Part shown: positions 1 to 64,000 of the stretch, piece after piece
Layout: each line of letters begins with the position of its first letter
How positions within the stretch are numbered: the stretch's first letter is position 1
Program-made: the position numbers and the translations under genes
NCBI RefSeq assembly: GCF_003967015.1
Contig: NZ_AP017560.1
Location: forward strand, 1,922,001 to 1,986,000
Direction of reading: 5' to 3'
Source of the DNA: Pseudanabaena sp. ABRG5-3
Lineage (GTDB): Bacteria; Cyanobacteriota; Cyanobacteriia; Pseudanabaenales; Pseudanabaenaceae
Length of the DNA: 64,000 bases
Notes under the pieces: generated by a model
The model's input: the letters and a program-made list of their open reading frames with translations, nothing else
The model's database searches: none
Told to the model about the DNA's origin: nothing

Positions 1-162
1 AAGCTTGATTTTCCCACTTTCATCTTGAAATGAGATCCAATTTGACGCTTTAAAAATTAGTTTAGTGTTAACTTCTTTTAAAGTAACAATCAATCCATAT
101 TCTTTACTCCAATTATCTTTTTCATCTCTAAAAAAACTAATAACCTCATCAATATATTTCAT
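1..162 (-). CDS. Partial hypothetical protein (N-terminal 54 residues)
   Basis: An open frame starts with ATG at 162 on the minus strand and runs off the left edge of the window without a stop, giving 54 residues that begin MKYIDEVISFF. The reading is rich in charged residues (RDEKDNWSKEYG) followed by a possible beta-strand pattern (LIVTLKEVNTKLIF). The local DNA is more AT-rich than the neighbouring genes. I do not recognise the family. The adjacent Uma2-like gene is divergent, so both would share the 163-230 region. The frame is short and truncated, so it could be spurious, but it shows no stop over its whole visible length. Confidence 0.4.
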   Translation of the reverse strand, partial: MKYIDEVISFFRDEKDNWSKEYGLIVTLKEVNTKLIFKASNWISFQDESGKIKL

Positions 163-229
163 TTTTAAAATAAACAGGCATGACAATTAAAATTTTATCA
201 TGCCATTTATAGTGTTTGGGTTTATGGTG

Positions 230-808
230 ATGAACACTGAATTTAAAGCGCTACAACCCATCCTTATTTCACTGGAAGATTTTTTAGTGCTTCCTGAAAC
301 TGAGCCAGCTAGTGAATATATCAAAGGAAATATTACTCAGAAACCAATGCCGCAGGGACAACACAGCACATTGCAGGGAAAACTAGTTGCTACGATTAAT
401 CAACGTGGTGAACCTGAGCAAATCGTTTTTGCCTTTCCTGAACTGCGCTGCACCTTTGCAGGAAGATCCATCGTTCCTGATATCGCGATATTTGAATGGG
501 AGCATATTCCCCTTGATGCTAATGGCGAAATTATTAATAGGATTGAAATCCCACCAGACTGGCTCATTGAAATTCTGTCTCCTGATCAGTCACCGATTGA
601 TGTAATCGATAAAATCAGCTTTGCCCTTAAAAATGGTACAAAACTCGGTTGGCTTATTGCCCCTCAAGAAAGAACCGTACTTAGCTTTCAAGGTGATCGC
701 TTTAACAGTCACCGAGGTGAAGATCTTTTGCCTGTGCTAGAAGGCTTAAAAGGCTGGCAAATATCCGTCAATGATTTGTTTAATCTTCTGAATTTTGCTA
801 GACGCTAA
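230..808 (+). CDS. Uma2-family (DUF820) putative endonuclease
   Basis: The product resembles the Uma2/DUF820 family, restriction-endonuclease-fold proteins that are greatly expanded in cyanobacteria; their biological role is not settled. Visible family features are an early YIKGNI segment, the core SIVPDIAIFEWEHIP with a candidate catalytic Asp, and the PPDWLIEILSPDQS stretch with the conserved Glu, followed by an IDVIDKISFALKNG helix and a GWLIAP strand. The frame is open from an ATG at 200, but MNTEFKAL at 230-233 is a more natural start; no clear ribosome binding site separates the options. About 190-200 residues is the usual family length. It is a single gene with no evident operon partner. 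Confidence 0.72.
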   Translation: MNTEFKALQPILISLEDFLVLPETEPASEYIKGNITQKPMPQGQHSTLQGKLVATINQRGEPEQIVFAFPELRCTFAGRSIVPDIAIFEWEHIPLDANGEIINRIEIPPDWLIEILSPDQSPIDVIDKISFALKNGTKLGWLIAPQERTVLSFQGDRFNSHRGEDLLPVLEGLKGWQISVNDLFNLLNFARR

Positions 809-824
809 ATAATTTACAAGAGAT

Positions 825-1325
825 TTACCAAGATAGAAATGATGCCTCGATACCCTGTTCTCGCTTGACTTTAGCATCACGCTCTACCCAAGCAATTACT
901 TGCTCTGCGGTCAAATCTTCGAGATGGATACTGTAGTCTTTAGCGATCGCCGTTAGTGCTTGCATTGCCGAAATCACCATCCGAGTTAAAAATTTCTCGT
1001 GACTGGAAAGCTTGGCTGGGGTCACTTCATCCTGCCTAGTATCTTCAAAATCTAGATCAGGATGTGGGGAAGTCCATTTGAGAAAGGCAGCATCTTCACC
1101 TTGCTCTTTCCGAATCTGCGAATCATGCTCAATCCATTGCACAATTTGCTGTGCTGAAAGTAATTCTGCATGAACACGAAGTTCTTGAGCAATTTTGGTA
1201 ATGATCCGCATCGAAGAAATCGTGATGCGGGTCATAAATTTTTCCATCGTTGACAGCAGCGCTCCATCGATCGCATGGGCTTCAGCCAATGTTAAAAACT
1301 GGATTGGGTCTTGGGGAATTGTCAT
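825..1325 (-). CDS. Hypothetical protein with two tandem copies of a ~56-residue domain
   Basis: The 166-residue protein contains an internal duplication. Residues about 29-85 (KFMTRITISSMRIITKIA ... FLKW) and about 110-166 (KFLTRMVISAMQALTAIA ... FLSW) align along their whole length, sharing the patterns K-F-[ML]-T-R, A-[QE]-[EQ][IV][VI].W[IV]E.D[SA][QK][IV][RK][RK]EQG and a terminal F-L-[KS]-W. Each half looks like two or three amphipathic helices. The protein is acidic between the repeats (DFEDTRQDE). I do not recognise the family. No signal peptide or membrane segment is seen. It stands alone on the minus strand, 85 bp from the HLIP-like gene. Confidence 0.6.
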   Translation of the reverse strand: MTIPQDPIQFLTLAEAHAIDGALLSTMEKFMTRITISSMRIITKIAQELRVHAELLSAQQIVQWIEHDSQIRKEQGEDAAFLKWTSPHPDLDFEDTRQDEVTPAKLSSHEKFLTRMVISAMQALTAIAKDYSIHLEDLTAEQVIAWVERDAKVKREQGIEASFLSW

Positions 1326-1410
1326 AAGGTCATAATTCTAGGGGCTAAGCCAAGCTTTGCCCCCATTTTTAGAAATCGATAATTTGTAAAAATTCTTTAC
1401 CAGTAGCCAC

Positions 1411-1653
1411 CTAAGCAATGGCAAGTAAAGTAACCCCAATCATTGCCAAAACGAGCAAGGTAATCCCAATAATTGGCAAACGTCCCTTTAGGAGCTCAGC
1501 ATATTTTGTAGCTTCACCTTGCTGTTCACCTTTTGCATCAACTTTCTTATCGACTTTGTCATCAAAATACATCTTGGGTTCGATCGCCCAATTATTTAAA
1601 ATTCCACGCTCGTCTTTAGTAAATGCGGTGCGGGTTTTAGTTGGTTCTGCCAT
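1411..1653 (-). CDS. HLIP-like one-helix protein with degenerate chlorophyll-binding motif
   Basis: The 80-residue protein has the layout of a cyanobacterial high-light-inducible protein: a soluble N-terminus with the family signature LNNWAIEPKMYFDD (family members carry LNNFAIEP.VYVD) and one C-terminal membrane helix preceded by a YAE-like element (TKYAELLKGRLPIIGITLLVL). In ordinary HLIPs the helix starts ExxNGRxAMIGF, where Glu, Asn and Arg bind or stabilise chlorophyll. Here Asn is replaced by Lys and AM by PI, while Glu and Arg remain. A Lys/Asp/Gln-rich linker (VDKKVDAKGEQQGE) is inserted before the helix. It probably sits in the thylakoid membrane, but pigment binding may be weakened. 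Assignment rests on the N-terminal signature and topology. Confidence 0.6.
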   Translation of the reverse strand: MAEPTKTRTAFTKDERGILNNWAIEPKMYFDDKVDKKVDAKGEQQGEATKYAELLKGRLPIIGITLLVLAMIGVTLLAIA

Positions 1654-1822
1654 TTAAATTTTACCTTGTTATATCTTTTTGTTATATCGGTAGCACGAAG
1701 ATACTGAGTGAAAGCGCTTTATACGCTTATCCAAACATAAATTGCTTAGCAATGCTACATGAATCTTAATGTTTGTTTGATCTTATCCTCTAATGTCAAA
1801 ATTCGACAAACATCTCATGGAC

Positions 1823-1880
1823 TTATACCAATTCACGAAAGTGTGACAACACTTTTGAGATGTAAAAACTAAACCCAGCA
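1823..1880. repeat. 58-bp dispersed repeat (TTATACCAATTC ... AAACCCAGCA)
   Basis: Begins TTATACCAATTC, ends AAACCCAGCA and carries a small central hairpin (AAAGTGT/ACACTTT). A second copy with the same ends and the same 58-bp length lies at 26692-26749. In both places a CTAAAAATGGC palindrome follows closely. Confidence 0.6.
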
Positions 1881-1906
1881 AGATTTTTCAAAACTAAAAA
1901 TGGCGT

Positions 1907-1977
1907 TAGTCCTAAAAAGGAAAGGATTTATTGTTGTAAGGATGGGCGGCGCTTCGCGCCGCCCATCCTTACCTATT
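1907..1977. repeat. Family-A hairpin repeat, copy 1
   Basis: A leader TAGTCCTAAAAAGGAAAGG is followed by a perfect 17-bp stem with a TTC loop (1936-1972; arm GTAAGGATGGGCGGCGC) and the tail CCTATT. A near-identical leader plus hairpin recurs at 53247-53316, and the hairpin and tail alone recur at 5611-5652. Confidence 0.8.
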
Positions 1978-2018
1978 TACCAAAACTAAAAATGGCGTAG
2001 CCATTTTTAGTTTTGGTA
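1978..2018. repeat. Palindrome with CTAAAAATGGC arms
   Basis: Perfect 19-bp inverted repeat (ACCAAAACTAAAAATGGC core) around a GTA loop. The inner arm CTAAAAATGGC is shared with the larger palindrome at 26747-26801. Confidence 0.7.
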
Positions 2019-2049
2019 TGAGGATTCTGCGATTGAAATAAGTAACCAA

Positions 2050-2086
2050 ATTTCTTATAGCGAGGCTTTGCCTCGCTATAAGAAAT
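2050..2086. repeat. Perfect 17-3-17 hairpin
   Basis: Arm ATTTCTTATAGCGAGGC, loop TTT, perfect complementary arm. It lies about 90 bp upstream of rsmG. Confidence 0.7.
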
Positions 2087-2175
2087 GGTTCTTGCTTTTT
2101 CTAAAGGATACGTTTCTTCTAAATCTGTCAAATCGCTAGTAAAGTAGAGATCGCGCTTTGCGCCGTTTCTCCTTG

Positions 2176-2868
2176 ATGTTTTTTATGCCCCACTTTTCCC
2201 ACTTGTTTGAACAATGGCAATCTACCCTCAACTGGTTGCCCAATCCAGAGCAGATTTCCCAATTTGAAAAGCTTTATGAACTAGTGCTGGAGGGGAATAG
2301 TAAGCAAAATCTGACGCGGATCACTGCCACAGATGATTTTTGGGAAAAGCATCTGTGGGACTCATTGCGCGGTGTTCTTGCCTATTGGGATCGCGAAAAT
2401 ATTAAATTAATTGATATTGGTACAGGTGCAGGTTTCCCCGGACTGCCGATCGCGATCGCTAAGCCTTCATGGCAAATCACCTTAGTCGATAGCAAACAAA
2501 AAAAGGTTGCCTTTGTGCAGCAAACCATTCAAGATTTGCAATTATCTAATGCGATCGCCCTAGCAGGTCGCGTTGAAGAGCTTAACCAAACCTCTGGATA
2601 TAGAAAGAAATACGACTTAGCCGTTGTTAGGGCTGTGGGCAAGCCAGATATTTGCGCTAGCTATTGCCTGCCATTTCTCAAAAGGAGTGGCACAGCAATT
2701 CTCTATCGTGGTCAATGGCTACCCGAAGAAAGCGAACAAATTGACTTATTTTGTCAAGAACAAGAATTACAAGTGGTTAAGCAAGATCGTTTTCAAACCC
2801 CTCTTACCGCAGGTATCCGACATAGCGTTTACCTTTCACCCCGTTCTACCTCCATCTCAAACTCGTAG
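2176..2868 (+). CDS. rsmG: 16S rRNA (guanine-527-N7) methyltransferase RsmG
   Basis: RsmG methylates N7 of G527 in 16S rRNA using SAM. The Rossmann SAM-binding motif LIDIGTGAGFPGLPIAIAKP is unmistakable, followed by the LVDSKQKKVAFV strand-helix and the DLAVVRAVGKPDICASYCLPFLKRSG segment typical of the family. The N-terminal part has the family motif KQNLTRITATDDFWEKHLWDS. About 230 residues is normal. The frame can be extended to a TTG at 2158, but ATG at 2176 or 2185 (FFMPHFSHLFEQW) is more credible; no strong ribosome binding site decides. Its 3' end overlaps the convergent gene at 2829-3089 by 40 bp. Confidence 0.93.
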   Translation: MFFMPHFSHLFEQWQSTLNWLPNPEQISQFEKLYELVLEGNSKQNLTRITATDDFWEKHLWDSLRGVLAYWDRENIKLIDIGTGAGFPGLPIAIAKPSWQITLVDSKQKKVAFVQQTIQDLQLSNAIALAGRVEELNQTSGYRKKYDLAVVRAVGKPDICASYCLPFLKRSGTAILYRGQWLPEESEQIDLFCQEQELQVVKQDRFQTPLTAGIRHSVYLSPRSTSISNS

Positions 2869-3089
2869 GGAGATTCAAAATTAGAGGAATCATATAGAAA
2901 GCGGATTACTTCCTCTTCGAGACGATGAATATTATGAACTTCTACCGCATTAGTAACGCGCAGAGCCGATAAGTAACCGTCTAAAAAGAGTCTCATTTCG
3001 TCTGTCGAACGATAGCCTCGTTCGGACATTTCAACGAGTGAGTCAGTAATCTTTTGATAATGACGAATGGCGATCGCGTCTTGAAGCAT
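2829..3089 (-). CDS. Small conserved cyanobacterial protein (DUF6761-like)
   Basis: The 86-residue acidic protein starts MLQDAIAIRHYQKITDSLVEM and contains R-L-F-L-D-G-Y-L-S-A-L-R and HNIHRLEEEVIRFLYD, a pattern I associate from memory with a small cyanobacteria-restricted family (DUF6761). It looks all-helical and soluble. No function is known to me. Its 3' end overlaps the 3' end of rsmG by 40 bp in antiparallel orientation, so the two transcripts are complementary there. Family naming is tentative; that the frame is real is well supported by its composition. Confidence 0.65.
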   Translation of the reverse strand: MLQDAIAIRHYQKITDSLVEMSERGYRSTDEMRLFLDGYLSALRVTNAVEVHNIHRLEEEVIRFLYDSSNFESPYEFEMEVERGER

Positions 3090-3334
3090 AGGTCAAGCTG
3101 GAATAACTACCGTCCTAGATGTATTTGCCTAGGTAATAAAAGGATTCCCTGCAATTGTAACGAGCGATCGTTAGTTGAGAAAATTCAACCTTATATATAC
3201 TTTCAGCATCGTAATTTTAGCACTTTGAAATACCAAAACGTAAGTGTACTAACCGCCTTAAAAATAGAAGGTTCTCTATAACAGTGAAAGTTTTGCTTAG
3301 GTCACGTCAGTTCGGGTTAAGCTAGCAAATTTTA

Positions 3335-3423
3335 AAAGCCCAAAAGTAAAAGCCTTGCCTAGCAAGGCTTTTACTTTTGGGCTTTGAGAGAAGGTTTGCA
3401 TAGCAAACCTTCTCTCAAAGCCC
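3335..3423. repeat. Family-B double palindrome sharing one arm
   Basis: Two perfect hairpins overlap. The first (3335-3385) has 24-bp arms and loop CTA; the second (3379-3423) has 21-bp arms and loop ATA. They share GGGCTTT at 3379-3385, so only one can be fully formed at a time. The unit is bracketed by GTTCGGGTTA (3310-3319) and TATCCCGAAC (3433-3442), near-perfect inverted ends. Related copies: 23748-23850 and 51026-51115. Confidence 0.75.
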
Positions 3424-3463
3424 GTTACAAATTATCCCGAACTCGTGTTAGGTCATAAAACTC

Positions 3464-3504
3464 AAATCAACAGAAGCGTCACGAAGTGACGCTTCTGTTG
3501 ATTT
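3464..3504. repeat. Perfect 19-3-19 hairpin
   Basis: Arm AAATCAACAGAAGCGTCAC, loop GAA. It sits between the family-B unit and the tsaB terminator. Confidence 0.65.
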
Positions 3505-3513
3505 ATTGCATAG

Positions 3514-3559
3514 AACACAAAAAGAGAGTCGTGTTACAACGCGACTCTCTTTTTGTGTT
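3514..3559 (-). terminator. Hairpin downstream of tsaB
   Basis: 18-bp arms (AACACAAAAAGAGAGTCG) around a 10-nt loop. On the minus strand the stem follows the tsaB stop within 25 bp; the A/T-rich stem base would give a U-containing tail. Confidence 0.5.
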
Positions 3560-3580
3560 GGGACGAAGCCATCTTGGAAA

Positions 3581-4036
3581 TTAGGCTTCATAAAGTGGCA
3601 AAGCATTTTGCCAAGATGGATAAATTCCGTCCTGCCATTGGTCATAGGCGATCGCAAGTAAGCTTTCACCCAACAATAGGTTTGGTTGAAACTGCTGCGA
3701 TCGGGCTATAATTTCCTCGCAATTAATGCCATACACAGGGATATTTAGCTGTTCGCCGAGGGTTCTTGCCACGACAATGCCAATCCTTGTGCCAGTGAAA
3801 CTGCCAATGCCAGTAGCGATCGCTAAAAAAGCAAAATCACTCCATGGAATATCACCCACAAACATATTTAAACAGCCATGTAACTGTACAGATAATTCTC
3901 TGCCTAGTTCCCATGACTGCTGTTTGTGGATGTTATAAATTTGAGAATTGCGATCTGAATTTTGATTAATTTCAGCGATCGCAAGCTCTAATTTTGTCGT
4001 TGTCGTATGTAATGCAAGGGCGAAACTTGTGGTCAT
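3581..4036 (-). CDS. tsaB: tRNA threonylcarbamoyladenosine biosynthesis protein TsaB (short form)
   Basis: TsaB is the non-catalytic ASKHA-fold partner of TsaD in forming t6A at position 37 of ANN-decoding tRNAs. The N-terminus FALALHTTTTKLELAIA matches the family ILAIDTS start in register, though the usual Asp is His here, and the second signature IATGIGSFTGTRIGIVVARTLGEQLNIPVYGIN (family GPGSFTGLRIG) is clear. The protein is 151 residues, shorter than the ~220-230 of enterobacterial TsaB and lacking much of the C-terminal subdomain. It is a single gene, with the gene for a basic small protein 40 bp upstream on the same strand. Confidence 0.85.
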   Translation of the reverse strand: MTTSFALALHTTTTKLELAIAEINQNSDRNSQIYNIHKQQSWELGRELSVQLHGCLNMFVGDIPWSDFAFLAIATGIGSFTGTRIGIVVARTLGEQLNIPVYGINCEEIIARSQQFQPNLLLGESLLAIAYDQWQDGIYPSWQNALPLYEA

Positions 4037-4075
4037 GATCTATAGAATACTGGGAAGTGATCACCAGAATTCAGT

Positions 4076-4291
4076 CTAGAACTTACCAATTCCAGCGCCA
4101 GTGTCGGCTGCGCCAGTATCGGCTGCACCTGTATCAGCAGCTCCATTGGATTCAGAATCTTCAGGATCGTTATAGCTGCCCATTGGTCTTCTACGTCCAA
4201 AGCGACCCATAGGGGTGCGCTTGCGAAACTTGCGCGCATACGCTTGGTTGCGAAGAGCTTTTTCTTTTTTCTGATTGCGGCGCTTAGCCAT
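4076..4291 (-). CDS. Small basic conserved protein with AADTG tandem repeats
   Basis: The 71-residue product begins MAKRRNQKKEKALRNQAYARKFRKR, a very basic helix I associate with a small conserved cyanobacterial protein, followed by PMGRFGRRRPMGSYNDPEDSES and a low-complexity tail in which the pentamer AADTG occurs three times in succession. The basic N-terminus suggests RNA or ribosome association, but no function is established to my knowledge. The triple repeat is visible in the DNA as a 15-bp tandem repeat around 4090-4135 and could vary in copy number. The gene lies upstream of tsaB on the same strand, 40 bp away, and the two may be co-transcribed. Confidence 0.65.
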   Translation of the reverse strand: MAKRRNQKKEKALRNQAYARKFRKRTPMGRFGRRRPMGSYNDPEDSESNGAADTGAADTGAADTGAGIGKF

Positions 4292-4417
4292 TTTAACCTG
4301 TTGTACCCCTTAGAGATTGCGTCTATTTAAGCTAGCACAAAACGAGAAATAGACAAAGACAAATTATTTTTTATATGTCTTGCAAAGCACAAGATTAGAT
4401 TTACATTACATAGTTTC

Positions 4418-4458
4418 AGTTTTTTGTTTCCTCGCCAAAGGCGAGGAAACAAAAAACT
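4418..4458 (-). terminator. Hairpin terminator of the P-loop kinase gene
   Basis: Perfect 19-bp stem with AAA loop (arm AGTTTTTTGTTTCCTCGCC). It begins 4 bp after the stop of the gene at 4462; read on the minus strand it ends in a run of Ts. Confidence 0.7.
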
Positions 4459-4461
4459 ATT

Positions 4462-4986
4462 TTAATCAATCCACTCATTGTCTGATTTTTCATCGCGAAA
4501 GAGGATGCGGTCAAAACCTTCGCTGAGACTGGGTGGGCTATAGGAGAGAGTGCGGTGCATCTCAATGATGATATCGTCAGGGACTTGGCGATCGCGATGA
4601 TCGTTGCGCGATAAACAAATCCAGAGGGGGACATTTAACCAAAGTCCTGTAATTGGTTTAAATCCATGCTCTTTGGCGAGAGAAATAACATTTTTACGAT
4701 ATTCGCGCTTATAGTTTGTGGCATCATATATTACAGATTGTTGCGATTTGGCAGCATTTGCAAATAACTGTTGTACCTGTGTCCAAATTTCTGCCCAATC
4801 TCCCTGTATATCGGCTGATCCATAAAGTGAGGCACGAATGCGATCGGGACTGATGAGTTGAGTTTGTCCATATGTGAGGCTACTACTATTTTGACTAGCA
4901 GTCTGATTAGAAGTACGCAACATCTGCTCAGCGAGGCTAGACTTGCCACTTGCAGGTACACCAATCAGGATAATTACACTTGCCAT
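4462..4986 (-). CDS. P-loop kinase-like AAA ATPase
   Basis: The 174-residue protein is a P-loop NTPase of the zeta-toxin/polynucleotide-kinase-like group. It has a Walker A motif directly after the first strand (IILIGVPASGKSSLAEQ), an ISPDRIRASLYG segment where the acceptor-binding Asp of this group lies, VIYDATNYKREYRKNVISLA, and a lid-like RNDHRDRQVPDDIIIEMH region. Such proteins phosphorylate nucleic acids or small molecules; the substrate is not predictable. It is a free-standing gene with its own terminator. No antitoxin-like partner adjoins it, so a toxin role is not supported. Confidence 0.75.
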   Translation of the reverse strand: MASVIILIGVPASGKSSLAEQMLRTSNQTASQNSSSLTYGQTQLISPDRIRASLYGSADIQGDWAEIWTQVQQLFANAAKSQQSVIYDATNYKREYRKNVISLAKEHGFKPITGLWLNVPLWICLSRNDHRDRQVPDDIIIEMHRTLSYSPPSLSEGFDRILFRDEKSDNEWID

Positions 4987-5113
4987 TCAAATCGCTGCAA
5001 AATGCTAAATAGATCTTTTTAACTATAGCAACCCCCAATTAATCTGAGTATTTATACTTAAGGGTTAAACACTCAGACCTCACTCTCAAAACAAAACCTA
5101 AAAACCTTAAAAT

Positions 5114-5590
5114 ATGTCCACACTTTACGATTTCAAGATTACTAACATTGATGGTCAACCAGTTGATCTCGCCCAATATAAAGGCAAGGTTGCTCTAGTA
5201 GTTAACGTTGCTTCTAAATGTGGCTATACCAAGCAATACAAGGGTCTAGAATCTCTTTATCGTGAATACAAAGATAAAGGTTTTGAGATTTTGGGCTTTC
5301 CTAGCAATGACTTTGGTGCACAAGAACCTGGTACTGAAGCCGAAATCAAGAGCTTCTGCTCTCTCTCCTACGATGTCACCTTTGATATGTTTAGCAAAGT
5401 GAAGGTGAAAGGCGCTGACATGACCGATGCGTATAAATACTTAACCGAAACTACGGGTAGTCAGGTGCAATGGAACTTCAATAAGTTTCTTGTCGATAAA
5501 GAAGGTAAAGTCGTGAAGTACTATCCTTCTAGTGTTGCTCCTGAAGATGCTGGATTACGTCAAGACATTGAATCTTTGTTAAGTAAATAA
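5114..5590 (+). CDS. Glutathione peroxidase (Cys type)
   Basis: The 158-residue protein reduces hydroperoxides. It is the cysteine form of the family: Cys36 in NVASKCGYTKQY replaces selenocysteine, Gln70 in FPSNDFGAQEPG and Trp120 in VQWNFNKFLVD complete the catalytic triad, and Cys82 in SFCSLSYDVTF is in the position of the resolving Cys of thioredoxin-dependent members. Length and motif order are complete. It is probably cytoplasmic because no signal peptide is seen. It stands alone, with an AT-rich 127-bp upstream region divergent from the P-loop kinase gene. In cyanobacteria such enzymes often use NADPH or thioredoxin instead of glutathione; that is family knowledge. Confidence 0.93.
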   Translation: MSTLYDFKITNIDGQPVDLAQYKGKVALVVNVASKCGYTKQYKGLESLYREYKDKGFEILGFPSNDFGAQEPGTEAEIKSFCSLSYDVTFDMFSKVKVKGADMTDAYKYLTETTGSQVQWNFNKFLVDKEGKVVKYYPSSVAPEDAGLRQDIESLLSK

Positions 5591-5610
5591 GACTTGGTAG
5601 TGCTAAAGAG

Positions 5611-5652
5611 GTAAGGATGGGCGGCGCATTGCGCCGCCCATCCTTACCTATT
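5611..5652. repeat. Family-A hairpin repeat, copy 2
   Basis: Perfect 17-bp stem identical to the copy at 1936-1972 but with loop ATT in place of TTC, followed by the same CCTATT tail. The TAGTCCTAAAAAGG leader is missing here. Located 20 bp after the peroxidase stop, so it may double as a terminator. Confidence 0.8.
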
Positions 5653-5705
5653 GCAAAATATCTGGTTCTTTATTCAATTGCAGAACCCTAAGATTAAGTT
5701 TTGAC

Positions 5706-5794
5706 ATAGCAGTCCTAAATCATTTATAGATTGTTGGGTTTGTGGAAGCGCACCCCTTCGGGGTGCGCTTCCACAAACCATTTAGGCTTGCTAT
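5706..5794. mobile_element. MITE-like 89-bp element with 15-bp inverted ends
   Basis: Ends ATAGCAGTCCTAAAT (5706-5720) and ATTTAGGCTTGCTAT (5780-5794) are inverted with about 13 of 15 matches. Inside is a perfect 20-bp hairpin with TTC loop (5737-5779). No coding capacity. Confidence 0.55.
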
Positions 5795-5912
5795 ATGAAG
5801 TAAGAATTTTTCTGTAAGCCTTTCCTTTATGACTTTAGGTAAGTGTTTATCCTCACACAGTAACATTCGATATATCTGTAATCTAGTTATTAGAAAATAA
5901 ACACTTGCTGCT

Positions 5913-8147
5913 ATGACTAAGCCTAAAAGAGATTTATCTAAGAAAAATGTAGAAGCTGATGTGGAAATACCCGTTGATTTGCCAGTAGAGGTATTACCGC
6001 ATCCAGAGAGTGTTGGTGAGGCAAATAAAGTTCTATTAGAACTAGAGCAATCAATTAATCAACCAATTAACAAAAGACCTGAAAAGACAATTGATCGATC
6101 GCTATATTTTTTCAACCGTGAATTAAGTTGGATTGCCTTTAATAAAAGAGTTTTACATGAAGGGGTTGACTCGCGCACACCATTGCTAGAAAGAGCTAAG
6201 TTCTGCGCTATTTTTAGCACTAACCTTGATGAATTTTTTATGGTTAGAGTCGCAGGGGTAAAGAAGAAGTTTGCAGAACAGCTTGATATTATTACCGATG
6301 ATGGATTGAAACCCGACAAGCAGTTGCTAGCGATTCGTGATGCGCTAGTACCATTGGTAACAATGCAGCATGAGTTTTTTGAGAATACATTGCGTCCAGA
6401 ACTACATAAACATGGCGTGAAGCTTCTGGATTATAAAAATATTGATAAGAAGCATCAACATTATCTCACCACCTATTTTCGGGAAAAGCTATTTCCAGTG
6501 CTTACACCACTAGCGGTTGATCCTGCCCATCCCTTCCCCTATATCTCCAATCTCAGTCTTAATTTAGTGGTGCTAGTACGCGATCGCGAAACGGGTGAGG
6601 AAAATTTTGCGAGGGTGAAAGTTCCCAATGTATTGCCAAGATTTGTACGAATTCCTGAAACTAAGGATCATACGTTTGTCCCTTTGGAGCAGGTAATTGC
6701 CCATAACCTTGACTCATTATTTCCGGGGATGGAGATCCTCAGTTACTATCCATTTCGGATTACCCGTGATGCAGAACTGGATATTGAGGAGGAAGAAGCA
6801 GATGATTTGATTTCGGCTTTGCAAGAGGAACTCCGTAAGCAAAAATTTGGCTCAGTTGTGCGGATGGAAATTGCCAACGATGTACCTCTTGCTATTCGTC
6901 AAGAATTGATTGATCAATTGGGAATTACGGAGGCAGATGTTTATGACATTCCGGGGCTAATTGGTTTGGGCGATCTAATGGCGATCTCTTTTTTGCCACT
7001 GCCTAAATATCAGGATCAGCCTTGGAAATCTGTGACTCATCCTCGACTAAAGGAATCAGATGAGCATAAAAATATTTTTGATATCATTCGTGAAGGTGAC
7101 TTTTTAGTACATCATCCCTATCAGTCCTTTACAACAACGGTACAGCGCTTTATTGAGGAAGCAGCTAATGATCCGCAGGTATTAGCGATCAAACAGACTT
7201 TGTATCGCACCTCTGGCGATTCGCCAATTGTCCATGCATTGATTCGGGCGGCGGAGAATGGTAAACAGGTCGCGGTATTGGTAGAACTTAAGGCGAGATT
7301 TGATGAAGCGAATAACATTCTCTGGGCAAGAAAACTAGAAAATGCGGGTGTGCATGTGGTCTATGGATTAAAGAATCTGAAAACCCATACCAAGACTGCC
7401 TTGGTTGTGCGACAAGAAGGCGATCGCTTAGTGCGCTATGTACATATTGGTACAGGTAATTACAATCCGAAGACTGCTAGATTTTATAGTGATCTCGGTA
7501 TATTTAGCTGTTGTGATGATTTGGGTGCAGATTTGACGGATTTGTTTAACTATCTCACTGGTTATTCCCGTCAGCGCGAATATCGCAAGCTATTAGTTGC
7601 CCCCGTGAATATGCGTGAAAAGTTTTTGCACCTGATTTATCGGGAAATCGAACATCAAAAGCAGGGATATCCTTCCTATATCATTGCGAAAATGAATTCA
7701 CTGGTTGATCCTGAGATCATCTCAGCGTTGTATGAAGCTTCACAGGTAGGTGTGAATGTAGATTTAATTATTCGCGGTATGTGCTGCCTGCGTCCTAAGG
7801 TGAAGGGATTAAGCGATCGCATCAGGGTCATTAGTGTGATCGGACGCTTTCTCGAACATTCACGTATCTTTTATTTCAGTAATGGTGGTGATGAACAGGT
7901 ATATATTGGCAGCGCTGATTGGATGCCGCGTAATCTAGATGCTCGTGTGGAAGTAGTTACACCAGTAGAAGAAGTATCCCTAGTTAAAGAACTGAAGCAG
8001 ATCCTTGAAATTGTGTTAGCAGACAATCGCCAAACATGGGATTTGAAATCTGATGGTACATATATTCAAAGGCATCCTAAGGATGGTGAACCTGAGATGA
8101 GTTCTCAGAAGCATTTCATGTCACAGGGTAGACCTGAGTTCGCTTAA
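5913..8147 (+). CDS. ppk1: Polyphosphate kinase 1
   Basis: PPK1 reversibly transfers the terminal phosphate of ATP to polyphosphate. Domains in order: a variable, Lys/Glu-rich N-terminus of ~65 residues, the N domain (YFFNRELSWIAFNKRVL at ~65), the head domain, and two C-terminal phospholipase-D-like domains. The autophosphorylated histidine is His511 in VRYVHIGTGNYNPKTARFYSD; the second conserved histidine is His649 in RFLEHSRIFYFSNGG. At 744 residues it is longer than the E. coli enzyme (~690), mainly because of the N-terminal tail. ATG at 5913 is the only sensible start. It is a single gene, followed by a strong bidirectional hairpin before the convergent bioB. Confidence 0.97.
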   Translation: MTKPKRDLSKKNVEADVEIPVDLPVEVLPHPESVGEANKVLLELEQSINQPINKRPEKTIDRSLYFFNRELSWIAFNKRVLHEGVDSRTPLLERAKFCAIFSTNLDEFFMVRVAGVKKKFAEQLDIITDDGLKPDKQLLAIRDALVPLVTMQHEFFENTLRPELHKHGVKLLDYKNIDKKHQHYLTTYFREKLFPVLTPLAVDPAHPFPYISNLSLNLVVLVRDRETGEENFARVKVPNVLPRFVRIPETKDHTFVPLEQVIAHNLDSLFPGMEILSYYPFRITRDAELDIEEEEADDLISALQEELRKQKFGSVVRMEIANDVPLAIRQELIDQLGITEADVYDIPGLIGLGDLMAISFLPLPKYQDQPWKSVTHPRLKESDEHKNIFDIIREGDFLVHHPYQSFTTTVQRFIEEAANDPQVLAIKQTLYRTSGDSPIVHALIRAAENGKQVAVLVELKARFDEANNILWARKLENAGVHVVYGLKNLKTHTKTALVVRQEGDRLVRYVHIGTGNYNPKTARFYSDLGIFSCCDDLGADLTDLFNYLTGYSRQREYRKLLVAPVNMREKFLHLIYREIEHQKQGYPSYIIAKMNSLVDPEIISALYEASQVGVNVDLIIRGMCCLRPKVKGLSDRIRVISVIGRFLEHSRIFYFSNGGDEQVYIGSADWMPRNLDARVEVVTPVEEVSLVKELKQILEIVLADNRQTWDLKSDGTYIQRHPKDGEPEMSSQKHFMSQGRPEFA

Positions 8148-8188
8148 TTAAAAAAAGGGAGCGTGAAGCGCTCCCTTTTTTTAATTAA
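8144..8188. terminator. Bidirectional terminator between ppk1 and bioB
   Basis: 20-bp perfect stem (arm TTAATTAAAAAAAGGGAGCG) with a TGAAG loop; it yields A-run/T-run flanks in both directions and contains the ppk1 stop. Confidence 0.8.
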
Positions 8189-8190
8189 AT

Positions 8191-8227
8191 ATTTCTGTAC
8201 CGCCCGCGTAGCGGGCGGTACAGAAAT
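8191..8227. repeat. Perfect 17-3-17 hairpin
   Basis: Arm ATTTCTGTACCGCCCGC, loop GTA. It directly follows the ppk1/bioB terminator and may reinforce termination of bioB. Confidence 0.7.
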
Positions 8228-8258
8228 ATGGGTTTTGTTTATAACTATGCTGAGCTAC

Positions 8259-9305
8259 TTATACGAGTTCTTTGGGCTTGATGCCTAGCTGTTGGAACAT
8301 ATTGGTATCATCTTCCCATTCGGGATTTGCTGTAGTTAGCAATTTCTCGCTAGAGAAGATGGAATTTGCTCCTGCAAGGAAACATAGAGCTTGATCGGAA
8401 ACGCTGAGGCGATCGCGTCCTGCGGAGAGGCGCACAATTGCTTTAGGCATCAAAATCCTTGCCGTTGCCACCATCCGCACTAGTACTAAAGGAGCAATTG
8501 GTTCAAGATCGCCAAAGGGAGTTCCTTTTACGGGAGACAGCGCATTAATGGGAACTGATTCAGGCTGGGGGGTGAGATTTGCTAAGGTATGTAAAAGCTC
8601 AATGCGATCGCGATCGGTTTCACCCATGCCGACGATACCACCGCAACAAACTTGAATGCCTGCTTCGGCAACATGCTGAATTGTCTCGAGGCGATCGCGA
8701 TAGGTGCGAGTCGTAATAATTTCGGGATAGAAATGTTCGGAAGTATCAAGATTGTGATTGTAAGCAGTTAAACCTGCTTTAGCTAAGCGTTGAGCTTGGT
8801 CTGGACGCAACATTCCCATGGTTACACAGGCTTCCATTCCCATGCCAGCTACTGCTTCTACCATCTGTAAAACCCGTTCAAAGTCTTCCCCATCGGGCGC
8901 ATTACGCCATGCTGCACCCATACAAAAACGAGTAGCACCATGCTCTTTCGCTTCTTGAGCTTGCGTAATCACTTCCTCTAGTGGCAATAAAGGATAGGTC
9001 TCTACACCAGTGGGATAACGCGAACTTTGAGGGCAGTATTTGCAATCTTCAGGACATCGCCCCGACTTAATATTGGAAAGCGTACACATCTGCACAGTAT
9101 CAGTCTGGTGATGCTGACGATGTATCGATTGCGCCTCAAATATTAGAGACAACAAAGGCTGATGGTAAATCTTGGTAACGGATTCAAGTGAAATCAAGAG
9201 AGTATATATGCTTACAACATAAAGATAGCGATCGCCATTGTACTGCGAAGGAATGCCGCTTGAAAGCGCGATCGCAATACTTCTTTGCAGTATAGCGGTT
9301 TTCAA
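8259..9305 (-). CDS. bioB: Biotin synthase
   Basis: BioB is the radical-SAM enzyme that inserts sulfur into dethiobiotin, using a [4Fe-4S] and a sacrificial [2Fe-2S] cluster. The CxxxCxxC motif (RCPEDCKYCPQS) is present, with downstream FCMGAAWR, YNHNLDTSEHFYPEI, CCGGIVGMGET and RLSAGRD motifs. The C-terminus (NMFQQLGIKPKEL) is intact. The start is uncertain. The open frame reaches a TTG at 9305, which lies inside a palindromic repeat (9298-9329); the first ~40 residues do not look like BioB, and conserved sequence begins near YHQPLLSLIFEAQSIHRQHH. A TTG at 9197 is a plausible alternative. No in-frame ATG or GTG lies in between. Confidence 0.93.
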   Translation of the reverse strand: MKTAILQRSIAIALSSGIPSQYNGDRYLYVVSIYTLLISLESVTKIYHQPLLSLIFEAQSIHRQHHQTDTVQMCTLSNIKSGRCPEDCKYCPQSSRYPTGVETYPLLPLEEVITQAQEAKEHGATRFCMGAAWRNAPDGEDFERVLQMVEAVAGMGMEACVTMGMLRPDQAQRLAKAGLTAYNHNLDTSEHFYPEIITTRTYRDRLETIQHVAEAGIQVCCGGIVGMGETDRDRIELLHTLANLTPQPESVPINALSPVKGTPFGDLEPIAPLVLVRMVATARILMPKAIVRLSAGRDRLSVSDQALCFLAGANSIFSSEKLLTTANPEWEDDTNMFQQLGIKPKELV

Positions 9306-9329
9306 ATGAGTACATACTCATTTGAAAAC
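9298..9329. repeat. Palindrome related to 19165-19196
   Basis: 15-bp arms (GTTTTCAAATGAGTA) around a CA loop, preceded by TATAGCG. The repeat at 19165-19196 has nearly the same arms and an adjacent CGCTATA in the opposite orientation. It overlaps the extreme 5' end of the bioB frame. Confidence 0.65.
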
Positions 9330-9440
9330 AAAAAATCAATCATAGTAAGAATTTTGGAGGTTAATTTGGTCTACGGTAAAATAAAAATGCTATACATTAA
9401 CATCTGACTTTTTTAATTTTTTGTTGCAATTTTGGCTAGG

Positions 9441-9543
9441 TATAGCAACCGCTAAGTACAATGAGCGCAAAAATATTGCTAAGACAAAATGCTGGCTTTA
9501 TTTTCTAGGCTTTATGTGCGTAAGCGTAATTGCGATTGCTATA
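9441..9543. mobile_element. Possible MITE-like element with TATAGCAAYCGC ends
   Basis: TATAGCAACCGC (9441-9452) and GCGATTGCTATA (9532-9543) form inverted ends with 11 of 12 matches, enclosing ~80 bp without coding potential. It lies in the intergenic region upstream of the hybrid kinase and may overlap its promoter. Confidence 0.4.
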
Positions 9544-9572
9544 TTAGGTAATAGCTCAAGTTAAAAATCTAA

Positions 9573-12500
9573 ATGATTCCTGCAAACGAGCCACCTAATG
9601 AACTGGAAAGAGTCGCCGCTCTGCATCGGTGTAATATCTTAGATACAGAGTCAGAAAAAGGCTTTGATGATATTACGCAATTAGCTGCGCATATTTGTCA
9701 AACCCCGATTGCATTGGTTAGTTTGATTGATAGTGAGCGTCAATGGTTTAAATCCAAGTTTGGTCTTACTATCACCGAAACACCGAGAAAATTAGCTTTT
9801 TGTGCCCATGCAATTCTCCAAGATGGAGTCTTTATTGTTTCAGATACCTTACAGGATAAGCGCTTTTCAGATAGTCCTTTAGTTACTCATCCACCAAATA
9901 TTCGGTTTTATGCTGGTGTTCCCATTAAAACAGCAGAAGGTTATCCATTAGGAACTTTATGTGTAATTGATGATAAACCTAGAGAATTGAAAAAAGAGCA
10001 GATTGTTGCTCTCAAGTCTCTAAGTAATCAAGTTAGCTATCTCATCGAAACTCGACGTAGTTTAAAGGAAGTTAATAACACATCCATATCATCATTGATC
10101 AAAGCGAAATATCCTAAAGGCAAGTTTATTAAAAGAATTGCTTTTGGCATTGCGATCGCTGCCTCTATGATCATAGGCATGGGCATCATTTCCTATGTAA
10201 GCTTCAATAAGCTGCAAGAAACCAATAATGCCTTTTTACAACAACAAGAATCTTTAGAGAGAATCAATCGCCCCCTTGATCATTTGCGTGATTTAAGAGT
10301 TGCCTTAATGCAGTATTTAATTTCAGGTAGTCAAGAGAGCTTAGAAAAGTATCAGATCTTAACTATTCAATTAGAACAAGAATTACAATCGCTTCGGGAA
10401 ACATCTCTTAGTAAGAAGAACAAAGCATCATATAATTTACAAAATAGTGACCACCAGCAAGAAACAACTAATTTATTAATAGAATATATTCATAAGGAGT
10501 TAGTCAATTCAAAGGAAGCTGTACTTGTATATCAAACTGCTGGCATTAAAGCAACACAGAAGCAAATACTCGACAAAATCGATCAAAATAATTTATATCT
10601 TGCTGATATTCAGTTAGATAAATTAATTAATCTTGAGAAGGATAACTTAGCAAATTGGCTACAAAAAAAACAGGTTTCGATCACTAATGCTACAACTATT
10701 TCTTTAATTACACTGTTATCGACTCTAATTATACTAGGCATCCTATTTTACTCAATCTATCATGAAATGATTGTCCGTCGTTCTTTAGAAGCTAGTCTTG
10801 CGAAAGAACGAGATTTTACAATTGCTGTGCTTGATACCGTGGGAGCATTAGTAATTGTTTTGGATTCTGACGGCAAAATTATTCGCTTTAATCGCGAATG
10901 TGAAAGAGTTACAGGCTACCACTATGAGGAAATACGCAATCAAAGTTTCTGTAGGATTTTTCTATTACCTGAAGATAGAGAATCAGCCTATCATAGCTTT
11001 ACACAAACTTCTAACAATAATGTCCCGAAATCATTTGAAAACTACTGGGTCATGAAATCTGGAGAGAAGCGTTTGATTTCATGGTCAACAACTGTATTAC
11101 TTAGCTCAGATAATGAAGTTGATTTTATCATTGGTACAGGTTTAGATATCACCGAGCGTAAGCAGGTAGAAGAAGAAGTACGGATGCAAAATTGGCGATC
11201 GCTGGTACTATCGCAAATCACTTTGCGAATTCGTCAATCATTGAATATATACGAAATCTTAAATACCACAGTTACCGAAGTAAGAAAATTTCTCAAGGCT
11301 GATCGGGTAATTTTTTATCAATTTGTTGGCGAGTGGGAAGGTAATGTTATCGCTGAGTCAGTGGAACCACCTTGGCTGCCTTCAATGGGAACAGATATCC
11401 AAGATTTATGCTTTCGCAATGGACTATGGCGCAAATATCAAGATGGTAAAAAGGTGATCCATGATGATATTGCTAGTTCCAATATGCCAGATTGTTATAA
11501 GAACTTAATGGCTCAGTTTCAAGTGCAAGCTAATTTAGTAATTCCGATTCTTGAAAGTGATCATCTATGGGGGTTATTAATTGTGCATCAGTGTAGTGAA
11601 ACTAGACATTGGCGCAATTTTGAGGTGAACTTTTTAAATGAGCTTGGTAATCAGGTTGGTATTGCTATCTATCAAGCAACTCTCTTAGAACAGGAAAAAC
11701 AACAGCGTGAGCAGCTATCACAACAAAATATTGCTCTACAGGAAGCTCGCAATGAAGCTGAAATTGCGACTAAGATGAAAAGTTCCTTTTTAGCAACCAT
11801 GAGTCATGAGATCCGTACGCCTATGAATGCGGTACTAGGCATGACTGGCTTACTCTCTGATACAGATCTTTCTCCATTACAGCGAGATTTTGTGGACACA
11901 GTGCGGATTAGCGGTGAAAATCTATTGACATTAATCAATGAGATTCTTGACTTTTCTAAACTCGAAGCCAATGAAATGGAGTTAGAAGAGATTAATTTTG
12001 ATTTGAATACTTGCGTTGAGGAAGTAACTGATCTGCTGGCAATGTTAGCACAGGCGAAAGGTCTAGAACTGGCAGCCCTCATTCATCAAAATGTGCCGCT
12101 TTATTTATGTGGTGATATTTCGCGTTTGCGGCAGGTCTTAACTAATTTAGTCAGTAATGCAATTAAGTTTACGGCTAAAGGGGAGGTGATTATCAAGGTG
12201 TCTCTGGTGGAGGAAACCAATGCGATCGCCAAAATTGAGTTTAGAGTAATTGATACTGGTATTGGCATCAATCCGAGCGCTCAGAAAAAGTTATTTCAAC
12301 CTTTTACTCAAGTTGATGCTTCAACTACGCGCAAATATGGTGGTACTGGCTTAGGATTGGCGATTTGCAAACAGATTGTCGATTTGATGGGAGGGCAGAT
12401 TGGGATTGATAGTGAAGAGGGTAAAGGTTCACAATTCTGGTTTGTGGTTCCCTTTGTCAAACAATCTGCTATTGAGATTGCTGATTTAAAAAAACGACGT

Positions 12501-13814
12501 GAAGTTAATCTCAAAGATGTTCGGGCATTAGTAGTTGATGATAATGAAACCAATTGCAAAATTTTGACCTATCAACTTACAGCTTGGCAGATGCGGGTTG
12601 ATGCTGTGCAACATGCGGTTGATGCGATCCCAGTTTTACACGCAGCAATTGACGAAGGCGATCGCTATCAGGTTGCAATCCTTGATATGCAGATGCCTGA
12701 TATCGACGGAGAAATGTTAGGAACACAAATTAAAGCCGATCCCATGCTCAGTTCTACTAAGTTGATCATGCTCACATCGATCAACCAAAAAGTCGGGTTA
12801 AGTCAGATTAAGGAAATAGGCTTTTCTGATTATCTAGTTAAGCCTGTCAAACAGTCTCGTTTACTTGATGCTTTGACAAAGGTAGTTGCATCAGTTCAGA
12901 GTAATTTATCCTATGATTTCACTACTAGTACTATCTCTCAAGATTCAACATTTGATGGAGACCAAGACAATGTAGTTACCAAGATTTCTAAGCTCAAAAT
13001 CCTCATCGCTGAGGATAGTCTCATTAATCAGAAAGTGGCTCTGCATCAATTACGGAGTATTGGCTATGAAGCTGATGTTGTTAGTAATGGTAATGAGGTT
13101 CTGAATTTATTAGAATGTATCGATTACGATATTATTTTGATGGATTGTCAAATGCCAGAATTAGATGGATATGAAACAACCATTGCTATTCGTAAGCTAG
13201 ACTCGGATAAATCCAAAGTTGTGATTGTCGCTATGACTGCAAATGCGATGAAAGAGGATCGCGATCGCTGTATTGCCTGTGGTATGGATGACTATCTCAG
13301 CAAACCTATTCGCAAAGACGATCTCGCTCAAAAACTTTTAGAATGGGAAAGCAAGATTTTTGGAAAGAATTCTGTTTTTCATGCTACTGAGGAACGAAGA
13401 TCCGAAAATCTCAAAATCTCTACTGAAGCAAGCCTTCCTATAATTTGCACCGCAAAAATTCAAAATGAGCCTAACATCTCCGCATCTTTACCATTAATTG
13501 ACTGGACATACATTGATAGTATTGCTGATGGTAGCGAAGAATTTAAAATGGAATTATTGCAAACGTTCTGTGATTCGATGAATCAAACTTTCACTCAGTT
13601 AGAACAGGCGATCGCGACCAATAACTATCATGACCTTGAACGAGTTGCTCACTTTATCAAAGGCTCATCTAGTAATTTGGGTATTAAGTCAATGGCTGCG
13701 ATCGCCAGTGATCTAGAACAACTTGGACGCAGTCAAACATTGGATAATGCCGAAGAGCTATTCAGCAGAATGCAAGACTTGTTTCACCAAATTCAAGATA
13801 GCTACATTAAGTGA
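9573..13814 (+). CDS. Hybrid sensor histidine kinase (GAF-TM-TM-PAS-GAF-HisKA-HATPase-REC-REC-HPt)
   Basis: This 1413-residue protein is a complete phosphorelay in one chain. Domains: N-terminal cytoplasmic GAF (~10-160); TM1 (~187-210); an extracytoplasmic helical sensor (~211-370); TM2 (~375-397); PAS (~415-530); a second GAF (~555-705); HisKA with phospho-acceptor His745 in FLATMSHEIRTPMNAV; HATPase with the G boxes DTGIGI and GGTGLGL; REC1 with Asp1038 (LDMQMPDIDG); REC2 with Asp1191 (LMDCQMPELDG); and HPt with His1360 (VAHFIKGSSSNLG). The second GAF has Cys641 in PDCYKNLMAQFQVQANLVIPI, the place where phytochromes and cyanobacteriochromes bind bilin. The final phosphate target is not encoded nearby. 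The ATG at 9573 precedes a well-formed GAF. Confidence 0.93.
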   Translation: MIPANEPPNELERVAALHRCNILDTESEKGFDDITQLAAHICQTPIALVSLIDSERQWFKSKFGLTITETPRKLAFCAHAILQDGVFIVSDTLQDKRFSDSPLVTHPPNIRFYAGVPIKTAEGYPLGTLCVIDDKPRELKKEQIVALKSLSNQVSYLIETRRSLKEVNNTSISSLIKAKYPKGKFIKRIAFGIAIAASMIIGMGIISYVSFNKLQETNNAFLQQQESLERINRPLDHLRDLRVALMQYLISGSQESLEKYQILTIQLEQELQSLRETSLSKKNKASYNLQNSDHQQETTNLLIEYIHKELVNSKEAVLVYQTAGIKATQKQILDKIDQNNLYLADIQLDKLINLEKDNLANWLQKKQVSITNATTISLITLLSTLIILGILFYSIYHEMIVRRSLEASLAKERDFTIAVLDTVGALVIVLDSDGKIIRFNRECERVTGYHYEEIRNQSFCRIFLLPEDRESAYHSFTQTSNNNVPKSFENYWVMKSGEKRLISWSTTVLLSSDNEVDFIIGTGLDITERKQVEEEVRMQNWRSLVLSQITLRIRQSLNIYEILNTTVTEVRKFLKADRVIFYQFVGEWEGNVIAESVEPPWLPSMGTDIQDLCFRNGLWRKYQDGKKVIHDDIASSNMPDCYKNLMAQFQVQANLVIPILESDHLWGLLIVHQCSETRHWRNFEVNFLNELGNQVGIAIYQATLLEQEKQQREQLSQQNIALQEARNEAEIATKMKSSFLATMSHEIRTPMNAVLGMTGLLSDTDLSPLQRDFVDTVRISGENLLTLINEILDFSKLEANEMELEEINFDLNTCVEEVTDLLAMLAQAKGLELAALIHQNVPLYLCGDISRLRQVLTNLVSNAIKFTAKGEVIIKVSLVEETNAIAKIEFRVIDTGIGINPSAQKKLFQPFTQVDASTTRKYGGTGLGLAICKQIVDLMGGQIGIDSEEGKGSQFWFVVPFVKQSAIEIADLKKRREVNLKDVRALVVDDNETNCKILTYQLTAWQMRVDAVQHAVDAIPVLHAAIDEGDRYQVAILDMQMPDIDGEMLGTQIKADPMLSSTKLIMLTSINQKVGLSQIKEIGFSDYLVKPVKQSRLLDALTKVVASVQSNLSYDFTTSTISQDSTFDGDQDNVVTKISKLKILIAEDSLINQKVALHQLRSIGYEADVVSNGNEVLNLLECIDYDIILMDCQMPELDGYETTIAIRKLDSDKSKVVIVAMTANAMKEDRDRCIACGMDDYLSKPIRKDDLAQKLLEWESKIFGKNSVFHATEERRSENLKISTEASLPIICTAKIQNEPNISASLPLIDWTYIDSIADGSEEFKMELLQTFCDSMNQTFTQLEQAIATNNYHDLERVAHFIKGSSSNLGIKSMAAIASDLEQLGRSQTLDNAEELFSRMQDLFHQIQDSYIK

Positions 13815-13840
13815 TCAAGCGGCGCATTGCGCCGCTTGAT
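13814..13840. terminator. Hairpin between kinase and nfu genes
   Basis: Perfect 12-bp stem (ATCAAGCGGCGC) with ATT loop, sitting on the kinase stop codon and 8 bp from the convergent nfu stop. Confidence 0.55.
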
Positions 13841-13847
13841 TTAAGTT

Positions 13848-14084
13848 TTAAAAAACTTGTTCGATTTCGGCAATCTCTGGAATTTCTTCTTTTAATTTGC
13901 GTTCAATTCCCATTCTGAGAGTCATTGCTGAACTAGGACAAGAACCACAAGCACCCTGCAAACGTAATCTCACAATTGGTCCTTCGATTTCTACAAGTTC
14001 CACATTGCCACCATCAGACATCAAATAGGGACGTAATTCATCAAGAACATTCTCAACATTATCTTTGGTTAAAGTTAAACTCAT
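13848..14084 (-). CDS. NifU C-terminal-domain Fe-S scaffold (Nfu/CnfU type)
   Basis: The 78-residue protein consists only of the NifU C-terminal domain. It has the cluster-binding CxxC (Cys46-Gly-Ser-Cys49 in [15 protein letters not shown]) preceded by [19 protein letters not shown]. Cyanobacterial and chloroplast CnfU proteins of this size assemble and hand on [2Fe-2S] or [4Fe-4S] clusters, with photosystem I as a known client; that is family knowledge. Placement next to sufR and sufB fits a role in the same Fe-S pathway. It is read away from sufR on the same strand, 134 bp downstream of it, so co-regulation is possible but not evident. Confidence 0.93.
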
Positions 14085-14218
14085 ATTTTTCCTTGATTTA
14101 TCTCAAAACTACTAGGATTAAGGAATGTGCCGTAAAATGTCACATTCTCTAGAAAACATAACTACTAATATCTATGCTAATCGAAATCATCTCTATTTGT
14201 GAAGCCAACAGTTAACAG

Positions 14219-14962
14219 CTAACAGCTAACACCTTGTTCTTGAATTAAATATCCACAACGATGTTCTCCATTAACCATCCAATGAGTTCGCTCCACTGGA
14301 CAATCTAGTACCGTCGCAAACATTTCTAATTCATGTCCACAAACGCTGGGAAAAGATTCCGCCACATGGGCGATCGCGCAATTATATTCCGTAAAAATAA
14401 AACTTTGATTTTTCCCTTCTACAGGAAACCATTCCGTTACATAGCCCTCGGAACGGCGGATTTCGGCTAATTTTTCTAGTCTTTGCTTAAGCGAACCTCC
14501 TCCAAGTTGCGATTTATAATTTTGTGCCTTGCGTTGCCATTGCTTTTGCAACACCTCAGATACTTGTTCTTTGCCTAAGGTATCGATCAGCGTATCTAAG
14601 AAATTTACGGCAAACTGGTTATAGCTATCGGGAAAGCGATCGCGTCCTGCCACCGTCAAAGCATAGATAAACTGCGGTCTGCCCATGCCCACCTGCTCAG
14701 CAGTGTGATAAATCAGTCCCTCAGCCTCCAAATCCTTTAAATGCTTGCGAATTGCTTGGGGACTAATATCTAGCCGATCTGCCAAATCTTGGGCGGTCAC
14801 TTCGCCACGCTTTAGCAAATGCTGCAAAATATCTTGCTTAGTGTCATGTTTAGTTTCAGGCTTGGCATCGCTTTTATCCACACCTTTATCTAACTGATGA
14901 TCTAGTTGATCTAGCTTTAAGTCTGGCGTAATCATCTCAGCAACGCCGATGGGAGTTTTCAT
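14219..14962 (-). CDS. sufR: Fe-S biogenesis repressor SufR
   Basis: SufR is the DeoR-like winged-helix repressor of cyanobacterial suf genes; it carries an Fe-S cluster and is known to repress sufBCDS and itself. An N-terminal HTH is visible (ILQHLLKRGEVTAQDLADRLDISPQAIRKHLKDLEAEGLI). The C-terminal half has four cysteines spaced 12, 12 and 14 residues apart (YNCAIAHVAESFPSVCGHE, VLDCPVERTH, EHRCGYLI), the presumed cluster ligands. The start is ATG 14962 (MKTPIGVAEM); the open frame goes further upstream into a hairpin repeat, which is unlikely to be coding. A charged linker (DKGVDKSDAKPETKHDTK) precedes the HTH. It is divergent from sufB, with a matching operator between them. Confidence 0.93.
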   Translation of the reverse strand: MKTPIGVAEMITPDLKLDQLDHQLDKGVDKSDAKPETKHDTKQDILQHLLKRGEVTAQDLADRLDISPQAIRKHLKDLEAEGLIYHTAEQVGMGRPQFIYALTVAGRDRFPDSYNQFAVNFLDTLIDTLGKEQVSEVLQKQWQRKAQNYKSQLGGGSLKQRLEKLAEIRRSEGYVTEWFPVEGKNQSFIFTEYNCAIAHVAESFPSVCGHELEMFATVLDCPVERTHWMVNGEHRCGYLIQEQGVSC

Positions 14963-15004
14963 GAAATAAGCTCCTGATGGCAATTCGAGCAGTTGATCAT
15001 ATGA

Positions 15005-15061
15005 GCAAAACCCAAGAGCAAATTGCGATGCGAAGCATCGCAATTTGCTCTTGGGTTTTGC
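15005..15061. repeat. Family-E hairpin (AAAACCCAAG ends), copy 1
   Basis: Perfect 27-bp stem with GAA loop; outer arms GCAAAACCCAAG/CTTGGGTTTTGC. Copies with the same outer arms but different inner stems lie at 37309-37361 and 61434-61478. This one sits in the sufR 5' region. Confidence 0.75.
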
Positions 15062-15121
15062 TTGATGTTAATGACCATGGTTATGTGCTGAAGTTGTAAA
15101 GTTATAAAAAATTGACTTTGA

Positions 15122-15135
15122 CAACTTGTATGTTG
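15122..15135. promoter_or_regulatory. SufR operator CAAC-N6-GTTG
   Basis: CAACTTGTATGTTG is a perfect inverted repeat CAAC-N6-GTTG, the motif established for SufR binding in Synechocystis. It lies in the sufR-sufB divergent region, 116 bp before the sufB start and 160 bp before the sufR start. A second, imperfectly related palindrome (AAACAA-GCAAG-TTGTTT, 15161-15177) lies 25 bp closer to sufB and could be a weaker site. Confidence 0.8.
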
Positions 15136-15250
15136 CTAATGTACCGTACAATGAGTAAAGAAACAAGCAAGTTGTTTTAATCCCGTAAATTTAATGTGAT
15201 TAACACGAAGCATTAAATTTACACATCAACTATCAGGAGCCTTAACTGAC

Positions 15251-16687
15251 ATGACTGCAACGGTTCAAGCACTTGTCAACCAACCATACAAATACGGATT
15301 TGTTACGTCTATTGAGTCGGACACGATTCCTCGCGGGCTTAGCGAAGATGTCGTCCGCATGATTTCGGCTAAGAAAAATGAGCCAGAATATATGCTGGAA
15401 TTTCGCCTCAAAGCGTATCGCCAATGGTTAAAGATGCAAGAACCGACTTGGGCGCATGTGGATTATCCAGCGATCGATTATCAAGATATCGTTTACTATT
15501 CCGCCCCCAAGCAGTCCAAGAAAAAGGCAAGCCTCGATGAAGTCGATCCCGAATTGCTCGATACCTTTGAGAAATTAGGTATTTCCCTATCTGAGCAAAA
15601 ACGCCTTGCCAATGTTGCCGTTGACGCAATTTTTGACAGCGTTTCCGTTGCGACTACCTTTAAAAAAGATTTAGCCAAAGTCGGTGTAATTTTCTGCTCG
15701 ATCTCCGAAGCGATGCACGAATATCCCGAACTCATCAAAAAATATTTAGGAAGCGTCGTCCCGATCGCCGATAACTATTTCTCCGCCCTCAATGCCGCCG
15801 TATTTAGCGATGGTTCCTTCGTCTACATCCCCAAAGGCGTGAAATGCCCCATGGACTTGTCCACCTATTTCCGCATTAACAATGGCGATTCTGGACAGTT
15901 TGAGCGTACTCTCATCGTTGCCGAAGAAGGCGCTTATGTCAGCTATCTTGAAGGCTGCACAGCACCAATGTTTGATACGAATCAATTGCACGCCGCAGTA
16001 GTAGAATTAGTCGCCCTAGATGATGCCGAAATTAAATATTCCACTGTGCAGAACTGGTACGCTGGCGATAAGAATGGCAAGGGTGGCATTTATAATTTCG
16101 TGACCAAACGCGGCTTGTGCCAAGGCAAAAATTCCAAAATCTCTTGGACTCAAGTAGAAACTGGTTCCGCAATTACTTGGAAATATCCTAGCTGTGTCTT
16201 AGTCGGCGAAAATTCCGTTGGTGAATTTTACTCGGTTGCACTTACTAATAACAAACAACAAGCTGATACAGGCTCAAAAATGGTGCATATCGGCAAAAAT
16301 ACCCGCAGCAAGATCGTTTCTAAGGGTATTTCCGCAGGTGGCTCCCAGAATAGCTATCGTGGCTTAGTAAAGATTTCACCAAAAGCAGAAGGCGCGAGAA
16401 ATTATTCTCAATGCGACTCAATGCTAATTGGCGACTGCTCACAGGCAAACACTTTCCCCTATATTCAAGTCCAAAATAATACCGCCAGAGTTGAGCATGA
16501 AGCCTCCACTTCTAAAATTGGCGAAGAGCAACTCTTCTATTTCCAACAGCGCGGTATTGCGGTGGAAGATGCAGTCTCAATGATTATTAGCGGCTTCTGT
16601 AAGGAAGTATTTAACGCTTTGCCGATGGAGTTTGCAGTGGAAGCAGATAAGCTCTTGGCTTTGAAGTTGGAGAATAGCGTGGGTTAA
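15251..16687 (+). CDS. sufB: Fe-S cluster assembly scaffold protein SufB
   Basis: SufB is the scaffold subunit of the SufBCD complex on which new Fe-S clusters form. The 478-residue protein is full length. Characteristic stretches are [58 protein letters not shown]-type [24 protein letters not shown], and the C-terminal [21 protein letters not shown] with the conserved His/Glu region that contacts SufD. The ATG at 15251 follows AGGAG at 15236-15240. It is under a SufR-type operator. Its usual next gene, sufC, is 2.5 kb away; a methyltransferase gene starts 17 bp after its stop. Confidence 0.97.
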
Positions 16688-16704
16688 ACAAGTAATCATC
16701 AATC

Positions 16705-17328
16705 ATGTTTAACAGAAAAACACACTGGCAAAATATCTATCAAGAAAAATCTGCCTCCGATGTAAGCTGGTATCAGAGCGAGCCAAAACTATCATTAGAA
16801 CTCATTCTTCGTACTCAGATTGCGAAGGATGAAGCAATTATTGATATTGGTGGTGGAGCATCAGTCTTAGTAGATTACCTATGCAATAATAATTTTACAA
16901 ATTTGTCAGTTTTGGACATTTCTGAAAATGCACTTGCTACTGCCAAGAGAAGAGTGGGTGATTTAGCTACTCAAATAGAGTGGATTGAAGCTGATATTAC
17001 TCAGTTTAAGCCACCACATCAGTTTTCCCTTTGGCATGAGCGGGCTGTTTTTCATTTCCTAACAGAAGCATCTGATAGACAGCTTTATGTCAATGTTTTG
17101 AAAAATAGTTTAAGAGCAGGTGGTCATCTCATTATTGCGGCATTTGCTATTGGAGGTGCTACAAAATGTAGCGGATTAGATATCGTGCAGTATGACTCAG
17201 AGAAACTGATTGCAGAGCTAGGAGAAGATTTTAAGTTAATAGCAGAGAAAAGCGAAATTCATATCACGCCAGCCAACAAGGAACAAAAGTTTTCTTATTT
17301 TTATTTCACCAAAAAGAGCGTACCTTAG
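16705..17328 (+). CDS. Class I SAM-dependent methyltransferase
   Basis: The 207-residue protein has the class I methyltransferase fold. The N-terminus (HWQNIYQEKSASDVSWYQSEPKLSLELI) matches a widespread small group that opens HW..VY..K....SWYQ. Motif I is AIIDIGGGASVLVDYL, the acidic loop is LSVLDISENALATAKRR, motif II-like is IEWIEADITQF, and LWHERAVFHFLTE follows. The substrate is unknown. It begins 17 bp after the sufB stop and is probably read from the suf promoter, but nothing in it suggests an Fe-S function. It is likely part of the material that separates sufB from sufCD. Confidence 0.82.
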   Translation: MFNRKTHWQNIYQEKSASDVSWYQSEPKLSLELILRTQIAKDEAIIDIGGGASVLVDYLCNNNFTNLSVLDISENALATAKRRVGDLATQIEWIEADITQFKPPHQFSLWHERAVFHFLTEASDRQLYVNVLKNSLRAGGHLIIAAFAIGGATKCSGLDIVQYDSEKLIAELGEDFKLIAEKSEIHITPANKEQKFSYFYFTKKSVP

Positions 17329-17419
17329 ACAATGCCAGATTAAAGGCTTGTGAAGGTGTTTATGAGGTGATCTCGCTTGGAAAGATGGTGAATAATTCAG
17401 AAAGTATGGAGATATTGAA

Positions 17420-17863
17420 ATGCTAGCAAATCCCAAAACAGACTGGAAGATGATGGCAATTAACTCCCATTTTCAAACCGCAGAAGCTGCTCAAACTTTG
17501 CTCCAGCAAGGACAAACGGAAGAAGCAAAAGCTGCGCTAAATGCGCTAGTTGAGGCAATGTCAAGATCAGAACGTCAAGCTCTTAAAAGTCAATTAATTC
17601 GCTTAATGATGCATATTATTAAGTGGAAAACTCAACCAAATAAGCGTAGTCGTAGTTGGATTGTTTCGATTCTCGATGCGCGTGATGCGATCGAGGAAAG
17701 CCAAGAAGAGATGCCTAGTCTCAATCGGGGGTTTATCGAATCACTTTGGGAGCAGGCTTTTATCAAAGCAAGGCGCAAAGCCGAAGCTGAGATGAATTGT
17801 AAATCTGATATTCTAGGCTTAACATGGTCAGAGGTCTTTGAAGATGACTATATAGGTAGTTAA
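17420..17863 (+). CDS. DUF29 family protein
   Basis: The 147-residue protein carries the DUF29 core: SERQALKSQLIRLMMHIIKWKTQPNKRSRSWIVSILDARDAIEE, then PSLNRGFIESLWEQAFIKARRKAEAE, and a terminal W-S-E-V-F-E-D-D-Y. DUF29 proteins are common in cyanobacteria, often in multiple copies; their function is unknown. The N-terminal ~45 residues differ from typical members and lack the usual YDxDFYxW motif. The stop is one base before the hicB start, so it is probably translated together with hicBA. A second DUF29 protein is encoded at 28051-28527. Confidence 0.75.
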   Translation: MLANPKTDWKMMAINSHFQTAEAAQTLLQQGQTEEAKAALNALVEAMSRSERQALKSQLIRLMMHIIKWKTQPNKRSRSWIVSILDARDAIEESQEEMPSLNRGFIESLWEQAFIKARRKAEAEMNCKSDILGLTWSEVFEDDYIGS

Positions 17864-17864
17864 T

Positions 17865-18137
17865 ATGGCTGTTAAATTTATCCTTAGTGATTATGTAGAG
17901 CAAGCTCTAAGACAAGCAACCTACGACAAACTAGAAGACAACTCTTTTGTTGGACGTATTCCAAATTGTCATGGGGTGATTGCTTTTGGCGAAACTTTAC
18001 GGGAATGTGAATACGAAGTGCAATCTGTATTTGAGGACTGGTTGTTTTTAGGTTTAAAGCTAGGTCATCATTTACCGATCATTAGTGGAATCGATCTAAA
18101 TCAGGAGCTAAAAAGTGAGCCGATTAGCGCCGTGTAA
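17865..18137 (+). CDS. hicB: HicB-like antitoxin
   Basis: The 90-residue protein has the HicB partial RNase-H fold pattern: a strand-rich start (MAVKFILSDYVEQALRQATYDKLED), the typical GRIPNCHGVIAFGETLRECEYEVQSVFEDWLFLGLKLGH segment, and a C-terminal LPIISGIDLNQ. HicB neutralises HicA and usually autoregulates the operon. It starts one base after the DUF29 stop and overlaps hicA by 23 bp. Gene order hicB-hicA is the reverse of the E. coli order but common in cyanobacteria. No separate C-terminal DNA-binding domain is present, so autoregulation would need another contact. Confidence 0.82.
   Translation: MAVKFILSDYVEQALRQATYDKLEDNSFVGRIPNCHGVIAFGETLRECEYEVQSVFEDWLFLGLKLGHHLPIISGIDLNQELKSEPISAV
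18103..18107 (+). promoter_or_regulatory. Ribosome binding site deciding the GTG start of hicA
   Basis: AGGAG lies 7 nt before GTG 18115, inside the hicB coding sequence. It supports the GTG start and a 23-bp overlap with hicB. Confidence 0.6.
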
Positions 18138-18348
18138 GCGTAAAGAATTTATCAGAAAGCTACAAAAACTTGAATTTGAAGGTGTATTTTCTGGCACAAG
18201 ACATCAATTTATGATTTATAAACAATGTCGGCTGACAATCCCATCAAATTTAGAATATTCCGTTCCACAGCTAAAAATGATGATAAAAGAAATTGAAAAT
18301 ATTTTAGGTAGAGAAATTACGGTTGATGAGTGGAATGCATTGAATTAG
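18115..18348 (+). CDS. hicA: HicA-like mRNA interferase toxin
   Basis: The 77-residue protein is a small dsRBD-like HicA: CKRKEFIRKLQKLEFEGVFSGTRHQFMIYKQCRLTIPSNLEYSVPQLKMMIKEI. His30 in GTRHQFM is the expected catalytic histidine (family G.RH..Y/M). HicA toxins cleave mRNA and are inhibited by HicB. The start is GTG at 18115, preceded by AGGAG. The last residues (ENILGREITVDEWNAL) match the family tail. The toxin appears intact. The pair interrupts the suf gene cluster, so loss or silencing of the pair could affect neighbouring sufC/sufD expression; that is inference. Confidence 0.83.
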   Translation: MSRLAPCKRKEFIRKLQKLEFEGVFSGTRHQFMIYKQCRLTIPSNLEYSVPQLKMMIKEIENILGREITVDEWNALN

Positions 18349-18424
18349 TAACCCTTCATCTTTAAGCAATTGATGCATGATGTTACACTAACGTATTCTC
18401 CAAATGCTTAAGTCCTTTTAGCTA

Positions 18425-19033
18425 TTAGATTAGATCTGGTTTACACATCCATGCCAAAGCATTGAGCAACCAATTCACAGGAGGGACTACATATTCTTCT
18501 AAATCTATGGTCAAGTTTTGTTCTTTCAATTGCAAAAATAGCCAGCGATTGCCACTAGTCACACAACCATAAATGACATCGATCGCATTTTCTCGACCCA
18601 AGTTAAACCTTTGTGCAGCAACCATTTCCGCAATACATTGACCTAAACCTGATTTCAAGTCATCCTTTTTCGCTTCCACGATCGCCACTACAGGTGCTTC
18701 TACAAACAACTGCTCGGTTGAACGGCTAACCAAAAAGTCGCAAACCCCATTTAAACCAATGCTTTCATCCACATTAAACTCTTCCCCTGAAAAAAAGCTG
18801 ATTTGACGATCAAGCTGCTTTCTCACTTCAAATAGAATGGGCGAAATAATTAATTCTGATCGCGCTTTTTCTGATCCCATAGCGATCGCTAGCGGAATAC
18901 TTTCTTGTAAAAATTCAGTCAGGTTAGCGCTAGGAGTAATTACATCTAAATCAGGTAAAAATCTTACCCCTTCGATAAAATTGAGATTTAGTTCTTCCTT
19001 CGCTTTGCGTAGCGTAAAAGCACTGTAAGACAT
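18425..19033 (-). CDS. PD-(D/E)XK-like hypothetical protein
   Basis: The 202-residue protein contains a restriction-nuclease-like core: GVCDFLVSRS (candidate Asp), VAIVEAKKDDLKSGLGQCIAEMVAAQ (the E-x-K element followed by a conserved Gln helix), then a strand GCVTSGNRWLFLQL. This arrangement is seen in many small cyanobacterial proteins with the HsdR N-terminal-like fold. No helicase or methylase partner is present, so it is not a complete restriction system. It is antiparallel to the suf genes around it and thus not part of their transcript. Function unknown; nuclease activity is only suggested by the motif. Confidence 0.65.
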   Translation of the reverse strand: MSYSAFTLRKAKEELNLNFIEGVRFLPDLDVITPSANLTEFLQESIPLAIAMGSEKARSELIISPILFEVRKQLDRQISFFSGEEFNVDESIGLNGVCDFLVSRSTEQLFVEAPVVAIVEAKKDDLKSGLGQCIAEMVAAQRFNLGRENAIDVIYGCVTSGNRWLFLQLKEQNLTIDLEEYVVPPVNWLLNALAWMCKPDLI

Positions 19034-19100
19034 AGTTTTTCGCTCTTTTTATGACACTTTTTATGCCGATTTTATGCCAATATCTATCCACTACATAATT

Positions 19101-19201
19101 ATAGCGCTTTTGATTTTGCCTACGGCAAAATCAAAAGCGCAAACCCTTACTCTGATTGTTTTTTGTTTTGCAAATGAGTACACACTCATGCAAAACGCTA
19201 T
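19101..19201. mobile_element. Composite palindromic element upstream of sufC
   Basis: ATAGCG (19101) and CGCTAT (19196) bracket two hairpins: a perfect 17-3-17 stem (19104-19140, loop TAC) and a palindrome GTTTTGCAAATGAGT/ACTCATgCAAAAC (19165-19196) that resembles the one at 9298-9329. It has no coding capacity and lies in the region that should drive sufC. Confidence 0.55.
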
Positions 19202-19232
19202 ACAATATTAAATAGCTGTTAAGAGAAAAGAG

Positions 19233-20015
19233 ATGATTGTCGAAAATAGTGAAGTGATTTTATCAGTCAAGGATTTGACTGCGGAAGTGGATGGAGTCCA
19301 GATTCTTAAAGGGCTAAATCTCGAAATTAAGGCTGGTGAAGTCCATGCGATTATGGGACCTAATGGATCGGGCAAAAGCACCTTCTCCAAAATCTTAGCG
19401 GGACATCCTGCCTATACCGTCACTGGTGGCGAGATTTGGTATAAGGGCAAAAATCTCTTAGATTTAGAACCTGAAATTAGATCTAGAGAAGGCATATTTT
19501 TAGCTTTTCAATATCCACTGGAAATTCCGGGGGTGACAAATTCTGATTTCTTGAGATTGTCCTATAACAATTTGCGAAAGCATAAGGGGTTAGAAGAATT
19601 AGATATTATTGATTTTGATGACTTCATTCAAGAAAAGTTAGAAATTGTGGAAATGAATCCATCATTCTTGAGCCGTAGTGTCAATGAAGGATTTTCAGGT
19701 GGTGAAAAGAAGCGCAATGAGATCTTGCAGATGGCAATTCTTGACCCCACTTTAGCAATTCTTGATGAGACGGATTCAGGACTTGATATTGATGCTTTAC
19801 GGATTGTGGCAGGTGGTGTGAATAAACTTTCAACACCACATAATTCTTCCCTCGTCATCACCCATTATCAGCGCTTGCTAAATTACATTATTCCCGACTT
19901 CATTCATGTGATGGAAAATGGCAAGATCATTCTCACGGGTGGTAAGGACTTGGCGCTAGAGCTAGAAGAGAAGGGCTATGACTGGCTCAAAGAAGAAGAG
20001 GCGGTGTTGGCATAA
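19233..20015 (+). CDS. sufC: Fe-S cluster assembly ATPase SufC
   Basis: SufC is the ABC-type ATPase of SufBCD; ATP binding remodels the SufB-SufD scaffold. Visible motifs are Walker A ([15 protein letters not shown]), the Q-loop ([13 protein letters not shown]), the signature [11 protein letters not shown] and Walker B ([16 protein letters not shown]), followed by the H-loop (LVITHYQ). The length of 260 residues is standard. The stop overlaps the sufD start by one base (TAATG), so translation is coupled. No sufB precedes it; the upstream gap holds a palindromic element and no obvious SufR operator, so sufCD may be differently regulated here. Confidence 0.97.
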
Positions 20016-21415
20016 TGGCTATTCAAGTTTCTGAACAATTGGAAGATCAAGCGGAATTTAAGGGTGCGTTAAGTACGCGCAGTAAATTGGCTGTAAATAG
20101 CGAAAAATTTATAGCTCAGGTTCTGGGTTTGCGCTCTGATATTGCAAGCCCTGATCAGGATACTAACAATTTTGTTAGCAACCTGCGTCAGTTGGCTAGC
20201 GATCGCCTAGCAACCCTCTCTTTCCCCACCACTAAAGATGAAGAATGGAAATATACCGATGTTTCCGCTTTGGGGAGTTTGCCTTTTGCAAATCAACCAG
20301 CGATCGCTTCCCGTAATGCTAATCTTGAAGCTCTGATTGCGAATAATATTGCGCCAGAATCCTTAGGTAATTGTCTGGTGTTTGTGAATGGAAAATATCG
20401 CAAGGACTTGTCAGATACTAGCGATGTAACTGAAGGCTTGGTTATCGGTACATTAGAATCCCTTGGCGATCGCATTTTGCCGAAGTTGCGATCGCACCTC
20501 GCGCAGCATCCCGATGCCAATGATTTTTTTGCGAGTCTCAATACCGCTTGCATGGAAGATGTCGCCATCATTCTCGCCCCTAAAAATTTGGTGGTCGAGA
20601 ATCCTGTGCAATTGCTCTTTATTTCTGCTCCCCAAGCAGGTGAAGCAACTTTAATTACCCAACCTCGTTGTTTGGTGATTGCGGAAACCCATAGCCAATT
20701 GACCTTTGTACAAACCTTTGTTGGTGAAGATAGTCAAATCTATTTCACGAATGTGGTGACGGAAGTTTGGCTAGCGGAAGGCGCTCAGGTCAATCATACC
20801 AAGGTGCAAAGACAAGGTGACGAAGCAGTTCATATCAACACTACTGCGATCGCACAGGCAAGAAATAGTGTCTATAAAAATCAAGCAATTAGCTTTGGCG
20901 CAAAGATTTCGCGTCAAAATTTGATTGTGCATCAAATGGCAGAGCAAACGGAAACTTCGCTCACAGGTCTAGCCTTTATTGATGGAGAACAGCTTGCCGA
21001 TACCCATTCTGTAATCTCTCATAACTATCCGCACGGATCGAGCAAGCAACTGCATAAATGTATTGCTGATGGACGATCCCATGCTGTATTCAATGGCAAA
21101 ATCCAAGTTGCGAAGTTAGCCCAACAAACTGATTCGGCGCAGCTAAGCCGCAACCTCCTACTATCGGGCAAAGCGAGAGTAGATACCAAGCCACAATTAG
21201 AAATTTTTGCGGATAATGTCAAATGCGCTCACGGTGCAACGGTTAGCCAATTGGATGCCGAAGAAATCTTCTATCTCCAAAGTCGAGCGATCGATGCCGA
21301 GAGTGCGGCAAAACTGCTGACCTATGCCTTTGCAACGGAGGCAATTTCGCAAATTCCTGTCGTATCAATCCAGCGATCGCTTAGTAGTTTTGTTTTAGAA
21401 AAAACGAAATCCTAA
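20015..21415 (+). CDS. sufD: Fe-S cluster assembly protein SufD
   Basis: SufD pairs with SufB in the SufBC2D complex. The 466-residue protein has the family's right-handed beta-helix core (VVENPVQLLFISAP, VIAETHSQLTFVQTFVG, VWLAEGAQVNHTKVQRQG), the S.NYPHGSSKQLHKCIADGRSHAVFNGKIQVA segment, and the C-terminal DNVKCAHGATVSQLDAEEIFYLQSRAID that contains the conserved Cys-x-His-Gly. The N-terminal helical domain has FPTTKDEEWKYTDVSALG. Translation is coupled to sufC. The gene is followed by terminators; sufS, which completes the usual cyanobacterial sufBCDS, is absent from the cluster. Confidence 0.96.
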   Translation: MAIQVSEQLEDQAEFKGALSTRSKLAVNSEKFIAQVLGLRSDIASPDQDTNNFVSNLRQLASDRLATLSFPTTKDEEWKYTDVSALGSLPFANQPAIASRNANLEALIANNIAPESLGNCLVFVNGKYRKDLSDTSDVTEGLVIGTLESLGDRILPKLRSHLAQHPDANDFFASLNTACMEDVAIILAPKNLVVENPVQLLFISAPQAGEATLITQPRCLVIAETHSQLTFVQTFVGEDSQIYFTNVVTEVWLAEGAQVNHTKVQRQGDEAVHINTTAIAQARNSVYKNQAISFGAKISRQNLIVHQMAEQTETSLTGLAFIDGEQLADTHSVISHNYPHGSSKQLHKCIADGRSHAVFNGKIQVAKLAQQTDSAQLSRNLLLSGKARVDTKPQLEIFADNVKCAHGATVSQLDAEEIFYLQSRAIDAESAAKLLTYAFATEAISQIPVVSIQRSLSSFVLEKTKS

Positions 21416-21418
21416 TAA

Positions 21419-21484
21419 AAAAGCACCATACCTTTGTGTGGTGCTTTCTAAAAGAAGAAAGGCAGCAACGCTGCCTTTCTTCTT

Positions 21485-21487
<3 letters not shown>
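21419..21487. terminator. Two hairpins between sufD and gyrB
   Basis: The first (AAAGCACCA ... TGGTGCTTT) closely follows sufD. The second is a perfect 18-bp stem with AAC loop (21449-21487) that contains the gyrB stop codon. Together they terminate both convergent genes. Confidence 0.75.
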
Positions 21488-23446
<1,959 letters not shown>

Positions 23447-23665
23447 TTATGTCGTCTTCAAGGGTACTTTAAAGAAAAACTTTACAAGCGCTCTTGATGG
23501 TGTTTTAAGGTGTTTTTTGAGTAAAGATTCAAAAACACTCTGCCATTATAGCTTAAAAGCCTTACAGATATGTCGAGACCATCTCAGAATAAGTTTTTAT
23601 GTACCTCCAGTAATCGTGTAAAAAAACGTGAGTTCGATATAGCTATTTGCACTATAAGAAGCACA

Positions 23666-23745
23666 GCGCAAATAGCGAAAAATGGTAAGAAGCACTAAGT
23701 GCTTCTTACCATTTTTCGCTATTTTTTTAACTGACGTTGAAAAAT
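23666..23745. repeat. Family-C hairpin repeat, copy 1
   Basis: A perfect 27-bp stem with a single-base loop (23671-23725) is bracketed by GCGCAAATAGCG and AACTGACGTTGAAAAATA. The copy at 25570-25647 has the same flanks and the same AAATGGTAAGAA arm. Confidence 0.75.
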
Positions 23746-23747
23746 AC

Positions 23748-23850
23748 AAGTTCGGAATAAATTTAAAACGGTCTTTGAGAGAGGGTTTGCGTAGCAAACC
23801 CTCTCTCAAAGACCAGCAGCAAAAGCCTTGCTAAATATGGCTTTTATAAA
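23748..23850. repeat. Family-B repeat, copy 2 (inverted, partly decayed)
   Basis: Starts AAGTTCGGAATAAATTT, contains the 18-bp stem GGTCTTTGAGAGAGGGTTTGC/GCAAACCCTCTCTCAAAGACC (loop GTA) and then AGCAAAAGCCTTGCTAAATATGGCTTTT, a decayed version of the second palindrome. It corresponds to the reverse complement of the unit at 3335-3442. Confidence 0.65.
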
Positions 23851-23852
23851 TC

Positions 23853-24209
23853 CTAATGATCTGTGCAAGCCCATACCTGAATTGCACAGCTATCATTGCC
23901 ACAGTAACTAAGGGCATTGTTTTTAGCAGTTGTTTCGTCTGCTGCGGCAGCCCATCCAAAATAGCCACCACCTTTAGCAACAGCAGCACAACCATTACTA
24001 AACGTAACTACTTCCGTACAACTACCTTCACAGGCAGAAAGCGCGTATTGTTTTGCGCCCTCTTCACTGTCGAAGTTATAAGCCCAGCCATAGGCTCCAT
24101 TTGCTCCAGTGGCGACTGCTCCGTATTGGCTGCCCGCGATCGCTGCTCCAGTTCCGAATCCCTCAGCTAAAAGAAAAGTGGCTGCAATAAATCCTAGATA
24201 CTTCTTCAT
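23853..24209 (-). CDS. Secreted DUF4189 protein, paralogue 1
   Basis: The 118-residue protein has a signal peptide (MKKYLGFIAATFLLAEGFGTGAAIA) and a mature domain matching DUF4189: YGAVATGANGAYGWAYNFDSEEGAKQYALSAC, then CAAVAKGGGYFGWAAAADETTAKNNALSYCGNDSCAIQVWACTDH. Six cysteines in the mature part suggest disulfides and a periplasmic location. The function of the family is unknown. It is a tandem duplicate of the gene at 24458-24823; the two share an almost identical signal peptide, domain and terminal CTD[HR]. Confidence 0.78.
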   Translation of the reverse strand: MKKYLGFIAATFLLAEGFGTGAAIAGSQYGAVATGANGAYGWAYNFDSEEGAKQYALSACEGSCTEVVTFSNGCAAVAKGGGYFGWAAAADETTAKNNALSYCGNDSCAIQVWACTDH

Positions 24210-24414
24210 ATTTTTTAATAGCTTAATAGTTTGATGATTTCCTAGATGATTGAGTAGTGCTAAAGATTAAAGGAAACTATCTCAGTCTCTTGATCACTAC
24301 CAATGTTTGAATAGCTGTGCCGTTATTTCCCAAAAAATTAAAAACTAATTCCTTTCTATTAATCTCTTCTCAGATTTTTTTATTTCTAAGAATTAGAGAT
24401 TTATTATTTCTCGA

Positions 24415-24453
24415 AATCCTTAAAAAGATTACAAAGTAATCTTTTTAAGGATT
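24415..24453 (-). terminator. Hairpin terminator of DUF4189 paralogue 2
   Basis: Perfect 18-bp stem (AATCCTTAAAAAGATTAC) with AAA loop, 4 bp after the stop at 24458. Confidence 0.65.
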
Positions 24454-24457
24454 AAGT

Positions 24458-24823
24458 TTAGCGATCAGTACAAGCCCAAACAACTACTTCACAACTAGAA
24501 CCACCGTAGTTATAGCAACTAGCAACAGCATTATCTTTAGCCGCAGTTTCGCTAGCATTCCAAGCCCATCCAGTAGCTCCACCACCCTTTGCTACTGCCC
24601 CACAAGCATTTGCAAACCAAACTTTTGCGGTGCAGGTGTCACCACATTGTGAAAGTGCAGCATCGATCGCCGCATCTTTACTGTTGTAGTTATAGGCATA
24701 GCCATACGAGCCATCGGAACCAGTTGCTACTGCTCCATACTTATCGTCAGCGAGCGCAGCTCCAACTCCAAATCCCTCAGCCAAAAGAAAAGTAGCTGCA
24801 ATAAATCCTAGGTATTTTTTCAT
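24458..24823 (-). CDS. Secreted DUF4189 protein, paralogue 2
   Basis: The 121-residue protein is the upstream member of the DUF4189 pair. The signal peptide MKKYLGFIAATFLLAEGFGVGAALA differs from paralogue 1 at a few residues. The mature domain (YGAVATGSDGSYGYAYNYNSKDAAIDAALSQCGDTCTAKVW ... CGAVAKGGGATGWAWNASETAAKDNAVASC ... CEVVVWACTDR) shows an internal two-fold pattern of [AG]-[AT]-G-x-G-x-x-G-[WY]-A. Paralogue 1 follows 248 bp downstream behind a terminator, so each probably has its own promoter. Confidence 0.78.
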   Translation of the reverse strand: MKKYLGFIAATFLLAEGFGVGAALADDKYGAVATGSDGSYGYAYNYNSKDAAIDAALSQCGDTCTAKVWFANACGAVAKGGGATGWAWNASETAAKDNAVASCYNYGGSSCEVVVWACTDR

Positions 24824-25090
24824 ACATTCTCCACTATTGAGATTAGACAGTTTGATGATTTTGAGACCTGCACAATCAATTATTCCCCCGTAACAAATTA
24901 ATATTATGCTTTTTGAATTTTTTTTTGATTTAACATTAAAACTCTTAACTTAATTAAACTAGATTGCACTAGTAATCACAATAAAATCGTTATGTTATGA
25001 TTATGATAAAAAAGTGATAATCCTCATTTTATATTGCTTTTTGCATTTCCAAAAGAGGCGATCGCAATAAATTCTGGTAAGATTATTATC

Positions 25091-25561
25091 ATGAAAATCT
25101 TAGGAATCGACCCAGGCTTAGCAATTGTTGGATTTGGCTTAATTGAAGTAGAAAAACCTGCTTCCCCAAAACTATTAGAATTTGGCACGATCGTTACACC
25201 CAAGCAGACACCGATTGGCGATCGCCTGAAAACTATTTATGAGGATATGCACACGCTGATTGACCAGTTTCAACCTCAGGTGGTGGGGATGGAAAAATTG
25301 TTCTTTTACCGAATGGGTAATTTGGTAAATGTTGCTCAAGCGCGAGGTGTAATTGTGTTAGTTCTCAATCAGCACGATATTGAACCGATTGAGTTTTCAC
25401 CACCACAGATTAAGCAAGCGCTAACAGGTCATGGTAATGCTGATAAAACTGATGTACAGGAAGCGGTGAAGCGGGAATTAGGGCTAGATAGTATTCCTCG
25501 TCCCGATGATGCTGCCGATGCGATCGCCGCCGCTTTAACTTGTTGGCTTATTAGTGGTTAA
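25091..25561 (+). CDS. ruvC: Holliday junction resolvase RuvC
   Basis: RuvC cuts Holliday junctions during recombination. The 156-residue protein has the four acidic catalytic residues: Asp7 ([16 protein letters not shown]), Glu68 ([14 protein letters not shown]), Asp140 and Asp143 ([13 protein letters not shown]). The start is ATG 25091; an upstream ATG at 25034 in the same frame would add 19 residues that precede the conserved first strand and are not needed. It is a single gene; ruvA and ruvB are not nearby, as is usual in cyanobacteria. The stop abuts a MITE-like element. Confidence 0.95.
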
Positions 25562-25716
25562 GTAGCTGGGCGCAAATAGCGCCAAATGGTAAGAATCGCC
25601 AAGCGATTCTTACCATTTGGCGCTTTCGTGGAACTGACGTTAAATATAAAAACCAAAAACCTGTAGCGCGTGCGCCACAGGTTTTGCTCTAGTTCTTAAT
25701 ATTGCAAATAGCTGTA
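25560..25716. mobile_element. MITE-like element interrupted by a family-C hairpin
   Basis: The left end AAGTAGCTGGGCGCAA (25560-25575) and the block from TAAATATAAAAACC to the right end near 25716 match the 102-bp element at 48720-48821. Between them lies ~65 bp with a perfect 22-3-22 hairpin (25578-25624) and the flank GGAACTGACGTTAAATATA, as in the family-C copy at 23666-23745. It looks like one repeat inserted in another. The inner palindrome of the host element is 25656-25685 (AAAACCTGTaGCGC). Confidence 0.6.
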
Positions 25717-25721
25717 GATTA

Positions 25722-26273
25722 CTATCCATTTAATGCCAAGGCTTCAGTATTAATGGCAATATTAATGGCAATCGGATGGCTCAGGTCTAAATCAGGGGGA
25801 TTTTGGGCGAGATCGGCGATCGCTAAACCAGTGACAGGATGAATCCAATCGGCGGCGATTTCGGCTAGGGGTAAGAGGACAAAGGCGCGATCGCTCATTC
25901 TGGGATGTGGTAAGACTAATTCGGGCGAGTCAATGCGGCGATCGCCATACAGCAATAAATCAAGATCGAGGGTTCTGGCTCCCCACCGTTCGCGGCGTTC
26001 ACGTCCAAAAATTTGCTCTATATAAAATAAAGCACGTAATAGTTGTAGCGGACTAAGAATAGTTTTTAAAATTGCACAACCATTGATGTAGTCAGGCTGT
26101 GGGGCAGAATTTGGCAAAGTAATTGCCTTGGTGCGATACCAACGCGAAACTCTAACCACCTCTATTTCAGGATGATTAGCGAGTCGGGCGATCGCTGCTT
26201 GGACAATTTTTTCGGAGTCCCCGATTTCACTGCTCAGGTTACTACCGAGGGCGATCGCGCAAAGCTCTATCAT
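25722..26273 (-). CDS. folK: 2-amino-4-hydroxy-6-hydroxymethyldihydropteridine pyrophosphokinase (HPPK)
   Basis: HPPK transfers pyrophosphate from ATP to 6-hydroxymethyl-dihydropterin in folate synthesis. Family signatures: CAIALGSNLSSEIGDSEKIVQAAIARL at the N-terminus, VSRWYRTKAI, YINGCAILKTILSPLQLLRALFYIEQIFGRERRERWGARTLDLDLLLYGD (with the catalytic R-W-G-x-R-x-[ILV]-D-[ILV]-D-[ILV] box), and LVLPHPRMSDRAFVLLPLAEI. At 183 residues it is slightly long because of the C-terminal tail (DLSHPIAINIAINTEALALNG). It is a single gene with ATG start at 26273. Confidence 0.95.
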   Translation of the reverse strand: MIELCAIALGSNLSSEIGDSEKIVQAAIARLANHPEIEVVRVSRWYRTKAITLPNSAPQPDYINGCAILKTILSPLQLLRALFYIEQIFGRERRERWGARTLDLDLLLYGDRRIDSPELVLPHPRMSDRAFVLLPLAEIAADWIHPVTGLAIADLAQNPPDLDLSHPIAINIAINTEALALNG

Positions 26274-26691
26274 GAAGTTTTATCTAATTAACAATTAAAG
26301 ATGCTGCTATGCAACGCCTTTGTTGAATTATACAGTGGAAGGTAGATGGGCATATGGTTGGAGGGTTTGGGCAAAGCTTTCCCAAGTCAATGAAAAAGGG
26401 AAATATGTGTAAATGAAAAAGGGAAATATGTGTAGCGGTAAAGCATTTGTGCCGATATTTGCAAATTATCACCACAATCTCTATCTGCAAATGCTCTACC
26501 CTCTTCGCTAAATCTTGAATGGCAAACTTGTTTTTTTTCGTTGGCGTATCTTGTCTCTGCTGTCTTTTTAGCTCATTGGATCGATCAATGCTCCCTTTCT
26601 CCTATCTTAGGCTGGAAAGTTACCTGTGATTTAACCCTTTCGGTTTTATTTCCTTCTGTCCTTTGGGTGAAACTTCTCAGATATATCCGTG

Positions 26692-26749
26692 TTATACCAA
26701 TTCCATGAAGTGTAGTCACACTTCATGGAATTAAAACCCAAACCCAGCA
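26692..26749. repeat. 58-bp dispersed repeat, copy 2
   Basis: Ends TTATACCAATTC and AAACCCAGCA as at 1823-1880; here the internal hairpin is longer and perfect (15-bp arms AATTCCATGAAGTGT, loop AGTC). Confidence 0.65.
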
Positions 26750-26801
26750 TTAATACCAATTCTAAAAATGGCTACGCCATTTTTAGAATTGGTATTAATG
26801 C
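26747..26801. repeat. Perfect 26-3-26 palindrome with CTAAAAATGGC arms
   Basis: Arm starts GCATTAATACCAATTC and ends CTAAAAATGGC; loop TAC. The inner part matches the palindrome at 1978-2018, and both follow a copy of the 58-bp repeat. Confidence 0.7.
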
Positions 26802-27244
26802 TGATATTTCTGCTCATTATGGCTTTGAAATTATTATTCCCATTTAGGATATTCAGAAATGTTCAAGATCTGAGTTAATCTCTTTGATAGGGTTGATAGG
26901 GGTTTTATGGTTGATGTGGTTATCTTTTATAAAACTCCTTTCTCTCTACTTTTGCAATTTTCTGTCCTGTACTTAGACTAATCCATATGTATTCAATTCA
27001 ATTAAGACCTAGAGGATTTTAATTTGCAGATAGCATGAATACAAATAATTTCTAGAGGCTAGAAGTTATTTGAAATTACTATATTTTGGCTGATGAAAAT
27101 ATTTATCCATTAGATGAAATTCGTAAGACTGCGGAATTATAATGATGAGTGTAGGGGTAATTTGCAGTCATCATAATAAAGATAAAACTTACTTAAATCT
27201 TAAATACAAGGGGCAATTCGTGAGTTGCCCCTTAAAATGTGGAC

Positions 27245-27847
27245 TTATAGAATGCCTTTAGAACTAGGAATTACACTAGCGCGACGTGGATCGACTTCTA
27301 TAGCTATTTTGAGAGCGCGGGCAAAGGCTTTAAACCCAGCTTCGATAATGTGGTGAGAATTACCACTTTCTAAGAGACGAATATGTAAAGTCATCTGCGC
27401 GTGATTGACTACAGCTTGAAAAAACTCTTTCACTAGCTCAGTATCGTAAGTACCTACACGCTGATTGGGAATGACTAAACCATAAACCAAATAGGGACGA
27501 CCTGAAAAATCAAGGGCAACTTGTACCAAAGCCTCATCAAGGGGAGCGACAAAATGACCAAAGCGGTTAATACCTTTGCGATCGCCTAGTGCTTGTCCTA
27601 GTGCTTGTCCTAATACAATCCCCACATCCTCATTAGTGTGATGGTCATCAATATGCAAGTCACCTGTAGCTTGGACATCAAGATCGATTAAGCCGTGGGA
27701 GCAAATTTGATGCAACATGTGATCGAGAAAGGGAATACCTGTATTGATATTGCCTTTGCCCGTGCCATCAAGATTGAGCGCCACAGTGACATCAGTTTCG
27801 CCAGTTTTGCGGTGGACTTTGGCAATGCGAGGAGTATCGTAGGACAT
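27245..27847 (-). CDS. hisB: Imidazoleglycerol-phosphate dehydratase
   Basis: HisB (monofunctional) dehydrates imidazole glycerol phosphate, the sixth step of histidine synthesis. The two metal-binding histidine clusters are visible: [17 protein letters not shown] and [13 protein letters not shown] in the first half, [32 protein letters not shown] in the second. The length of 200 residues is standard, and no phosphatase domain is fused. The sequence [14 protein letters not shown] includes a short exact duplication (CTAGTGCTTGTCC twice at about 27590-27612). It is a single gene, not in a his operon. Confidence 0.96.
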
Positions 27848-27924
27848 GGAATTGATCGAGTTTATAAAGTTTTAGCCTTACTCCAATGTAACTCGAAATA
27901 TGGATCAGGATAACGAGTATAGCT

Positions 27925-28026
27925 AAGTAGCTAGGCATAATTAAAAACCAAAGTCAAAAGCTGTGGCGCACGCGCAGCGTGCGCCACAGCTTTTGGGGTT
28001 TTATCTTTAATTGCGCCTAGCTACTT
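27925..28026. mobile_element. 102-bp MITE-like element (AAGTAGCTAGGC ends), copy A
   Basis: The 21-bp ends (27925-27945 and 28006-28026) are inverted with 19 of 21 matches; they begin AAGTAGCTAGGCATAATT. Inside is a perfect 18-bp stem with GCA loop (27956-27994). The copy at 48720-48821 has the same length. Confidence 0.7.
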
Positions 28027-28050
28027 ATAGTATCAGTTTATAAATTGACA

Positions 28051-28527
28051 CTACTCTTGAATATCTATCCAAAAATCAACATTTAGTATTGCGTCAATAT
28101 TATGGCTAAACTGCCATGTATCAGGGAAATTTATATTTTTATATCCTTGATTCTTGCGGACTATTCGTAAGGCAAAAGCGAAGGCTTGGTCAAAGACCTC
28201 GGCACTATTAATGTAACTTTTGAGGCTGGGTGACTGCTCTAAAATCCCGATAATCTCAAAGCGAGTGCGCTCAATCGTTATTTCCCACCCTGCATAGTCA
28301 TACTCACTTCTGACATAGCATCGCTTGAGTAAATGTTCTAGTAATGTGGCTAGTCGATTTCTTAGCTCACGTCTGTCTCTCCCCGCCAAACCTTCCAACT
28401 CCTCAATTAAATTTTCAATATCCAGATCTTGCAAATTGCCAGCTTTTAGTTGCGCGATCGCTGTTTCTATCCACAGATTCAAATCACGCTCATATAGTAA
28501 AGTTTTAGGGGCGATCGCTTGAGTCAT
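28051..28527 (-). CDS. DUF29 family protein
   Basis: The 158-residue protein is a typical DUF29 member: YERDLNLWIETAIAQLKAGNLQDLDIENLIEELEGLAGRDRRELRNRLATLLEHLLKR, then GWEITIERTRFEIIGILEQSPSLKSY and a terminal FPDTWQFSHNIDAILNVDFWID. Function unknown; these genes are common, multi-copy and mobile in cyanobacteria. The gene lies between a MITE-like element and the cation ATPase, transcribed divergently from the ATPase. It is closer to the family consensus than the DUF29 protein in the suf region, so the two are not recent duplicates. Confidence 0.82.
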   Translation of the reverse strand: MTQAIAPKTLLYERDLNLWIETAIAQLKAGNLQDLDIENLIEELEGLAGRDRRELRNRLATLLEHLLKRCYVRSEYDYAGWEITIERTRFEIIGILEQSPSLKSYINSAEVFDQAFAFALRIVRKNQGYKNINFPDTWQFSHNIDAILNVDFWIDIQE

Positions 28528-28651
28528 TGGTTTACTTAAGTGCTTTAAATCGGCAAAGAGAGTTTAAGATCCCTTGCCTAATCTTAACTTTAGCATAGAC
28601 TCTGATAGGCTTAAACTGAGACTCTAGCATTCTGATTGTTGGCAAAAAACA

Positions 28652-31546
28652 ATGGACAATTTACCGACAAACCAAGTTTGGCACGCCCTTACAAGCGATG
28701 AAGTAATTTCTGCTTTGGACGCTAATCCAGAATTTGGGCTAGAGTCATGGCAAATTAGCGATCGCCGTGCGGTCTATGGGCGCAATGAGTTAAGCGGTAA
28801 AGCAGGGCGTACCAAGCTCAGTATTTTTGTCGATCAGTTTACGAACATCATGCTGTTGATGCTGATGGGCGTAGCCGTGGTATCGGCGGTATTGGATTTG
28901 CGGGTAGGCAGTTTTCCTAAGGATGCGGTAGCGATCGCCGCGATCGTCATTCTCAATGGCATTTTGGGCTATGTGCAGGAAAGTCGCGCTGAGGAGGCTC
29001 TTGCCGCCCTAAAGAGAATGGCGGCTCCGAATGTGCGGGTATTGCGCGAAGGTAAGGTTGCGGAGATTCTGTCGGCGGAATTAGTCGTTGGCGATATTGT
29101 ATTTGTCGATGCGGGGATGCAGATTGCGGCGGATGGACGTTTGCTAGAGGCAATCAAGCTCAAGGTGCGAGAAGGGGCGCTCACAGGTGAATCTAAGGGG
29201 GTAAATAAGATTGCGAATCAAGTATTTGGAGAAGATGAGTCCCTAGGCGATCGCCGCAATATGGTATTTCAGGGAACTGAGGTATTGCAAGGGCGGGGGA
29301 TGATGGTAGTTACAGCTACGGGGATGCAGACGGAGTTAGGAAAGATTGCCAATCTGCTGCAAGATGTGGAATTGGAAGAGACACCATTACAGAAGCGGAT
29401 GGCGGAGCTGTCGAAGGCTTTGGTAATTGCCTCTTTAGTGCTAGTGGCTCTGGTAATTGTAGTGGGACTATGGCGACATGGTGATTTTGTGAAGCTACTC
29501 AATACTTCCCTCAGCATGGCAGTAGCGGCAGTTCCTGAAGGCTTACCTGCGGTAATTACTGTGACTCTGGCGCTAGGAACCCAAAGGATGGTGAAGCGCA
29601 ATGCCCTCATTCGCAAATTACCTGCGGTAGAAACCCTTGGTTCCGTTACTACCATTTGTTCTGATAAAACGGGAACTCTGACCCAAAATAAAATGGTTGC
29701 CGAAAGTCTCTTTACGGCAAATTATGCGGCGCAGATTAACGGTACAGGTTACGAACCCATTGGGGAATTTGCAATTTCCCGTTTAGCAGGAGATATGCTC
29801 GCCAGTGATTTGAATGTTTATCAATGTCCTGAAATGCAACTTCTGTTAGCCGCAAGTGCAATTTGTAATGATGCTTATTTACAGAATACTGCCTCTAACA
29901 ATCAAGGAACAAGGGGCTTAAGCCCCTTGCCTGTTAACGCTTCTCAATGGAAAATCATTGGTGATCCTACGGAAGGAGCACTATTAACTCTAGCTGGCAA
30001 GACAAATCTCTGGCAAGCCCAATTTACCAGCTATTTTACAAGGGTTGCGGAAATTCCCTTTACCTCTGAGCGCAAGTTGATGAGTGCGATCGCTGCGATT
30101 CAAAGTATGGATGCTGAAGATACGCCCGAATCGATGCGAACGATCGCTAGTTTATTACCCAACTCTCCCTATTTCTTGTTTTGTAAAGGCTCACCTGAAT
30201 TAGTTCTAGAGCGATGCGATCGCATTCAACTCGAAAAACAAATTATCCCCATTACAATTTCCCAAAGGTCAGCAATCAATATCCAAAATACACTCCTTGC
30301 CACTAAGGGAATGCGCGTCTTAGGATTTGCCTATCTGCCTTTAGAGTATCTACCAACGGAATCAGAACTCAACAATATTGAAAATAAATTGGTATGGTTA
30401 GGACTAGTGGGTATCCGTGATGCTCTACGAGCAGAAGCGGCGGTTGCGGTGCAGGTTAGCCGCCATGCTGGGATTCACACGATCATGATTACAGGCGATC
30501 ATCAACTGACCGCTCAAGCGATCGCCCGTGATTTGAATATCTTCTCTCCCGAAAACGATAAGGTGTTGACGGGACAAGAAATTGAATTAATGGATGATGA
30601 TGAATTAACCGAAGTAGCCCGACAAACTGCTGTCTATGCCAGAGTCTCGCCTGAACATAAATTACGCATTGTCCAAGCACTGCAACGCCGAGGCGAAATA
30701 GTCGCCATGACAGGGGACGGAGTGAATGACGCTCCTGCCTTGAAACAGGCGAATATTGGCATTGCGATGGGAATTACGGGAACGGATGTGTCTAAGGAAG
30801 CGAGTGATATGATTTTGCTCGATGATAACTATGCGACGATTGTGGCGGCAACGGAGGAGGGGCGAACGGTTTACGCGAATATTCGCCGCTTTATCAAATA
30901 TATTCTCGGTAGTAATGTCGGTGAAGTCATTGCGATCGCTTCTACGCCATTTCTCGGATTTGGCGCAGTACCTTTGACTCCATTACAAATATTATGGATG
31001 AATCTCGTTACCGATGGCGTGCCAGCCCTAGCCCTTGCGGTGGAACCTGCTGAAGCTGATGTGATGGAGCGTCCTCCCTTTAATCCTCAAGAGAATATTT
31101 TCGCAAGGGGTTTAGGCTGGTATATTCTGCGAATTGGAGTTGTGTTTGGATTGCAGACGATCGCCTTAATGGAAATCGCCTACAACTCTGGTAATACCTC
31201 ATGGCATGAGCATTGGAAGACAATCACCTTCACGACGCTCTGTATCGCTCAAATGGGTCATGCCCTTTCCTGTCGTTCGGATTCCAAATTACTAATTGAA
31301 TTAAATCCTATTTCCAATCCCTATCTCTTAGTGTCCGTAATCTTCACCACGATTCTGCAACTGTCATTGCTCTATGTGCCATCATTACGGCAGTTTTTCG
31401 GTACGGATGTGCTCACAGCTTCAGAGTTAGGTTTATGCTTTGGATTTAGTATGCTCCTAATCCTCTGGACAGAATCCGAGAAAATTTTCGCTAGATGGTG
31501 GGGCAAGCGTCATGCGCCAAAATCTCTTGTAAAGAATCAGCCCTAA
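28652..31546 (+). CDS. P2-type cation-transporting ATPase (PacL/Ca2+-ATPase-like)
   Basis: The 964-residue pump has the P-type core: an N-terminal cation-ATPase domain (QVWHALTSDEVISAL), TGES loop (GALTGESKGVNK), TM4 ion site AAVPEGLPAVITVTLALG, phosphorylation Asp338 in CSDKTGTLTQNK, KGSPE in the nucleotide domain, MITGDH, and GDGVNDAPALKQANIGIAMG. About ten TM helices end with a LILWTESEKI helix. PEGL fits SERCA-like calcium or related P2 pumps; the ion is not proven. A 20-bp palindrome at 29910-29929 lies in frame within the N domain, encoding part of QGTRGLSPLP. The GTPase gene follows 15 bp downstream, so the two may form an operon. Confidence 0.9.
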   Translation: MDNLPTNQVWHALTSDEVISALDANPEFGLESWQISDRRAVYGRNELSGKAGRTKLSIFVDQFTNIMLLMLMGVAVVSAVLDLRVGSFPKDAVAIAAIVILNGILGYVQESRAEEALAALKRMAAPNVRVLREGKVAEILSAELVVGDIVFVDAGMQIAADGRLLEAIKLKVREGALTGESKGVNKIANQVFGEDESLGDRRNMVFQGTEVLQGRGMMVVTATGMQTELGKIANLLQDVELEETPLQKRMAELSKALVIASLVLVALVIVVGLWRHGDFVKLLNTSLSMAVAAVPEGLPAVITVTLALGTQRMVKRNALIRKLPAVETLGSVTTICSDKTGTLTQNKMVAESLFTANYAAQINGTGYEPIGEFAISRLAGDMLASDLNVYQCPEMQLLLAASAICNDAYLQNTASNNQGTRGLSPLPVNASQWKIIGDPTEGALLTLAGKTNLWQAQFTSYFTRVAEIPFTSERKLMSAIAAIQSMDAEDTPESMRTIASLLPNSPYFLFCKGSPELVLERCDRIQLEKQIIPITISQRSAINIQNTLLATKGMRVLGFAYLPLEYLPTESELNNIENKLVWLGLVGIRDALRAEAAVAVQVSRHAGIHTIMITGDHQLTAQAIARDLNIFSPENDKVLTGQEIELMDDDELTEVARQTAVYARVSPEHKLRIVQALQRRGEIVAMTGDGVNDAPALKQANIGIAMGITGTDVSKEASDMILLDDNYATIVAATEEGRTVYANIRRFIKYILGSNVGEVIAIASTPFLGFGAVPLTPLQILWMNLVTDGVPALALAVEPAEADVMERPPFNPQENIFARGLGWYILRIGVVFGLQTIALMEIAYNSGNTSWHEHWKTITFTTLCIAQMGHALSCRSDSKLLIELNPISNPYLLVSVIFTTILQLSLLYVPSLRQFFGTDVLTASELGLCFGFSMLLILWTESEKIFARWWGKRHAPKSLVKNQP
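29910..29929. repeat. 20-bp perfect palindrome inside the ATPase gene
   Basis: CAAGGGGCTTAAGCCCCTTG is perfectly self-complementary and resembles short palindromes found between cyanobacterial genes. It is read in frame and encodes part of a loop flanked by Asn/Thr/Ser-rich residues. Confidence 0.6.
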
Positions 31547-31561
31547 GCCCAATTAGAAGCT

Positions 31562-33100
31562 ATGAGAAGAAAATTTCCTTGGTTGCGATCGCTAATTGTT
31601 TTAGGCTGTTTCGGTCTAGTCATTTCCTTTGTTGTTCCCTTACTCGATCGCATCATCCAAATCTATCAACTCGTCGCCAAATCATCGCCAATTTTGGGCG
31701 GATTTGTTGTGCTGCTGGTGATGGGCGTACTGGCAGGTCTATTTTTTGTAACATGGCGATATATCAATCTCTTCCAATCGGAACCAACGCCACCACGCCC
31801 CATCCCTGACGCGCCTACTGACAAAATCGAAGCGGCTCAAGATAGTCTCGAAGCCCTAGAACGTCAAGTTGAGCAGATCCAAGATGAGGTGATGCGGCGA
31901 TCGCTAGCAGAACAAACAGAACAATTAAAGCAGAACTTCATCCGTCAAGAATTGCGCGTTGTCGTCTTTGGTGTCGGCTCCGCAGGTAAAACTTCGCTGG
32001 TAAATGGCTTGCTAGATTTATCGCTACAAGATATCGCCAGTAAGGGGGAAGTTGGCGCAACGATGGGAACTACGCAATTAGGAAAAGTCTATGCACCTGT
32101 AAGGTTTCCAAATCTGGAAGTTCCGATTCAATTTACCGATTGTCCGGGGATTTTAGAAGCAAGCGCTTTGGGTAGCGATCGCGAACAAGAGGCACGAAAA
32201 ATTGCGACTGAGGCAGATTTGATCGTATTTGTAGTTGACGATGATTTGCGGCGTTCAGAATTTGAAGTCCTGAAAGCGCTTACAGAAATCGGCAAGCGGA
32301 CGATTCTCGCTTTTAATAAAATCGATCGCCTCACCAAAAGCGATCGCGAAATGATTCACACCAGTTTGCGATCGCGGGTTTTGAGTTTTATTGCCCCTGA
32401 AGATGTCGTGGCGATCGCTGCTAGCCCTGCGGCAATCACCCTCGACAATGGCGAAGTCGTCACACCTAAGCCCAAAATCCAGCCCTTGCTAGCGCGGATT
32501 CTCGATATTCTCAGCTATGAAGGTGATGAACTAGTTGCCGATAATGTGTTATTGCGATCGCAAAGGCTAACAGAAGAGACTCGCGAAGTTCTCTCACAAC
32601 AGCAACAAGCAGAAGCCGAAAAGGTGGTTGAGAAGTTCCAATGGCTAGTGGTCGGTGTGGTATTCGCCACGCCTTTACCTGTAGTCGATCTCTTGGCTAC
32701 AGCCGCGATTAATGCCCAAATGGTTGTGGAAATTGGCAGGGTTTACGGCTGTGAAATCAATATCGATCGCGGTAAGGAATTAGCAAATTCCCTCACTCGT
32801 ACCTTAGTCAGTCTCGGCATCGTTAAAGGCGTAGTCCAGATCGTAACTACGGCAATTTCCGTAACGGTGGTGGGTTTAGTTCTCAAAGCGACAATTCAAT
32901 CAGTAACGGCGGCGTACTTGACCCGCATTGCTGGCAAGAGTTTCATCGAATATTTTAGTCGCGATCGCGATTGGGGTGATGGTGGTATTGCGGAAGTAGT
33001 GCAGCGTCAGTTCCAGTTAAATCGCCGTGATGAGTTTCTCAAGGCATTTTTACAGGATGCAGTAAATCGGGTGATGGTCTTGGTGAAGCAACAAATGTAA
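31562..33100 (+). CDS. Membrane-anchored GTPase with DUF697-like C-terminus
   Basis: The 512-residue protein begins with two hydrophobic segments (~7-32 and ~45-66), then a helical linker, an Era/MnmE-like G domain and a C-terminal membrane-associated region. G motifs: P-loop GVGSAGKTSLVNG (137-149), G3 DCPG (~194) and G4 NKID (~251). The tail (WLVVGVVFATPLPVVDLLATAAINAQMVVEIGRVYG) resembles DUF697. Such proteins are frequent in cyanobacteria and probably sit on the inner face of a membrane; role unknown. Only 15 bp separate it from the cation ATPase, so it may modulate the pump or simply share its transcript. Confidence 0.8.
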   Translation: MRRKFPWLRSLIVLGCFGLVISFVVPLLDRIIQIYQLVAKSSPILGGFVVLLVMGVLAGLFFVTWRYINLFQSEPTPPRPIPDAPTDKIEAAQDSLEALERQVEQIQDEVMRRSLAEQTEQLKQNFIRQELRVVVFGVGSAGKTSLVNGLLDLSLQDIASKGEVGATMGTTQLGKVYAPVRFPNLEVPIQFTDCPGILEASALGSDREQEARKIATEADLIVFVVDDDLRRSEFEVLKALTEIGKRTILAFNKIDRLTKSDREMIHTSLRSRVLSFIAPEDVVAIAASPAAITLDNGEVVTPKPKIQPLLARILDILSYEGDELVADNVLLRSQRLTEETREVLSQQQQAEAEKVVEKFQWLVVGVVFATPLPVVDLLATAAINAQMVVEIGRVYGCEINIDRGKELANSLTRTLVSLGIVKGVVQIVTTAISVTVVGLVLKATIQSVTAAYLTRIAGKSFIEYFSRDRDWGDGGIAEVVQRQFQLNRRDEFLKAFLQDAVNRVMVLVKQQM

Positions 33101-33136
33101 ACTGACATATTCTGCGATCAACCAGTCAAGCAATCT

Positions 33137-34288
33137 CTACAGCTTGCTATAGGGATGATGCAAAGTAACACCTGAATCGTTATCAAAGGCATAGAGCTTA
33201 TGCAGTTCAAAGCGCCAAAAACTGCGATCACCTATTTTCCAATGATATTCCAAGCTAGTATCGGCGGAAATCCTTGCTCTGATTTCACTATTTGCGAGTT
33301 TTAGTAACACAATTGTTTCTGAGCCGAGGGCTTCGACTAGTTCGACAGTGCCTTCTAAATGAGCGTTCTCAGCATCTGTTGGTTGCAAATCTTCGGGACG
33401 GAAGCCCAGTGTAAAAGTGCGATCGCGTCCAATCTGATTAATTGCTAATTCATTAATGGAAATGGGCTTATGCAAACTCTCTCCATGTAGATTGCCATTA
33501 CTATCGACCTGTACTGACAGAAAATTCATCGGTGGTGAACCCATAAACCCAGCCACAAAAACATTGGCAGGTTGGCGATAGATATTTAAAGGCGTATCCA
33601 CTTGCTGAATGTCGCCTTTGTTTAAGACCACAATACGATCGCCCATCGTCATTGCTTCTACTTGGTCATGGGTGACATAGATCGTCGTGACCTGTAATTG
33701 CTTTTGTAACTGCACAATTTGCGATCGCGTATCACTGCGTAACTGAGCATCGAGATTGGATAGCGGCTCATCCATCAAAAACACTTGAGGATTGCGGGCG
33801 ATCGCACGACCGAGGGCAACCCGTTGCTTTTGTCCGCCCGATAGTTCCTTGGGTTTGCGGCTCAGTAAATGGGAAATTTGCAGGGATTCAGCAACCTGTT
33901 GGACTCGTTGATCGATTTCAGCCTTTTGTTTTTTACTGGTGGGCGATAGCCAATCGAGGGGTGACAAATTGCGCGATCGCTGCCGTCTTAAGCCAAAGGC
34001 AATATTGTTATAGACGGTCATGTGGGGGTAAAGCGCATAGCTTTGAAATACCATCGCAATATCGCGGACTTTGGGTGGTAGGTGATTAATTTGGCGATCG
34101 CCTAGATATATGGAGCCGTCGGTTACTTCTTCTAAGCCAGCAATTAACCGTAATAAGGTACTTTTGCCGCATCCTGATGGCCCTACCAAGACCAGAAATT
34201 CGCGATCGGCTACTTCTAAATTAATTTCTCGGAGAACGGTGTTTTCTGCAAATTTTTTGGTGACGCTAAGTAGACGAACGGGAGCCAT
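33137..34288 (-). CDS. MalK/UgpC-type ABC transporter ATP-binding protein
   Basis: The 383-residue protein is the ATPase of a carbohydrate-type ABC importer. Motifs: Walker A (VGPSGCGKSTLL, 36-46), Q-loop (MVFQSYALYPHMTV), signature KELSGGQKQRVALGRA, Walker B (VFLMDEPLSNLD), H-loop (YVTHDQVEAMTMGD), then a TOBE-like regulatory domain ending in GVTLHHPYSKL. Start ATG 34288 (MAPVRLLSV); the frame extends to a GTG at 34333, but those residues are not conserved. An insertion (NLSPLDWLSPTSKKQKAEIDQR) sits after the Q-loop helix. No permease or binding protein is adjacent; a single MalK-like ATPase may serve several importers. Confidence 0.9.
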   Translation of the reverse strand: MAPVRLLSVTKKFAENTVLREINLEVADREFLVLVGPSGCGKSTLLRLIAGLEEVTDGSIYLGDRQINHLPPKVRDIAMVFQSYALYPHMTVYNNIAFGLRRQRSRNLSPLDWLSPTSKKQKAEIDQRVQQVAESLQISHLLSRKPKELSGGQKQRVALGRAIARNPQVFLMDEPLSNLDAQLRSDTRSQIVQLQKQLQVTTIYVTHDQVEAMTMGDRIVVLNKGDIQQVDTPLNIYRQPANVFVAGFMGSPPMNFLSVQVDSNGNLHGESLHKPISINELAINQIGRDRTFTLGFRPEDLQPTDAENAHLEGTVELVEALGSETIVLLKLANSEIRARISADTSLEYHWKIGDRSFWRFELHKLYAFDNDSGVTLHHPYSKL

Positions 34289-34327
34289 TTTGAATGTCCT
34301 TAAGTTTTGTTTTTGTTGGGGGGATGG

Positions 34328-34353
34328 AACCACGGAGGCACTAAGACACTAAG
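34328..34353 (+). repeat. NCAC-NNAG degenerate repeat, downstream flank of GxxExxY gene
   Basis: 26 bp starting AACCACGGAGGCAC and ending GACACTAAG, itself a three-fold 8-bp repeat. It matches 21 of 26 positions, inverted, with 34751-34776 on the other side of the gene. Confidence 0.55.
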
Positions 34354-34355
34354 TT

Positions 34356-34745
34356 TTAGAGGGCGATGCGTTTGATTCCGTCTTTGATGAGGGGGGCGTT
34401 GAAGTTGATTAGGAGTCCGAGGCGGTGTTTGGTGAGTTTGAGGTAGGTCATGAGTTGGGCGGTATGTACTGGCAAAAGATATTCTACGGCTTTGAGTTCG
34501 ACGATGACGCAGTTATTCACTAAGAGATCTAGGCGAAATCCAGCTTCAAGCCTTACGCCATCATAAATTACAGGAATTGCGACTTGTCGCTCCACCCTTA
34601 ATCCCCTTTTCTTTAGCTCATGCTCCAAACAAATTTCATAAACACTTTCCAACAACCCAGCCCCCAACGTAGAATGCACCCGAAAAGCCGAATCTACAAT
34701 CTCCTTAGTCACCTGATTCACCCCCTCCGAAATCGCCTCCCTCAT
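34356..34745 (-). CDS. GxxExxY family protein
   Basis: The 129-residue protein has the defining motif GAGLLESVYEICLEHEL (G-x-x-E-x-x-Y) followed by KKRGLRVERQVAIPVIYDGVRLEAGFRLDLLVNNCVIVELKAVE, which carries a PD-(D/E)XK-like D...ExK arrangement, and the terminal TYLKLTKHRLGLLINFNAPLIKDGIKRI. The family is widespread and horizontally mobile; function unknown, with nuclease fold suggested. The gene is flanked by inverted copies of a 26-bp degenerate repeat (34328-34353 and 34751-34776), suggesting it moves as a cassette. Base use (many GGNG codons) differs from its neighbours. Confidence 0.83.
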   Translation of the reverse strand: MREAISEGVNQVTKEIVDSAFRVHSTLGAGLLESVYEICLEHELKKRGLRVERQVAIPVIYDGVRLEAGFRLDLLVNNCVIVELKAVEYLLPVHTAQLMTYLKLTKHRLGLLINFNAPLIKDGIKRIAL

Positions 34746-34750
34746 AATCC

Positions 34751-34776
34751 CTTTGTGTCTCCGTGCCTTTGTGGTT
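34751..34776 (-). repeat. NCAC-NNAG degenerate repeat, upstream flank of GxxExxY gene
   Basis: On the minus strand it reads AACCACAAAGGCAC then GGAGACACAAAG. It is the inverted partner of 34328-34353 and lies 5 bp upstream of the gene's start codon. Confidence 0.55.
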
Positions 34777-34814
34777 TATATTCCTAAAATACCAAAATTA
34801 TTTAAAATTTACCC

Positions 34815-36011
34815 ATGTCCGATCCCAAAGTCAGCGAAGCCGTTGCCAAACTCTATAACACCTACCCCTTCCCACCAGAACCTCTCCTAGATGAGCCACC
34901 CCCTGGATATAACTGGCGCTGGAACTGGCAAGCTGCCTATAACTTTTGTACTGGACAAAAACCTGCTAAAAATGATATTCGCGTTCTCGATGCGGGCTGT
35001 GGCTCAGGTGTAAGCACCGAATATCTCGTCCATCTCAATCCCGAAGCCCATGTTGTCGGTATCGATCTCAGTGAAGGAACTCTTGCTGTCGCCAAAGAAC
35101 GTTGTAAAAGATCGGGTGCAACCAGAGCCGAATTCCATCATCTCAGTCTATTTGATGCCGATCAATTGGAAGGAGAATTTGATCTGATCAATTCCGTAGG
35201 TGTTCTCCACCATACCGCCGATCCGATCCGTGGCATACAAGCATTAGCGAATAAGCTTGCTCCTGGAGGATTGCTACATATCTTTGTATATGGCGAACTA
35301 GGGCGCTGGGAGATTCGCTTGATGCAAGAGGCGATCGCTTTATTGCAAGGTGATAAACGCGGCGATTATGTCGATGGCGTGAAAATCGGTAGAGAAATAT
35401 TTGCAAACCTACCTGAAACTAATGCGCTCCGTCGTCGTGAAACTGAACGTTGGGCGGCGGAAAATCAACAGGATGCTTGCTTTGCCGATATGTATGTGCA
35501 TCCCCAAGAGCTTAATTACAATGTGAATACTCTCTTTGAATTAATTGATGCTTCAGGTTTAGAATTTCTCGGTTTCTCCAATCCGCAAGTATGGGATTTA
35601 AATCGATTGATTGGTAAAGCCCCTGACTTAATTGAGCGATCGCAACATCTCACTGAGCGTCAACGCTATCGCCTCATTGAAGTTCTCGATCCGCAGACAA
35701 TTTCCCATTATGAGTTCTTCTTAGCACGTCCACCGCTTGAGAAGAAAAATTGGCAAGTTGATGATGAACTACTCAGAGCTATTCCTGAACCAAGCCCCTG
35801 TATTTATGGCTGGCGCGATAGTGCTCATTTCTTTGATTACAACTATCAACTTGTGAAAATCAGTGATGCAGCATGGAAGTTTCTGTTAGCCACTGATGAC
35901 AATCAAAATAAAGCTCAAACCGTCTCACAGATCCTAGAGTCTGTTGAGGCTAATTTAGAAGATGTGCGATCGCTCCAGCAGCAACAAATCATCTTATTAA
36001 CACCTCAATAA
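34815..36011 (+). CDS. SAM-dependent methyltransferase (class I)
   Basis: The 398-residue protein opens with a family-specific VAKLYNTYPFPPEPLLDEPPPGYNWRWNW, then motif I (IRVLDAGCGSGVSTEYLV), the acidic strand VVGIDLSEGTLAVAKERC, motif II-like FDLINSVGVLHHTADPIRGIQALANKLAPGGLLHIFVYG. The C-terminal ~200 residues form a separate helical domain (RRRETERWAAENQQDACFADMYVHPQELNYNV) that ends with a Gln-rich tail (LQQQQIILLTPQ). This two-part layout is typical of a cyanobacterial methyltransferase group of unknown substrate. Start ATG 34815. It is followed by a hairpin and then a response regulator on the same strand, possibly one transcription unit. Confidence 0.8.
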   Translation: MSDPKVSEAVAKLYNTYPFPPEPLLDEPPPGYNWRWNWQAAYNFCTGQKPAKNDIRVLDAGCGSGVSTEYLVHLNPEAHVVGIDLSEGTLAVAKERCKRSGATRAEFHHLSLFDADQLEGEFDLINSVGVLHHTADPIRGIQALANKLAPGGLLHIFVYGELGRWEIRLMQEAIALLQGDKRGDYVDGVKIGREIFANLPETNALRRRETERWAAENQQDACFADMYVHPQELNYNVNTLFELIDASGLEFLGFSNPQVWDLNRLIGKAPDLIERSQHLTERQRYRLIEVLDPQTISHYEFFLARPPLEKKNWQVDDELLRAIPEPSPCIYGWRDSAHFFDYNYQLVKISDAAWKFLLATDDNQNKAQTVSQILESVEANLEDVRSLQQQQIILLTPQ

Positions 36012-36013
36012 TT

Positions 36014-36046
36014 AATAATGCACCGTGCTATGCGCGGTGCATTATT
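36014..36046 (+). terminator. Hairpin between methyltransferase and response regulator
   Basis: 12-bp arms (AATAATGCACCG) with a 9-nt loop, immediately after the methyltransferase stop and 15 bp before the regulator start. It may reduce read-through. Confidence 0.5.
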
Positions 36047-36060
36047 CCCAAATAGGTTAT

Positions 36061-37245
36061 ATGAAGATATTACTCATAGAAGAAGATGAAATCTTAATAG
36101 CTAATTTAACTAAACATCTCACCGAACATCACTACATCGTTGATGTAGTCAAAGATAGTGAAACAGCTTGGAGTTATGGCTCAACCTTTGAATATGACCT
36201 GTTTATCTTCGATATTACATCACCAAATTTAAATGGCATCAATCTCTGTCATCGCTTTCGAGTAGAAGGCTATATGATGCCCATTCTACTCATTACTGAA
36301 AATAGTAGTAAAGTCAAGGTGAATGGACTAGATGCAGGAGCAGATGATTGCGTAGTCAAACCCTTTGATATGCCAGAATTAATTGCAAGGGTTCGCGCTT
36401 TATTGAGAAGGAGCAATGCTAGTTCATTCCCTTTGTTAGTTTGGGGAGACCTACTACTCAATCCTAGTACCTGCGAAGTTTCCTATAATAGTCAGCCGCT
36501 AACATTAACTAATAAAGAATATGAATTATTAGAACTTTTGCTGCGCGATAGCCAACATTTACTCAGCGCTGACGAAATTCTCGATCGCCTTTGGTCTTCC
36601 GATGATTTTCCCTCCGAGGCAACCGTGCGATCACATATTCGCCGCTTGCGCCACAAACTAGTCCAAGCAGGCGCTCCCTCAGATTTTGTTGCCACCGTGC
36701 ATGGGCGCGGCTATTACCTCAAAGCACCAGACAAGAGTCCAGATTTAGAATCAGTAAAAACATCTCAGATTGCTGATTTACCTGACTTATCTGGCGTAGA
36801 TTTCTCTTTAACCCCAATCGTCGCTAACTCATCGCTTTCATTCACCATCAAGCAACCTCAAGCCGCAATTAAATTAATGGTTGTCGATGATGATATTGAC
36901 TATTTGCGATCGCTACCAGAGCTACTTGCACCTTGGGAATTTAAAGTTACGACCCTAGATGATCCACAGGAGTTTTGGTCAGTTTTAGAAGCCGTATTAC
37001 CAGATATCTTAGTGTTAGATGTGAATATCCCCCCCTTTGATGGAATAGAAATTTGTCAGGTTCTCCGTAGTTATCCTCAATGGCAACGTTTACCAATTTT
37101 GTTTTTAAGCGCTGTAAGTGATCGGCACACGCAAAACCTAGCCTTTAGCGTCGGTGCTGACGACTATTTGTGTAAGCCGATCTCAGGTATCGATCTGGCT
37201 AACCGCATTCGTAATCGACTACAAAGAATTAGTGCATATAAGTGA
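36061..37245 (+). CDS. Response regulator with REC-wHTH-REC architecture
   Basis: The 394-residue protein has an OmpR-type N-terminal receiver (phospho-acceptor Asp51 in LFIFDITSPNLNG, Lys in VVKPFDMPELIARV), a winged-helix DNA-binding domain (YELLELLLRDSQHLLSADEILDRLW ... TVRSHIRRLRHKLVQAGAPSDFVATVHGRGYYL), and a second receiver (LMVVDDDIDYLRSL, Asp320 in LVLDVNIPPFDG, YLCKPISGIDLANRI). Both receivers keep the acidic pocket, Asp and Lys. The start is ATG 36061; the frame extends to 36025 through hairpin sequence. No cognate kinase is adjacent. It is a single gene whose two receivers could take phosphate from two sources. Confidence 0.9.
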   Translation: MKILLIEEDEILIANLTKHLTEHHYIVDVVKDSETAWSYGSTFEYDLFIFDITSPNLNGINLCHRFRVEGYMMPILLITENSSKVKVNGLDAGADDCVVKPFDMPELIARVRALLRRSNASSFPLLVWGDLLLNPSTCEVSYNSQPLTLTNKEYELLELLLRDSQHLLSADEILDRLWSSDDFPSEATVRSHIRRLRHKLVQAGAPSDFVATVHGRGYYLKAPDKSPDLESVKTSQIADLPDLSGVDFSLTPIVANSSLSFTIKQPQAAIKLMVVDDDIDYLRSLPELLAPWEFKVTTLDDPQEFWSVLEAVLPDILVLDVNIPPFDGIEICQVLRSYPQWQRLPILFLSAVSDRHTQNLAFSVGADDYLCKPISGIDLANRIRNRLQRISAYK

Positions 37246-37308
37246 GAGACAGCACAAAGCACTGTCTCTCATATCAGGAAACTGCGCTATAGCAATAAAA
37301 ACAAAGCA

Positions 37309-37361
37309 AAACCCAAGATAAAAGTGGCGGCGCGAAGCGCCGCCACTTTTATCTTGGGTTT
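37309..37361. repeat. Family-E hairpin (AAACCCAAG ends), copy 2
   Basis: Perfect 25-bp stem, GAA loop, outer arms AAACCCAAG/CTTGGGTTT. Preceded by CTATAGCAATAAAA, as is the copy at 61434-61478. Lies between the convergent response-regulator and ferritin-like genes. Confidence 0.75.
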
Positions 37362-37375
37362 ATAGTATTTGGAGA

Positions 37376-38260
37376 TTAATAGGTTTTAGCCTTATTAGCA
37401 GCATCTTTCAGATTGCTATTAAAGAACATAGGAATGAACTTCTCAACAAAAGCAGAAGGATCTTTTGCCCATGCTTTTTGAAAGAGATCGATTCTAGTCT
37501 TTTGCAATTCAGCAGAGAATAAGGTCTCAGGTAGTTGATCGAGTAGATATTGAGGACGTTCCCATAGAGGGAGAGTATCTGCGATTTTCAACAAATTCTC
37601 AAGACGACGAACTTCTGCACCAGCGAGAACATCCATTTCCGATTCAAAGGCAGCTTGCTCGATCGCTACATATTTGCGTTTAGCCGCATCGACTTTCGCG
37701 TGGTGAGCCTCACTCTTTTTGCTAATCTCAGCAAGCTTGCGATTGCCCCAACGTACATGGGCTGCCTCTTCAGGTAAGATTTTCTCAATGGTTTCACGGA
37801 TTTTGACATTTTCGGGAGTCTGTTCCACCTTCTTCAGAGAGCGAATATGGGCGGCAAAATATTCACAACCACGCTTTTCCGCAACATTGATTCCAGCTAA
37901 GGCATCGATCACGAAGTCTTCAGGATCGGAAATTGGATATTTGCTCAAGCGCGAAAATTCATCAATATACAGAGTTCCATCGGGTGTACCGATCTCCTCA
38001 CCTAGATCGTAGAGTAAATCAGTCAACCATGCAGCATGACGTGCTTCATCAGCTACATGATGAGAAAGGTCTTGAATCAAATCACGAGGCTTGCCATTAA
38101 GGAATTCAATCAGTCCAGTCAAGTCTTTGCAGCTACGTTGTTCGCTAAAGCGATAGCGATTTAGCGTCTTCATGTGAATTTCACGCTGACGCACAACATT
38201 GTCAAGGATATCTTCGGCGCTGAGTTGACCGCGAAATTTACGAGGATATGCAACAGTCAT
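37376..38260 (-). CDS. Ferritin-like di-iron protein
   Basis: The 294-residue protein has a four-helix ferritin-like core with a complete di-iron ligand set: Glu40, Glu72-x-x-His75 (VADEARHAAWL), Glu128 (GINVAEKRGCEYF) and Glu165-x-x-His168 (LPEEAAHVRWG). The C-terminal third is a long charged helix pair (KSEAHHAKVDAAKRKYVAIEQAAFESEM). It could be an oxidase, oxygenase or iron-store protein; the full ligand set favours an active di-iron centre. I do not recognise a named family. It is divergent from bioF, with only 90 bp between the start codons, so they share a promoter region. It is not the aldehyde-deformylating oxygenase, whose sequence starts differently. Confidence 0.78.
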   Translation of the reverse strand: MTVAYPRKFRGQLSAEDILDNVVRQREIHMKTLNRYRFSEQRSCKDLTGLIEFLNGKPRDLIQDLSHHVADEARHAAWLTDLLYDLGEEIGTPDGTLYIDEFSRLSKYPISDPEDFVIDALAGINVAEKRGCEYFAAHIRSLKKVEQTPENVKIRETIEKILPEEAAHVRWGNRKLAEISKKSEAHHAKVDAAKRKYVAIEQAAFESEMDVLAGAEVRRLENLLKIADTLPLWERPQYLLDQLPETLFSAELQKTRIDLFQKAWAKDPSAFVEKFIPMFFNSNLKDAANKAKTY

Positions 38261-38350
38261 TTTTTAAACCTAGATGGATAATAGCGATAGGATAAACGGC
38301 ACATACACCTATTTATCCTACAAAGATTTTAAACTGATTTGTAAAGAAGT

Positions 38351-39517
38351 GTGAAGACTGAACCTATATCTACTCCCTATGACTGGCTTGATCGCTCCTT
38401 AGACTCCATTCACAAAGCTAATTGGTATCGCTCTACGCAGACTATCACCAGTAAGGCAGGAACGATCGCCACCATCGATGGGCGCGAAATGCTGATGTTT
38501 GCCAGCAATAACTATCTGGGACTAGCAGGCGATCGCCGTTTGATCGAGGCTGCCATTAGCGCGACGGAAATCTATGGCACTGGCGCAACGGGATCACGCT
38601 TGGTAACGGGGCATCTGGCACTACATGAAGAATTAGAAACAGCGATCGCCGATCTGAAAAATACAGAAGCAGCTTTAGTCTTTAGCTCTGGCTATTTAGC
38701 AAATTTGGGGACAATTTCGGCAATTGTAGGACAGAGGGATTTGATTTTAGGGGATGAATATAATCACTCCTGTTTAAAAAAAGGAGGGGTACTCAGTGGA
38801 GCAACAGCGATCGATTATCAACATCTAAATTTAGCTGACCTCGCTGCTAAATTGCAGGCGCATCGAGCTAAATATCGGCGTTGTCTGATTACTACCGATA
38901 GCGTATTCAGTATGGATGGAGACCTTGCACCATTACGAGAAATTATGGACTTAGCCGCCGCATATGACTGCATGGTCTTAGTGGATGAGGCACATGGCAC
39001 GGGGGTATTTGGCGATCGCGGCGGTGGCTTGACAAATGCATTAGGAATTCAGCAGAACTTAATCCAAGTGGGAACACTCAGTAAAGCTTTAGGAAGTTTA
39101 GGTGGCTATGTCGCAGGCTCAGCAAAATTAATCGACTATCTCCGCAATCGAGCCACAACTTGGATCTATACAACGGGACTCTCGCCTGCGGATACGGGTG
39201 CGGCGATCGCGGCAATTAATATCGTCACAACAGAAACTATTCGCCGTCAGCAGCTTTGGCAAAATGTGGAAACTGTAAAACAGGGTTTACAAGAGTTGGG
39301 GATACAAGCGATCTCCTTAGATTCACCAATTATGGCGATCGAAGTTGGCGATATACCACAAACCCTGAAAATGGCTAAACACTTACGGGATAATGGAATC
39401 TTTGCCCCTGCCATCCGTCCGCCCACTGTTCCCACACCACGTATCCGCCTCACTTTGATGGCAAGCCATACTCTTAGCCAAATTCAGTTTTTGATGCAAT
39501 GTTTACAAGCTTGGTAA
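38351..39517 (+). CDS. bioF: 8-amino-7-oxononanoate synthase (AONS)
   Basis: BioF condenses pimeloyl-ACP or pimeloyl-CoA with L-alanine, the first step of biotin ring assembly. The 388-residue PLP enzyme has the family start (ANWYRSTQTI), FASNNYLGLAGDRRLIEAAISA, GTGATGSRLVTGHLALHEELE, the DEAHGTGVFGDRGGG motif and PLP-binding Lys245 in VGTLSKALGSLGGYVAG. The start is GTG 38351, supported by AAAGAAG upstream. bioB is 30 kb away; bioA or bioU, bioD and pimeloyl-chain genes are not in the window. The gene may be transcribed with the downstream diguanylate cyclase. Confidence 0.94.
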   Translation: MKTEPISTPYDWLDRSLDSIHKANWYRSTQTITSKAGTIATIDGREMLMFASNNYLGLAGDRRLIEAAISATEIYGTGATGSRLVTGHLALHEELETAIADLKNTEAALVFSSGYLANLGTISAIVGQRDLILGDEYNHSCLKKGGVLSGATAIDYQHLNLADLAAKLQAHRAKYRRCLITTDSVFSMDGDLAPLREIMDLAAAYDCMVLVDEAHGTGVFGDRGGGLTNALGIQQNLIQVGTLSKALGSLGGYVAGSAKLIDYLRNRATTWIYTTGLSPADTGAAIAAINIVTTETIRRQQLWQNVETVKQGLQELGIQAISLDSPIMAIEVGDIPQTLKMAKHLRDNGIFAPAIRPPTVPTPRIRLTLMASHTLSQIQFLMQCLQAW

Positions 39518-39534
39518 ATCTTGACATTCAGACC

Positions 39535-40656
39535 ATGATCTTCATGACTAGCCTTGATGCTATGTTGCAAGTATCAATGCTGATATTTTTGTGCTTTTTG
39601 GTAAATCAATATCGAGGTATTAAAACCTATACATTCGGCAAAATTTTTACAATATCGAGCTATTTCATCACTTTCAGCAAAGTGTTTCCAGTATCCGCCA
39701 CATTAATTACTGCTGGGCTATTCCTCTTAATGGGTAGTTGTATTACATGTATCGCTATAGCTCAATTTACCGACCAAAAGATTAAGTTCCATTACTTTCT
39801 CATATTTAATCTTCTATTTATCTGCATTCAATCATATTTTGTAATTTTCCAAGATATTTTTCTATTCAAAACTATTACCCAATCGGTTTTTCAGATCGCA
39901 ATCTTTGCCCTATCTATTTACTATTTGCGATCGCATTCCCATAAAAGTTTTGTTGGTTCAGCTAGATTTATGGTGAGCATTATGGCTGGTTTAATACTGT
40001 CATTAATAGCCAGAATTATCATCCTGATTCAGAATCCACCTGAAAATCTATATGTACCCACCGAGATCAATTCCGCCTCATTGCTGATCATTTTTGTCTT
40101 CACTTTTTTGATGACGGCTGGTTTTATTATGATGGTATGCCAGAGGCTCTATCACGATTTACATCAGGCAGCTAATACTGATGTACTAACGCATCTGCTC
40201 AATCGCAGAGCAATGATGCACAAACTTCAGAAAGAAATCAATCATTTCTATCGCAGCGATCGCCCATTTGCAATTATCTTGATCGATGTTGATTTTTTTA
40301 AGCGCGTTAATGATGTTTATGGACATGATGGTGGTGACACAGTTCTCATACACCTTGCCCAGATTCTACAAACGAAAATGCGGCACATTGATTCGGCTAG
40401 TCGTTGGGGAGGGGAAGAGTTTTTGATTTTATTGCCTGATACAACGCTCTATAAAGCACAGGAAATTGCCGAGCGATTACGCTCCTACATAGAAGTCAAC
40501 CCCACCCAATCTAATATTCAAATCACTATTAGTTTAGGGATAGCTGTAATTCGTCAGCATGGGAATTCTTTAGAAAGCTTAATTACTGCTGCGGATCATG
40601 CTCTATATGAAGCCAAAAGAACTGGGCGTAATCGTGTAGTTGTTGCCCAATCATAA
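39535..40656 (+). CDS. Membrane diguanylate cyclase (GGDEF)
   Basis: The product has six predicted membrane helices in its first ~215 residues (for example MLQVSMLIFLCFLV, SATLITAGLFLLMGSCIT, YFLIFNLLFICIQSYF) and a C-terminal GGDEF domain with the intact catalytic motif RWGGEEFLILLPD. An inhibitory I-site R-x-x-D (RHID) lies exactly five residues before GGEEF, as in PleD. It should therefore make cyclic di-GMP and be feedback-inhibited by it. No EAL or receiver domain is present. The frame is open from ATG 39499, which overlaps the end of bioF by 19 bp; ATG 39535 or 39544 is as likely. Confidence 0.9.
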   Translation: MIFMTSLDAMLQVSMLIFLCFLVNQYRGIKTYTFGKIFTISSYFITFSKVFPVSATLITAGLFLLMGSCITCIAIAQFTDQKIKFHYFLIFNLLFICIQSYFVIFQDIFLFKTITQSVFQIAIFALSIYYLRSHSHKSFVGSARFMVSIMAGLILSLIARIIILIQNPPENLYVPTEINSASLLIIFVFTFLMTAGFIMMVCQRLYHDLHQAANTDVLTHLLNRRAMMHKLQKEINHFYRSDRPFAIILIDVDFFKRVNDVYGHDGGDTVLIHLAQILQTKMRHIDSASRWGGEEFLILLPDTTLYKAQEIAERLRSYIEVNPTQSNIQITISLGIAVIRQHGNSLESLITAADHALYEAKRTGRNRVVVAQS

Positions 40657-40690
40657 AGAAAGGGAGGCTTTGCCTCCCTTTCTTTATGAT
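40650..40690. terminator. Bidirectional terminator between the GGDEF gene and pnp
   Basis: Perfect 19-bp stem (ATCATAAAGAAAGGGAGGC) with TTT loop overlapping the GGDEF gene's stop and ending 26 bp before the pnp stop. Confidence 0.7.
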
Positions 40691-40715
40691 TTTTGCACCC
40701 AAAATGCTATCAGAA

Positions 40716-42860
40716 TTATGCGTTAGTTGCGGCGGCTGCACGAGCTGCGGCTGCCTCATCGGGATGAATACCCAGACGAGTTAGGTTAAAGCGTCCACGA
40801 CTGTCAACTTCGCGGATTTTAATTAGAACTTCATCACCAACGGCAACTTCATCTTCGACTTTGCCAACACGCCCTTCGGCAAGTTGCGAGATATGTACCA
40901 TTCCTTCCTTTCCAGGGAGAAACTCAACAAATGCGCCAATGGGAATAATCCTTGTGACTTTGCCGAGATAGACATCACCTGAACCGACGCGACGGGTCAT
41001 ATTTTCGATGATGCGTTTCGCCTTGAGCGCACCTTCGCCACTCATCGAGGAAATCATTACAGTGCCATCATCTTCGATATCAATCTTGGCTCCCGTCTCC
41101 TCGGTGATACCCTTGATATTCTTACCACCAGGTCCAATGATCATGCCGATTTGTTCAGGATCGATCCGAATGGTCAGCAAGCGTGGTGCGTAGGGAGAAA
41201 GCTGAGGTCTTGGCGCAGGAAGAATTTCCAGCATTTTGGACATGATATGAGCGCGACCAGTTTTTGCTTGAGTGATCGCCTCACGCACAGTACTCATGGA
41301 GATGCTAGTAATCTTCATGTCCATTTGCAGAGCAGTGATACCAGTGTCTGTACCAGCTACTTTGAAGTCCATGTCACCAAGAAAGTCTTCGATACCTTGA
41401 ATGTCAGTCAAGATACGAACTTCTTCACCTTCTTTGATTAAGCCCATCGCTACACCGCTAACGGGTTTAGAGATCGGAACACCTGCATCCATCAAAGCAA
41501 GAGTTGATCCACAGACAGAACCCATTGAGGTTGATCCGTTGGAGGATAAGACTTCAGAAACGACACGCAGAATATAGGGAAATTCAGATTTCGATGGTAG
41601 TACGGGCAACAGGGCGCGTTCGGCTAAGGCTCCGTGACCAATTTCGCGACGACCAGGCGATCGCATTGGTCTCGCTTCACCCACTGAGTAAGGGGGGAAG
41701 TTGTAGTGGTGCATATAGCGCTTCTTCGCATCAGGATGCAAATCGTCCATTTCCTGAGCATCTCCAGGAGTGCCAAGGGTAGCGATCGACAATACCTGTG
41801 TCAGACCACGATTAAACAAACCACTACCATGCACACGAGGTAATACGCTGACTTCTGTCCAGATGGGGCGCACTTCGTCGAGTTTACGTCCATCAATGCG
41901 CACACTCTGCTCGATCACCTGCAATCGCATCAGCTTTTTGGTAAGTTCCTTATAGGTGGCGCTGACCACTTTTTTGTCCGCAGCAATTTTGATCGGATCT
42001 TCGTCGGGCAAAGCAGCGATCGCTTCTAAAAGCTCAGCTTTGATCGCATCAAGGTTAGCGTCACGGACATTGCGATCCTTTTCACAGCTAGCAACTACCT
42101 CCGCAACTTTATCCTTGACTGTATCAGCAATAAAGTTTTCTAAAGTTGGATCAGTTTCAGGAGCTGTGAGGTCGGGAGGGGCAATTCCTAGCTCTTGGAT
42201 CAAATCAAGTTGAGCCTTGATTAGCTCTTGCACTGCTTCATAGCCAAAGTCGATCGCCTCGATCATGTCGGCTTCAGGCAATTGATTAGCCCCAGCTTCC
42301 ACCATGATGATTCCTTCGGCAGTACCAGCGACAACCAGATCTAGATCACCCGCTTCAACTTCAGCATAGGTGGGATTGATAATGAATTCATCACCGACTA
42401 GTCCAACTCTTACCCCTGCCATAGGCCCCATAAAGGGTAGTCCTGCAATTAGTGCCGCCAATGACGCACCAGTTACCGCTAAGACATCGGGGGGGACTTT
42501 TTCATCGATCGCCATAGTAGTAGCGACGATCTGGATATCATCACGCAACCAATTGGGGAACAAGGGACGCATGGGGCGATCGATCAACCGACAGATCAAT
42601 GTTGCTTTTTCAGGTGGTCTACCTTCACGACGCAGGAACCCACCAGGAATCCGCCCTGCGGCATATAAACGCTCTTCGTAATCCACAAGGAGGGGTACAA
42701 AATCTACACCTTCACGAGCAGGACCTCTGGTCGCTGTTACTAAAATTGCGGTTTCCCCACACTGGACTAATACTGAGCCGCCAGCCTGAGGTGCAAACGT
42801 GCCAATTCTTAATTTAATTTCCCTGCCATAAAAAGGGATAATTTTTGTTACGGCATCCAT
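40716..42860 (-). CDS. pnp: Polynucleotide phosphorylase
   Basis: PNPase is the phosphorolytic 3'-5' exoribonuclease of RNA decay; in cyanobacteria it also adds heteropolymeric tails. The 714-residue chain has two RNase PH domains (first [35 protein letters not shown], second with [35 protein letters not shown] and [34 protein letters not shown]), a helical linker, a KH domain ([20 protein letters not shown]) and an S1 domain ([35 protein letters not shown]). Start ATG 42860. rpsO is not adjacent. The 5' leader contains a 12-bp hairpin at 42948-42988. Confidence 0.97.
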
Positions 42861-42947
42861 CTATAATCTTCTTCCGTTTTGACTTTTTTCTCTTTATATA
42901 TCTCGCAATGTTAGCACTGATGTAGTAAAGTCTGTCGCTTGCAGTCG

Positions 42948-42988
42948 AGAAAGTAGATAACAACGCAAAGTACACCTATCTACTTTCT
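42948..42988 (-). promoter_or_regulatory. Hairpin in the pnp 5' leader
   Basis: AGAAAGTAGATA (42948-42959) pairs with TATCTACTTTCT (42977-42988) around a 17-nt loop, ~90 bp upstream of the pnp start. In enterobacteria a leader stem cut by RNase III mediates pnp autoregulation; a similar role here is inference. Confidence 0.4.
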
Positions 42989-43124
42989 GGTAGCAGTTCT
43001 TACGCTGATATAGATAATGAAAAAACTGTAAACCAAGACAAATCTGGGTTTTACGATTTTTAAATTCTCGTAGATAATTGGAAAATCTGAATGAAAATCT
43101 TGATAAGTACTCGATAAATATTTA

Positions 43125-43370
43125 TTAACGTTTGTTAGACTGCATCTGAATTAATAAACGTTTGATTAACATGATTGCCGTCTGCTTTATAGAACTTAAT
43201 AATTGACGAATTCCGCCAAAGCTTCCCATCATTTTCCAGATAAATACAACCCAGTGCCAACCCTTGACGATTTCTCCCCAGAGAGTAATCTTTTCGGGGG
43301 TAGCGACTTCTGCCTCAGGTGTAGCAGCTTTGACTTCGTCTGAAGTATTGAAGTTTGATTGCTGAGTCAT
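43125..43370 (-). CDS. Small hypothetical protein with one hydrophobic segment
   Basis: The 81-residue protein has an acidic, Thr/Ala/Glu-rich N-terminus (MTQQSNFNTSDEVKAATPEAEVATPEKITLWGEIV) and a C-terminal half with aromatic/hydrophobic residues (GWHWVVFIWKMMGSFGG) followed by an amphipathic basic helix (IRQLLSSIKQTAIMLIKRLLIQMQSNKR). It may be peripheral to a membrane. I do not recognise the family. It is upstream of pnp on the same strand but 264 bp away, so an operon is uncertain. Confidence 0.5.
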   Translation of the reverse strand: MTQQSNFNTSDEVKAATPEAEVATPEKITLWGEIVKGWHWVVFIWKMMGSFGGIRQLLSSIKQTAIMLIKRLLIQMQSNKR

Positions 43371-43728
43371 AATTTTACTTTACTAGCAAGGGTTTGAAAG
43401 TCTAATAATGCGACATTCTTAGATTTGATATGTAGCATTATCTAGGTATTCGCGGATCGCGTAAAGCTGGTTACGTCCTAAAACCAAGAAGAGAGTTACG
43501 GCAAACCTTATTCTTGTTTCTAGGTAGCTTGGCATAAATGAATAACCCCATCCGCTTGCGGCGGGGTTATTCATTTATGCCAAGCTACTTATGCCCAAAG
43601 TTGCCAACATGTTAAAAATTAAGAAAATTAAATCTTTAGAGGCTATTCGTTATTAAAATGGAATAAAGAGAATAAAAATTTCTCAAATTCCAAATTTGTT
43701 GTCCGAATTGCAGTGTTAGGTAGGAATT
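43371..43728. other. Intergenic region upstream of UspA
   Basis: Nothing coding is seen. The middle contains a 70-bp palindromic element of the AAGTAGCT family (43521-43590); the rest is AT-rich and should hold the divergent promoters of the small hypothetical and UspA genes. Confidence 0.55.
43521..43590. mobile_element. 70-bp palindromic element with AAGTAGCTTGGC ends
   Basis: 28-bp inverted arms (43522-43549 and 43563-43590; 27 of 28 matching, ends AGGTAGCTTGGCATAAATG) surround a 13-nt centre ATCCGCTTGCGGC. The ends match those of the 102-bp elements at 27925 and 48720 apart from one base. Confidence 0.65.
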
Positions 43729-44118
43729 ATGTTTAAAACTGTTTTATTTCCTTTAAACAGAAGTCAAGAAACCCGCCAAGCTGTAGCCGTTGCGATCGAT
43801 ATAGTGCAGAAATATCACGCGCAACTATATATACTGTCGGTTACTGAGCATGATGCCAATGATAGCGATCGCACTTCATCCCAAGATTTGATTGAAGAAG
43901 TAAAGACTTATTTTGCAGAAGTGGGCATTTCCATCCAAACAAAGATAGCTGAGGGAAAAGCAGCTTTTGTAATTTGTGATTTTGCTGATGAAATTAACGC
44001 TGATTTAATTGTTATGGGTTCAAGGGGATCGAGTTTGACCGAAGAGCATCCTGATGAAAATAGTGTCAGTCAAAAAGTGATTAATCTATCACCCTGTCCT
44101 GTTTTAGTTGTCCCATAA
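43729..44118 (+). CDS. Universal stress protein (UspA family)
   Basis: The 129-residue protein has the UspA fold pattern: MFKTVLFPLNRSQETRQAVAVAIDIVQKYHAQLYILSVTE at the start, and IAEGKAAFVICDFADEINADLIVMGSRGSS ... VSQKVINLSPCPVLVVP at the end, with the ATP-binding G-x2-G-x(9)-G-[ST] region represented by MGSRGSSLTEEHPDENSVSQKV, in which the second glycine motif is not obvious. ATP binding is therefore uncertain. It is a single gene ending in a hairpin (44118-44156). Its role in stress is family knowledge only. Confidence 0.87.
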   Translation: MFKTVLFPLNRSQETRQAVAVAIDIVQKYHAQLYILSVTEHDANDSDRTSSQDLIEEVKTYFAEVGISIQTKIAEGKAAFVICDFADEINADLIVMGSRGSSLTEEHPDENSVSQKVINLSPCPVLVVP

Positions 44119-44156
44119 AATTCTGAAAGGGTTGCGAAGTAACCCTTTCAGAATTT
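44118..44156. terminator. Bidirectional terminator between UspA and cysteine desulfurase
   Basis: 16-bp arms (AAATTCTGAAAGGGTT) with a 7-nt loop between two convergent stop codons. Confidence 0.65.
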
Positions 44157-44160
44157 CAAG

Positions 44161-45294
44161 TTAATAGCGACTCAGAATTTGATGGATAGCTAATGCTGTC
44201 CAATCAACATCATCTTCAGTTGTAGATTTACCTAGAGTGATACGAATACTATTTCTTGCTGCTGCCTCTGAATAGCCCATTTTCAATAAAATCTGGCTTG
44301 GCTCGATCGCACCACTACTACAAGCAGAACCAGAACTAATAGCAATACCTGCGTAATTTAGTTCGCGCACAAGGCGACGACCATCGAGATATTGATGATA
44401 AAAGCTGAGATGATGAGGTAATCTTTCCTTACTGCCTGTGGTGATGAGATCGGGAATATCGGCAAGCAGAGTATAGAGGCGATCGCGTAATTTTTTGAGC
44501 CTTTGAGATTCATTAACTAATTCTTTTTCGGCTAGCTCGGCAGCAAGACCAAGCCCTGCGATCTCCGCGACTGCTTGCGTGCCAGATCGATAACCACGCT
44601 CCTGTCCACCACCTAAAGTGAGGGGAACTAGTGATTGCTTTTTAATAATTAGGGGATGAATATATAGCGCTCCGATTCCCTGAGTGCCATAAAACTTATG
44701 CGCTGAGAGGGATAACAGATCAACTGGTAATGTCTTCATATTAAGCGGCATCTTCCCAACCGCTTGGACTGCATCGGTATGAAATAAGACGTTGGCGTTA
44801 CGACAAATTTGTCCTAGTTTCTCAATGGGTTGAATTGTACCAACTTCATTTTGGGCAGTAATTATTGACACCAGTACAGTGTTAGGACGCAGCGATCGCT
44901 CTAAATCCTGAGAAGATACTTTGCCTTCGCAATCAACTGGTAATCGTGTAATTTCCCAACCATGCTGTTCGAGATACTGGGCAGGTAAACGTACTGCTGA
45001 ATGCTCAACTGAGGAGATAATCATGTGCTGTGGTGTTTGATATTGTCGTGCAATCCCCATCAAAGCCATATTGTCCGACTCTGTACCACCTGACGTAAAA
45101 ATTATGCCTTCAGGATCTGCGTTCAGTAAACTTGCTACTTGCAAGCGGGCGCGTTCGATCGCCATAGTTGAACGTTCACCCCACCAGTGGAGGCTAGAGG
45201 GGTTGCCCCACTGCAATCGCATTACTTCTGTCATGAGGTCAATGACTTCTGGTCGCGCAGGGCTGGTAGCACCATGATCTAGATATATTTGCAT
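44161..45294 (-). CDS. Cysteine desulfurase (IscS/NifS class)
   Basis: The enzyme frees sulfur from cysteine as a persulfide. The 377-residue PLP protein has the class I start (IYLDHGATSPARPEVIDLM), GGTESDN, His98 (SVEHSAVR), FHTDAVQAVGKMPLN, PLP Lys200 (LSLSAHKFYG) and active Cys325 in a loop (ISSGSACSSGAIEPSQILLKMG), followed by SIRITLGKSTTEDDVD. It is of the IscS/NifS type, not the SufS type usually linked to sufBCD; sufS is absent from this window. It could supply sulfur to Fe-S assembly, thiolation or biotin pathways. It is a single gene. Confidence 0.93.
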   Translation of the reverse strand: MQIYLDHGATSPARPEVIDLMTEVMRLQWGNPSSLHWWGERSTMAIERARLQVASLLNADPEGIIFTSGGTESDNMALMGIARQYQTPQHMIISSVEHSAVRLPAQYLEQHGWEITRLPVDCEGKVSSQDLERSLRPNTVLVSIITAQNEVGTIQPIEKLGQICRNANVLFHTDAVQAVGKMPLNMKTLPVDLLSLSAHKFYGTQGIGALYIHPLIIKKQSLVPLTLGGGQERGYRSGTQAVAEIAGLGLAAELAEKELVNESQRLKKLRDRLYTLLADIPDLITTGSKERLPHHLSFYHQYLDGRRLVRELNYAGIAISSGSACSSGAIEPSQILLKMGYSEAAARNSIRITLGKSTTEDDVDWTALAIHQILSRY

Positions 45295-45421
45295 AAATCA
45301 ATTTTAGCGGTTTGTTGAGTGTGCCTATAAATTGCTTGAGCATTGCAATGCCCCAAATTAAGCCAAACTTACTTCAAAACCAGTACAAACTTTGAAAATA
45401 CCAATTAGAGTTCAGAAATTT

Positions 45422-45478
45422 AATAAAGAACCGATTTTGTGGTGCGACTTCGTCGCACCACAAAATCGGTTCTTTATT
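45422..45478. repeat. Family-F hairpin, 27-3-27
   Basis: Perfect 27-bp stem with TTC loop, arm starting AATAAAGAACCGATTTTGTG. The preceding AGAGTTCAG.AATTTAAT is shared with the repeat at 53121-53192. It also abuts the stop of the gene at 45478. Confidence 0.7.
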
Positions 45479-46905
45479 TAGTAATTGTTATTCCATAGGG
45501 GAGTACGACGAACAAAGGCGAAGATACAAATCCCAACGCCAATACTTAGCCAGCCACATATCAGAGTGAATAAAGGCAATGATTGATTTAATGTAACCAG
45601 AGTGGAGGTTTTGCTTGTAGTTTGTATAGCTAGAAAAGCGCTAATCAGTAAAATTGCTGTGCCGATTTCCCAAGATTGCAAATGATTTTGGGGATAATTG
45701 GGATGATCGCTTTGGAGACTATTAGTTGCAACTAATTTCAAAACAAATCTAGCGATCGCAGGGCTAACGATGCAAACACCGAGCCAAGCAATCACACTAC
45801 CGACCAGTTGGGTGGTAAAGGGAAAGATTAGTAAAATTAAAATACCAATGATCGTAAAAGCGGTTCCTGCTAAGATACCTGCCCCCTGCGGCAATAGCAC
45901 ATGGGCTAGACCTAAACTATCGCTCTCAGTTTCCTGTTTTGCTAGATGAAATTCTTCCCTCAGTGTTTGTCCTAGAGGATCATTGTCGCTGGATTCTTCT
46001 TTGATTTGACCAGTTAACATTGTCATAGCTAGAGGTAGTGTAATCTCACTATTACCTCCCGTTAGCTGCATCCAGCTCAATTCACCATTCGCTTCTTGCA
46101 ATTTCACAACCGATAGGCGGGAAAAGGGACGTAAGTCGATCGCATATTCTGCCCCCACACCCCATAAACCACTAAATCTGAGGTGCAAAATCTTTTCAGG
46201 CGATCGCAATTGTGCTTGCCATGTGAAGAAGCCTGTCAAGCCTGCCATTGTACAAACTATTGCCGCGATCGCCCGAACCCAGCTAGGGAAATCGAGCATT
46301 GTCCAAAAGAATAAACCTAATAGAATTAACACCAAACTATTAAATTGCCGTGGTTGCTGCGCTAATGAAGAGGGACTAACCAAAACGGTTTGGTCTGAAT
46401 AGGTAACAACATTTAATGAGTCGGCATTGGTGACTTCTAGAGGTTGCAGACTATTTGCGGTTGCCAATTTTGACTTTGTAGATCGCAGCATCAAAGCACT
46501 GGAGATACCCGTAAAAATTGCCGCAGGTAAAACCCACCAAATTGCTACAAAATATTGCCCAACAGTTACAGAATAATTACTGCTCGCGACAAGTAAAACT
46601 AACCAATAACTAGTAATCACAATCACTTGCCATTGGGAAAATTCATAGTCAGCATTTTGACGGCATACCTCAACAACTGACTTAGCTGCATAGATTCCAA
46701 CTAAAAATCCCACTAGTAAAAGTAACCCTGCGATCGCTAAGAAGCTTGGCTCATTCGTCCGCACTAATTTAGAGATCGCCACTAACAGCATCAAAATCCC
46801 TGCAATACCAAAGTTAGCTGAGATTGGATAAGTTGCCTGTCGCCAGCCCCAGCCAACCTTACCTGATACCAATTGTCGCTGTGAGTGAGAAGGCGAAACT
46901 TGCAT
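45478..46905 (-). CDS. Polytopic membrane protein of unknown function
   Basis: The 475-residue protein has about ten hydrophobic helices in two clusters. N-terminal: FGIAGILMLLVAISKL, FLAIAGLLLLVGFLVGIYAA, WQVIVITSYWLVLLVASSN and YFVAIWWVLPAAIFTGISSALM. C-terminal: ILAGTAFTIIGILILLIF and beyond. Between the clusters is a soluble beta-rich domain (ILHLRFSGLWGVGAEYAIDLRPFSRLSVVKLQEANGELSWMQLTGG), which may be periplasmic or cytoplasmic. I do not recognise the family. It is 150 bp upstream of no gene on its strand, with the PIN-TRAM gene starting further upstream; no operon evidence. Confidence 0.7.
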   Translation of the reverse strand: MQVSPSHSQRQLVSGKVGWGWRQATYPISANFGIAGILMLLVAISKLVRTNEPSFLAIAGLLLLVGFLVGIYAAKSVVEVCRQNADYEFSQWQVIVITSYWLVLLVASSNYSVTVGQYFVAIWWVLPAAIFTGISSALMLRSTKSKLATANSLQPLEVTNADSLNVVTYSDQTVLVSPSSLAQQPRQFNSLVLILLGLFFWTMLDFPSWVRAIAAIVCTMAGLTGFFTWQAQLRSPEKILHLRFSGLWGVGAEYAIDLRPFSRLSVVKLQEANGELSWMQLTGGNSEITLPLAMTMLTGQIKEESSDNDPLGQTLREEFHLAKQETESDSLGLAHVLLPQGAGILAGTAFTIIGILILLIFPFTTQLVGSVIAWLGVCIVSPAIARFVLKLVATNSLQSDHPNYPQNHLQSWEIGTAILLISAFLAIQTTSKTSTLVTLNQSLPLFTLICGWLSIGVGICIFAFVRRTPLWNNNY

Positions 46906-47052
46906 AGGCGAGTAAATTGGTTATTGATAATTGGGATCGGTTATCGATATAGGTTATTGGGGATTAGTTTTTCATTTTTACTGTCCCCTTTTTACTTAAA
47001 GGCTTCTACTTAAAAAGCTTGTTTTACTTAAAAGCTTATTTGAATTTGAAAG

Positions 47053-48129
47053 CTATACAGTGGCGATCGCTTCGTGACGGGCAAAGATCATCCGACCTGC
47101 GGAGGTTTGCAAAGCACTAGTAACAATCACAATGATTTGTTTACCGAGATACTCACGACCTTCTTCAATTACTACCATTGTGCCATCTTCGAGATAGCCG
47201 ATCCCTTGAGATGCTTCTTTCCCTTCCTTCAGCACCTTGATTTCTAGGGCATCTCCTGGCAAATAAGTTGGGCGTAAAGCTTGGGCAAGATCATTAATGT
47301 TTAACACTTCAACCTGTTGCAAGTTGGCAACTTTGTTGAGGTTATAGTCATTGGTAATCAAGGTGCAACTGAGTTCTTGAGCAAGGCGCACTAACTTAGC
47401 ATCAACAGTATGCAAATCTTCATAATCTGCTGAGTGAATTGTGATGCGATCGCTATATTGCTCACGCATATTATTGAGAATATCAAGTCCCCTTCTGCCC
47501 CGTACCCGCTTTTGATCGTTAGAGCTATCAGCGATTGTCTGTAATTCTTGGATTACAAAATGTGGAATTAATAACTGCCCCTCTAAAAATCCCGTTTCCA
47601 TTAAAGTTTGAATACGTCCATCAATAACGGTGCTAGTATCTAAAACCTTGGCACTGGCAGTTCTCAAGGTTCCATCAGCCAGCAAGCTACTTTCTACATT
47701 GTTGGGATTAATCAAACGCAACAATGCACGTCCATGGGTATCAGAAAGCGTCATTCCCGAATAGGCAAAGATAATACTCACCAAAATTGCGGTGAGAGGC
47801 TTAATAAAAGTAAAGTCATCGGAAATCGGGATCAAAAATAATGGCGCTAGCATCAAGTTAGCAACCAATAGACCAAATACTAAGCCAACGGCTCTGCCCA
47901 AAATTGTTTCAATTGGCAAAGCGCGAACATTTGCCTCAATACGGCGATAGGTATTTTGGACTATTAACCCTGCTACTAGCCCAACAAATGAGCCAACTCC
48001 AAGAGTTACCCAACGAAAATTTTGGACATTGATATTAGCCAGCGTATCCGATGGCAAGAAATCGATGCCGTGGAAGCCAGTGCCTGCTCCCGCAAGAATG
48101 AATGTGAAGATGATAATAGCGTCAATCAT
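47053..48129 (-). CDS. PIN-TRAM domain membrane protein (YacL-like)
   Basis: The 358-residue protein has four N-terminal membrane helices (~1-25, 40-62, 85-105, 115-135), then a PIN nuclease domain (KVLDTSTVIDGRIQTLMETGFLEGQLLIPHFVIQELQTIADSS, KLVRLAQELSCTLITNDYNLNKVA) and a C-terminal TRAM domain (GDALEIKVLKEGKEASQGIGYLEDGTMVVIEEGREYLGKQIIVIVTSALQTSAGRMIFAR). This architecture equals Bacillus YacL and its cyanobacterial homologues. The PIN acidic residues (Asp in LDTS, Glu in QELQ, Asp in TNDYN) are present. RNA is the likely substrate; the role is not established. Confidence 0.9.
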   Translation of the reverse strand: MIDAIIIFTFILAGAGTGFHGIDFLPSDTLANINVQNFRWVTLGVGSFVGLVAGLIVQNTYRRIEANVRALPIETILGRAVGLVFGLLVANLMLAPLFLIPISDDFTFIKPLTAILVSIIFAYSGMTLSDTHGRALLRLINPNNVESSLLADGTLRTASAKVLDTSTVIDGRIQTLMETGFLEGQLLIPHFVIQELQTIADSSNDQKRVRGRRGLDILNNMREQYSDRITIHSADYEDLHTVDAKLVRLAQELSCTLITNDYNLNKVANLQQVEVLNINDLAQALRPTYLPGDALEIKVLKEGKEASQGIGYLEDGTMVVIEEGREYLGKQIIVIVTSALQTSAGRMIFARHEAIATV

Positions 48130-48297
48130 AGGGCGGAACTCCGCTTAGACGAATAAATATAAGGATATGAGATATGAGATCAACAAATAATTTCTAGCCT
48201 ATCGCTTTAATTGAGTTTTCGGTGATACTCTTCCAACTTTCTCAATCCTTTGCATACAATTCTACACAACTACTTCAAGGATTGTCTCAATCATTGG

Positions 48298-48699
48298 CTA
48301 TTTTGCTGGTTTGGGACAACCTTCGCTAGATTTTTGACCGTCAGGCATAATTGCACCACAAAAGTTCGTCTCTGACATATAAGCTCCTGTGAGATCTGCT
48401 CCTGTGAGATCTGCACCTCTCAGATCAGCCTTATCTAAAACTGCGCCAATAAGATTCGCTTCTCTCAAATCAACAAGTTTGAGATCCGCAGAAAATAGAT
48501 TAGCATTGCGTAAACTTGCACCTCTCAGGTTCGCAAAACTTAATTTCGCACGTACCAGATCGCATCCATCACAGGATCGTGTTTGCAAAACTTGACGGAT
48601 TTGATTGGGATCTGCAAAGGCTTTTTCTGCATAGCTAAACGTCGCGATCGCCCCGATTAGTCCTGAAATTATCAAGCAGGAATTAATAAAAGGTTTCAT
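48298..48699 (-). CDS. Secreted pentapeptide-repeat protein
   Basis: The 133-residue protein has a signal peptide (MKPFINSCLIISGLIGAIATFSYAEKAFA) and seven to eight A(D/N)LXX pentapeptides (ANLRGASLRNANLFSADLKLVDLREANLIGAVLDKADLRGADLTGADLTGAYM) that would form a short quadrilateral beta-helix. Before it lies a Cys-rich cap (LQTRSCDGCDLVRAKL), after it another Cys pair (NFCGAIMPDGQKSSEGCPKPAK). This cap-repeat-cap layout is frequent in cyanobacterial periplasmic pentapeptide proteins; function unknown. ATG 48699 gives the signal peptide; the frame extends to 48735 without conserved residues. Confidence 0.85.
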   Translation of the reverse strand: MKPFINSCLIISGLIGAIATFSYAEKAFADPNQIRQVLQTRSCDGCDLVRAKLSFANLRGASLRNANLFSADLKLVDLREANLIGAVLDKADLRGADLTGADLTGAYMSETNFCGAIMPDGQKSSEGCPKPAK

Positions 48700-49250
48700 A
48701 GTTGATCTCTTAGGTATCCAAGTGGCTGGGTGCAATTAAATATAAAACCCCAAAACCTGTAGCGCACACTGCGCGTGCGCTACAGGTTTTGGCTCTATTC
48801 TTTAATTATACCTAGCTACTTAGTTAGTTATTTCGGTCATTTTTTAGATTGAGGATAATACACACAAAATACGCACAAAATACCAGTGAGCATAGAGTTT
48901 TGTGTAGATGTTTTGGTAGAGATACCTTGTATTAGATGATTTATATGTTGCTCTAACAACATCCTAAGTGATGACTTTAGCAGGGGCGTTTGCAAATCAC
49001 GATGGAATGCGATCGCAATCACAAGAGGTGATATCTGACATCACTGGCAATCATCGCAAAAAGTTTGATGATGTTGTTATTGAGTTAATCGCTCATGGGT
49101 AAAGTTCACCCAGTCGATTGAGTTGATAGTAGGAAGTCGCAATCATAACTTCTGCTGGAAAATTCGATCATAGAAGTTGAGCTTTAGGATTTTAGTTTTG
49201 ATTTATCAATTTCATTGAACGCAGTTAGAGAAAGCAGCATCGAGGCAGTT
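48700..49250. other. 551-bp gene-poor stretch
   Basis: It begins with a 102-bp MITE-like element (48720-48821). A plus-strand frame 48971-49102 (43 codons, MTLAGAFANHDGM ...) and a minus-strand 61-codon frame at 48837-49022 overlap each other; neither resembles a known protein, so I do not call them. The last ~100 bp should contain the promoter of the secreted protein at 49251. Confidence 0.5.
48720..48821. mobile_element. 102-bp MITE-like element (AAGTRGCTRGG ends), copy B
   Basis: The 21-bp inverted ends (48720-48740 and 48801-48821) match at 17 or more positions; inside is an 18-bp stem (48750-48767 with 48775-48792) around a 7-nt loop. Equal in length to the copy at 27925-28026. The right half matches 25641-25716. 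Confidence 0.7.
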
Positions 49251-49601
49251 ATGAAAAATACTTTTGTCGCCACATTATTAGCCATTTCGGGTTTCGCTAT
49301 TTCAGGGCTTGCTCTTGCCGCACCAGCTAATGCCCAAACAGCAATTATTGCTGCTCTCTATCAAAATCCCACCACTTCTCAAACTGAAGTACGTTACAAC
49401 AGTGATGAAGTCAACTCAAATCCAATTATCGTTGCTGTCAATACTAGTCCTGAAGTAATCACAATTACTGAAAACATCATGTTTGGCAATAGCTATGATC
49501 GCATCGTCACCATGAATCACGCAGAAAATTTAGTTTGTATGGTCAATGGCAAAGGCTCAACTGATGGTGCTGTAATGTGTGGTTTGATCGACCATGAATA
49601 A
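49251..49601 (+). CDS. Small secreted hypothetical protein
   Basis: The 116-residue protein has a signal peptide (MKNTFVATLLAISGFAISGLALAAPANAQ, cleavage after ANA) and a mature domain of about 88 residues with mostly beta-type sequence (TAIIAALYQNPTTSQTEVRYNSDEVNSNPIIVAVNTSPEVITITENIMFGN) and two cysteines near the end (NLVCMVNGKGSTDGAVMCGLIDHE) that could pair. I do not recognise the family. ATG 49251 is preceded by GAGG at 49242-49245; an in-frame ATG at 49215 is possible but lacks such a site. It ends in a hairpin. Confidence 0.65.
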   Translation: MKNTFVATLLAISGFAISGLALAAPANAQTAIIAALYQNPTTSQTEVRYNSDEVNSNPIIVAVNTSPEVITITENIMFGNSYDRIVTMNHAENLVCMVNGKGSTDGAVMCGLIDHE

Positions 49602-49636
49602 CTAAGAAGGGACGCAAAGCGTCCCTTCTTAGTTAT
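49598..49636. terminator. Bidirectional terminator after the secreted protein
   Basis: Perfect 18-bp stem (ATAACTAAGAAGGGACGC) with AAA loop, overlapping the stop of the plus-strand gene and abutting the stop of the minus-strand gene at 49637. Confidence 0.7.
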
Positions 49637-50140
49637 CTAGGCAATGTTAGCGTTGTTTTTAATTTCATTGAGCTTTTGCAAACCAAACTGAGCGCGTTTA
49701 ATTTGTTTTTCGCATAATTCCTCAATATCGGTACGCCCAATTTCAATGCCATGTTGCGTATCCGTAGAACGATCAAAAAATACGATGCTATCTACCTGTT
49801 TCATACCTATTAAGCGAAACAGCATATCAATTACGTTATATTCACCACATTCAAGATTTTCATCATTTAATTTCAAACGATCAATATTTGCTGGTGTGCG
49901 ATTGCAATAGGCATAAATTGTGGTTTTCTCGATTTCAGGATTATCGTGATTGCTCAGGGGTGTGAGTAACCAACCACCCTCAATATCTTGAATTACGAAA
50001 TAAATTGTATGTTTTAGATTTTGAGCAATTACCTTGAGTACTGAGGCAATTAAGCTTACAGCACTAGCAGTTTCCTCATCGGGCGTGCTTTGTACTAGTA
50101 AAGCGACTTGGCGATCGAGAATTTGATCTTTAGTTAGCAT
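49637..50140 (-). CDS. Hypothetical soluble protein, overlapping its upstream neighbour
   Basis: The 167-residue acidic protein has no membrane segment or signal. It starts MLTKDQILDRQVALLVQSTPDEETASAVSLIASVLKVIAQNLKH and includes TIYFVIQDIEGGWLLTPLSNHDNPEIEKTTIYAYCNRTP, VDSIVFFDRSTDTQHGIEIGRTDIEELCEKQIKRAQ. I do not recognise the family. Its start codon lies inside the 3' end of the membrane protein gene 50130-50882 (11-bp overlap), so the two are translationally coupled and probably work together. Confidence 0.65.
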   Translation of the reverse strand: MLTKDQILDRQVALLVQSTPDEETASAVSLIASVLKVIAQNLKHTIYFVIQDIEGGWLLTPLSNHDNPEIEKTTIYAYCNRTPANIDRLKLNDENLECGEYNVIDMLFRLIGMKQVDSIVFFDRSTDTQHGIEIGRTDIEELCEKQIKRAQFGLQKLNEIKNNANIA

Positions 50141-50882
50141 TATTGATCTTTAAATTGACATTGTGAGCAGATCGTTTGAGGGCAGGTTTAAGTGTATTGG
50201 TTTCTAGTGCCTCCAAAGTCTCAAAGATTGCCTCGCGCATCGTTACTTCTGTTTCACGGTTTAGCAAAAGCTGGCAACAATCGGCGATCGCCCTTTCTTG
50301 AGCAGCAGGTAAAGGATTTGCTTGGATGTATTGAGTGATTTGTTTAATAGCAATCAATCTGGCAAGATCATCATTCACCGTCAGTTGAGTAACTAGCTGC
50401 TCAAAGTTGTCCTGTTGACGCTGCAACCATTGGCTAAATGCCTGACGTGCTAATAGTGCGAAAACTCCTAAAGTAGCAATGAGCTGCAAAATACTAGCTG
50501 AAGCTAACCAATGATTTTCTTGAGTTGCCCAGAGTGTAAGTATTGTATAGGTCAAAAAAACTGTCACAGTGCCACTAGCAACCGATAGAGGCAAATGACG
50601 ATAGGGACTTTGCAGGAATTTCTGGACTCGCCATAAAATCACATTCCAGTTCCAGTCCTGAACAACATAAATTGCGATCATTGCCACGATCCCTGCACTA
50701 GTAGCCGCAATTAACTGCCAATTCCAAACTAGCAGCAGCAACAAAAAAATCGCTAATAAAGCCCATACTGGCAATCCCTGCTCCCGTGAAAGTACACGAA
50801 AAAGCGATCGCATTAATTGCTGAGATTGCGAAGTCGTTGTTGAATTTGTATCTTGCTCTTGAAAGCGAAAGTCTTTAACCAC
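50130..50882 (-). CDS. Hypothetical membrane protein with C-terminal helical-repeat domain
   Basis: The 250-residue protein has a soluble N-terminus, about four membrane helices (GLPVWALLAIFLLLLLVWN, LIAATSAGIVAMIAIYVV, LPLSVASGTVTVFLTYTILTLW, SASILQLIATLGVFALLA) and a cytoplasmic helical tail (LVTQLTVNDDLARLIAIKQITQYIQANPLPAAQERAIADCCQLLLNRETEVTMREAIFETLEALE) resembling an armadillo/HEAT-like helical repeat. Function unknown. It is the first gene of a two-gene operon with 49637-50140 (11-bp overlap). Confidence 0.68.
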   Translation of the reverse strand: MVKDFRFQEQDTNSTTTSQSQQLMRSLFRVLSREQGLPVWALLAIFLLLLLVWNWQLIAATSAGIVAMIAIYVVQDWNWNVILWRVQKFLQSPYRHLPLSVASGTVTVFLTYTILTLWATQENHWLASASILQLIATLGVFALLARQAFSQWLQRQQDNFEQLVTQLTVNDDLARLIAIKQITQYIQANPLPAAQERAIADCCQLLLNRETEVTMREAIFETLEALETNTLKPALKRSAHNVNLKINNAN

Positions 50883-51025
50883 TGTTTATCCCTAAGGACT
50901 CTAATAGCTACTTTACAGGATTTTAATCCCAAAAATATAGAGTATATAGAGTGAGTACCTACCACTCACTATTATCAACATTATTTTTTATTTGATGGGA
51001 TTTCGACGAAAGCTTGTAAATTTTA

Positions 51026-51115
51026 AAATTCCAGAAGCAAAAGCCTTGCTTAGCAAGGCTTTTGCTTCTGGAATTTGACAGAGGGTTGGCTATGCAAAGC
51101 CTCTCTCAAAGCGAA
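51026..51115. repeat. Family-B double palindrome, copy 3
   Basis: The first hairpin (51026-51076) has perfect 24-bp arms and TTA loop, the same 24-3-24 design as 3335-3385 and the same core AAAGCCTTGC/GCAAGG. The second palindrome (GAGGGTTGGCTATGCAAAGCCTCTC) is decayed. Confidence 0.65.
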
Positions 51116-51128
51116 TTTAAAACTCGCT

Positions 51129-52886
51129 TTATTTAGCGGTCTTTTTGTACATGTTCTGGAGACTGAGTAGCCCCACACCACCTGTAACTAGAAATACTCC
51201 AAATAACTGAATCGGGCTTAGTTTATCTCCCAAAATTGTGAATGCTAAAAACGTGGTAAATACAGGTCCACTAGCACTCACAATCGAAGCCTGAGCTGCC
51301 CCCATTAACTTTGTACCAAAGCTGGTCAGTAAGTAGCCGCCCAAAGTAGTTAAAGCGATTAGGAAGCACATGAACACCAATGAGCCATTTAGGGAAATTG
51401 ATGACAAAGTAAAAGGTATAGTCCCAATACATAGGAGCAAGATGATTGCAAAATTGATCGATGTAAATGAAACAGGATTCAGTTGTTTGAAACAAGCCTG
51501 TGAGGTGATGATATATCCTGCAAAAGCAATGCCTGAAATCATTGCAGCAATTACGCCCCATGTGTCAGGCTTATTTGCTCCGAAGATGTTGTAGGTTAGC
51601 ATGATCCCCGCATAGATGATCCCAATCACAACCCAACGCTCTTTGCTGGGGCGATCGCCAAAGAGCAACCAAGCCATTAGTACCGTAACAGTTGGGAAAA
51701 TGAAGAATAGGGTGACAGCAAGCCCAGGATTCAAAATGCCTAAAGCTACATAAATAAAGGCAAAGGAGGCAAACTGTAATAAAGCGCTAAAGGCAACTCG
51801 ACGAAATAGCGATCGCCGAGTTGGATGGAGTAATTGTTGGAAATCGCGGAATACATCTACTCGAAATATTACTTTGGCTACCATCCACATAATTGGTGTG
51901 GCAAATGCCATTCTTAGCAGCAACAACATAAAAGAGTTGGGGACAGAAGCCTTAATCAATCCACCAAATTGAAAAAGCCCCAAAATATTTGAGTTTGAGA
52001 AAATTACCCTAACCAAAATATTTTGCAAGGATAAAACTACCGAAGCGCCCAATACCAGAACAAATCCAAACCACCAATCATTAAGACGTTTGGTTGGTTG
52101 CGCTAGGCTGGGGTCAGGGACTGGCGATTCAAAAGATTGAGTAGGCTCGTCAGTATAGGGGCGCGTGTCATTGGGGTTATATTGCCGAAATTGACTGCTA
52201 CTGTTATTAAATGTAGGAACCTGAATTTGACTGTAATTACCATTGCCATTAGATCGGACAGGTTCTGTACTATTCACATTATTGCCGATCGCCCCCGCAA
52301 AACCAGATGTCCCTGTAAAGTTAATTGGTGGATTGCCCCCTACATTTCCTCCATAGCGATCGACTGAAGATCGTCGTAAATATTCATCAATTCTTTCTAC
52401 AAGGGCAGACAGCATCAGTTCACCCTGTTGCCTTTGGGTATACATTCTCTGCATTTGATCATCGAGATCGCGCTGATAGGTATCTACATCTCGTTGCAAA
52501 GACTGAAATGTAGTACGGATCGCACTATCAAGGTTGAGCATTAGCTGCTCGAAGTTTTGCGAATGATCGCTGAGAACTTGGGAATTAGTAACAATCACAT
52601 CATTTTTAAGATGATAGGTGATCGCTTGAGCAAGTTGCTCAATCCATTGCTGACGCTGGATTTCCTGTTGATTCATCCCCTGTTGAGCAACAGTTAACAC
52701 CTCTAGCTCTTTACGTTGAGACTGGAGACGATGAATGTCATCGGTGAGAGCATTTTTTTGGGCTTGTAAAATTAAAATTTCACGACTGAGCTTGCCCAAG
52801 ATATTTGCCCGCAGATCTGACAAGTCCTTGGTGACACCCGCAAGGGTCTGCTCGTAAGAACTACTACGAATATTATTGTTCTCCAT
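51129..52886 (-). CDS. EamA (DMT) transporter with long coiled-coil N-terminus
   Basis: The 585-residue protein joins two parts. Residues ~1-190 are a soluble coiled coil (ISREILILQAQKNALTDDIHRLQSQRKELEVL, DSAIRTTFQSLQRDVDTYQRDLDDQMQRMYTQRQQGEL), followed by a Gly/Asn/Pro-rich linker (~190-270). Residues ~272-580 hold ten membrane helices in two EamA repeats (WWFGFVLVLGASVVLSLQNILVRV ... FLTFTILGDKLSPIQLFGVFLVTGGVGLLSLQNMY). EamA proteins export or import small metabolites; the substrate is unknown. Most have no soluble head, so the coiled coil may mediate oligomerisation or anchoring. Start ATG 52886. It is a single gene. Confidence 0.83.
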   Translation of the reverse strand: MENNNIRSSSYEQTLAGVTKDLSDLRANILGKLSREILILQAQKNALTDDIHRLQSQRKELEVLTVAQQGMNQQEIQRQQWIEQLAQAITYHLKNDVIVTNSQVLSDHSQNFEQLMLNLDSAIRTTFQSLQRDVDTYQRDLDDQMQRMYTQRQQGELMLSALVERIDEYLRRSSVDRYGGNVGGNPPINFTGTSGFAGAIGNNVNSTEPVRSNGNGNYSQIQVPTFNNSSSQFRQYNPNDTRPYTDEPTQSFESPVPDPSLAQPTKRLNDWWFGFVLVLGASVVLSLQNILVRVIFSNSNILGLFQFGGLIKASVPNSFMLLLLRMAFATPIMWMVAKVIFRVDVFRDFQQLLHPTRRSLFRRVAFSALLQFASFAFIYVALGILNPGLAVTLFFIFPTVTVLMAWLLFGDRPSKERWVVIGIIYAGIMLTYNIFGANKPDTWGVIAAMISGIAFAGYIITSQACFKQLNPVSFTSINFAIILLLCIGTIPFTLSSISLNGSLVFMCFLIALTTLGGYLLTSFGTKLMGAAQASIVSASGPVFTTFLAFTILGDKLSPIQLFGVFLVTGGVGLLSLQNMYKKTAK

Positions 52887-53120
52887 TTAAGAAATCACCT
52901 CGTAACAATGCCATCTGAAATAACGCTAGGGACTATGGTTGGCACTAATTTTTTAATTGGCTTAACTTGGTTGCGTCTAGTTTGCGAACTTTATAACACT
53001 AATTTGAGCATCTGGCATATTTTGTTTTGTTCGTTGTTCAAGAAAATAGCCGCCAGACTTGGGGAATTAGCTAATCGCTAGCAGCCATATATCCACATAA
53101 TATCGACATATTTAGAGGCT

Positions 53121-53192
53121 AGAGTTCAGCGATTTAATAGGGAACAGATTTTTTGTGGCATGGGCTTCGTCGTGGCACAAAAAATCTGTTCC
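53121..53192. repeat. Family-F hairpin, copy 2
   Basis: Begins AGAGTTCAGCGATTTAAT as the one at 45422 and carries a 17-bp stem (53141-53157 with 53176-53192, arm GGAACAGATTTTTTGTG) with a longer, imperfect centre. Confidence 0.6.
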
Positions 53193-53246
53193 TTATTTTC
53201 CTGCTTGTCCCTTAGCTCTTTTTTAGCTGACTATTGCCGTTGTTGG

Positions 53247-53316
53247 TAGTCCTAAAAAGGAAAGGATTTATATGGTAAGGATGGGCGGTGCAAAGCGCCG
53301 CCCATCCTTACCTATT
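53247..53316. repeat. Family-A hairpin repeat, copy 3
   Basis: Leader TAGTCCTAAAAAGGAAAGG is the same as at 1907; stem 53275-53311 has loop AAA and one T-G pair; tail CCTATT. The leader, stem and tail are conserved while the loop is not. Confidence 0.8.
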
Positions 53317-53428
53317 AGCACTATTGCCGTTGCCAATGGGGTTTTATAGGCTTTGGCGATAATGTAAACTTATTTTAACTAAACACTTAATTAGTCATCA
53401 TCACTGAATCCTGTTGTAACCAAAGCCA

Positions 53429-56104
53429 ATGCAACCAACTGATCCGAAAAAATTTACTGAAAAAGCATGGGAAGCGATCGTCAAATCGCAAGAGGTCGCG
53501 AGACGATCGCAACATCAGCAACTCGAAGTTGAGCATTTAGTAATGGCACTCTTGGAGCAGGAAGAGGGCTTGACAACGAATATATTCACAGCGATGGCAG
53601 TGCCAATGGCAAGGGCGCGGCGACAGGTCGAGGAGTTTTTGCGCCGACAGCCACGTGTGGCAAGTCCAGAACAGTTGTACTTAGGACGTAGCTTAGAGGT
53701 GTGGCTCGATCGCGCCGAGGAAAGCCGTAAGAGCTTTGGTGATGACTTTATGGCGATCGAGCATATGCTCATCGGATTAGCGGATGACGATCGCCTCGGT
53801 AAGCGTTTATATCGCGATTTGAGTATCGATCGCAAAAAATTAGAAGAAACGATTAAAGCAGTTCGTGGTAGTCAGACAATTACTGACCAAAATCCTGAAG
53901 CTAAGTATGCGGCTTTGGAGAAATATGGGCGCGATCTGACTGAACAAGCTAAAGAAGGTAAGCTTGATCCTGTGATTGGTCGTGATGATGAAATTCGGCG
54001 AGTAATGCAGGTGCTATCTAGGCGCACAAAAAACAATCCTGTATTAATTGGCGAACCGGGGGTAGGGAAAACAGCGATCGCCGAAGGATTAGCCCAACGC
54101 ATTATTCGCGGTGATGTTCCTGAATCCCTCAAAGACCGTACAATTATCAGCCTTGATATGGGTTCTCTAATCGCAGGAGCCAAATATCGCGGTGAGTTTG
54201 AGGATCGACTGAAGGCAGTCCTTAAGGAAGTGCTCAATTCCGACGGCAAAATTGTACTGTTTATTGATGAGTTACATACGGTTGTGGGTGCAGGAGCCAC
54301 ACAACAGGGGGCTATGGATGCGGGGAACTTGCTTAAACCAATGTTAGCGCGAGGGGAATTACGTTGTATTGGTGCGACAACCTTAGATGAATACCGTCAA
54401 TATATTGAGAAAGATGCAGCTTTAGAACGACGCTTTCAACAAGTTGTTGTCGATCAGCCCACAGTAGAAGATACTATTTCAATTTTGCGCGGACTCAAAG
54501 AACGCTATGAAGTTCATCATGGGGTGAGTATTTCTGATTCGGCACTTGTCGCAGCAGCAACCCTGTCTAATCGCTATATTACCGATCGCTTTCTGCCAGA
54601 TAAAGCGATTGATCTCGTTGATGAATCAGCAGCAAAGCTAAAAATGGAAGTAGATTCACGACCATTGGAACTCGATGAAATTGATCGCCGCCTGATGCAA
54701 TTGGAAATGGAAAGACTCTCCTTGCAAAGAGAGGGTGGTTCTACGCCCATTGAACGGACAGAATCTGAAGGTAAAGTAGTCTATAAAACCAAGAGTGGTA
54801 AGGCAGTCCAAGATCGCCTTGATCGCCTTGACAAGGAAATGAATGAGTTGCGCGATCGCCAAATTGCCCTTGATGATCGTTGGCAACAGGAAAAAGATAC
54901 CATTGATAATCTGCGAACTCTGAAAGAGCAGATCGATCAAACCAAGTTACAAATTGAACAAGCAGAACGGGAATTTAATCTTAATCGGGCAGCAGAACTT
55001 AAATATGGTAAGTTGACGGAATTAGAGAAAAATCTCGATGAAGCTGAATTAGAACTGAATCGCGCAAGGGCTGATGGTTCGATTTTATTCCGTGAGCAAG
55101 TTACTGAAGATGATATTGCTGAAATCGTGGCACGCTGGACGGGGATTCCGCTTAAGAAATTATTGCTATCCGAACGTCAGAAATTACTGACGCTAGAAAC
55201 ACATCTGCATGAGCGCGTAATTGGTCAAGAGGAAGCTGTCAGCTCGGTAGCATCGGCAATTCGTCGCGCCCGTGCAGGGATGAACGATCCTAATCGCCCC
55301 CTTGGTTCATTTCTGTTTTTAGGACCAACGGGTGTTGGTAAAACGGAACTAGCCCGCGCCCTTGCTGAATTTTTGTTTGATTCCGATAGCTCAATGGTAC
55401 GCATTGATATGTCGGAATATATGGAAAAACATTCCGTATCGCGCTTAATTGGTGCGCCCCCCGGTTATGTAGGCTATGAAGAAGGCGGACAATTCTCAGA
55501 AGCAGTACGTCGCCACCCTTACTCTGTGGTACTTTTCGATGAGGTCGAAAAGGCTCACCCCGATGTGTTTAACATTCTCTTGCAAGTGCTTGACGATGGA
55601 CGCATTACCGATAGTCAAGGACGCTTAGTCGATTGCAAAAATACTGTGATCATCATGACTAGTAATATTGGTAGCGATCGCATTCTCGAAGTATCCAAGG
55701 ACTTGCCGACAGATAGTGATGGTGACTCACACTATGACGAAATGCGCGACAAAGTCCTAGATGTTCTTCGCAATCATTTCCGCCCAGAATTTCTGAATCG
55801 GATTGATGAGACGGTAATTTTCCATGCGTTGCGCCGTAACGAGATTCGCTCGATCGCGACATTGCAAATTAAGCGTATTGAGAATAGATTAAGCGATCGC
55901 AAAATTTCTCTTAATTTAAGCGAAGAAGCAAAAGATTACATCGCGAATATTGGCTATGATCCCTCCTATGGCGCACGTCCCCTGAAACGAGCAATCCAAA
56001 GGGAAATTGAGAATCCGATCGCCACCAAAATCCTTGAAGGAATATTTGGAGAAGGTCAGACAATCTCCATCACTGTAGAAGATGAAAAGTTAGTTTTCAA
56101 TTAA
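53429..56104 (+). CDS. clpB: ATP-dependent disaggregase ClpB
   Basis: ClpB, with DnaK, rescues aggregated proteins. The 891-residue chain has the N domain ([41 protein letters not shown]), AAA1 (Walker [13 protein letters not shown] near 208), the middle coiled coil (~400-540; [29 protein letters not shown]), AAA2 (Walker [15 protein letters not shown] near 632; [35 protein letters not shown]) and the C-terminal D2-small domain. Cyanobacteria often have two clpB genes; which this one is cannot be told here. The IGL/IGF loop for ClpP binding is not seen, as expected. Confidence 0.97.
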
Positions 56105-56123
56105 CGTGAGTTCGATAACGTCA

Positions 56124-56150
56124 TTTGCGCGGCGCGAAGCGCCGCGCAAA
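56124..56150. repeat. 12-3-12 hairpin after clpB
   Basis: Arm TTTGCGCGGCGC, loop GAA. Preceded by CGTGAGTTCGATA, also found at 23628-23640. It lies between the convergent clpB and NurA genes. Confidence 0.6.
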
Positions 56151-56156
56151 TAGCTA

Positions 56157-57344
56157 TTATGCAATGCTGCTGCGTTTGCGTGACTCTTTATAAGATGTCG
56201 TGATATTGCGTAAACCCGACTTCACCATTTGTTGTTCTAAAATTGCAAAAAAGCGGCGGCGATCGCTACCTGTCACCACTGCCTGATTATGTGCTTCTGC
56301 AAGCACTACAGGATAGCCATAGCCCTTTTGTACCTGCGCGAGAATGATTTGCAAAGCTTGCGATCGCATTTCAGTATCAAGGGCAGTCCATGCAGGCATC
56401 TCGATTCTGGCGATTTCTGTCCCCACATGGAGATAGCAAAAATAAATCTGATGTTCGCCATATTCCTGCAAAATTCGCGCCTGACTTTTCCAGAGAGGAC
56501 TGCATTCTCCGACTTTTAATAAACGACTCCATAATGTGCCATCACGCAAGGGTTGAATTTGGCTACAGGGTGCAGAATCTAGGGGCTTAGTAGAACAATG
56601 AGTATGACAATCAGGCTGCTCAAAAGGACAAATTTGCAAGCGCAAAAAATTAGTAGCTTCCGCCGCACGGGGAGCGCTGATATAGCCTGCGATGGGGATT
56701 CTCCGAGATTTTAAATCATCCCATGCAGCGAGAATATCTGGCAAAAGTTGCGATCGCGCATCGGCGGGAATCTCATCAAGCTCCCAATGGACTAAGGCTC
56801 CATCGCTAAAAGCTAGCATTGGTGACTGAGGATGACTCCCAATTGTGGCGATCGCTAAATTGGCTAATGCGACATTCTCAGCAACAGTGCGCTTTAGGGT
56901 CATCCATTGCTCTGTCTGAATTCCCCATTGACGCGCTTTATAGAGATCTTCTGTTTTATAAAAGACTTCAGGAACATTATCAAGTAAGGGATAGATGCCA
57001 GAATTATAGTAAATGGCAACCCGACCAATATTAATCAAATAGCAATAGGCAATTTCATGGCGGCTAGGGGCAATCTGTGAGCCATCGGTGGCAAGAACAA
57101 TATGTGGTGTCGTTATAGGTGATATTGCTTGAATTTGTCCCAGAGGTTCAACAGGTTCCGCGCAATTAAACATGAAGCGATCGCGCAAGAGTTCACTATG
57201 TTCACAAAGATTAGCTTGGTTTGCAGTGGCTTGATGGAATATAGTTTCTGCGCGATCGAGTTTGCCTGTCAATTGCTGAGCTTCCTTCTGCAATTGTTCA
57301 GACATGCCTTGCATCTGTCCCATCAATTTCTGTAAATCCAGCAT
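56157..57344 (-). CDS. NurA-domain DNA repair nuclease
   Basis: The 395-residue protein matches the NurA family: a catalytic core starting IVLATDGSQIAPSRHEIAYCYLINIGRVAIYY (Asp in ATDGSQ), LAFSDGALVHWEL (second Asp), AGYISAPRAAEATNFLRLQ, and PAWTA ... AHNQAVVTGSDRRRFFAILEQQM (third acidic area). It begins with a ~55-residue helical segment (LQKLMGQMQGMSEQLQKEAQQLTGKLDRAE). In archaea NurA pairs with the HerA helicase in end resection; no HerA is adjacent. A Cys/His-rich patch (CPFEQPDCHTHCSTKPLDSAPC) may bind metal. Confidence 0.85.
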   Translation of the reverse strand: MLDLQKLMGQMQGMSEQLQKEAQQLTGKLDRAETIFHQATANQANLCEHSELLRDRFMFNCAEPVEPLGQIQAISPITTPHIVLATDGSQIAPSRHEIAYCYLINIGRVAIYYNSGIYPLLDNVPEVFYKTEDLYKARQWGIQTEQWMTLKRTVAENVALANLAIATIGSHPQSPMLAFSDGALVHWELDEIPADARSQLLPDILAAWDDLKSRRIPIAGYISAPRAAEATNFLRLQICPFEQPDCHTHCSTKPLDSAPCSQIQPLRDGTLWSRLLKVGECSPLWKSQARILQEYGEHQIYFCYLHVGTEIARIEMPAWTALDTEMRSQALQIILAQVQKGYGYPVVLAEAHNQAVVTGSDRRRFFAILEQQMVKSGLRNITTSYKESRKRSSIA

Positions 57345-57400
57345 AGTTACCTATTAATTCATTGTTAATGTTGTGGCATAAAACTGTAGTAACTTCTAGC

Positions 57401-57502
57401 TTAAACTTGATTGATGTACATCAAAATAGAATGTAATTCGCCATCTTGAACAGTAAATGCTATAGCTAATGTAGCAATTACAAAAGCAATACATGTTCCC
57501 AT
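57401..57502 (-). CDS. Possible 33-residue small membrane peptide
   Basis: An ATG at 57502, preceded at a suitable distance by GGGG, opens a 33-codon frame, MGTCIAFVIATLAIAFTVQ followed by DGELHSILMYINQV. The first half is one hydrophobic helix. No homology is recognised, and the frame could be chance; it lies upstream of the NurA gene on the same strand, 57 bp before its start. Confidence 0.22.
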   Translation of the reverse strand: MGTCIAFVIATLAIAFTVQDGELHSILMYINQV

Positions 57503-57589
57503 CAAAGCCCCAAGTTTTTATAAGCTGGCATATTTTCTAAGATAAAAACAACCATACTGCTAATTTTTTACATCAGCCTAATTTCTTAT

Positions 57590-57629
57590 TAACAAAAAAA
57601 GCGGTGCAAATGCACCGCTTTTTTTGTTA
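57590..57629 (-). terminator. Terminator of thrC
   Basis: Perfect 19-bp stem (TAACAAAAAAAGCGGTGCA) with an AA loop, 13 bp past the thrC stop. Confidence 0.75.
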
Positions 57630-57641
57630 GCTAGATTTTAT

Positions 57642-58949
57642 TTAGACAGAAACGGTTTGCCATTCAAGACGCTCTAATGTGTGAGAACGCTCTAGCGCAC
57701 GCTCAAAGCTATCAAGTTTTGGTTCAATCAAGAAGGGTTCGCCAACATAACCTTGAACTGCTTCTTGAGTCTTCAGACCGTTACCTGTGATATAGACAAC
57801 GGTAGTTTCTTCAGGATCAATCTTGCCAGCTTCTACTAGTTTCTTAAGAACAGCAATTGTAGTTCCTCCAGCAGTTTCCGTGAAGATACCTTCAGTTTCC
57901 GCAAGTAATTTCATTGCTTGGATGATTTCGTCATCGTTAACCGATTCGATGTTGCCATTGGTCTTGTGAGCAATGTCGATCGCATAGATACCATCCGCAG
58001 GATTACCGATCGCCAAACTCTTAGCAATGGTCTTAGGCTTAACAGGGGTAATGAAATCACGTCCTTCTTTGTATGCTGTGGCAATGGGAGAGCAACCTTC
58101 AGCTTGTGCGCCACTGTAACGAACGGGCTTGTCTTCTACTAAGCCGACCTTCACAAATTCATTGAAGCCCTTGTAGATCTTGGTGAAGAGAGAACCAGAA
58201 GCCAAAGGTGCAACGATATGATCGGGAAGCTTCCAACCAAGTTGCTCGATTACTTCATAACCAAGGGTCTTAGAACCCTCAGAGTAGTAAGGACGGAGAT
58301 TAATGTTTACAAAGCCCCAACCGTGAGTATTGGCAACTTCTGAGCAAAGACGGTTTACTTGGTCGTAGTTACCGTGGACGGAGAAAACTTTAGGATTGTA
58401 AATGGTTGTACCAAGAACTTTACCTGCTTCGAGGTCAGAGGGGATGAAGACACAACACTCTAAGCCTGCATGGGCAGCGATCGCCGCAGTGGAGTTGGCA
58501 AGGTTACCAGTACTAGCGCAAGCAACGGTGGTAAAACCAAGTTCACGAGCGCGGCTGAGGGCAACCGAAACGACACGATCCTTAAAGCTCAAAGTGGGCA
58601 TATTCACAGCATCATTTTTAATGTAGAGATTTTTGATGCCGAGACGTTTGGCAAGGCGATTTGCCTTGATCAAGGGAGTCATGCCTGTGGATACATCGAT
58701 ATAGTTGTCAGTCTTGACAGGTAGAAAATCACGATAGCGCCAGATTGAGAGGGGGCCAGCTTGAATAGTTTCGCGACTAACTCGCGCAGCGATCGCATCG
58801 TAATTGTAGGCAACTTCTAGAGGACCAAAGCACAATTCACAAACGTGCATTGCCTTGGCTTCGTACTCTGCACCACACTCTTTGCATTTGAGATTACTGA
58901 AGGTATCAACACGCTCGCTGGTGTAAGGAGAAGCAATGGTTGCTGTCAT
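57642..58949 (-). CDS. thrC: Threonine synthase
   Basis: ThrC converts O-phosphohomoserine to threonine. The 435-residue PLP enzyme starts with a zinc-ribbon-like N-terminus (Cys22, Cys25, Cys37, Cys40 in CKECGAEYEAKAMHVCELC), then VSTGMTPLIKANRLAKRLGIKNLYIKND, PLP Lys123 (TLSFKDRVV), the ASTGNLANSTAAIAAHAGL motif, and the phosphate-binding region near TETAGGTTIAVLKKL. The N-terminal zinc motif places it in the type found in cyanobacteria and archaea. Start ATG 58949. It is a single gene. Confidence 0.95.
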   Translation of the reverse strand: MTATIASPYTSERVDTFSNLKCKECGAEYEAKAMHVCELCFGPLEVAYNYDAIAARVSRETIQAGPLSIWRYRDFLPVKTDNYIDVSTGMTPLIKANRLAKRLGIKNLYIKNDAVNMPTLSFKDRVVSVALSRARELGFTTVACASTGNLANSTAAIAAHAGLECCVFIPSDLEAGKVLGTTIYNPKVFSVHGNYDQVNRLCSEVANTHGWGFVNINLRPYYSEGSKTLGYEVIEQLGWKLPDHIVAPLASGSLFTKIYKGFNEFVKVGLVEDKPVRYSGAQAEGCSPIATAYKEGRDFITPVKPKTIAKSLAIGNPADGIYAIDIAHKTNGNIESVNDDEIIQAMKLLAETEGIFTETAGGTTIAVLKKLVEAGKIDPEETTVVYITGNGLKTQEAVQGYVGEPFLIEPKLDSFERALERSHTLERLEWQTVSV

Positions 58950-59074
58950 GTTCTTGGTCGCCCTTTTAGTCGCTAAAAGTTTTTTTGATTTCTTTGATTG
59001 AAATGAACCTTAACATATGGGTCTATAGTCGTCAAATATACCAGACTAAATTAGTCAGGTATAAAAACAAGTAA

Positions 59075-59105
59075 AAAAATAGAGCAGCTAGCTGCTCTAT
59101 TTTTT
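59075..59105 (-). terminator. Terminator of the sensor/ion-channel operon
   Basis: Stem AAAAATAGAGCAGC/GCTGCTCTATTTTT with TA loop just past the channel gene's stop, with a T-run on the minus strand. Confidence 0.75.
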
Positions 59106-59109
59106 GGCT

Positions 59110-60231
59110 CTATGGCAAAGCAAGTAAAACTACACGAGTGATTAAGATAACTAGCCCTAGAGGTAAACTCCAACGCAGGAAATTAGATATCTCAGCCACA
59201 ATATATTTGCCACCAAATAGCTTTTCTAAAGATGGATTCATAATTGTTGCATTAACGGCTAGTCCCAGAAACTGGAAGGCAAAACCCAGAAAAATCACTT
59301 GAAAAAAGACATTTTCTACTCCCAAGGCAGGATAACGCACCGATAGGGTGAAACTAAGGGCAACCATGGTCAAAATGCTACCTGCCCATGCCGAAATCCG
59401 CTTATCAAGATCCGTATTAGTCCATAGCGCCACAATTGTGGGTACTAATAGCACTAAAAACAGGGGGATAAATACATTAGGCAAATGACTCGCAGGATTA
59501 CGCTTCATGGAGATCTGCGCTTCGAGTTGCGGGTGCAGATCTCCATCTAAGCCCTTGAAATTCGATGGGACAAAACTAACATCCCCTGTATTCCAACCTG
59601 ACAAGCGAATTTCCTGTGGAATACCCGAAAAATCAATGTCGTCTTGGGTTTGCCAGAAAATGATTTTATTACTGTTGTATTTAGAGATCAGACGGATCGG
59701 TAGAGTTTGAATATCAAAGGGGAAATTTGCAAGCTTGTACTTAGCTTCTAACGTGACAGTTAATCTCTGAAGATAAATCACCGTACCGTTAGCATTCAAA
59801 TAAAGCTCTGATTCTTGTTTTAATGGTTTCTCTGCTAAATTGGCGATCGCAACTTTTGGGTTCCAGATCGTCGCTAATTTGTTAGTAGCATCGTCGCCGA
59901 CAAAACTTTGCTCACTAGTACCAGTAGTTTTCGAGTCGAAGGCTTGATTGGGATTGTACCAACGCAACCGCAAATCAATATCTGCGGTAAAAGTACCCGT
60001 CGCATCCATAATCTTCGAGATATTGTTAATAACGAGAGCAACTTCCACCTTGATCGGTTTGGGGACATTGTTGGGAAACTCATTGGTTGGTGGTTTCGCA
60101 ACCACAACGGGTTTCGGAACTGGCGTGACTGGAGGCGCAGGTTGTTCTTGAGCATAGGCAATATTTGCCCCCGTCAGAATTAGCAGAAAGCAAAGTCCAA
60201 ATGTAATAAGGAACTGATAGAGTTTAAGCAT
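59110..60231 (-). CDS. Pentameric ligand-gated ion channel (pLGIC) homologue
   Basis: The 373-residue protein has the Cys-loop receptor layout. A signal peptide (to about residue 27, ANIAYA) and a Pro-rich linker precede the extracellular beta-sandwich: VEVALVINNISKIMDATGTFTADIDLRLRWYNP, WNPKVAIANL, and the pro-loop signature FPFDIQTLPIRL at 170-181 (Phe-Pro-Phe-Asp, without the Cys pair, as in other prokaryotic members). Then four membrane helices: M1 (251-272), pore-lining M2 (276-299), M3 (305-331), M4 (351-372). It should be a cation or anion channel gated by a ligand; GLIC of Gloeobacter is a relative by family. It overlaps the upstream sensor gene by 8 bp, so they form an operon. Confidence 0.88.
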   Translation of the reverse strand: MLKLYQFLITFGLCFLLILTGANIAYAQEQPAPPVTPVPKPVVVAKPPTNEFPNNVPKPIKVEVALVINNISKIMDATGTFTADIDLRLRWYNPNQAFDSKTTGTSEQSFVGDDATNKLATIWNPKVAIANLAEKPLKQESELYLNANGTVIYLQRLTVTLEAKYKLANFPFDIQTLPIRLISKYNSNKIIFWQTQDDIDFSGIPQEIRLSGWNTGDVSFVPSNFKGLDGDLHPQLEAQISMKRNPASHLPNVFIPLFLVLLVPTIVALWTNTDLDKRISAWAGSILTMVALSFTLSVRYPALGVENVFFQVIFLGFAFQFLGLAVNATIMNPSLEKLFGGKYIVAEISNFLRWSLPLGLVILITRVVLLALP

Positions 60232-61366
60232 TGTGATTCTGACCTTTGCTCTCTTCTTTCAATTTTTGCTGGAGTAATTCACATCCCCTCGCAATTTTGC
60301 CAACCTCATCCTTCCGAATAGCCAGATCTTCTATGGATTTTGCAACGGCATCACCGATCGCTAAACTAGTGATATAACTGCCCACCGCAACCATCGGACG
60401 CATTAGCAAACCATTAAATAGAATCGTTGCCGTTCCCGCTAAGACGATCACCTCAAATAGAGCTATCACTAAAGAATTGACTAAAATCGCATTAGCTTGA
60501 CTTGTTAAAGCCTGAAAGCTCTTGCCAGCAACAATGACACCAATCTTTTTACCCTTAAAATCAAGTAAAGGAACTAAGGCAATGCCATAATCAATGCCGT
60601 CAATTTTCTGAACTTTTACGGTCGTATCATTGACCTTACGCAATACATCGGACGTGAGCAAGGGACGAATAAATCCCCAGTTGGTAGAACTCTCATGTCT
60701 TAAACCGCCAATTACGCGATCGCTTTCAGGTGCAGACAGCCCCGTAGCGACTTTAGTCATCAGTTCGTTGTCAACAAATACTCCTAGCTCAAATCCAGTT
60801 ACCTGTTTAACTGCCTCTAAAACCCCGTTAAAACTCATGCCGACTTCAAAACTGCCAATTGCGCCTTGAGCATCAGAAATTGGTACAACACCTCGAATAT
60901 TTAGTCCATGACGACTGATTTCTACACCACTTTGTGGTTCTTGTTTTTGATTCGTAATCACTACCGTTTCGCGAAAATTACTCATATCTTCGCCATAGTT
61001 CTTCAGATAAAATAAGCGTAAAAATGATGTCGCTGGCGCTAAATGGAAATGAGCATCACGGACTTCATAGCGATCGCGTTGCACGACAAAGGCAGGTACA
61101 AGAAGCTGGGCTAATTGTTCGCGATCTCTAGCTCTAAAAGCTTGTTGTACCGATGGCAGCGATGCAACTAACTCAGCCCTAGATAAGGCTTTTTTCGTTT
61201 GTTCATCGGTATATTTCTGAATTAAAGTAACTGTAGTTGTCAGCTCTTGCTTTTGATTATTCTCAATTGATTGTAGAGATGTTTGATAGAAGAATAAGGT
61301 CAGTAGAAGAGAAGCGATGAAAGTAATCAGCGTAATTAGTAATGGAACCTTAATCCTTAACTGCAT
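60224..61366 (-). CDS. dCache-type membrane sensor without an output domain
   Basis: The 380-residue protein has TM1 (~8-28), a large extracytoplasmic double-Cache region (~35-290) with the dCache_3-like signature DAHFHLAPATSFLRLFYLKNYGEDMSNFRETVVITNQ and GLNIRGVVPISDAQGAIGSFEVGMSF, TM2 (~297-320), and a short HAMP-like cytoplasmic tail (MRPMVAVGSYITSLAIGDAVAKSIEDLAIRKDEVGKIARGCELLQQKLKEE). No kinase, MCP, GGDEF or other effector domain follows. The stop overlaps the pLGIC start by 8 bp; the likely output is therefore the channel itself. This pairing is the most unusual arrangement in the window. Confidence 0.85.
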   Translation of the reverse strand: MQLRIKVPLLITLITFIASLLLTLFFYQTSLQSIENNQKQELTTTVTLIQKYTDEQTKKALSRAELVASLPSVQQAFRARDREQLAQLLVPAFVVQRDRYEVRDAHFHLAPATSFLRLFYLKNYGEDMSNFRETVVITNQKQEPQSGVEISRHGLNIRGVVPISDAQGAIGSFEVGMSFNGVLEAVKQVTGFELGVFVDNELMTKVATGLSAPESDRVIGGLRHESSTNWGFIRPLLTSDVLRKVNDTTVKVQKIDGIDYGIALVPLLDFKGKKIGVIVAGKSFQALTSQANAILVNSLVIALFEVIVLAGTATILFNGLLMRPMVAVGSYITSLAIGDAVAKSIEDLAIRKDEVGKIARGCELLQQKLKEESKGQNHNA

Positions 61367-61433
61367 GAATATATCCGATAGAACTTAAGAATAGACGGAA
61401 ATTATATAGCAATAAAAGGGTTCCTTAGGACAT

Positions 61434-61478
61434 AAAACCCAAGGTACAAGTAGCGCCGCTACTTGTACCTTGGGTTTT
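61434..61478. repeat. Family-E hairpin (AAAACCCAAG ends), copy 3
   Basis: 21-bp perfect stem with a GCC loop; arm starts AAAACCCAAGGTACAAG. Preceded by TATAGCAATAAAA as at 37288. Confidence 0.7.
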
Positions 61479-61580
61479 GATTTGAAATCATCGGATGGTT
61501 AACAGTTAAGGTGCATAGCGACTTTAAGAAAATTTTTAAGAAGTTAAGCAAATCAATTTAAAGAGAAGCTAAATCATGCA

Positions 61581-61617
61581 ACAATTTTCATTTTGTCTGT
61601 GGCAAAATGAAAATTGT
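61581..61617. repeat. Palindrome ACAATTTTCATTTTG
   Basis: 15-bp perfect arms around a 7-nt loop (TCTGTGG). Confidence 0.6.
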
Positions 61618-61644
61618 AAAAACCTTTGCAGTAAATTGTTGAAA

Positions 61645-61675
61645 CTGATGCCGCACGCTATATGTGCGGCATCAG
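61645..61675 (-). terminator. Terminator of the atypical response regulator
   Basis: 12-bp perfect stem CTGATGCCGCAC with a 7-nt loop, 15 bp past the stop, followed on the minus strand by AT-rich sequence. Confidence 0.55.
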
Positions 61676-61690
61676 CTTCTGTTTAATCAC

Positions 61691-62533
61691 CTAATATTTA
61701 GCAAATGACCGACTAGGTGGAGCCGTAAACTGTGGGGGGCGATCGCTATTTGAGTTATTTGTACTTTGAGTACTATTTCGTAGAGGCGATCGCATCAGTG
61801 CCTCAGGATTAAACCGATAGCCAATATTTCGTACTGTTTGGATTAAATTGGGCTGCTGTGGATCAACTTCTAATTTTTTCCGCAACGATAATACATGGGT
61901 ATCCACAGTACGCGGATTATTAATCTCGTCTGGCCATGCTCGTTGTAAAAGCTCCGCCCGACTTAGGGCTAAACCCTCCGATTGAGCAAGAACATAGAGC
62001 AAGCTAAACTCCTGCGGTGTGAGATCGATCGCACTGCCCTTGAGCCTGACTTGTCGCTGAACTAAATCAATTTTTAATACGCCATAGTCAAGGCAAGCAG
62101 GTGGTGCAGAGGTGCGTAATCTACGTGTTAAAGCTTCTACCCTTGCCAAAAACTCCTGCATTCCAAAGGGTTTCGTTAAATAATCATCCGCACCTGCTTT
62201 CAAACCTTCCACGATGTCAGACTCACTCGTGCGCGATGAAATCACAAAGATCAAAGAACTTCTTTGCTTATGTAACCAACGGCATAGCTCAATTCCATCC
62301 CCATCAGGCAAGTCTGTACTCAAAATCACCAAGCTTGGCTGTTGCTTTTGAAATACCAACTTTGCTTGCTGACCACTGACTGCCTGAAACACCGAATAGC
62401 CAATCTGCTGTAAATGCCAACCCAAGAGAGAGGCAAGATTCGGATTACCTTCTACAATTTCTATACTGATCGGAATCAAAGAAATACTCTCCTGCCGAGT
62501 AATGCCTATAGCTCTCGGATTATGAATCTGCAT
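61691..62533 (-). CDS. OmpR-type response regulator with altered phospho-acceptor site
   Basis: The 280-residue protein has a receiver domain (~20-135) and a winged-helix DNA-binding domain (LTPQEFSLLYVLAQSEGLALSRAELLQRAWPDEINNPRTVDTHVLSLRKKLEVDPQQPNLIQTVRNIGYRF). In the receiver the usual phospho-acceptor Asp is replaced by Ser72 (SLVILSTDLPDGDG; family VILDxxLPDxDG), and the acidic pocket reads EIVEGN instead of VEDD. Lys121 in YLTKPFG is kept. It is therefore probably not phosphorylated in the normal way. A Ser/Asn-rich tail follows the wHTH. No kinase adjoins. Confidence 0.88.
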   Translation of the reverse strand: MQIHNPRAIGITRQESISLIPISIEIVEGNPNLASLLGWHLQQIGYSVFQAVSGQQAKLVFQKQQPSLVILSTDLPDGDGIELCRWLHKQRSSLIFVISSRTSESDIVEGLKAGADDYLTKPFGMQEFLARVEALTRRLRTSAPPACLDYGVLKIDLVQRQVRLKGSAIDLTPQEFSLLYVLAQSEGLALSRAELLQRAWPDEINNPRTVDTHVLSLRKKLEVDPQQPNLIQTVRNIGYRFNPEALMRSPLRNSTQSTNNSNSDRPPQFTAPPSRSFAKY

Positions 62534-62672
62534 GATAACTTAGTGTCAAGCTGCATTTTGTAGCTGTAATTACCCTCTAAGACTTAGAAAGTAAAGCCTC
62601 TCACCTTATAGTTGGGAATAATGTTTACATCTAGTCATACTCCATAAAAAATAAACCTTAGAAATTAAGCAA

Positions 62673-63104
62673 ATGGCTTATCGCAATCCTACTCCTACCG
62701 TTGATATCATCATTGCCCTGCGCGATCGCCCCCATCAACCAATTGTATTAATTGAACGACTGAATCCACCCCATGGCTGGGCGATCGTAGGTGGCTTTGT
62801 GGACTATGGTGAGCGTTTAGAGGATGCAGCGAGGCGCGAGGCTCAAGAAGAAACAGGTTTAAAGGTTGAATTAATCGATTTACTAGGAATTTACTCCGAT
62901 CCCCGTCGCGATGAACGCTTACATACGATTAGTGCTGTATATATGGCAGAGGCAGTCGGTGAACCAAAAGCAGATGATGATGCTAAGTCTGTAGGAATTT
63001 TTGCGGCATGGGAAATGCCAAGCCAGTTATGTTTTGATCACGCCCAAATTTTGCAAGACTATTGGCGTTACCATAACTATGGCATTCGCCCCAAAATTGT
63101 TTAA
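62673..63104 (+). CDS. Nudix hydrolase (ADP-ribose pyrophosphatase-like)
   Basis: The 143-residue protein has a perfect Nudix box: [23 protein letters not shown], matching GX5EX7REUXEEXGU. Flanking strands are [33 protein letters not shown] and [28 protein letters not shown]. The DxxxRxxR... and C-terminal helix ([13 protein letters not shown]) fit ADP-ribose or nucleoside-diphosphate-sugar pyrophosphatases; the substrate is not proven. It stands alone, and its stop lies in the following hairpin. Confidence 0.9.
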
Positions 63105-63140
63105 AAAGACACCACTTAGGTGGTGTCTTTTTAAACAATT
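63095..63140 (+). terminator. Terminator of the Nudix gene
   Basis: Perfect 21-bp stem with a TTAG loop containing the stop codon; arm AATTGTTTAAAAAGACACCAC. Confidence 0.75.
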
Positions 63141-63209
63141 GGAAAAGTTTGGTTTTAGGTGTTGACAAACTAACAACTAAGTAGGTATCTTAATAAAGGT
63201 CAAGAACAC

Positions 63210-63282
63210 GCCCCCATCGTCTAGAGGCCTAGGACACATCCCTTTCACGGATGCGACGGGGATTCGAATTCCCCTGGGGGTA
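63210..63282 (+). tRNA. trnE-UUC: tRNA-Glu (anticodon TTC), copy 1
   Basis: The 73-nt sequence folds as a cloverleaf: acceptor GCCCCCA/TGGGGGT with discriminator A, anticodon stem CATCC/GGATG with loop CTTTCAC (TTC anticodon), T stem GGGGA/TCCCC with TTCGAAT loop. CCA is not encoded. Glu-tRNA(Glu) also feeds tetrapyrrole synthesis by the C5 pathway in cyanobacteria. A terminator (63294-63326) follows. Confidence 0.97.
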
Positions 63283-63293
63283 TTCTTGACGAG

Positions 63294-63326
63294 CAAAAAA
63301 GCCTTTGCACTGCAAAGGCTTTTTTG
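63294..63326 (+). terminator. Terminator between the two tRNA-Glu genes
   Basis: 16-bp stem CAAAAAAGCCTTTGCA/TGCAAAGGCTTTTTTG with a one-base loop and T-run. Confidence 0.8.
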
Positions 63327-63372
63327 TCGGAAAAGAAACTTAGCTGCATAAGCTAAAAAATAAAAACAATAC

Positions 63373-63445
63373 GCCCCCATCGTCTAGAGGCCTAGGACAC
63401 ATCCCTTTCACGGATGCGACGGGGATTCGAATTCCCCTGGGGGTA
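63373..63445 (+). tRNA. trnE-UUC: tRNA-Glu (anticodon TTC), copy 2
   Basis: Base-for-base identical to 63210-63282 over all 73 nt; the sequences between and after them differ. It has its own terminator (63450-63490). The two genes are in tandem, 90 bp apart. Confidence 0.97.
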
Positions 63446-63449
63446 TTAA

Positions 63450-63490
63450 ATAAACAAAAAACACCTGCTCCGCAGGTGTTTTTTGTTTAT
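63450..63490. terminator. Terminator after tRNA-Glu copy 2 and dapB
   Basis: Perfect 19-bp stem (ATAAACAAAAAACACCTGC) with TCC loop, between the tRNA and the convergent dapB gene, whose stop it contains. Confidence 0.75.
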
Positions 63491-64000
63491 AGAAGTTTCT
63501 CTAGTCCGTAAATGAGTGACTTGAGGGCAAGTACCTTGCGGACACAGAGCAACACCCCTGCCATATAGCAAGTGCGATCGCTAGCATTATGCTCAATTTT
63601 TAAAGTCTCCCCCATTGCTCCAAAAATTACTTCCTGACGAGCGACTAATCCCGGAACTCGGATACTGTGAATGCGGATATTTTCGCCATAGGTTGCACCC
63701 CTTGCGCCTGTGAGATGTTCTTTTTCATCAACAAGAGCAGGATTGAAGGATTGACCTAATTCTGAGAGCATTTGGGCGGTTTTAATTGCCGTGCCACTAG
63801 GGGCATCAGCTTTTTGGTTGTGGTGCAGTTCGATGATTTCCACATGCTGGAAATATTTGGCGGCAGCGATCGTTGCTTGTTGCATGAGGATTACGCCAAC
63901 GGAGAAATTAGGGGCAATGATGCAGCCTGTGCTTGCCTTGTCCGCAAAAATGGCGAGGTCATCAATTTGTTTTTCGCTTAAGCCTGTTGTGCCAACGACG
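63487..64000 (-). CDS. dapB: 4-hydroxy-tetrahydrodipicolinate reductase (C-terminal part, truncated by window edge)
   Basis: The minus-strand frame is open from the window's right edge (encoding [42 protein letters not shown]) to the stop at 63487. DapB reduces HTPA to tetrahydrodipicolinate in the lysine/diaminopimelate pathway. The catalytic and substrate motifs are present: [36 protein letters not shown] (His-His and Lys). The C-terminal tail ([27 protein letters not shown]) is complete. About 170 of ~275 residues are visible; the N-terminal NAD(P)H-binding part lies beyond position 64000. Confidence 0.95.

What the first reader, a model, noticed from the sequence alone, without database searches (positions are those of the whole stretch)
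25560..25716. One palindromic repeat nested inside another
Alignment of 25560-25716 with 48720-48821 shows the same left end, then ~65 bp absent from the other copy, then the same right half. The extra block holds the 22-bp stem and AACTGACGTT flank shared with 23666-23745. This gives a relative age order for two repeat families and shows that both have moved.
Basis: seen in the sequence. Interest (0 to 1): 0.5.

Follow-up and report, generated by a model that had tools for sequence, protein, structure and literature searches.

The report
One tiny transposon inside another
In a cyanobacterium, a short hairpin-bearing mobile DNA element landed inside an older copy of another short mobile element and then lost one of its ends; this is ordinary traffic of tiny transposons, but unusually easy to read.

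Summary
Window 25559-25716 is a ~104-bp inverted-repeat element (family A) interrupted by 64 bp from a second family (B).

Two corrections. (1) The block is not a whole B. Full B is ~111 bp with ends ACGTGAGTTCGA/TCGAACTGACGT, two hairpins and a 6-8 bp target duplication. Here its left end and half of hairpin 1 are missing; the joint lies in GGCGCA, present in A and B, so a deletion after insertion is likely (inferred). No target duplication remains here, but intact nested cases exist at the same A site, TAAATATA: full B in A in G002, whose G000 ortholog is A alone, and full C (a relative of B) in an A in G000. (2) The order holds for this copy, not for the families: full B copies are more diverged than the A copies read, and one locus suggests A inside C. 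No transposase partner was found. New members of a known kind (MITEs); modest interest.

The parts
25559..25574 (+). left end of the family A element (TA target, then AGTAGCTGGGCGCA); its TA and first base form the TAA stop of the ruvC ORF
25569..25640 (+). left-truncated family B element (right arm of hairpin 1, hairpin 2, right end GAACTGACGT); 25569-25574 is shared with A
   Evidence: by alignment to G002 the extra block is 25575-25638
25578..25624 (+). 22-bp stem with 3-base loop (hairpin 2 of B)
25641..25648 (+). TAAATATA, the A site used by other B/C insertions; here the right-hand copy of the inferred target duplication
25641..25716 (+). rest of the A element with its hairpin (about 25656-25685) and a decayed right end
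48720..48821 (+). uninterrupted A copy
27925..28026 (-). uninterrupted A copy
23626..23737 (+). B copy with both ends (112 bp)
   Evidence: L014
25034..25561 (+). ruvC (PF02075), ends at the A element
25722..26273 (-). HPPK gene (PF01288; folK), convergent neighbour

Best explanation
A is a non-autonomous inverted-repeat element (about 104 bp, TA target duplication) that inserted at the end of ruvC before G000 and G002 split. Later, in the G000 lineage, a full B element (about 111 bp, 6-8 bp target duplication, target mostly of the form TA..TA) inserted into A's AT-rich shoulder at TAAATATA. Then a deletion between the GGCGCA of A's left end and the GGCGCA of B's first hairpin removed B's left end, half of hairpin 1 and the left target copy, leaving the 64-bp block. 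Shown: the families, their ends and target duplications, the uninterrupted sister locus, and intact nested cases at the same site. Inferred: the deletion step, the direction of the change at this locus, and that unknown transposases act in trans.
For: Sister locus in G002 with A but no block. A ends: 200 hits at up to 1 mismatch against 0 for the reversed pattern; empty site with a single TA for L046 in G002; joined flanks of 5 of 9 A loci match G002 contiguously. B/C: exact target duplication of 6 bp or more in 38 of 53 elements of this genome, against 52 of 2756 mismatched flank pairs; 31 of 50 exact duplications (relatives included) are TA..TA. C empty site in G002 (L088/L210). Intact or half-intact nested cases at A's TAAATATA: L209 (G002, full B in a complete A; its G000 ortholog is A alone), L286/L267 (G000, full C, 8-bp duplication), L268 (G021, C, one junction). 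C at A's ends with duplications TAAGTA and TACTTA: L277, L112. The truncated joint coincides with GGCGCA.
Against: In the window copy only B's right junction survives. Two genomes show this locus, so precise loss in G002 is not strictly excluded. A is only an occasional target: of 72 joined B/C sites, 3 span an A match, 4 abut one, 4 are near one and 61 have none. The genus-wide junction patterns are rare: 5 hits in 26 genomes for the right junction, of which only the window's own is B in A, and 9 hits for the other, of which two are C in A (L267, L268), one is C against an A-like hairpin (L269), two repeat places, and the rest are not in A or were not read (L264). No autonomous partner was found.
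Confidence: 0.83

Rival explanations
1. Same nesting, but the B fragment arrived already truncated, by recombination or template switching between A and a B copy at the shared GGCGCA, without transposition into this A.
For: The left joint lies exactly in a 6-base sequence shared by A and many B copies; partial B copies occur elsewhere (for example L022, L023, L284, L285).
Against: The right joint is B's exact end at the same TAAATATA that L209, L286 and L268 use, which recombination does not predict.
Confidence: 0.12
2. The long form is ancestral and G002 lost the block.
For: Only two genomes show this locus.
Against: G002 reads as a normal A through the site, and the block is absent from the other 45 A matches.
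Confidence: 0.03
3. The hairpins are ordinary terminators between two convergent genes, and the likeness to other copies is chance or shared function.
For: The block lies between the convergent ruvC and HPPK genes and folds strongly.
Against: Sharp ends, target duplications, empty sites and dispersed copies. A terminator role may still exist as a by-product; it was not tested.
Confidence: 0.02

Closest known systems
Bacterial MITEs in general (review PMC10969869; passages seen)
   Same: Short, non-coding, inverted ends, target duplication, AT-rich intergenic targets, strong hairpins, many copies
   Different: No autonomous insertion-sequence partner identified here; B and C carry two internal hairpins each
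Nezha, a cyanobacterial MITE (Zhou et al. 2008; only its reference-list entry seen)
   Same: A small inverted-repeat element of cyanobacteria (by its title)
GTAG-tagged REPs (PMC3733652; abstract and passages seen)
   Same: Dispersed palindromic repeats, known in cyanobacteria; A's ends begin AGTAG
   Different: REPs are 20-40 bp with a tag at one end; A is about 104 bp with inverted ends and a TA duplication
Small dispersed repeats of Nostoc (recalled, not found in the library)
   Same: Small mobile repeats of cyanobacteria
   Different: Recalled as much shorter; not tested

Membership tests
MITE | terminal inverted repeats | tested here: met
   A: AGTAGCTGGGC/GCCTAGCTACT; B: ACGTGAGTTCGA/TCGAACTGACGT; C: ACGCGAGTTCGGG/CCCGAACTGACGT, all imperfect
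MITE | target-site duplication | tested here: met
   A: TA, exact at L046. B/C: 6-8 bp, exact in 38 of 53 elements against 52 of 2756 control pairs. Not visible in the window composite itself
MITE | short, non-coding, many copies | tested here: met
   About 104, 111 and 145 bp; 200 A-end hits against 0 control; 64 B/C left-end hits against 5 control. No ORF of 100 aa or more lies within 25562-25721
MITE | moved by a related autonomous transposase | tested here: inconclusive
   None of 18 DDE_3 loci of the genome is flanked by A ends; no true pair of ends 600-3500 bp apart in the fetched loci, which are mostly about 3 kb or less
REP/REPIN (GTAG super-family) | 20-40 bp stem-loop with an unpaired GTAG tag at one end | tested here: not met
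   About 104 bp, AGTAG-type motif at both ends within inverted repeats, TA duplication
IS630-type MITE (for A) | TA duplication and ends shared with an IS630-type element (defining features recalled) | tested here: inconclusive
   TA met; no DDE_3 locus of this genome shares the ends

The most novel reading that the evidence does not exclude
A elements are recurrent landing pads: the B/C transposase recognises A's palindromic body with its AT-rich shoulders, and not only a TA..TA site, so that one MITE family offers another a harmless place to insert and layered composites are built (L336 and L286 carry several families).
Probability: 0.12. Interest if true: 0.5.

Novelty: new member of a known kind. 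Interest (0 to 1): 0.34.

Why it matters
It gives ends, target rules and ordered events for several mobile repeat families of Pseudanabaena-like genomes, with filled and empty forms of the same loci in two close genomes, so that target choice, decay by short-repeat deletion and the missing transposases become testable. It changes no general view of bacterial transposons.

Tried and rejected
Autonomous partner: 18 DDE_3 loci were checked for A ends; one (L252) has a plain A copy about 1 kb from the match, none is flanked by A ends. A search for paired ends 600-3500 bp apart in the loci fetched by then gave, for B/C, one false pair (two B copies of the window, listed twice) and none for A. Plasmid collection: no match for C or A. 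Rfam at gathering thresholds: two tRNAs in the window, nothing at the repeats.

An early reading that B begins at GCGCAA was dropped when the left end ACGTGAG was found. Boundary AACG..CGTT with shorter duplications was dropped for ACG..CGT because L316 and L324 have G after CGT. I do not claim that B/C hit A more often than chance: the elements sit mostly in intergenic DNA and no intergenic null was computed. Intended empty sites that were not clear: L084 (G002 holds a C-like element there), L075 and L006 in G021 (aligned as if empty, but 73% identical); for L033 the script aligned to another A copy, so that its empty site rests alone.

Literature searches: (listings and abstract starts), passages of two papers. 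One search (Pseudanabaena with 'miniature inverted-repeat transposable') found 0 papers; subscription journals are mostly not held.

Full report
What was checked. The window is G000:C1:1922001-1986000. The closest named relatives of the ruvC protein beside the site are Pseudanabaena genomes, so the organism is a Pseudanabaena-like cyanobacterium.

Family A. One search lists 46 A matches from loci fetched (the best matches; only 40 of 187 candidates were scored). Most run end to end: TA|AGTAGCTGGGCGCAATTAAATATAAAACCCC, stem-loop, GGCTCTGTTTTTTAATTATGCCTAGCTACT|TA. The end pattern has 200 hits in the genome (96 and 104) against 0 for the reversed control. At L046 the sister G002 has the empty site with a single TA. 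Of 9 A loci whose joined flanks were searched in G002, 5 match contiguously (L043, L040, L032, L046, L033), 3 are split as if filled (L051, L036, window 48720), and the window copy at 27925 gave no match. At L043 the G002 site reads TG, and at L032 and L040 the flanks next to the site differ.

Families B and C. Full B is 111 bp in most copies: ACGTGAGTTCGATA, hairpin 1 (CGCYATTTGCGC...GCGCAAATRGCG), hairpin 2 (such as AAATGGTAAGAATCGC...GCGATTCTTACCATTT), then TCGTCGAACTGACGT. C is 145 bp in most copies, with nearly the same ends and two other hairpins. One search found 59 rows in this genome and 22 in relatives with both ends (up to 2 mismatches each); 6 and 1 rows longer than 160 bp were dropped as joined neighbours, leaving 53 and 21. 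Of the 53, 38 have an exact duplication of 6 bp or more; pairing flanks of different elements gives 52 of 2756. With relatives, 50 of 74 are exact; 44 of the 50 are T..A and 31 are TA..TA; C is mostly 6 bp (21 of 31), B mostly 7 bp (11 of 14). Some relatives' copies are orthologs of copies in this genome, and the two L224 rows overlap, so the 74 are not all independent. One C copy (L088) is absent at the matching place in G002.

The window locus. G002:C1:4616300-4618200 reads ...GGTTAAGTAGCTGGGCGCA|GTTAAATATAAAAACC... where the window has 64 more bases; both have an A whose right end is decayed. A's TA is 25559-25560 and its first base completes the TAA stop of ruvC. In 11 of 11 further relatives whose ruvC ends were printed the protein ends CWLIA, two residues shorter in effect, and the stop is not made by an A end; one of them (L104) does have an A-like hairpin shortly after the stop. 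The block has B's complete right end (GAACTGACGT, to 25640) and starts in the right arm of hairpin 1. The left joint lies in GGCGCA, found in A and in many B copies (others read CGCGCA). The simplest history is full insertion at TAAATATA and then deletion between the two GGCGCA; the deletion is inferred.

Other nested cases. L209 (G002) is a complete A with both ends, holding a complete 111-bp B at the same site and in the same orientation; the duplication is TAAATATA/TAAAAATA, one mismatch. Its ortholog in G000 (C1:4474462-4475244) is A alone, flanks 97-98% identical. L286/L267 (G000) holds a complete C with duplication TAAATATA; the two ends of that A are broken by sequence of a further family. 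L268 (G021) has a C at the same site with only one side of A left. L336/L077 (G000) has a C without its left end against the same shoulder of A; its other side is not clearly A. L269 (G004) has a C against the shoulder of an A-like hairpin, one side only. At A's ends, L277 and L112 have a C with duplications TAAGTA and TACTTA made partly of A, and L016 probably a B likewise. When 72 joined sites (53 own, 19 of relatives) were scanned with an A profile at E 0.01, 3 spanned a match (L209, L286, and L290, which is an A-like element hit at another place), 4 abutted one (L005, L268, L112, L302), 4 were near one (L009, L076, L016, L315) and 61 had none; the window composite, L336, L269 and L277 are cases read by eye outside that count.

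Order of the families. L005 and L302 (B or C followed at once by A, sharing TAACTA) can be read in either order. L039 has the left end of a C directly against A's left end, which suggests an A inside a C remnant. Median divergence from consensus is 6.7% for A (n=35 of the 46), 11.7% for full B (n=8) and 4.1% for C (n=37); all three samples favour well-kept copies. So nesting orders single copies, not families.

Hairpins. The A stem keeps 97.5% of 600 cells paired over 30 copies. Changes on both sides occur at 5 of 20 pairs (9 of 500 shuffles as high) in 23 cells (shuffled mean 7.8, 0 of 500 as high); the number of further pair types is no more than shuffled (12 against 11.3, 206 of 500). Relatedness can inflate these measures. 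In L209 the left arm next to B is the reverse complement of the right arm, unlike its G000 ortholog, as if one arm had been copied from the other (template switching between inverted repeats; abstracts seen). This could explain why stems stay perfect in diverged copies; it is one case.

Verdict. The elements behave as MITEs in each feature tested, except that no transposase partner was found.

Noticed in passing
window 3304-3448 (-): Complete C element (145 bp) with exact 6-bp duplication GACCTA (L316).
   Followed up: partly
window about 23747-23830: Remnant of a C element directly beside the B copy at 23626-23737 (seen).
   Followed up: no
window 56104-56155: Truncated B (left end and hairpin 1 only) starting at the stop codon of the 891-aa ORF 53429-56104.
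   Followed up: no
L336; L286: A further palindromic family with ends like TATAGCTAC...TAGGACAAATCAAAACCC lies in the right arm of A in L336 and on both sides of A in L286, giving composites of three families.
   Followed up: partly
L209 against G000:C1:4474462-4475244: One arm of an A hairpin seems to have been rewritten as the reverse complement of the other arm.
   Followed up: partly
L033, L019: A inserted at a TA inside what look like terminator hairpins: its two flanks are near reverse complements of each other.
   Followed up: no
L096/L202 (G022): A full B beside the HPPK gene, directly after the right end of another such element, apparently an insertion independent of the window's.
   Followed up: no
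L104 (G017): An A-like hairpin shortly after the ruvC stop in another relative.
   Followed up: no
window 63210-63282 and 63373-63445: Two tRNA matches with the same score, starts 163 bp apart.
   Followed up: no
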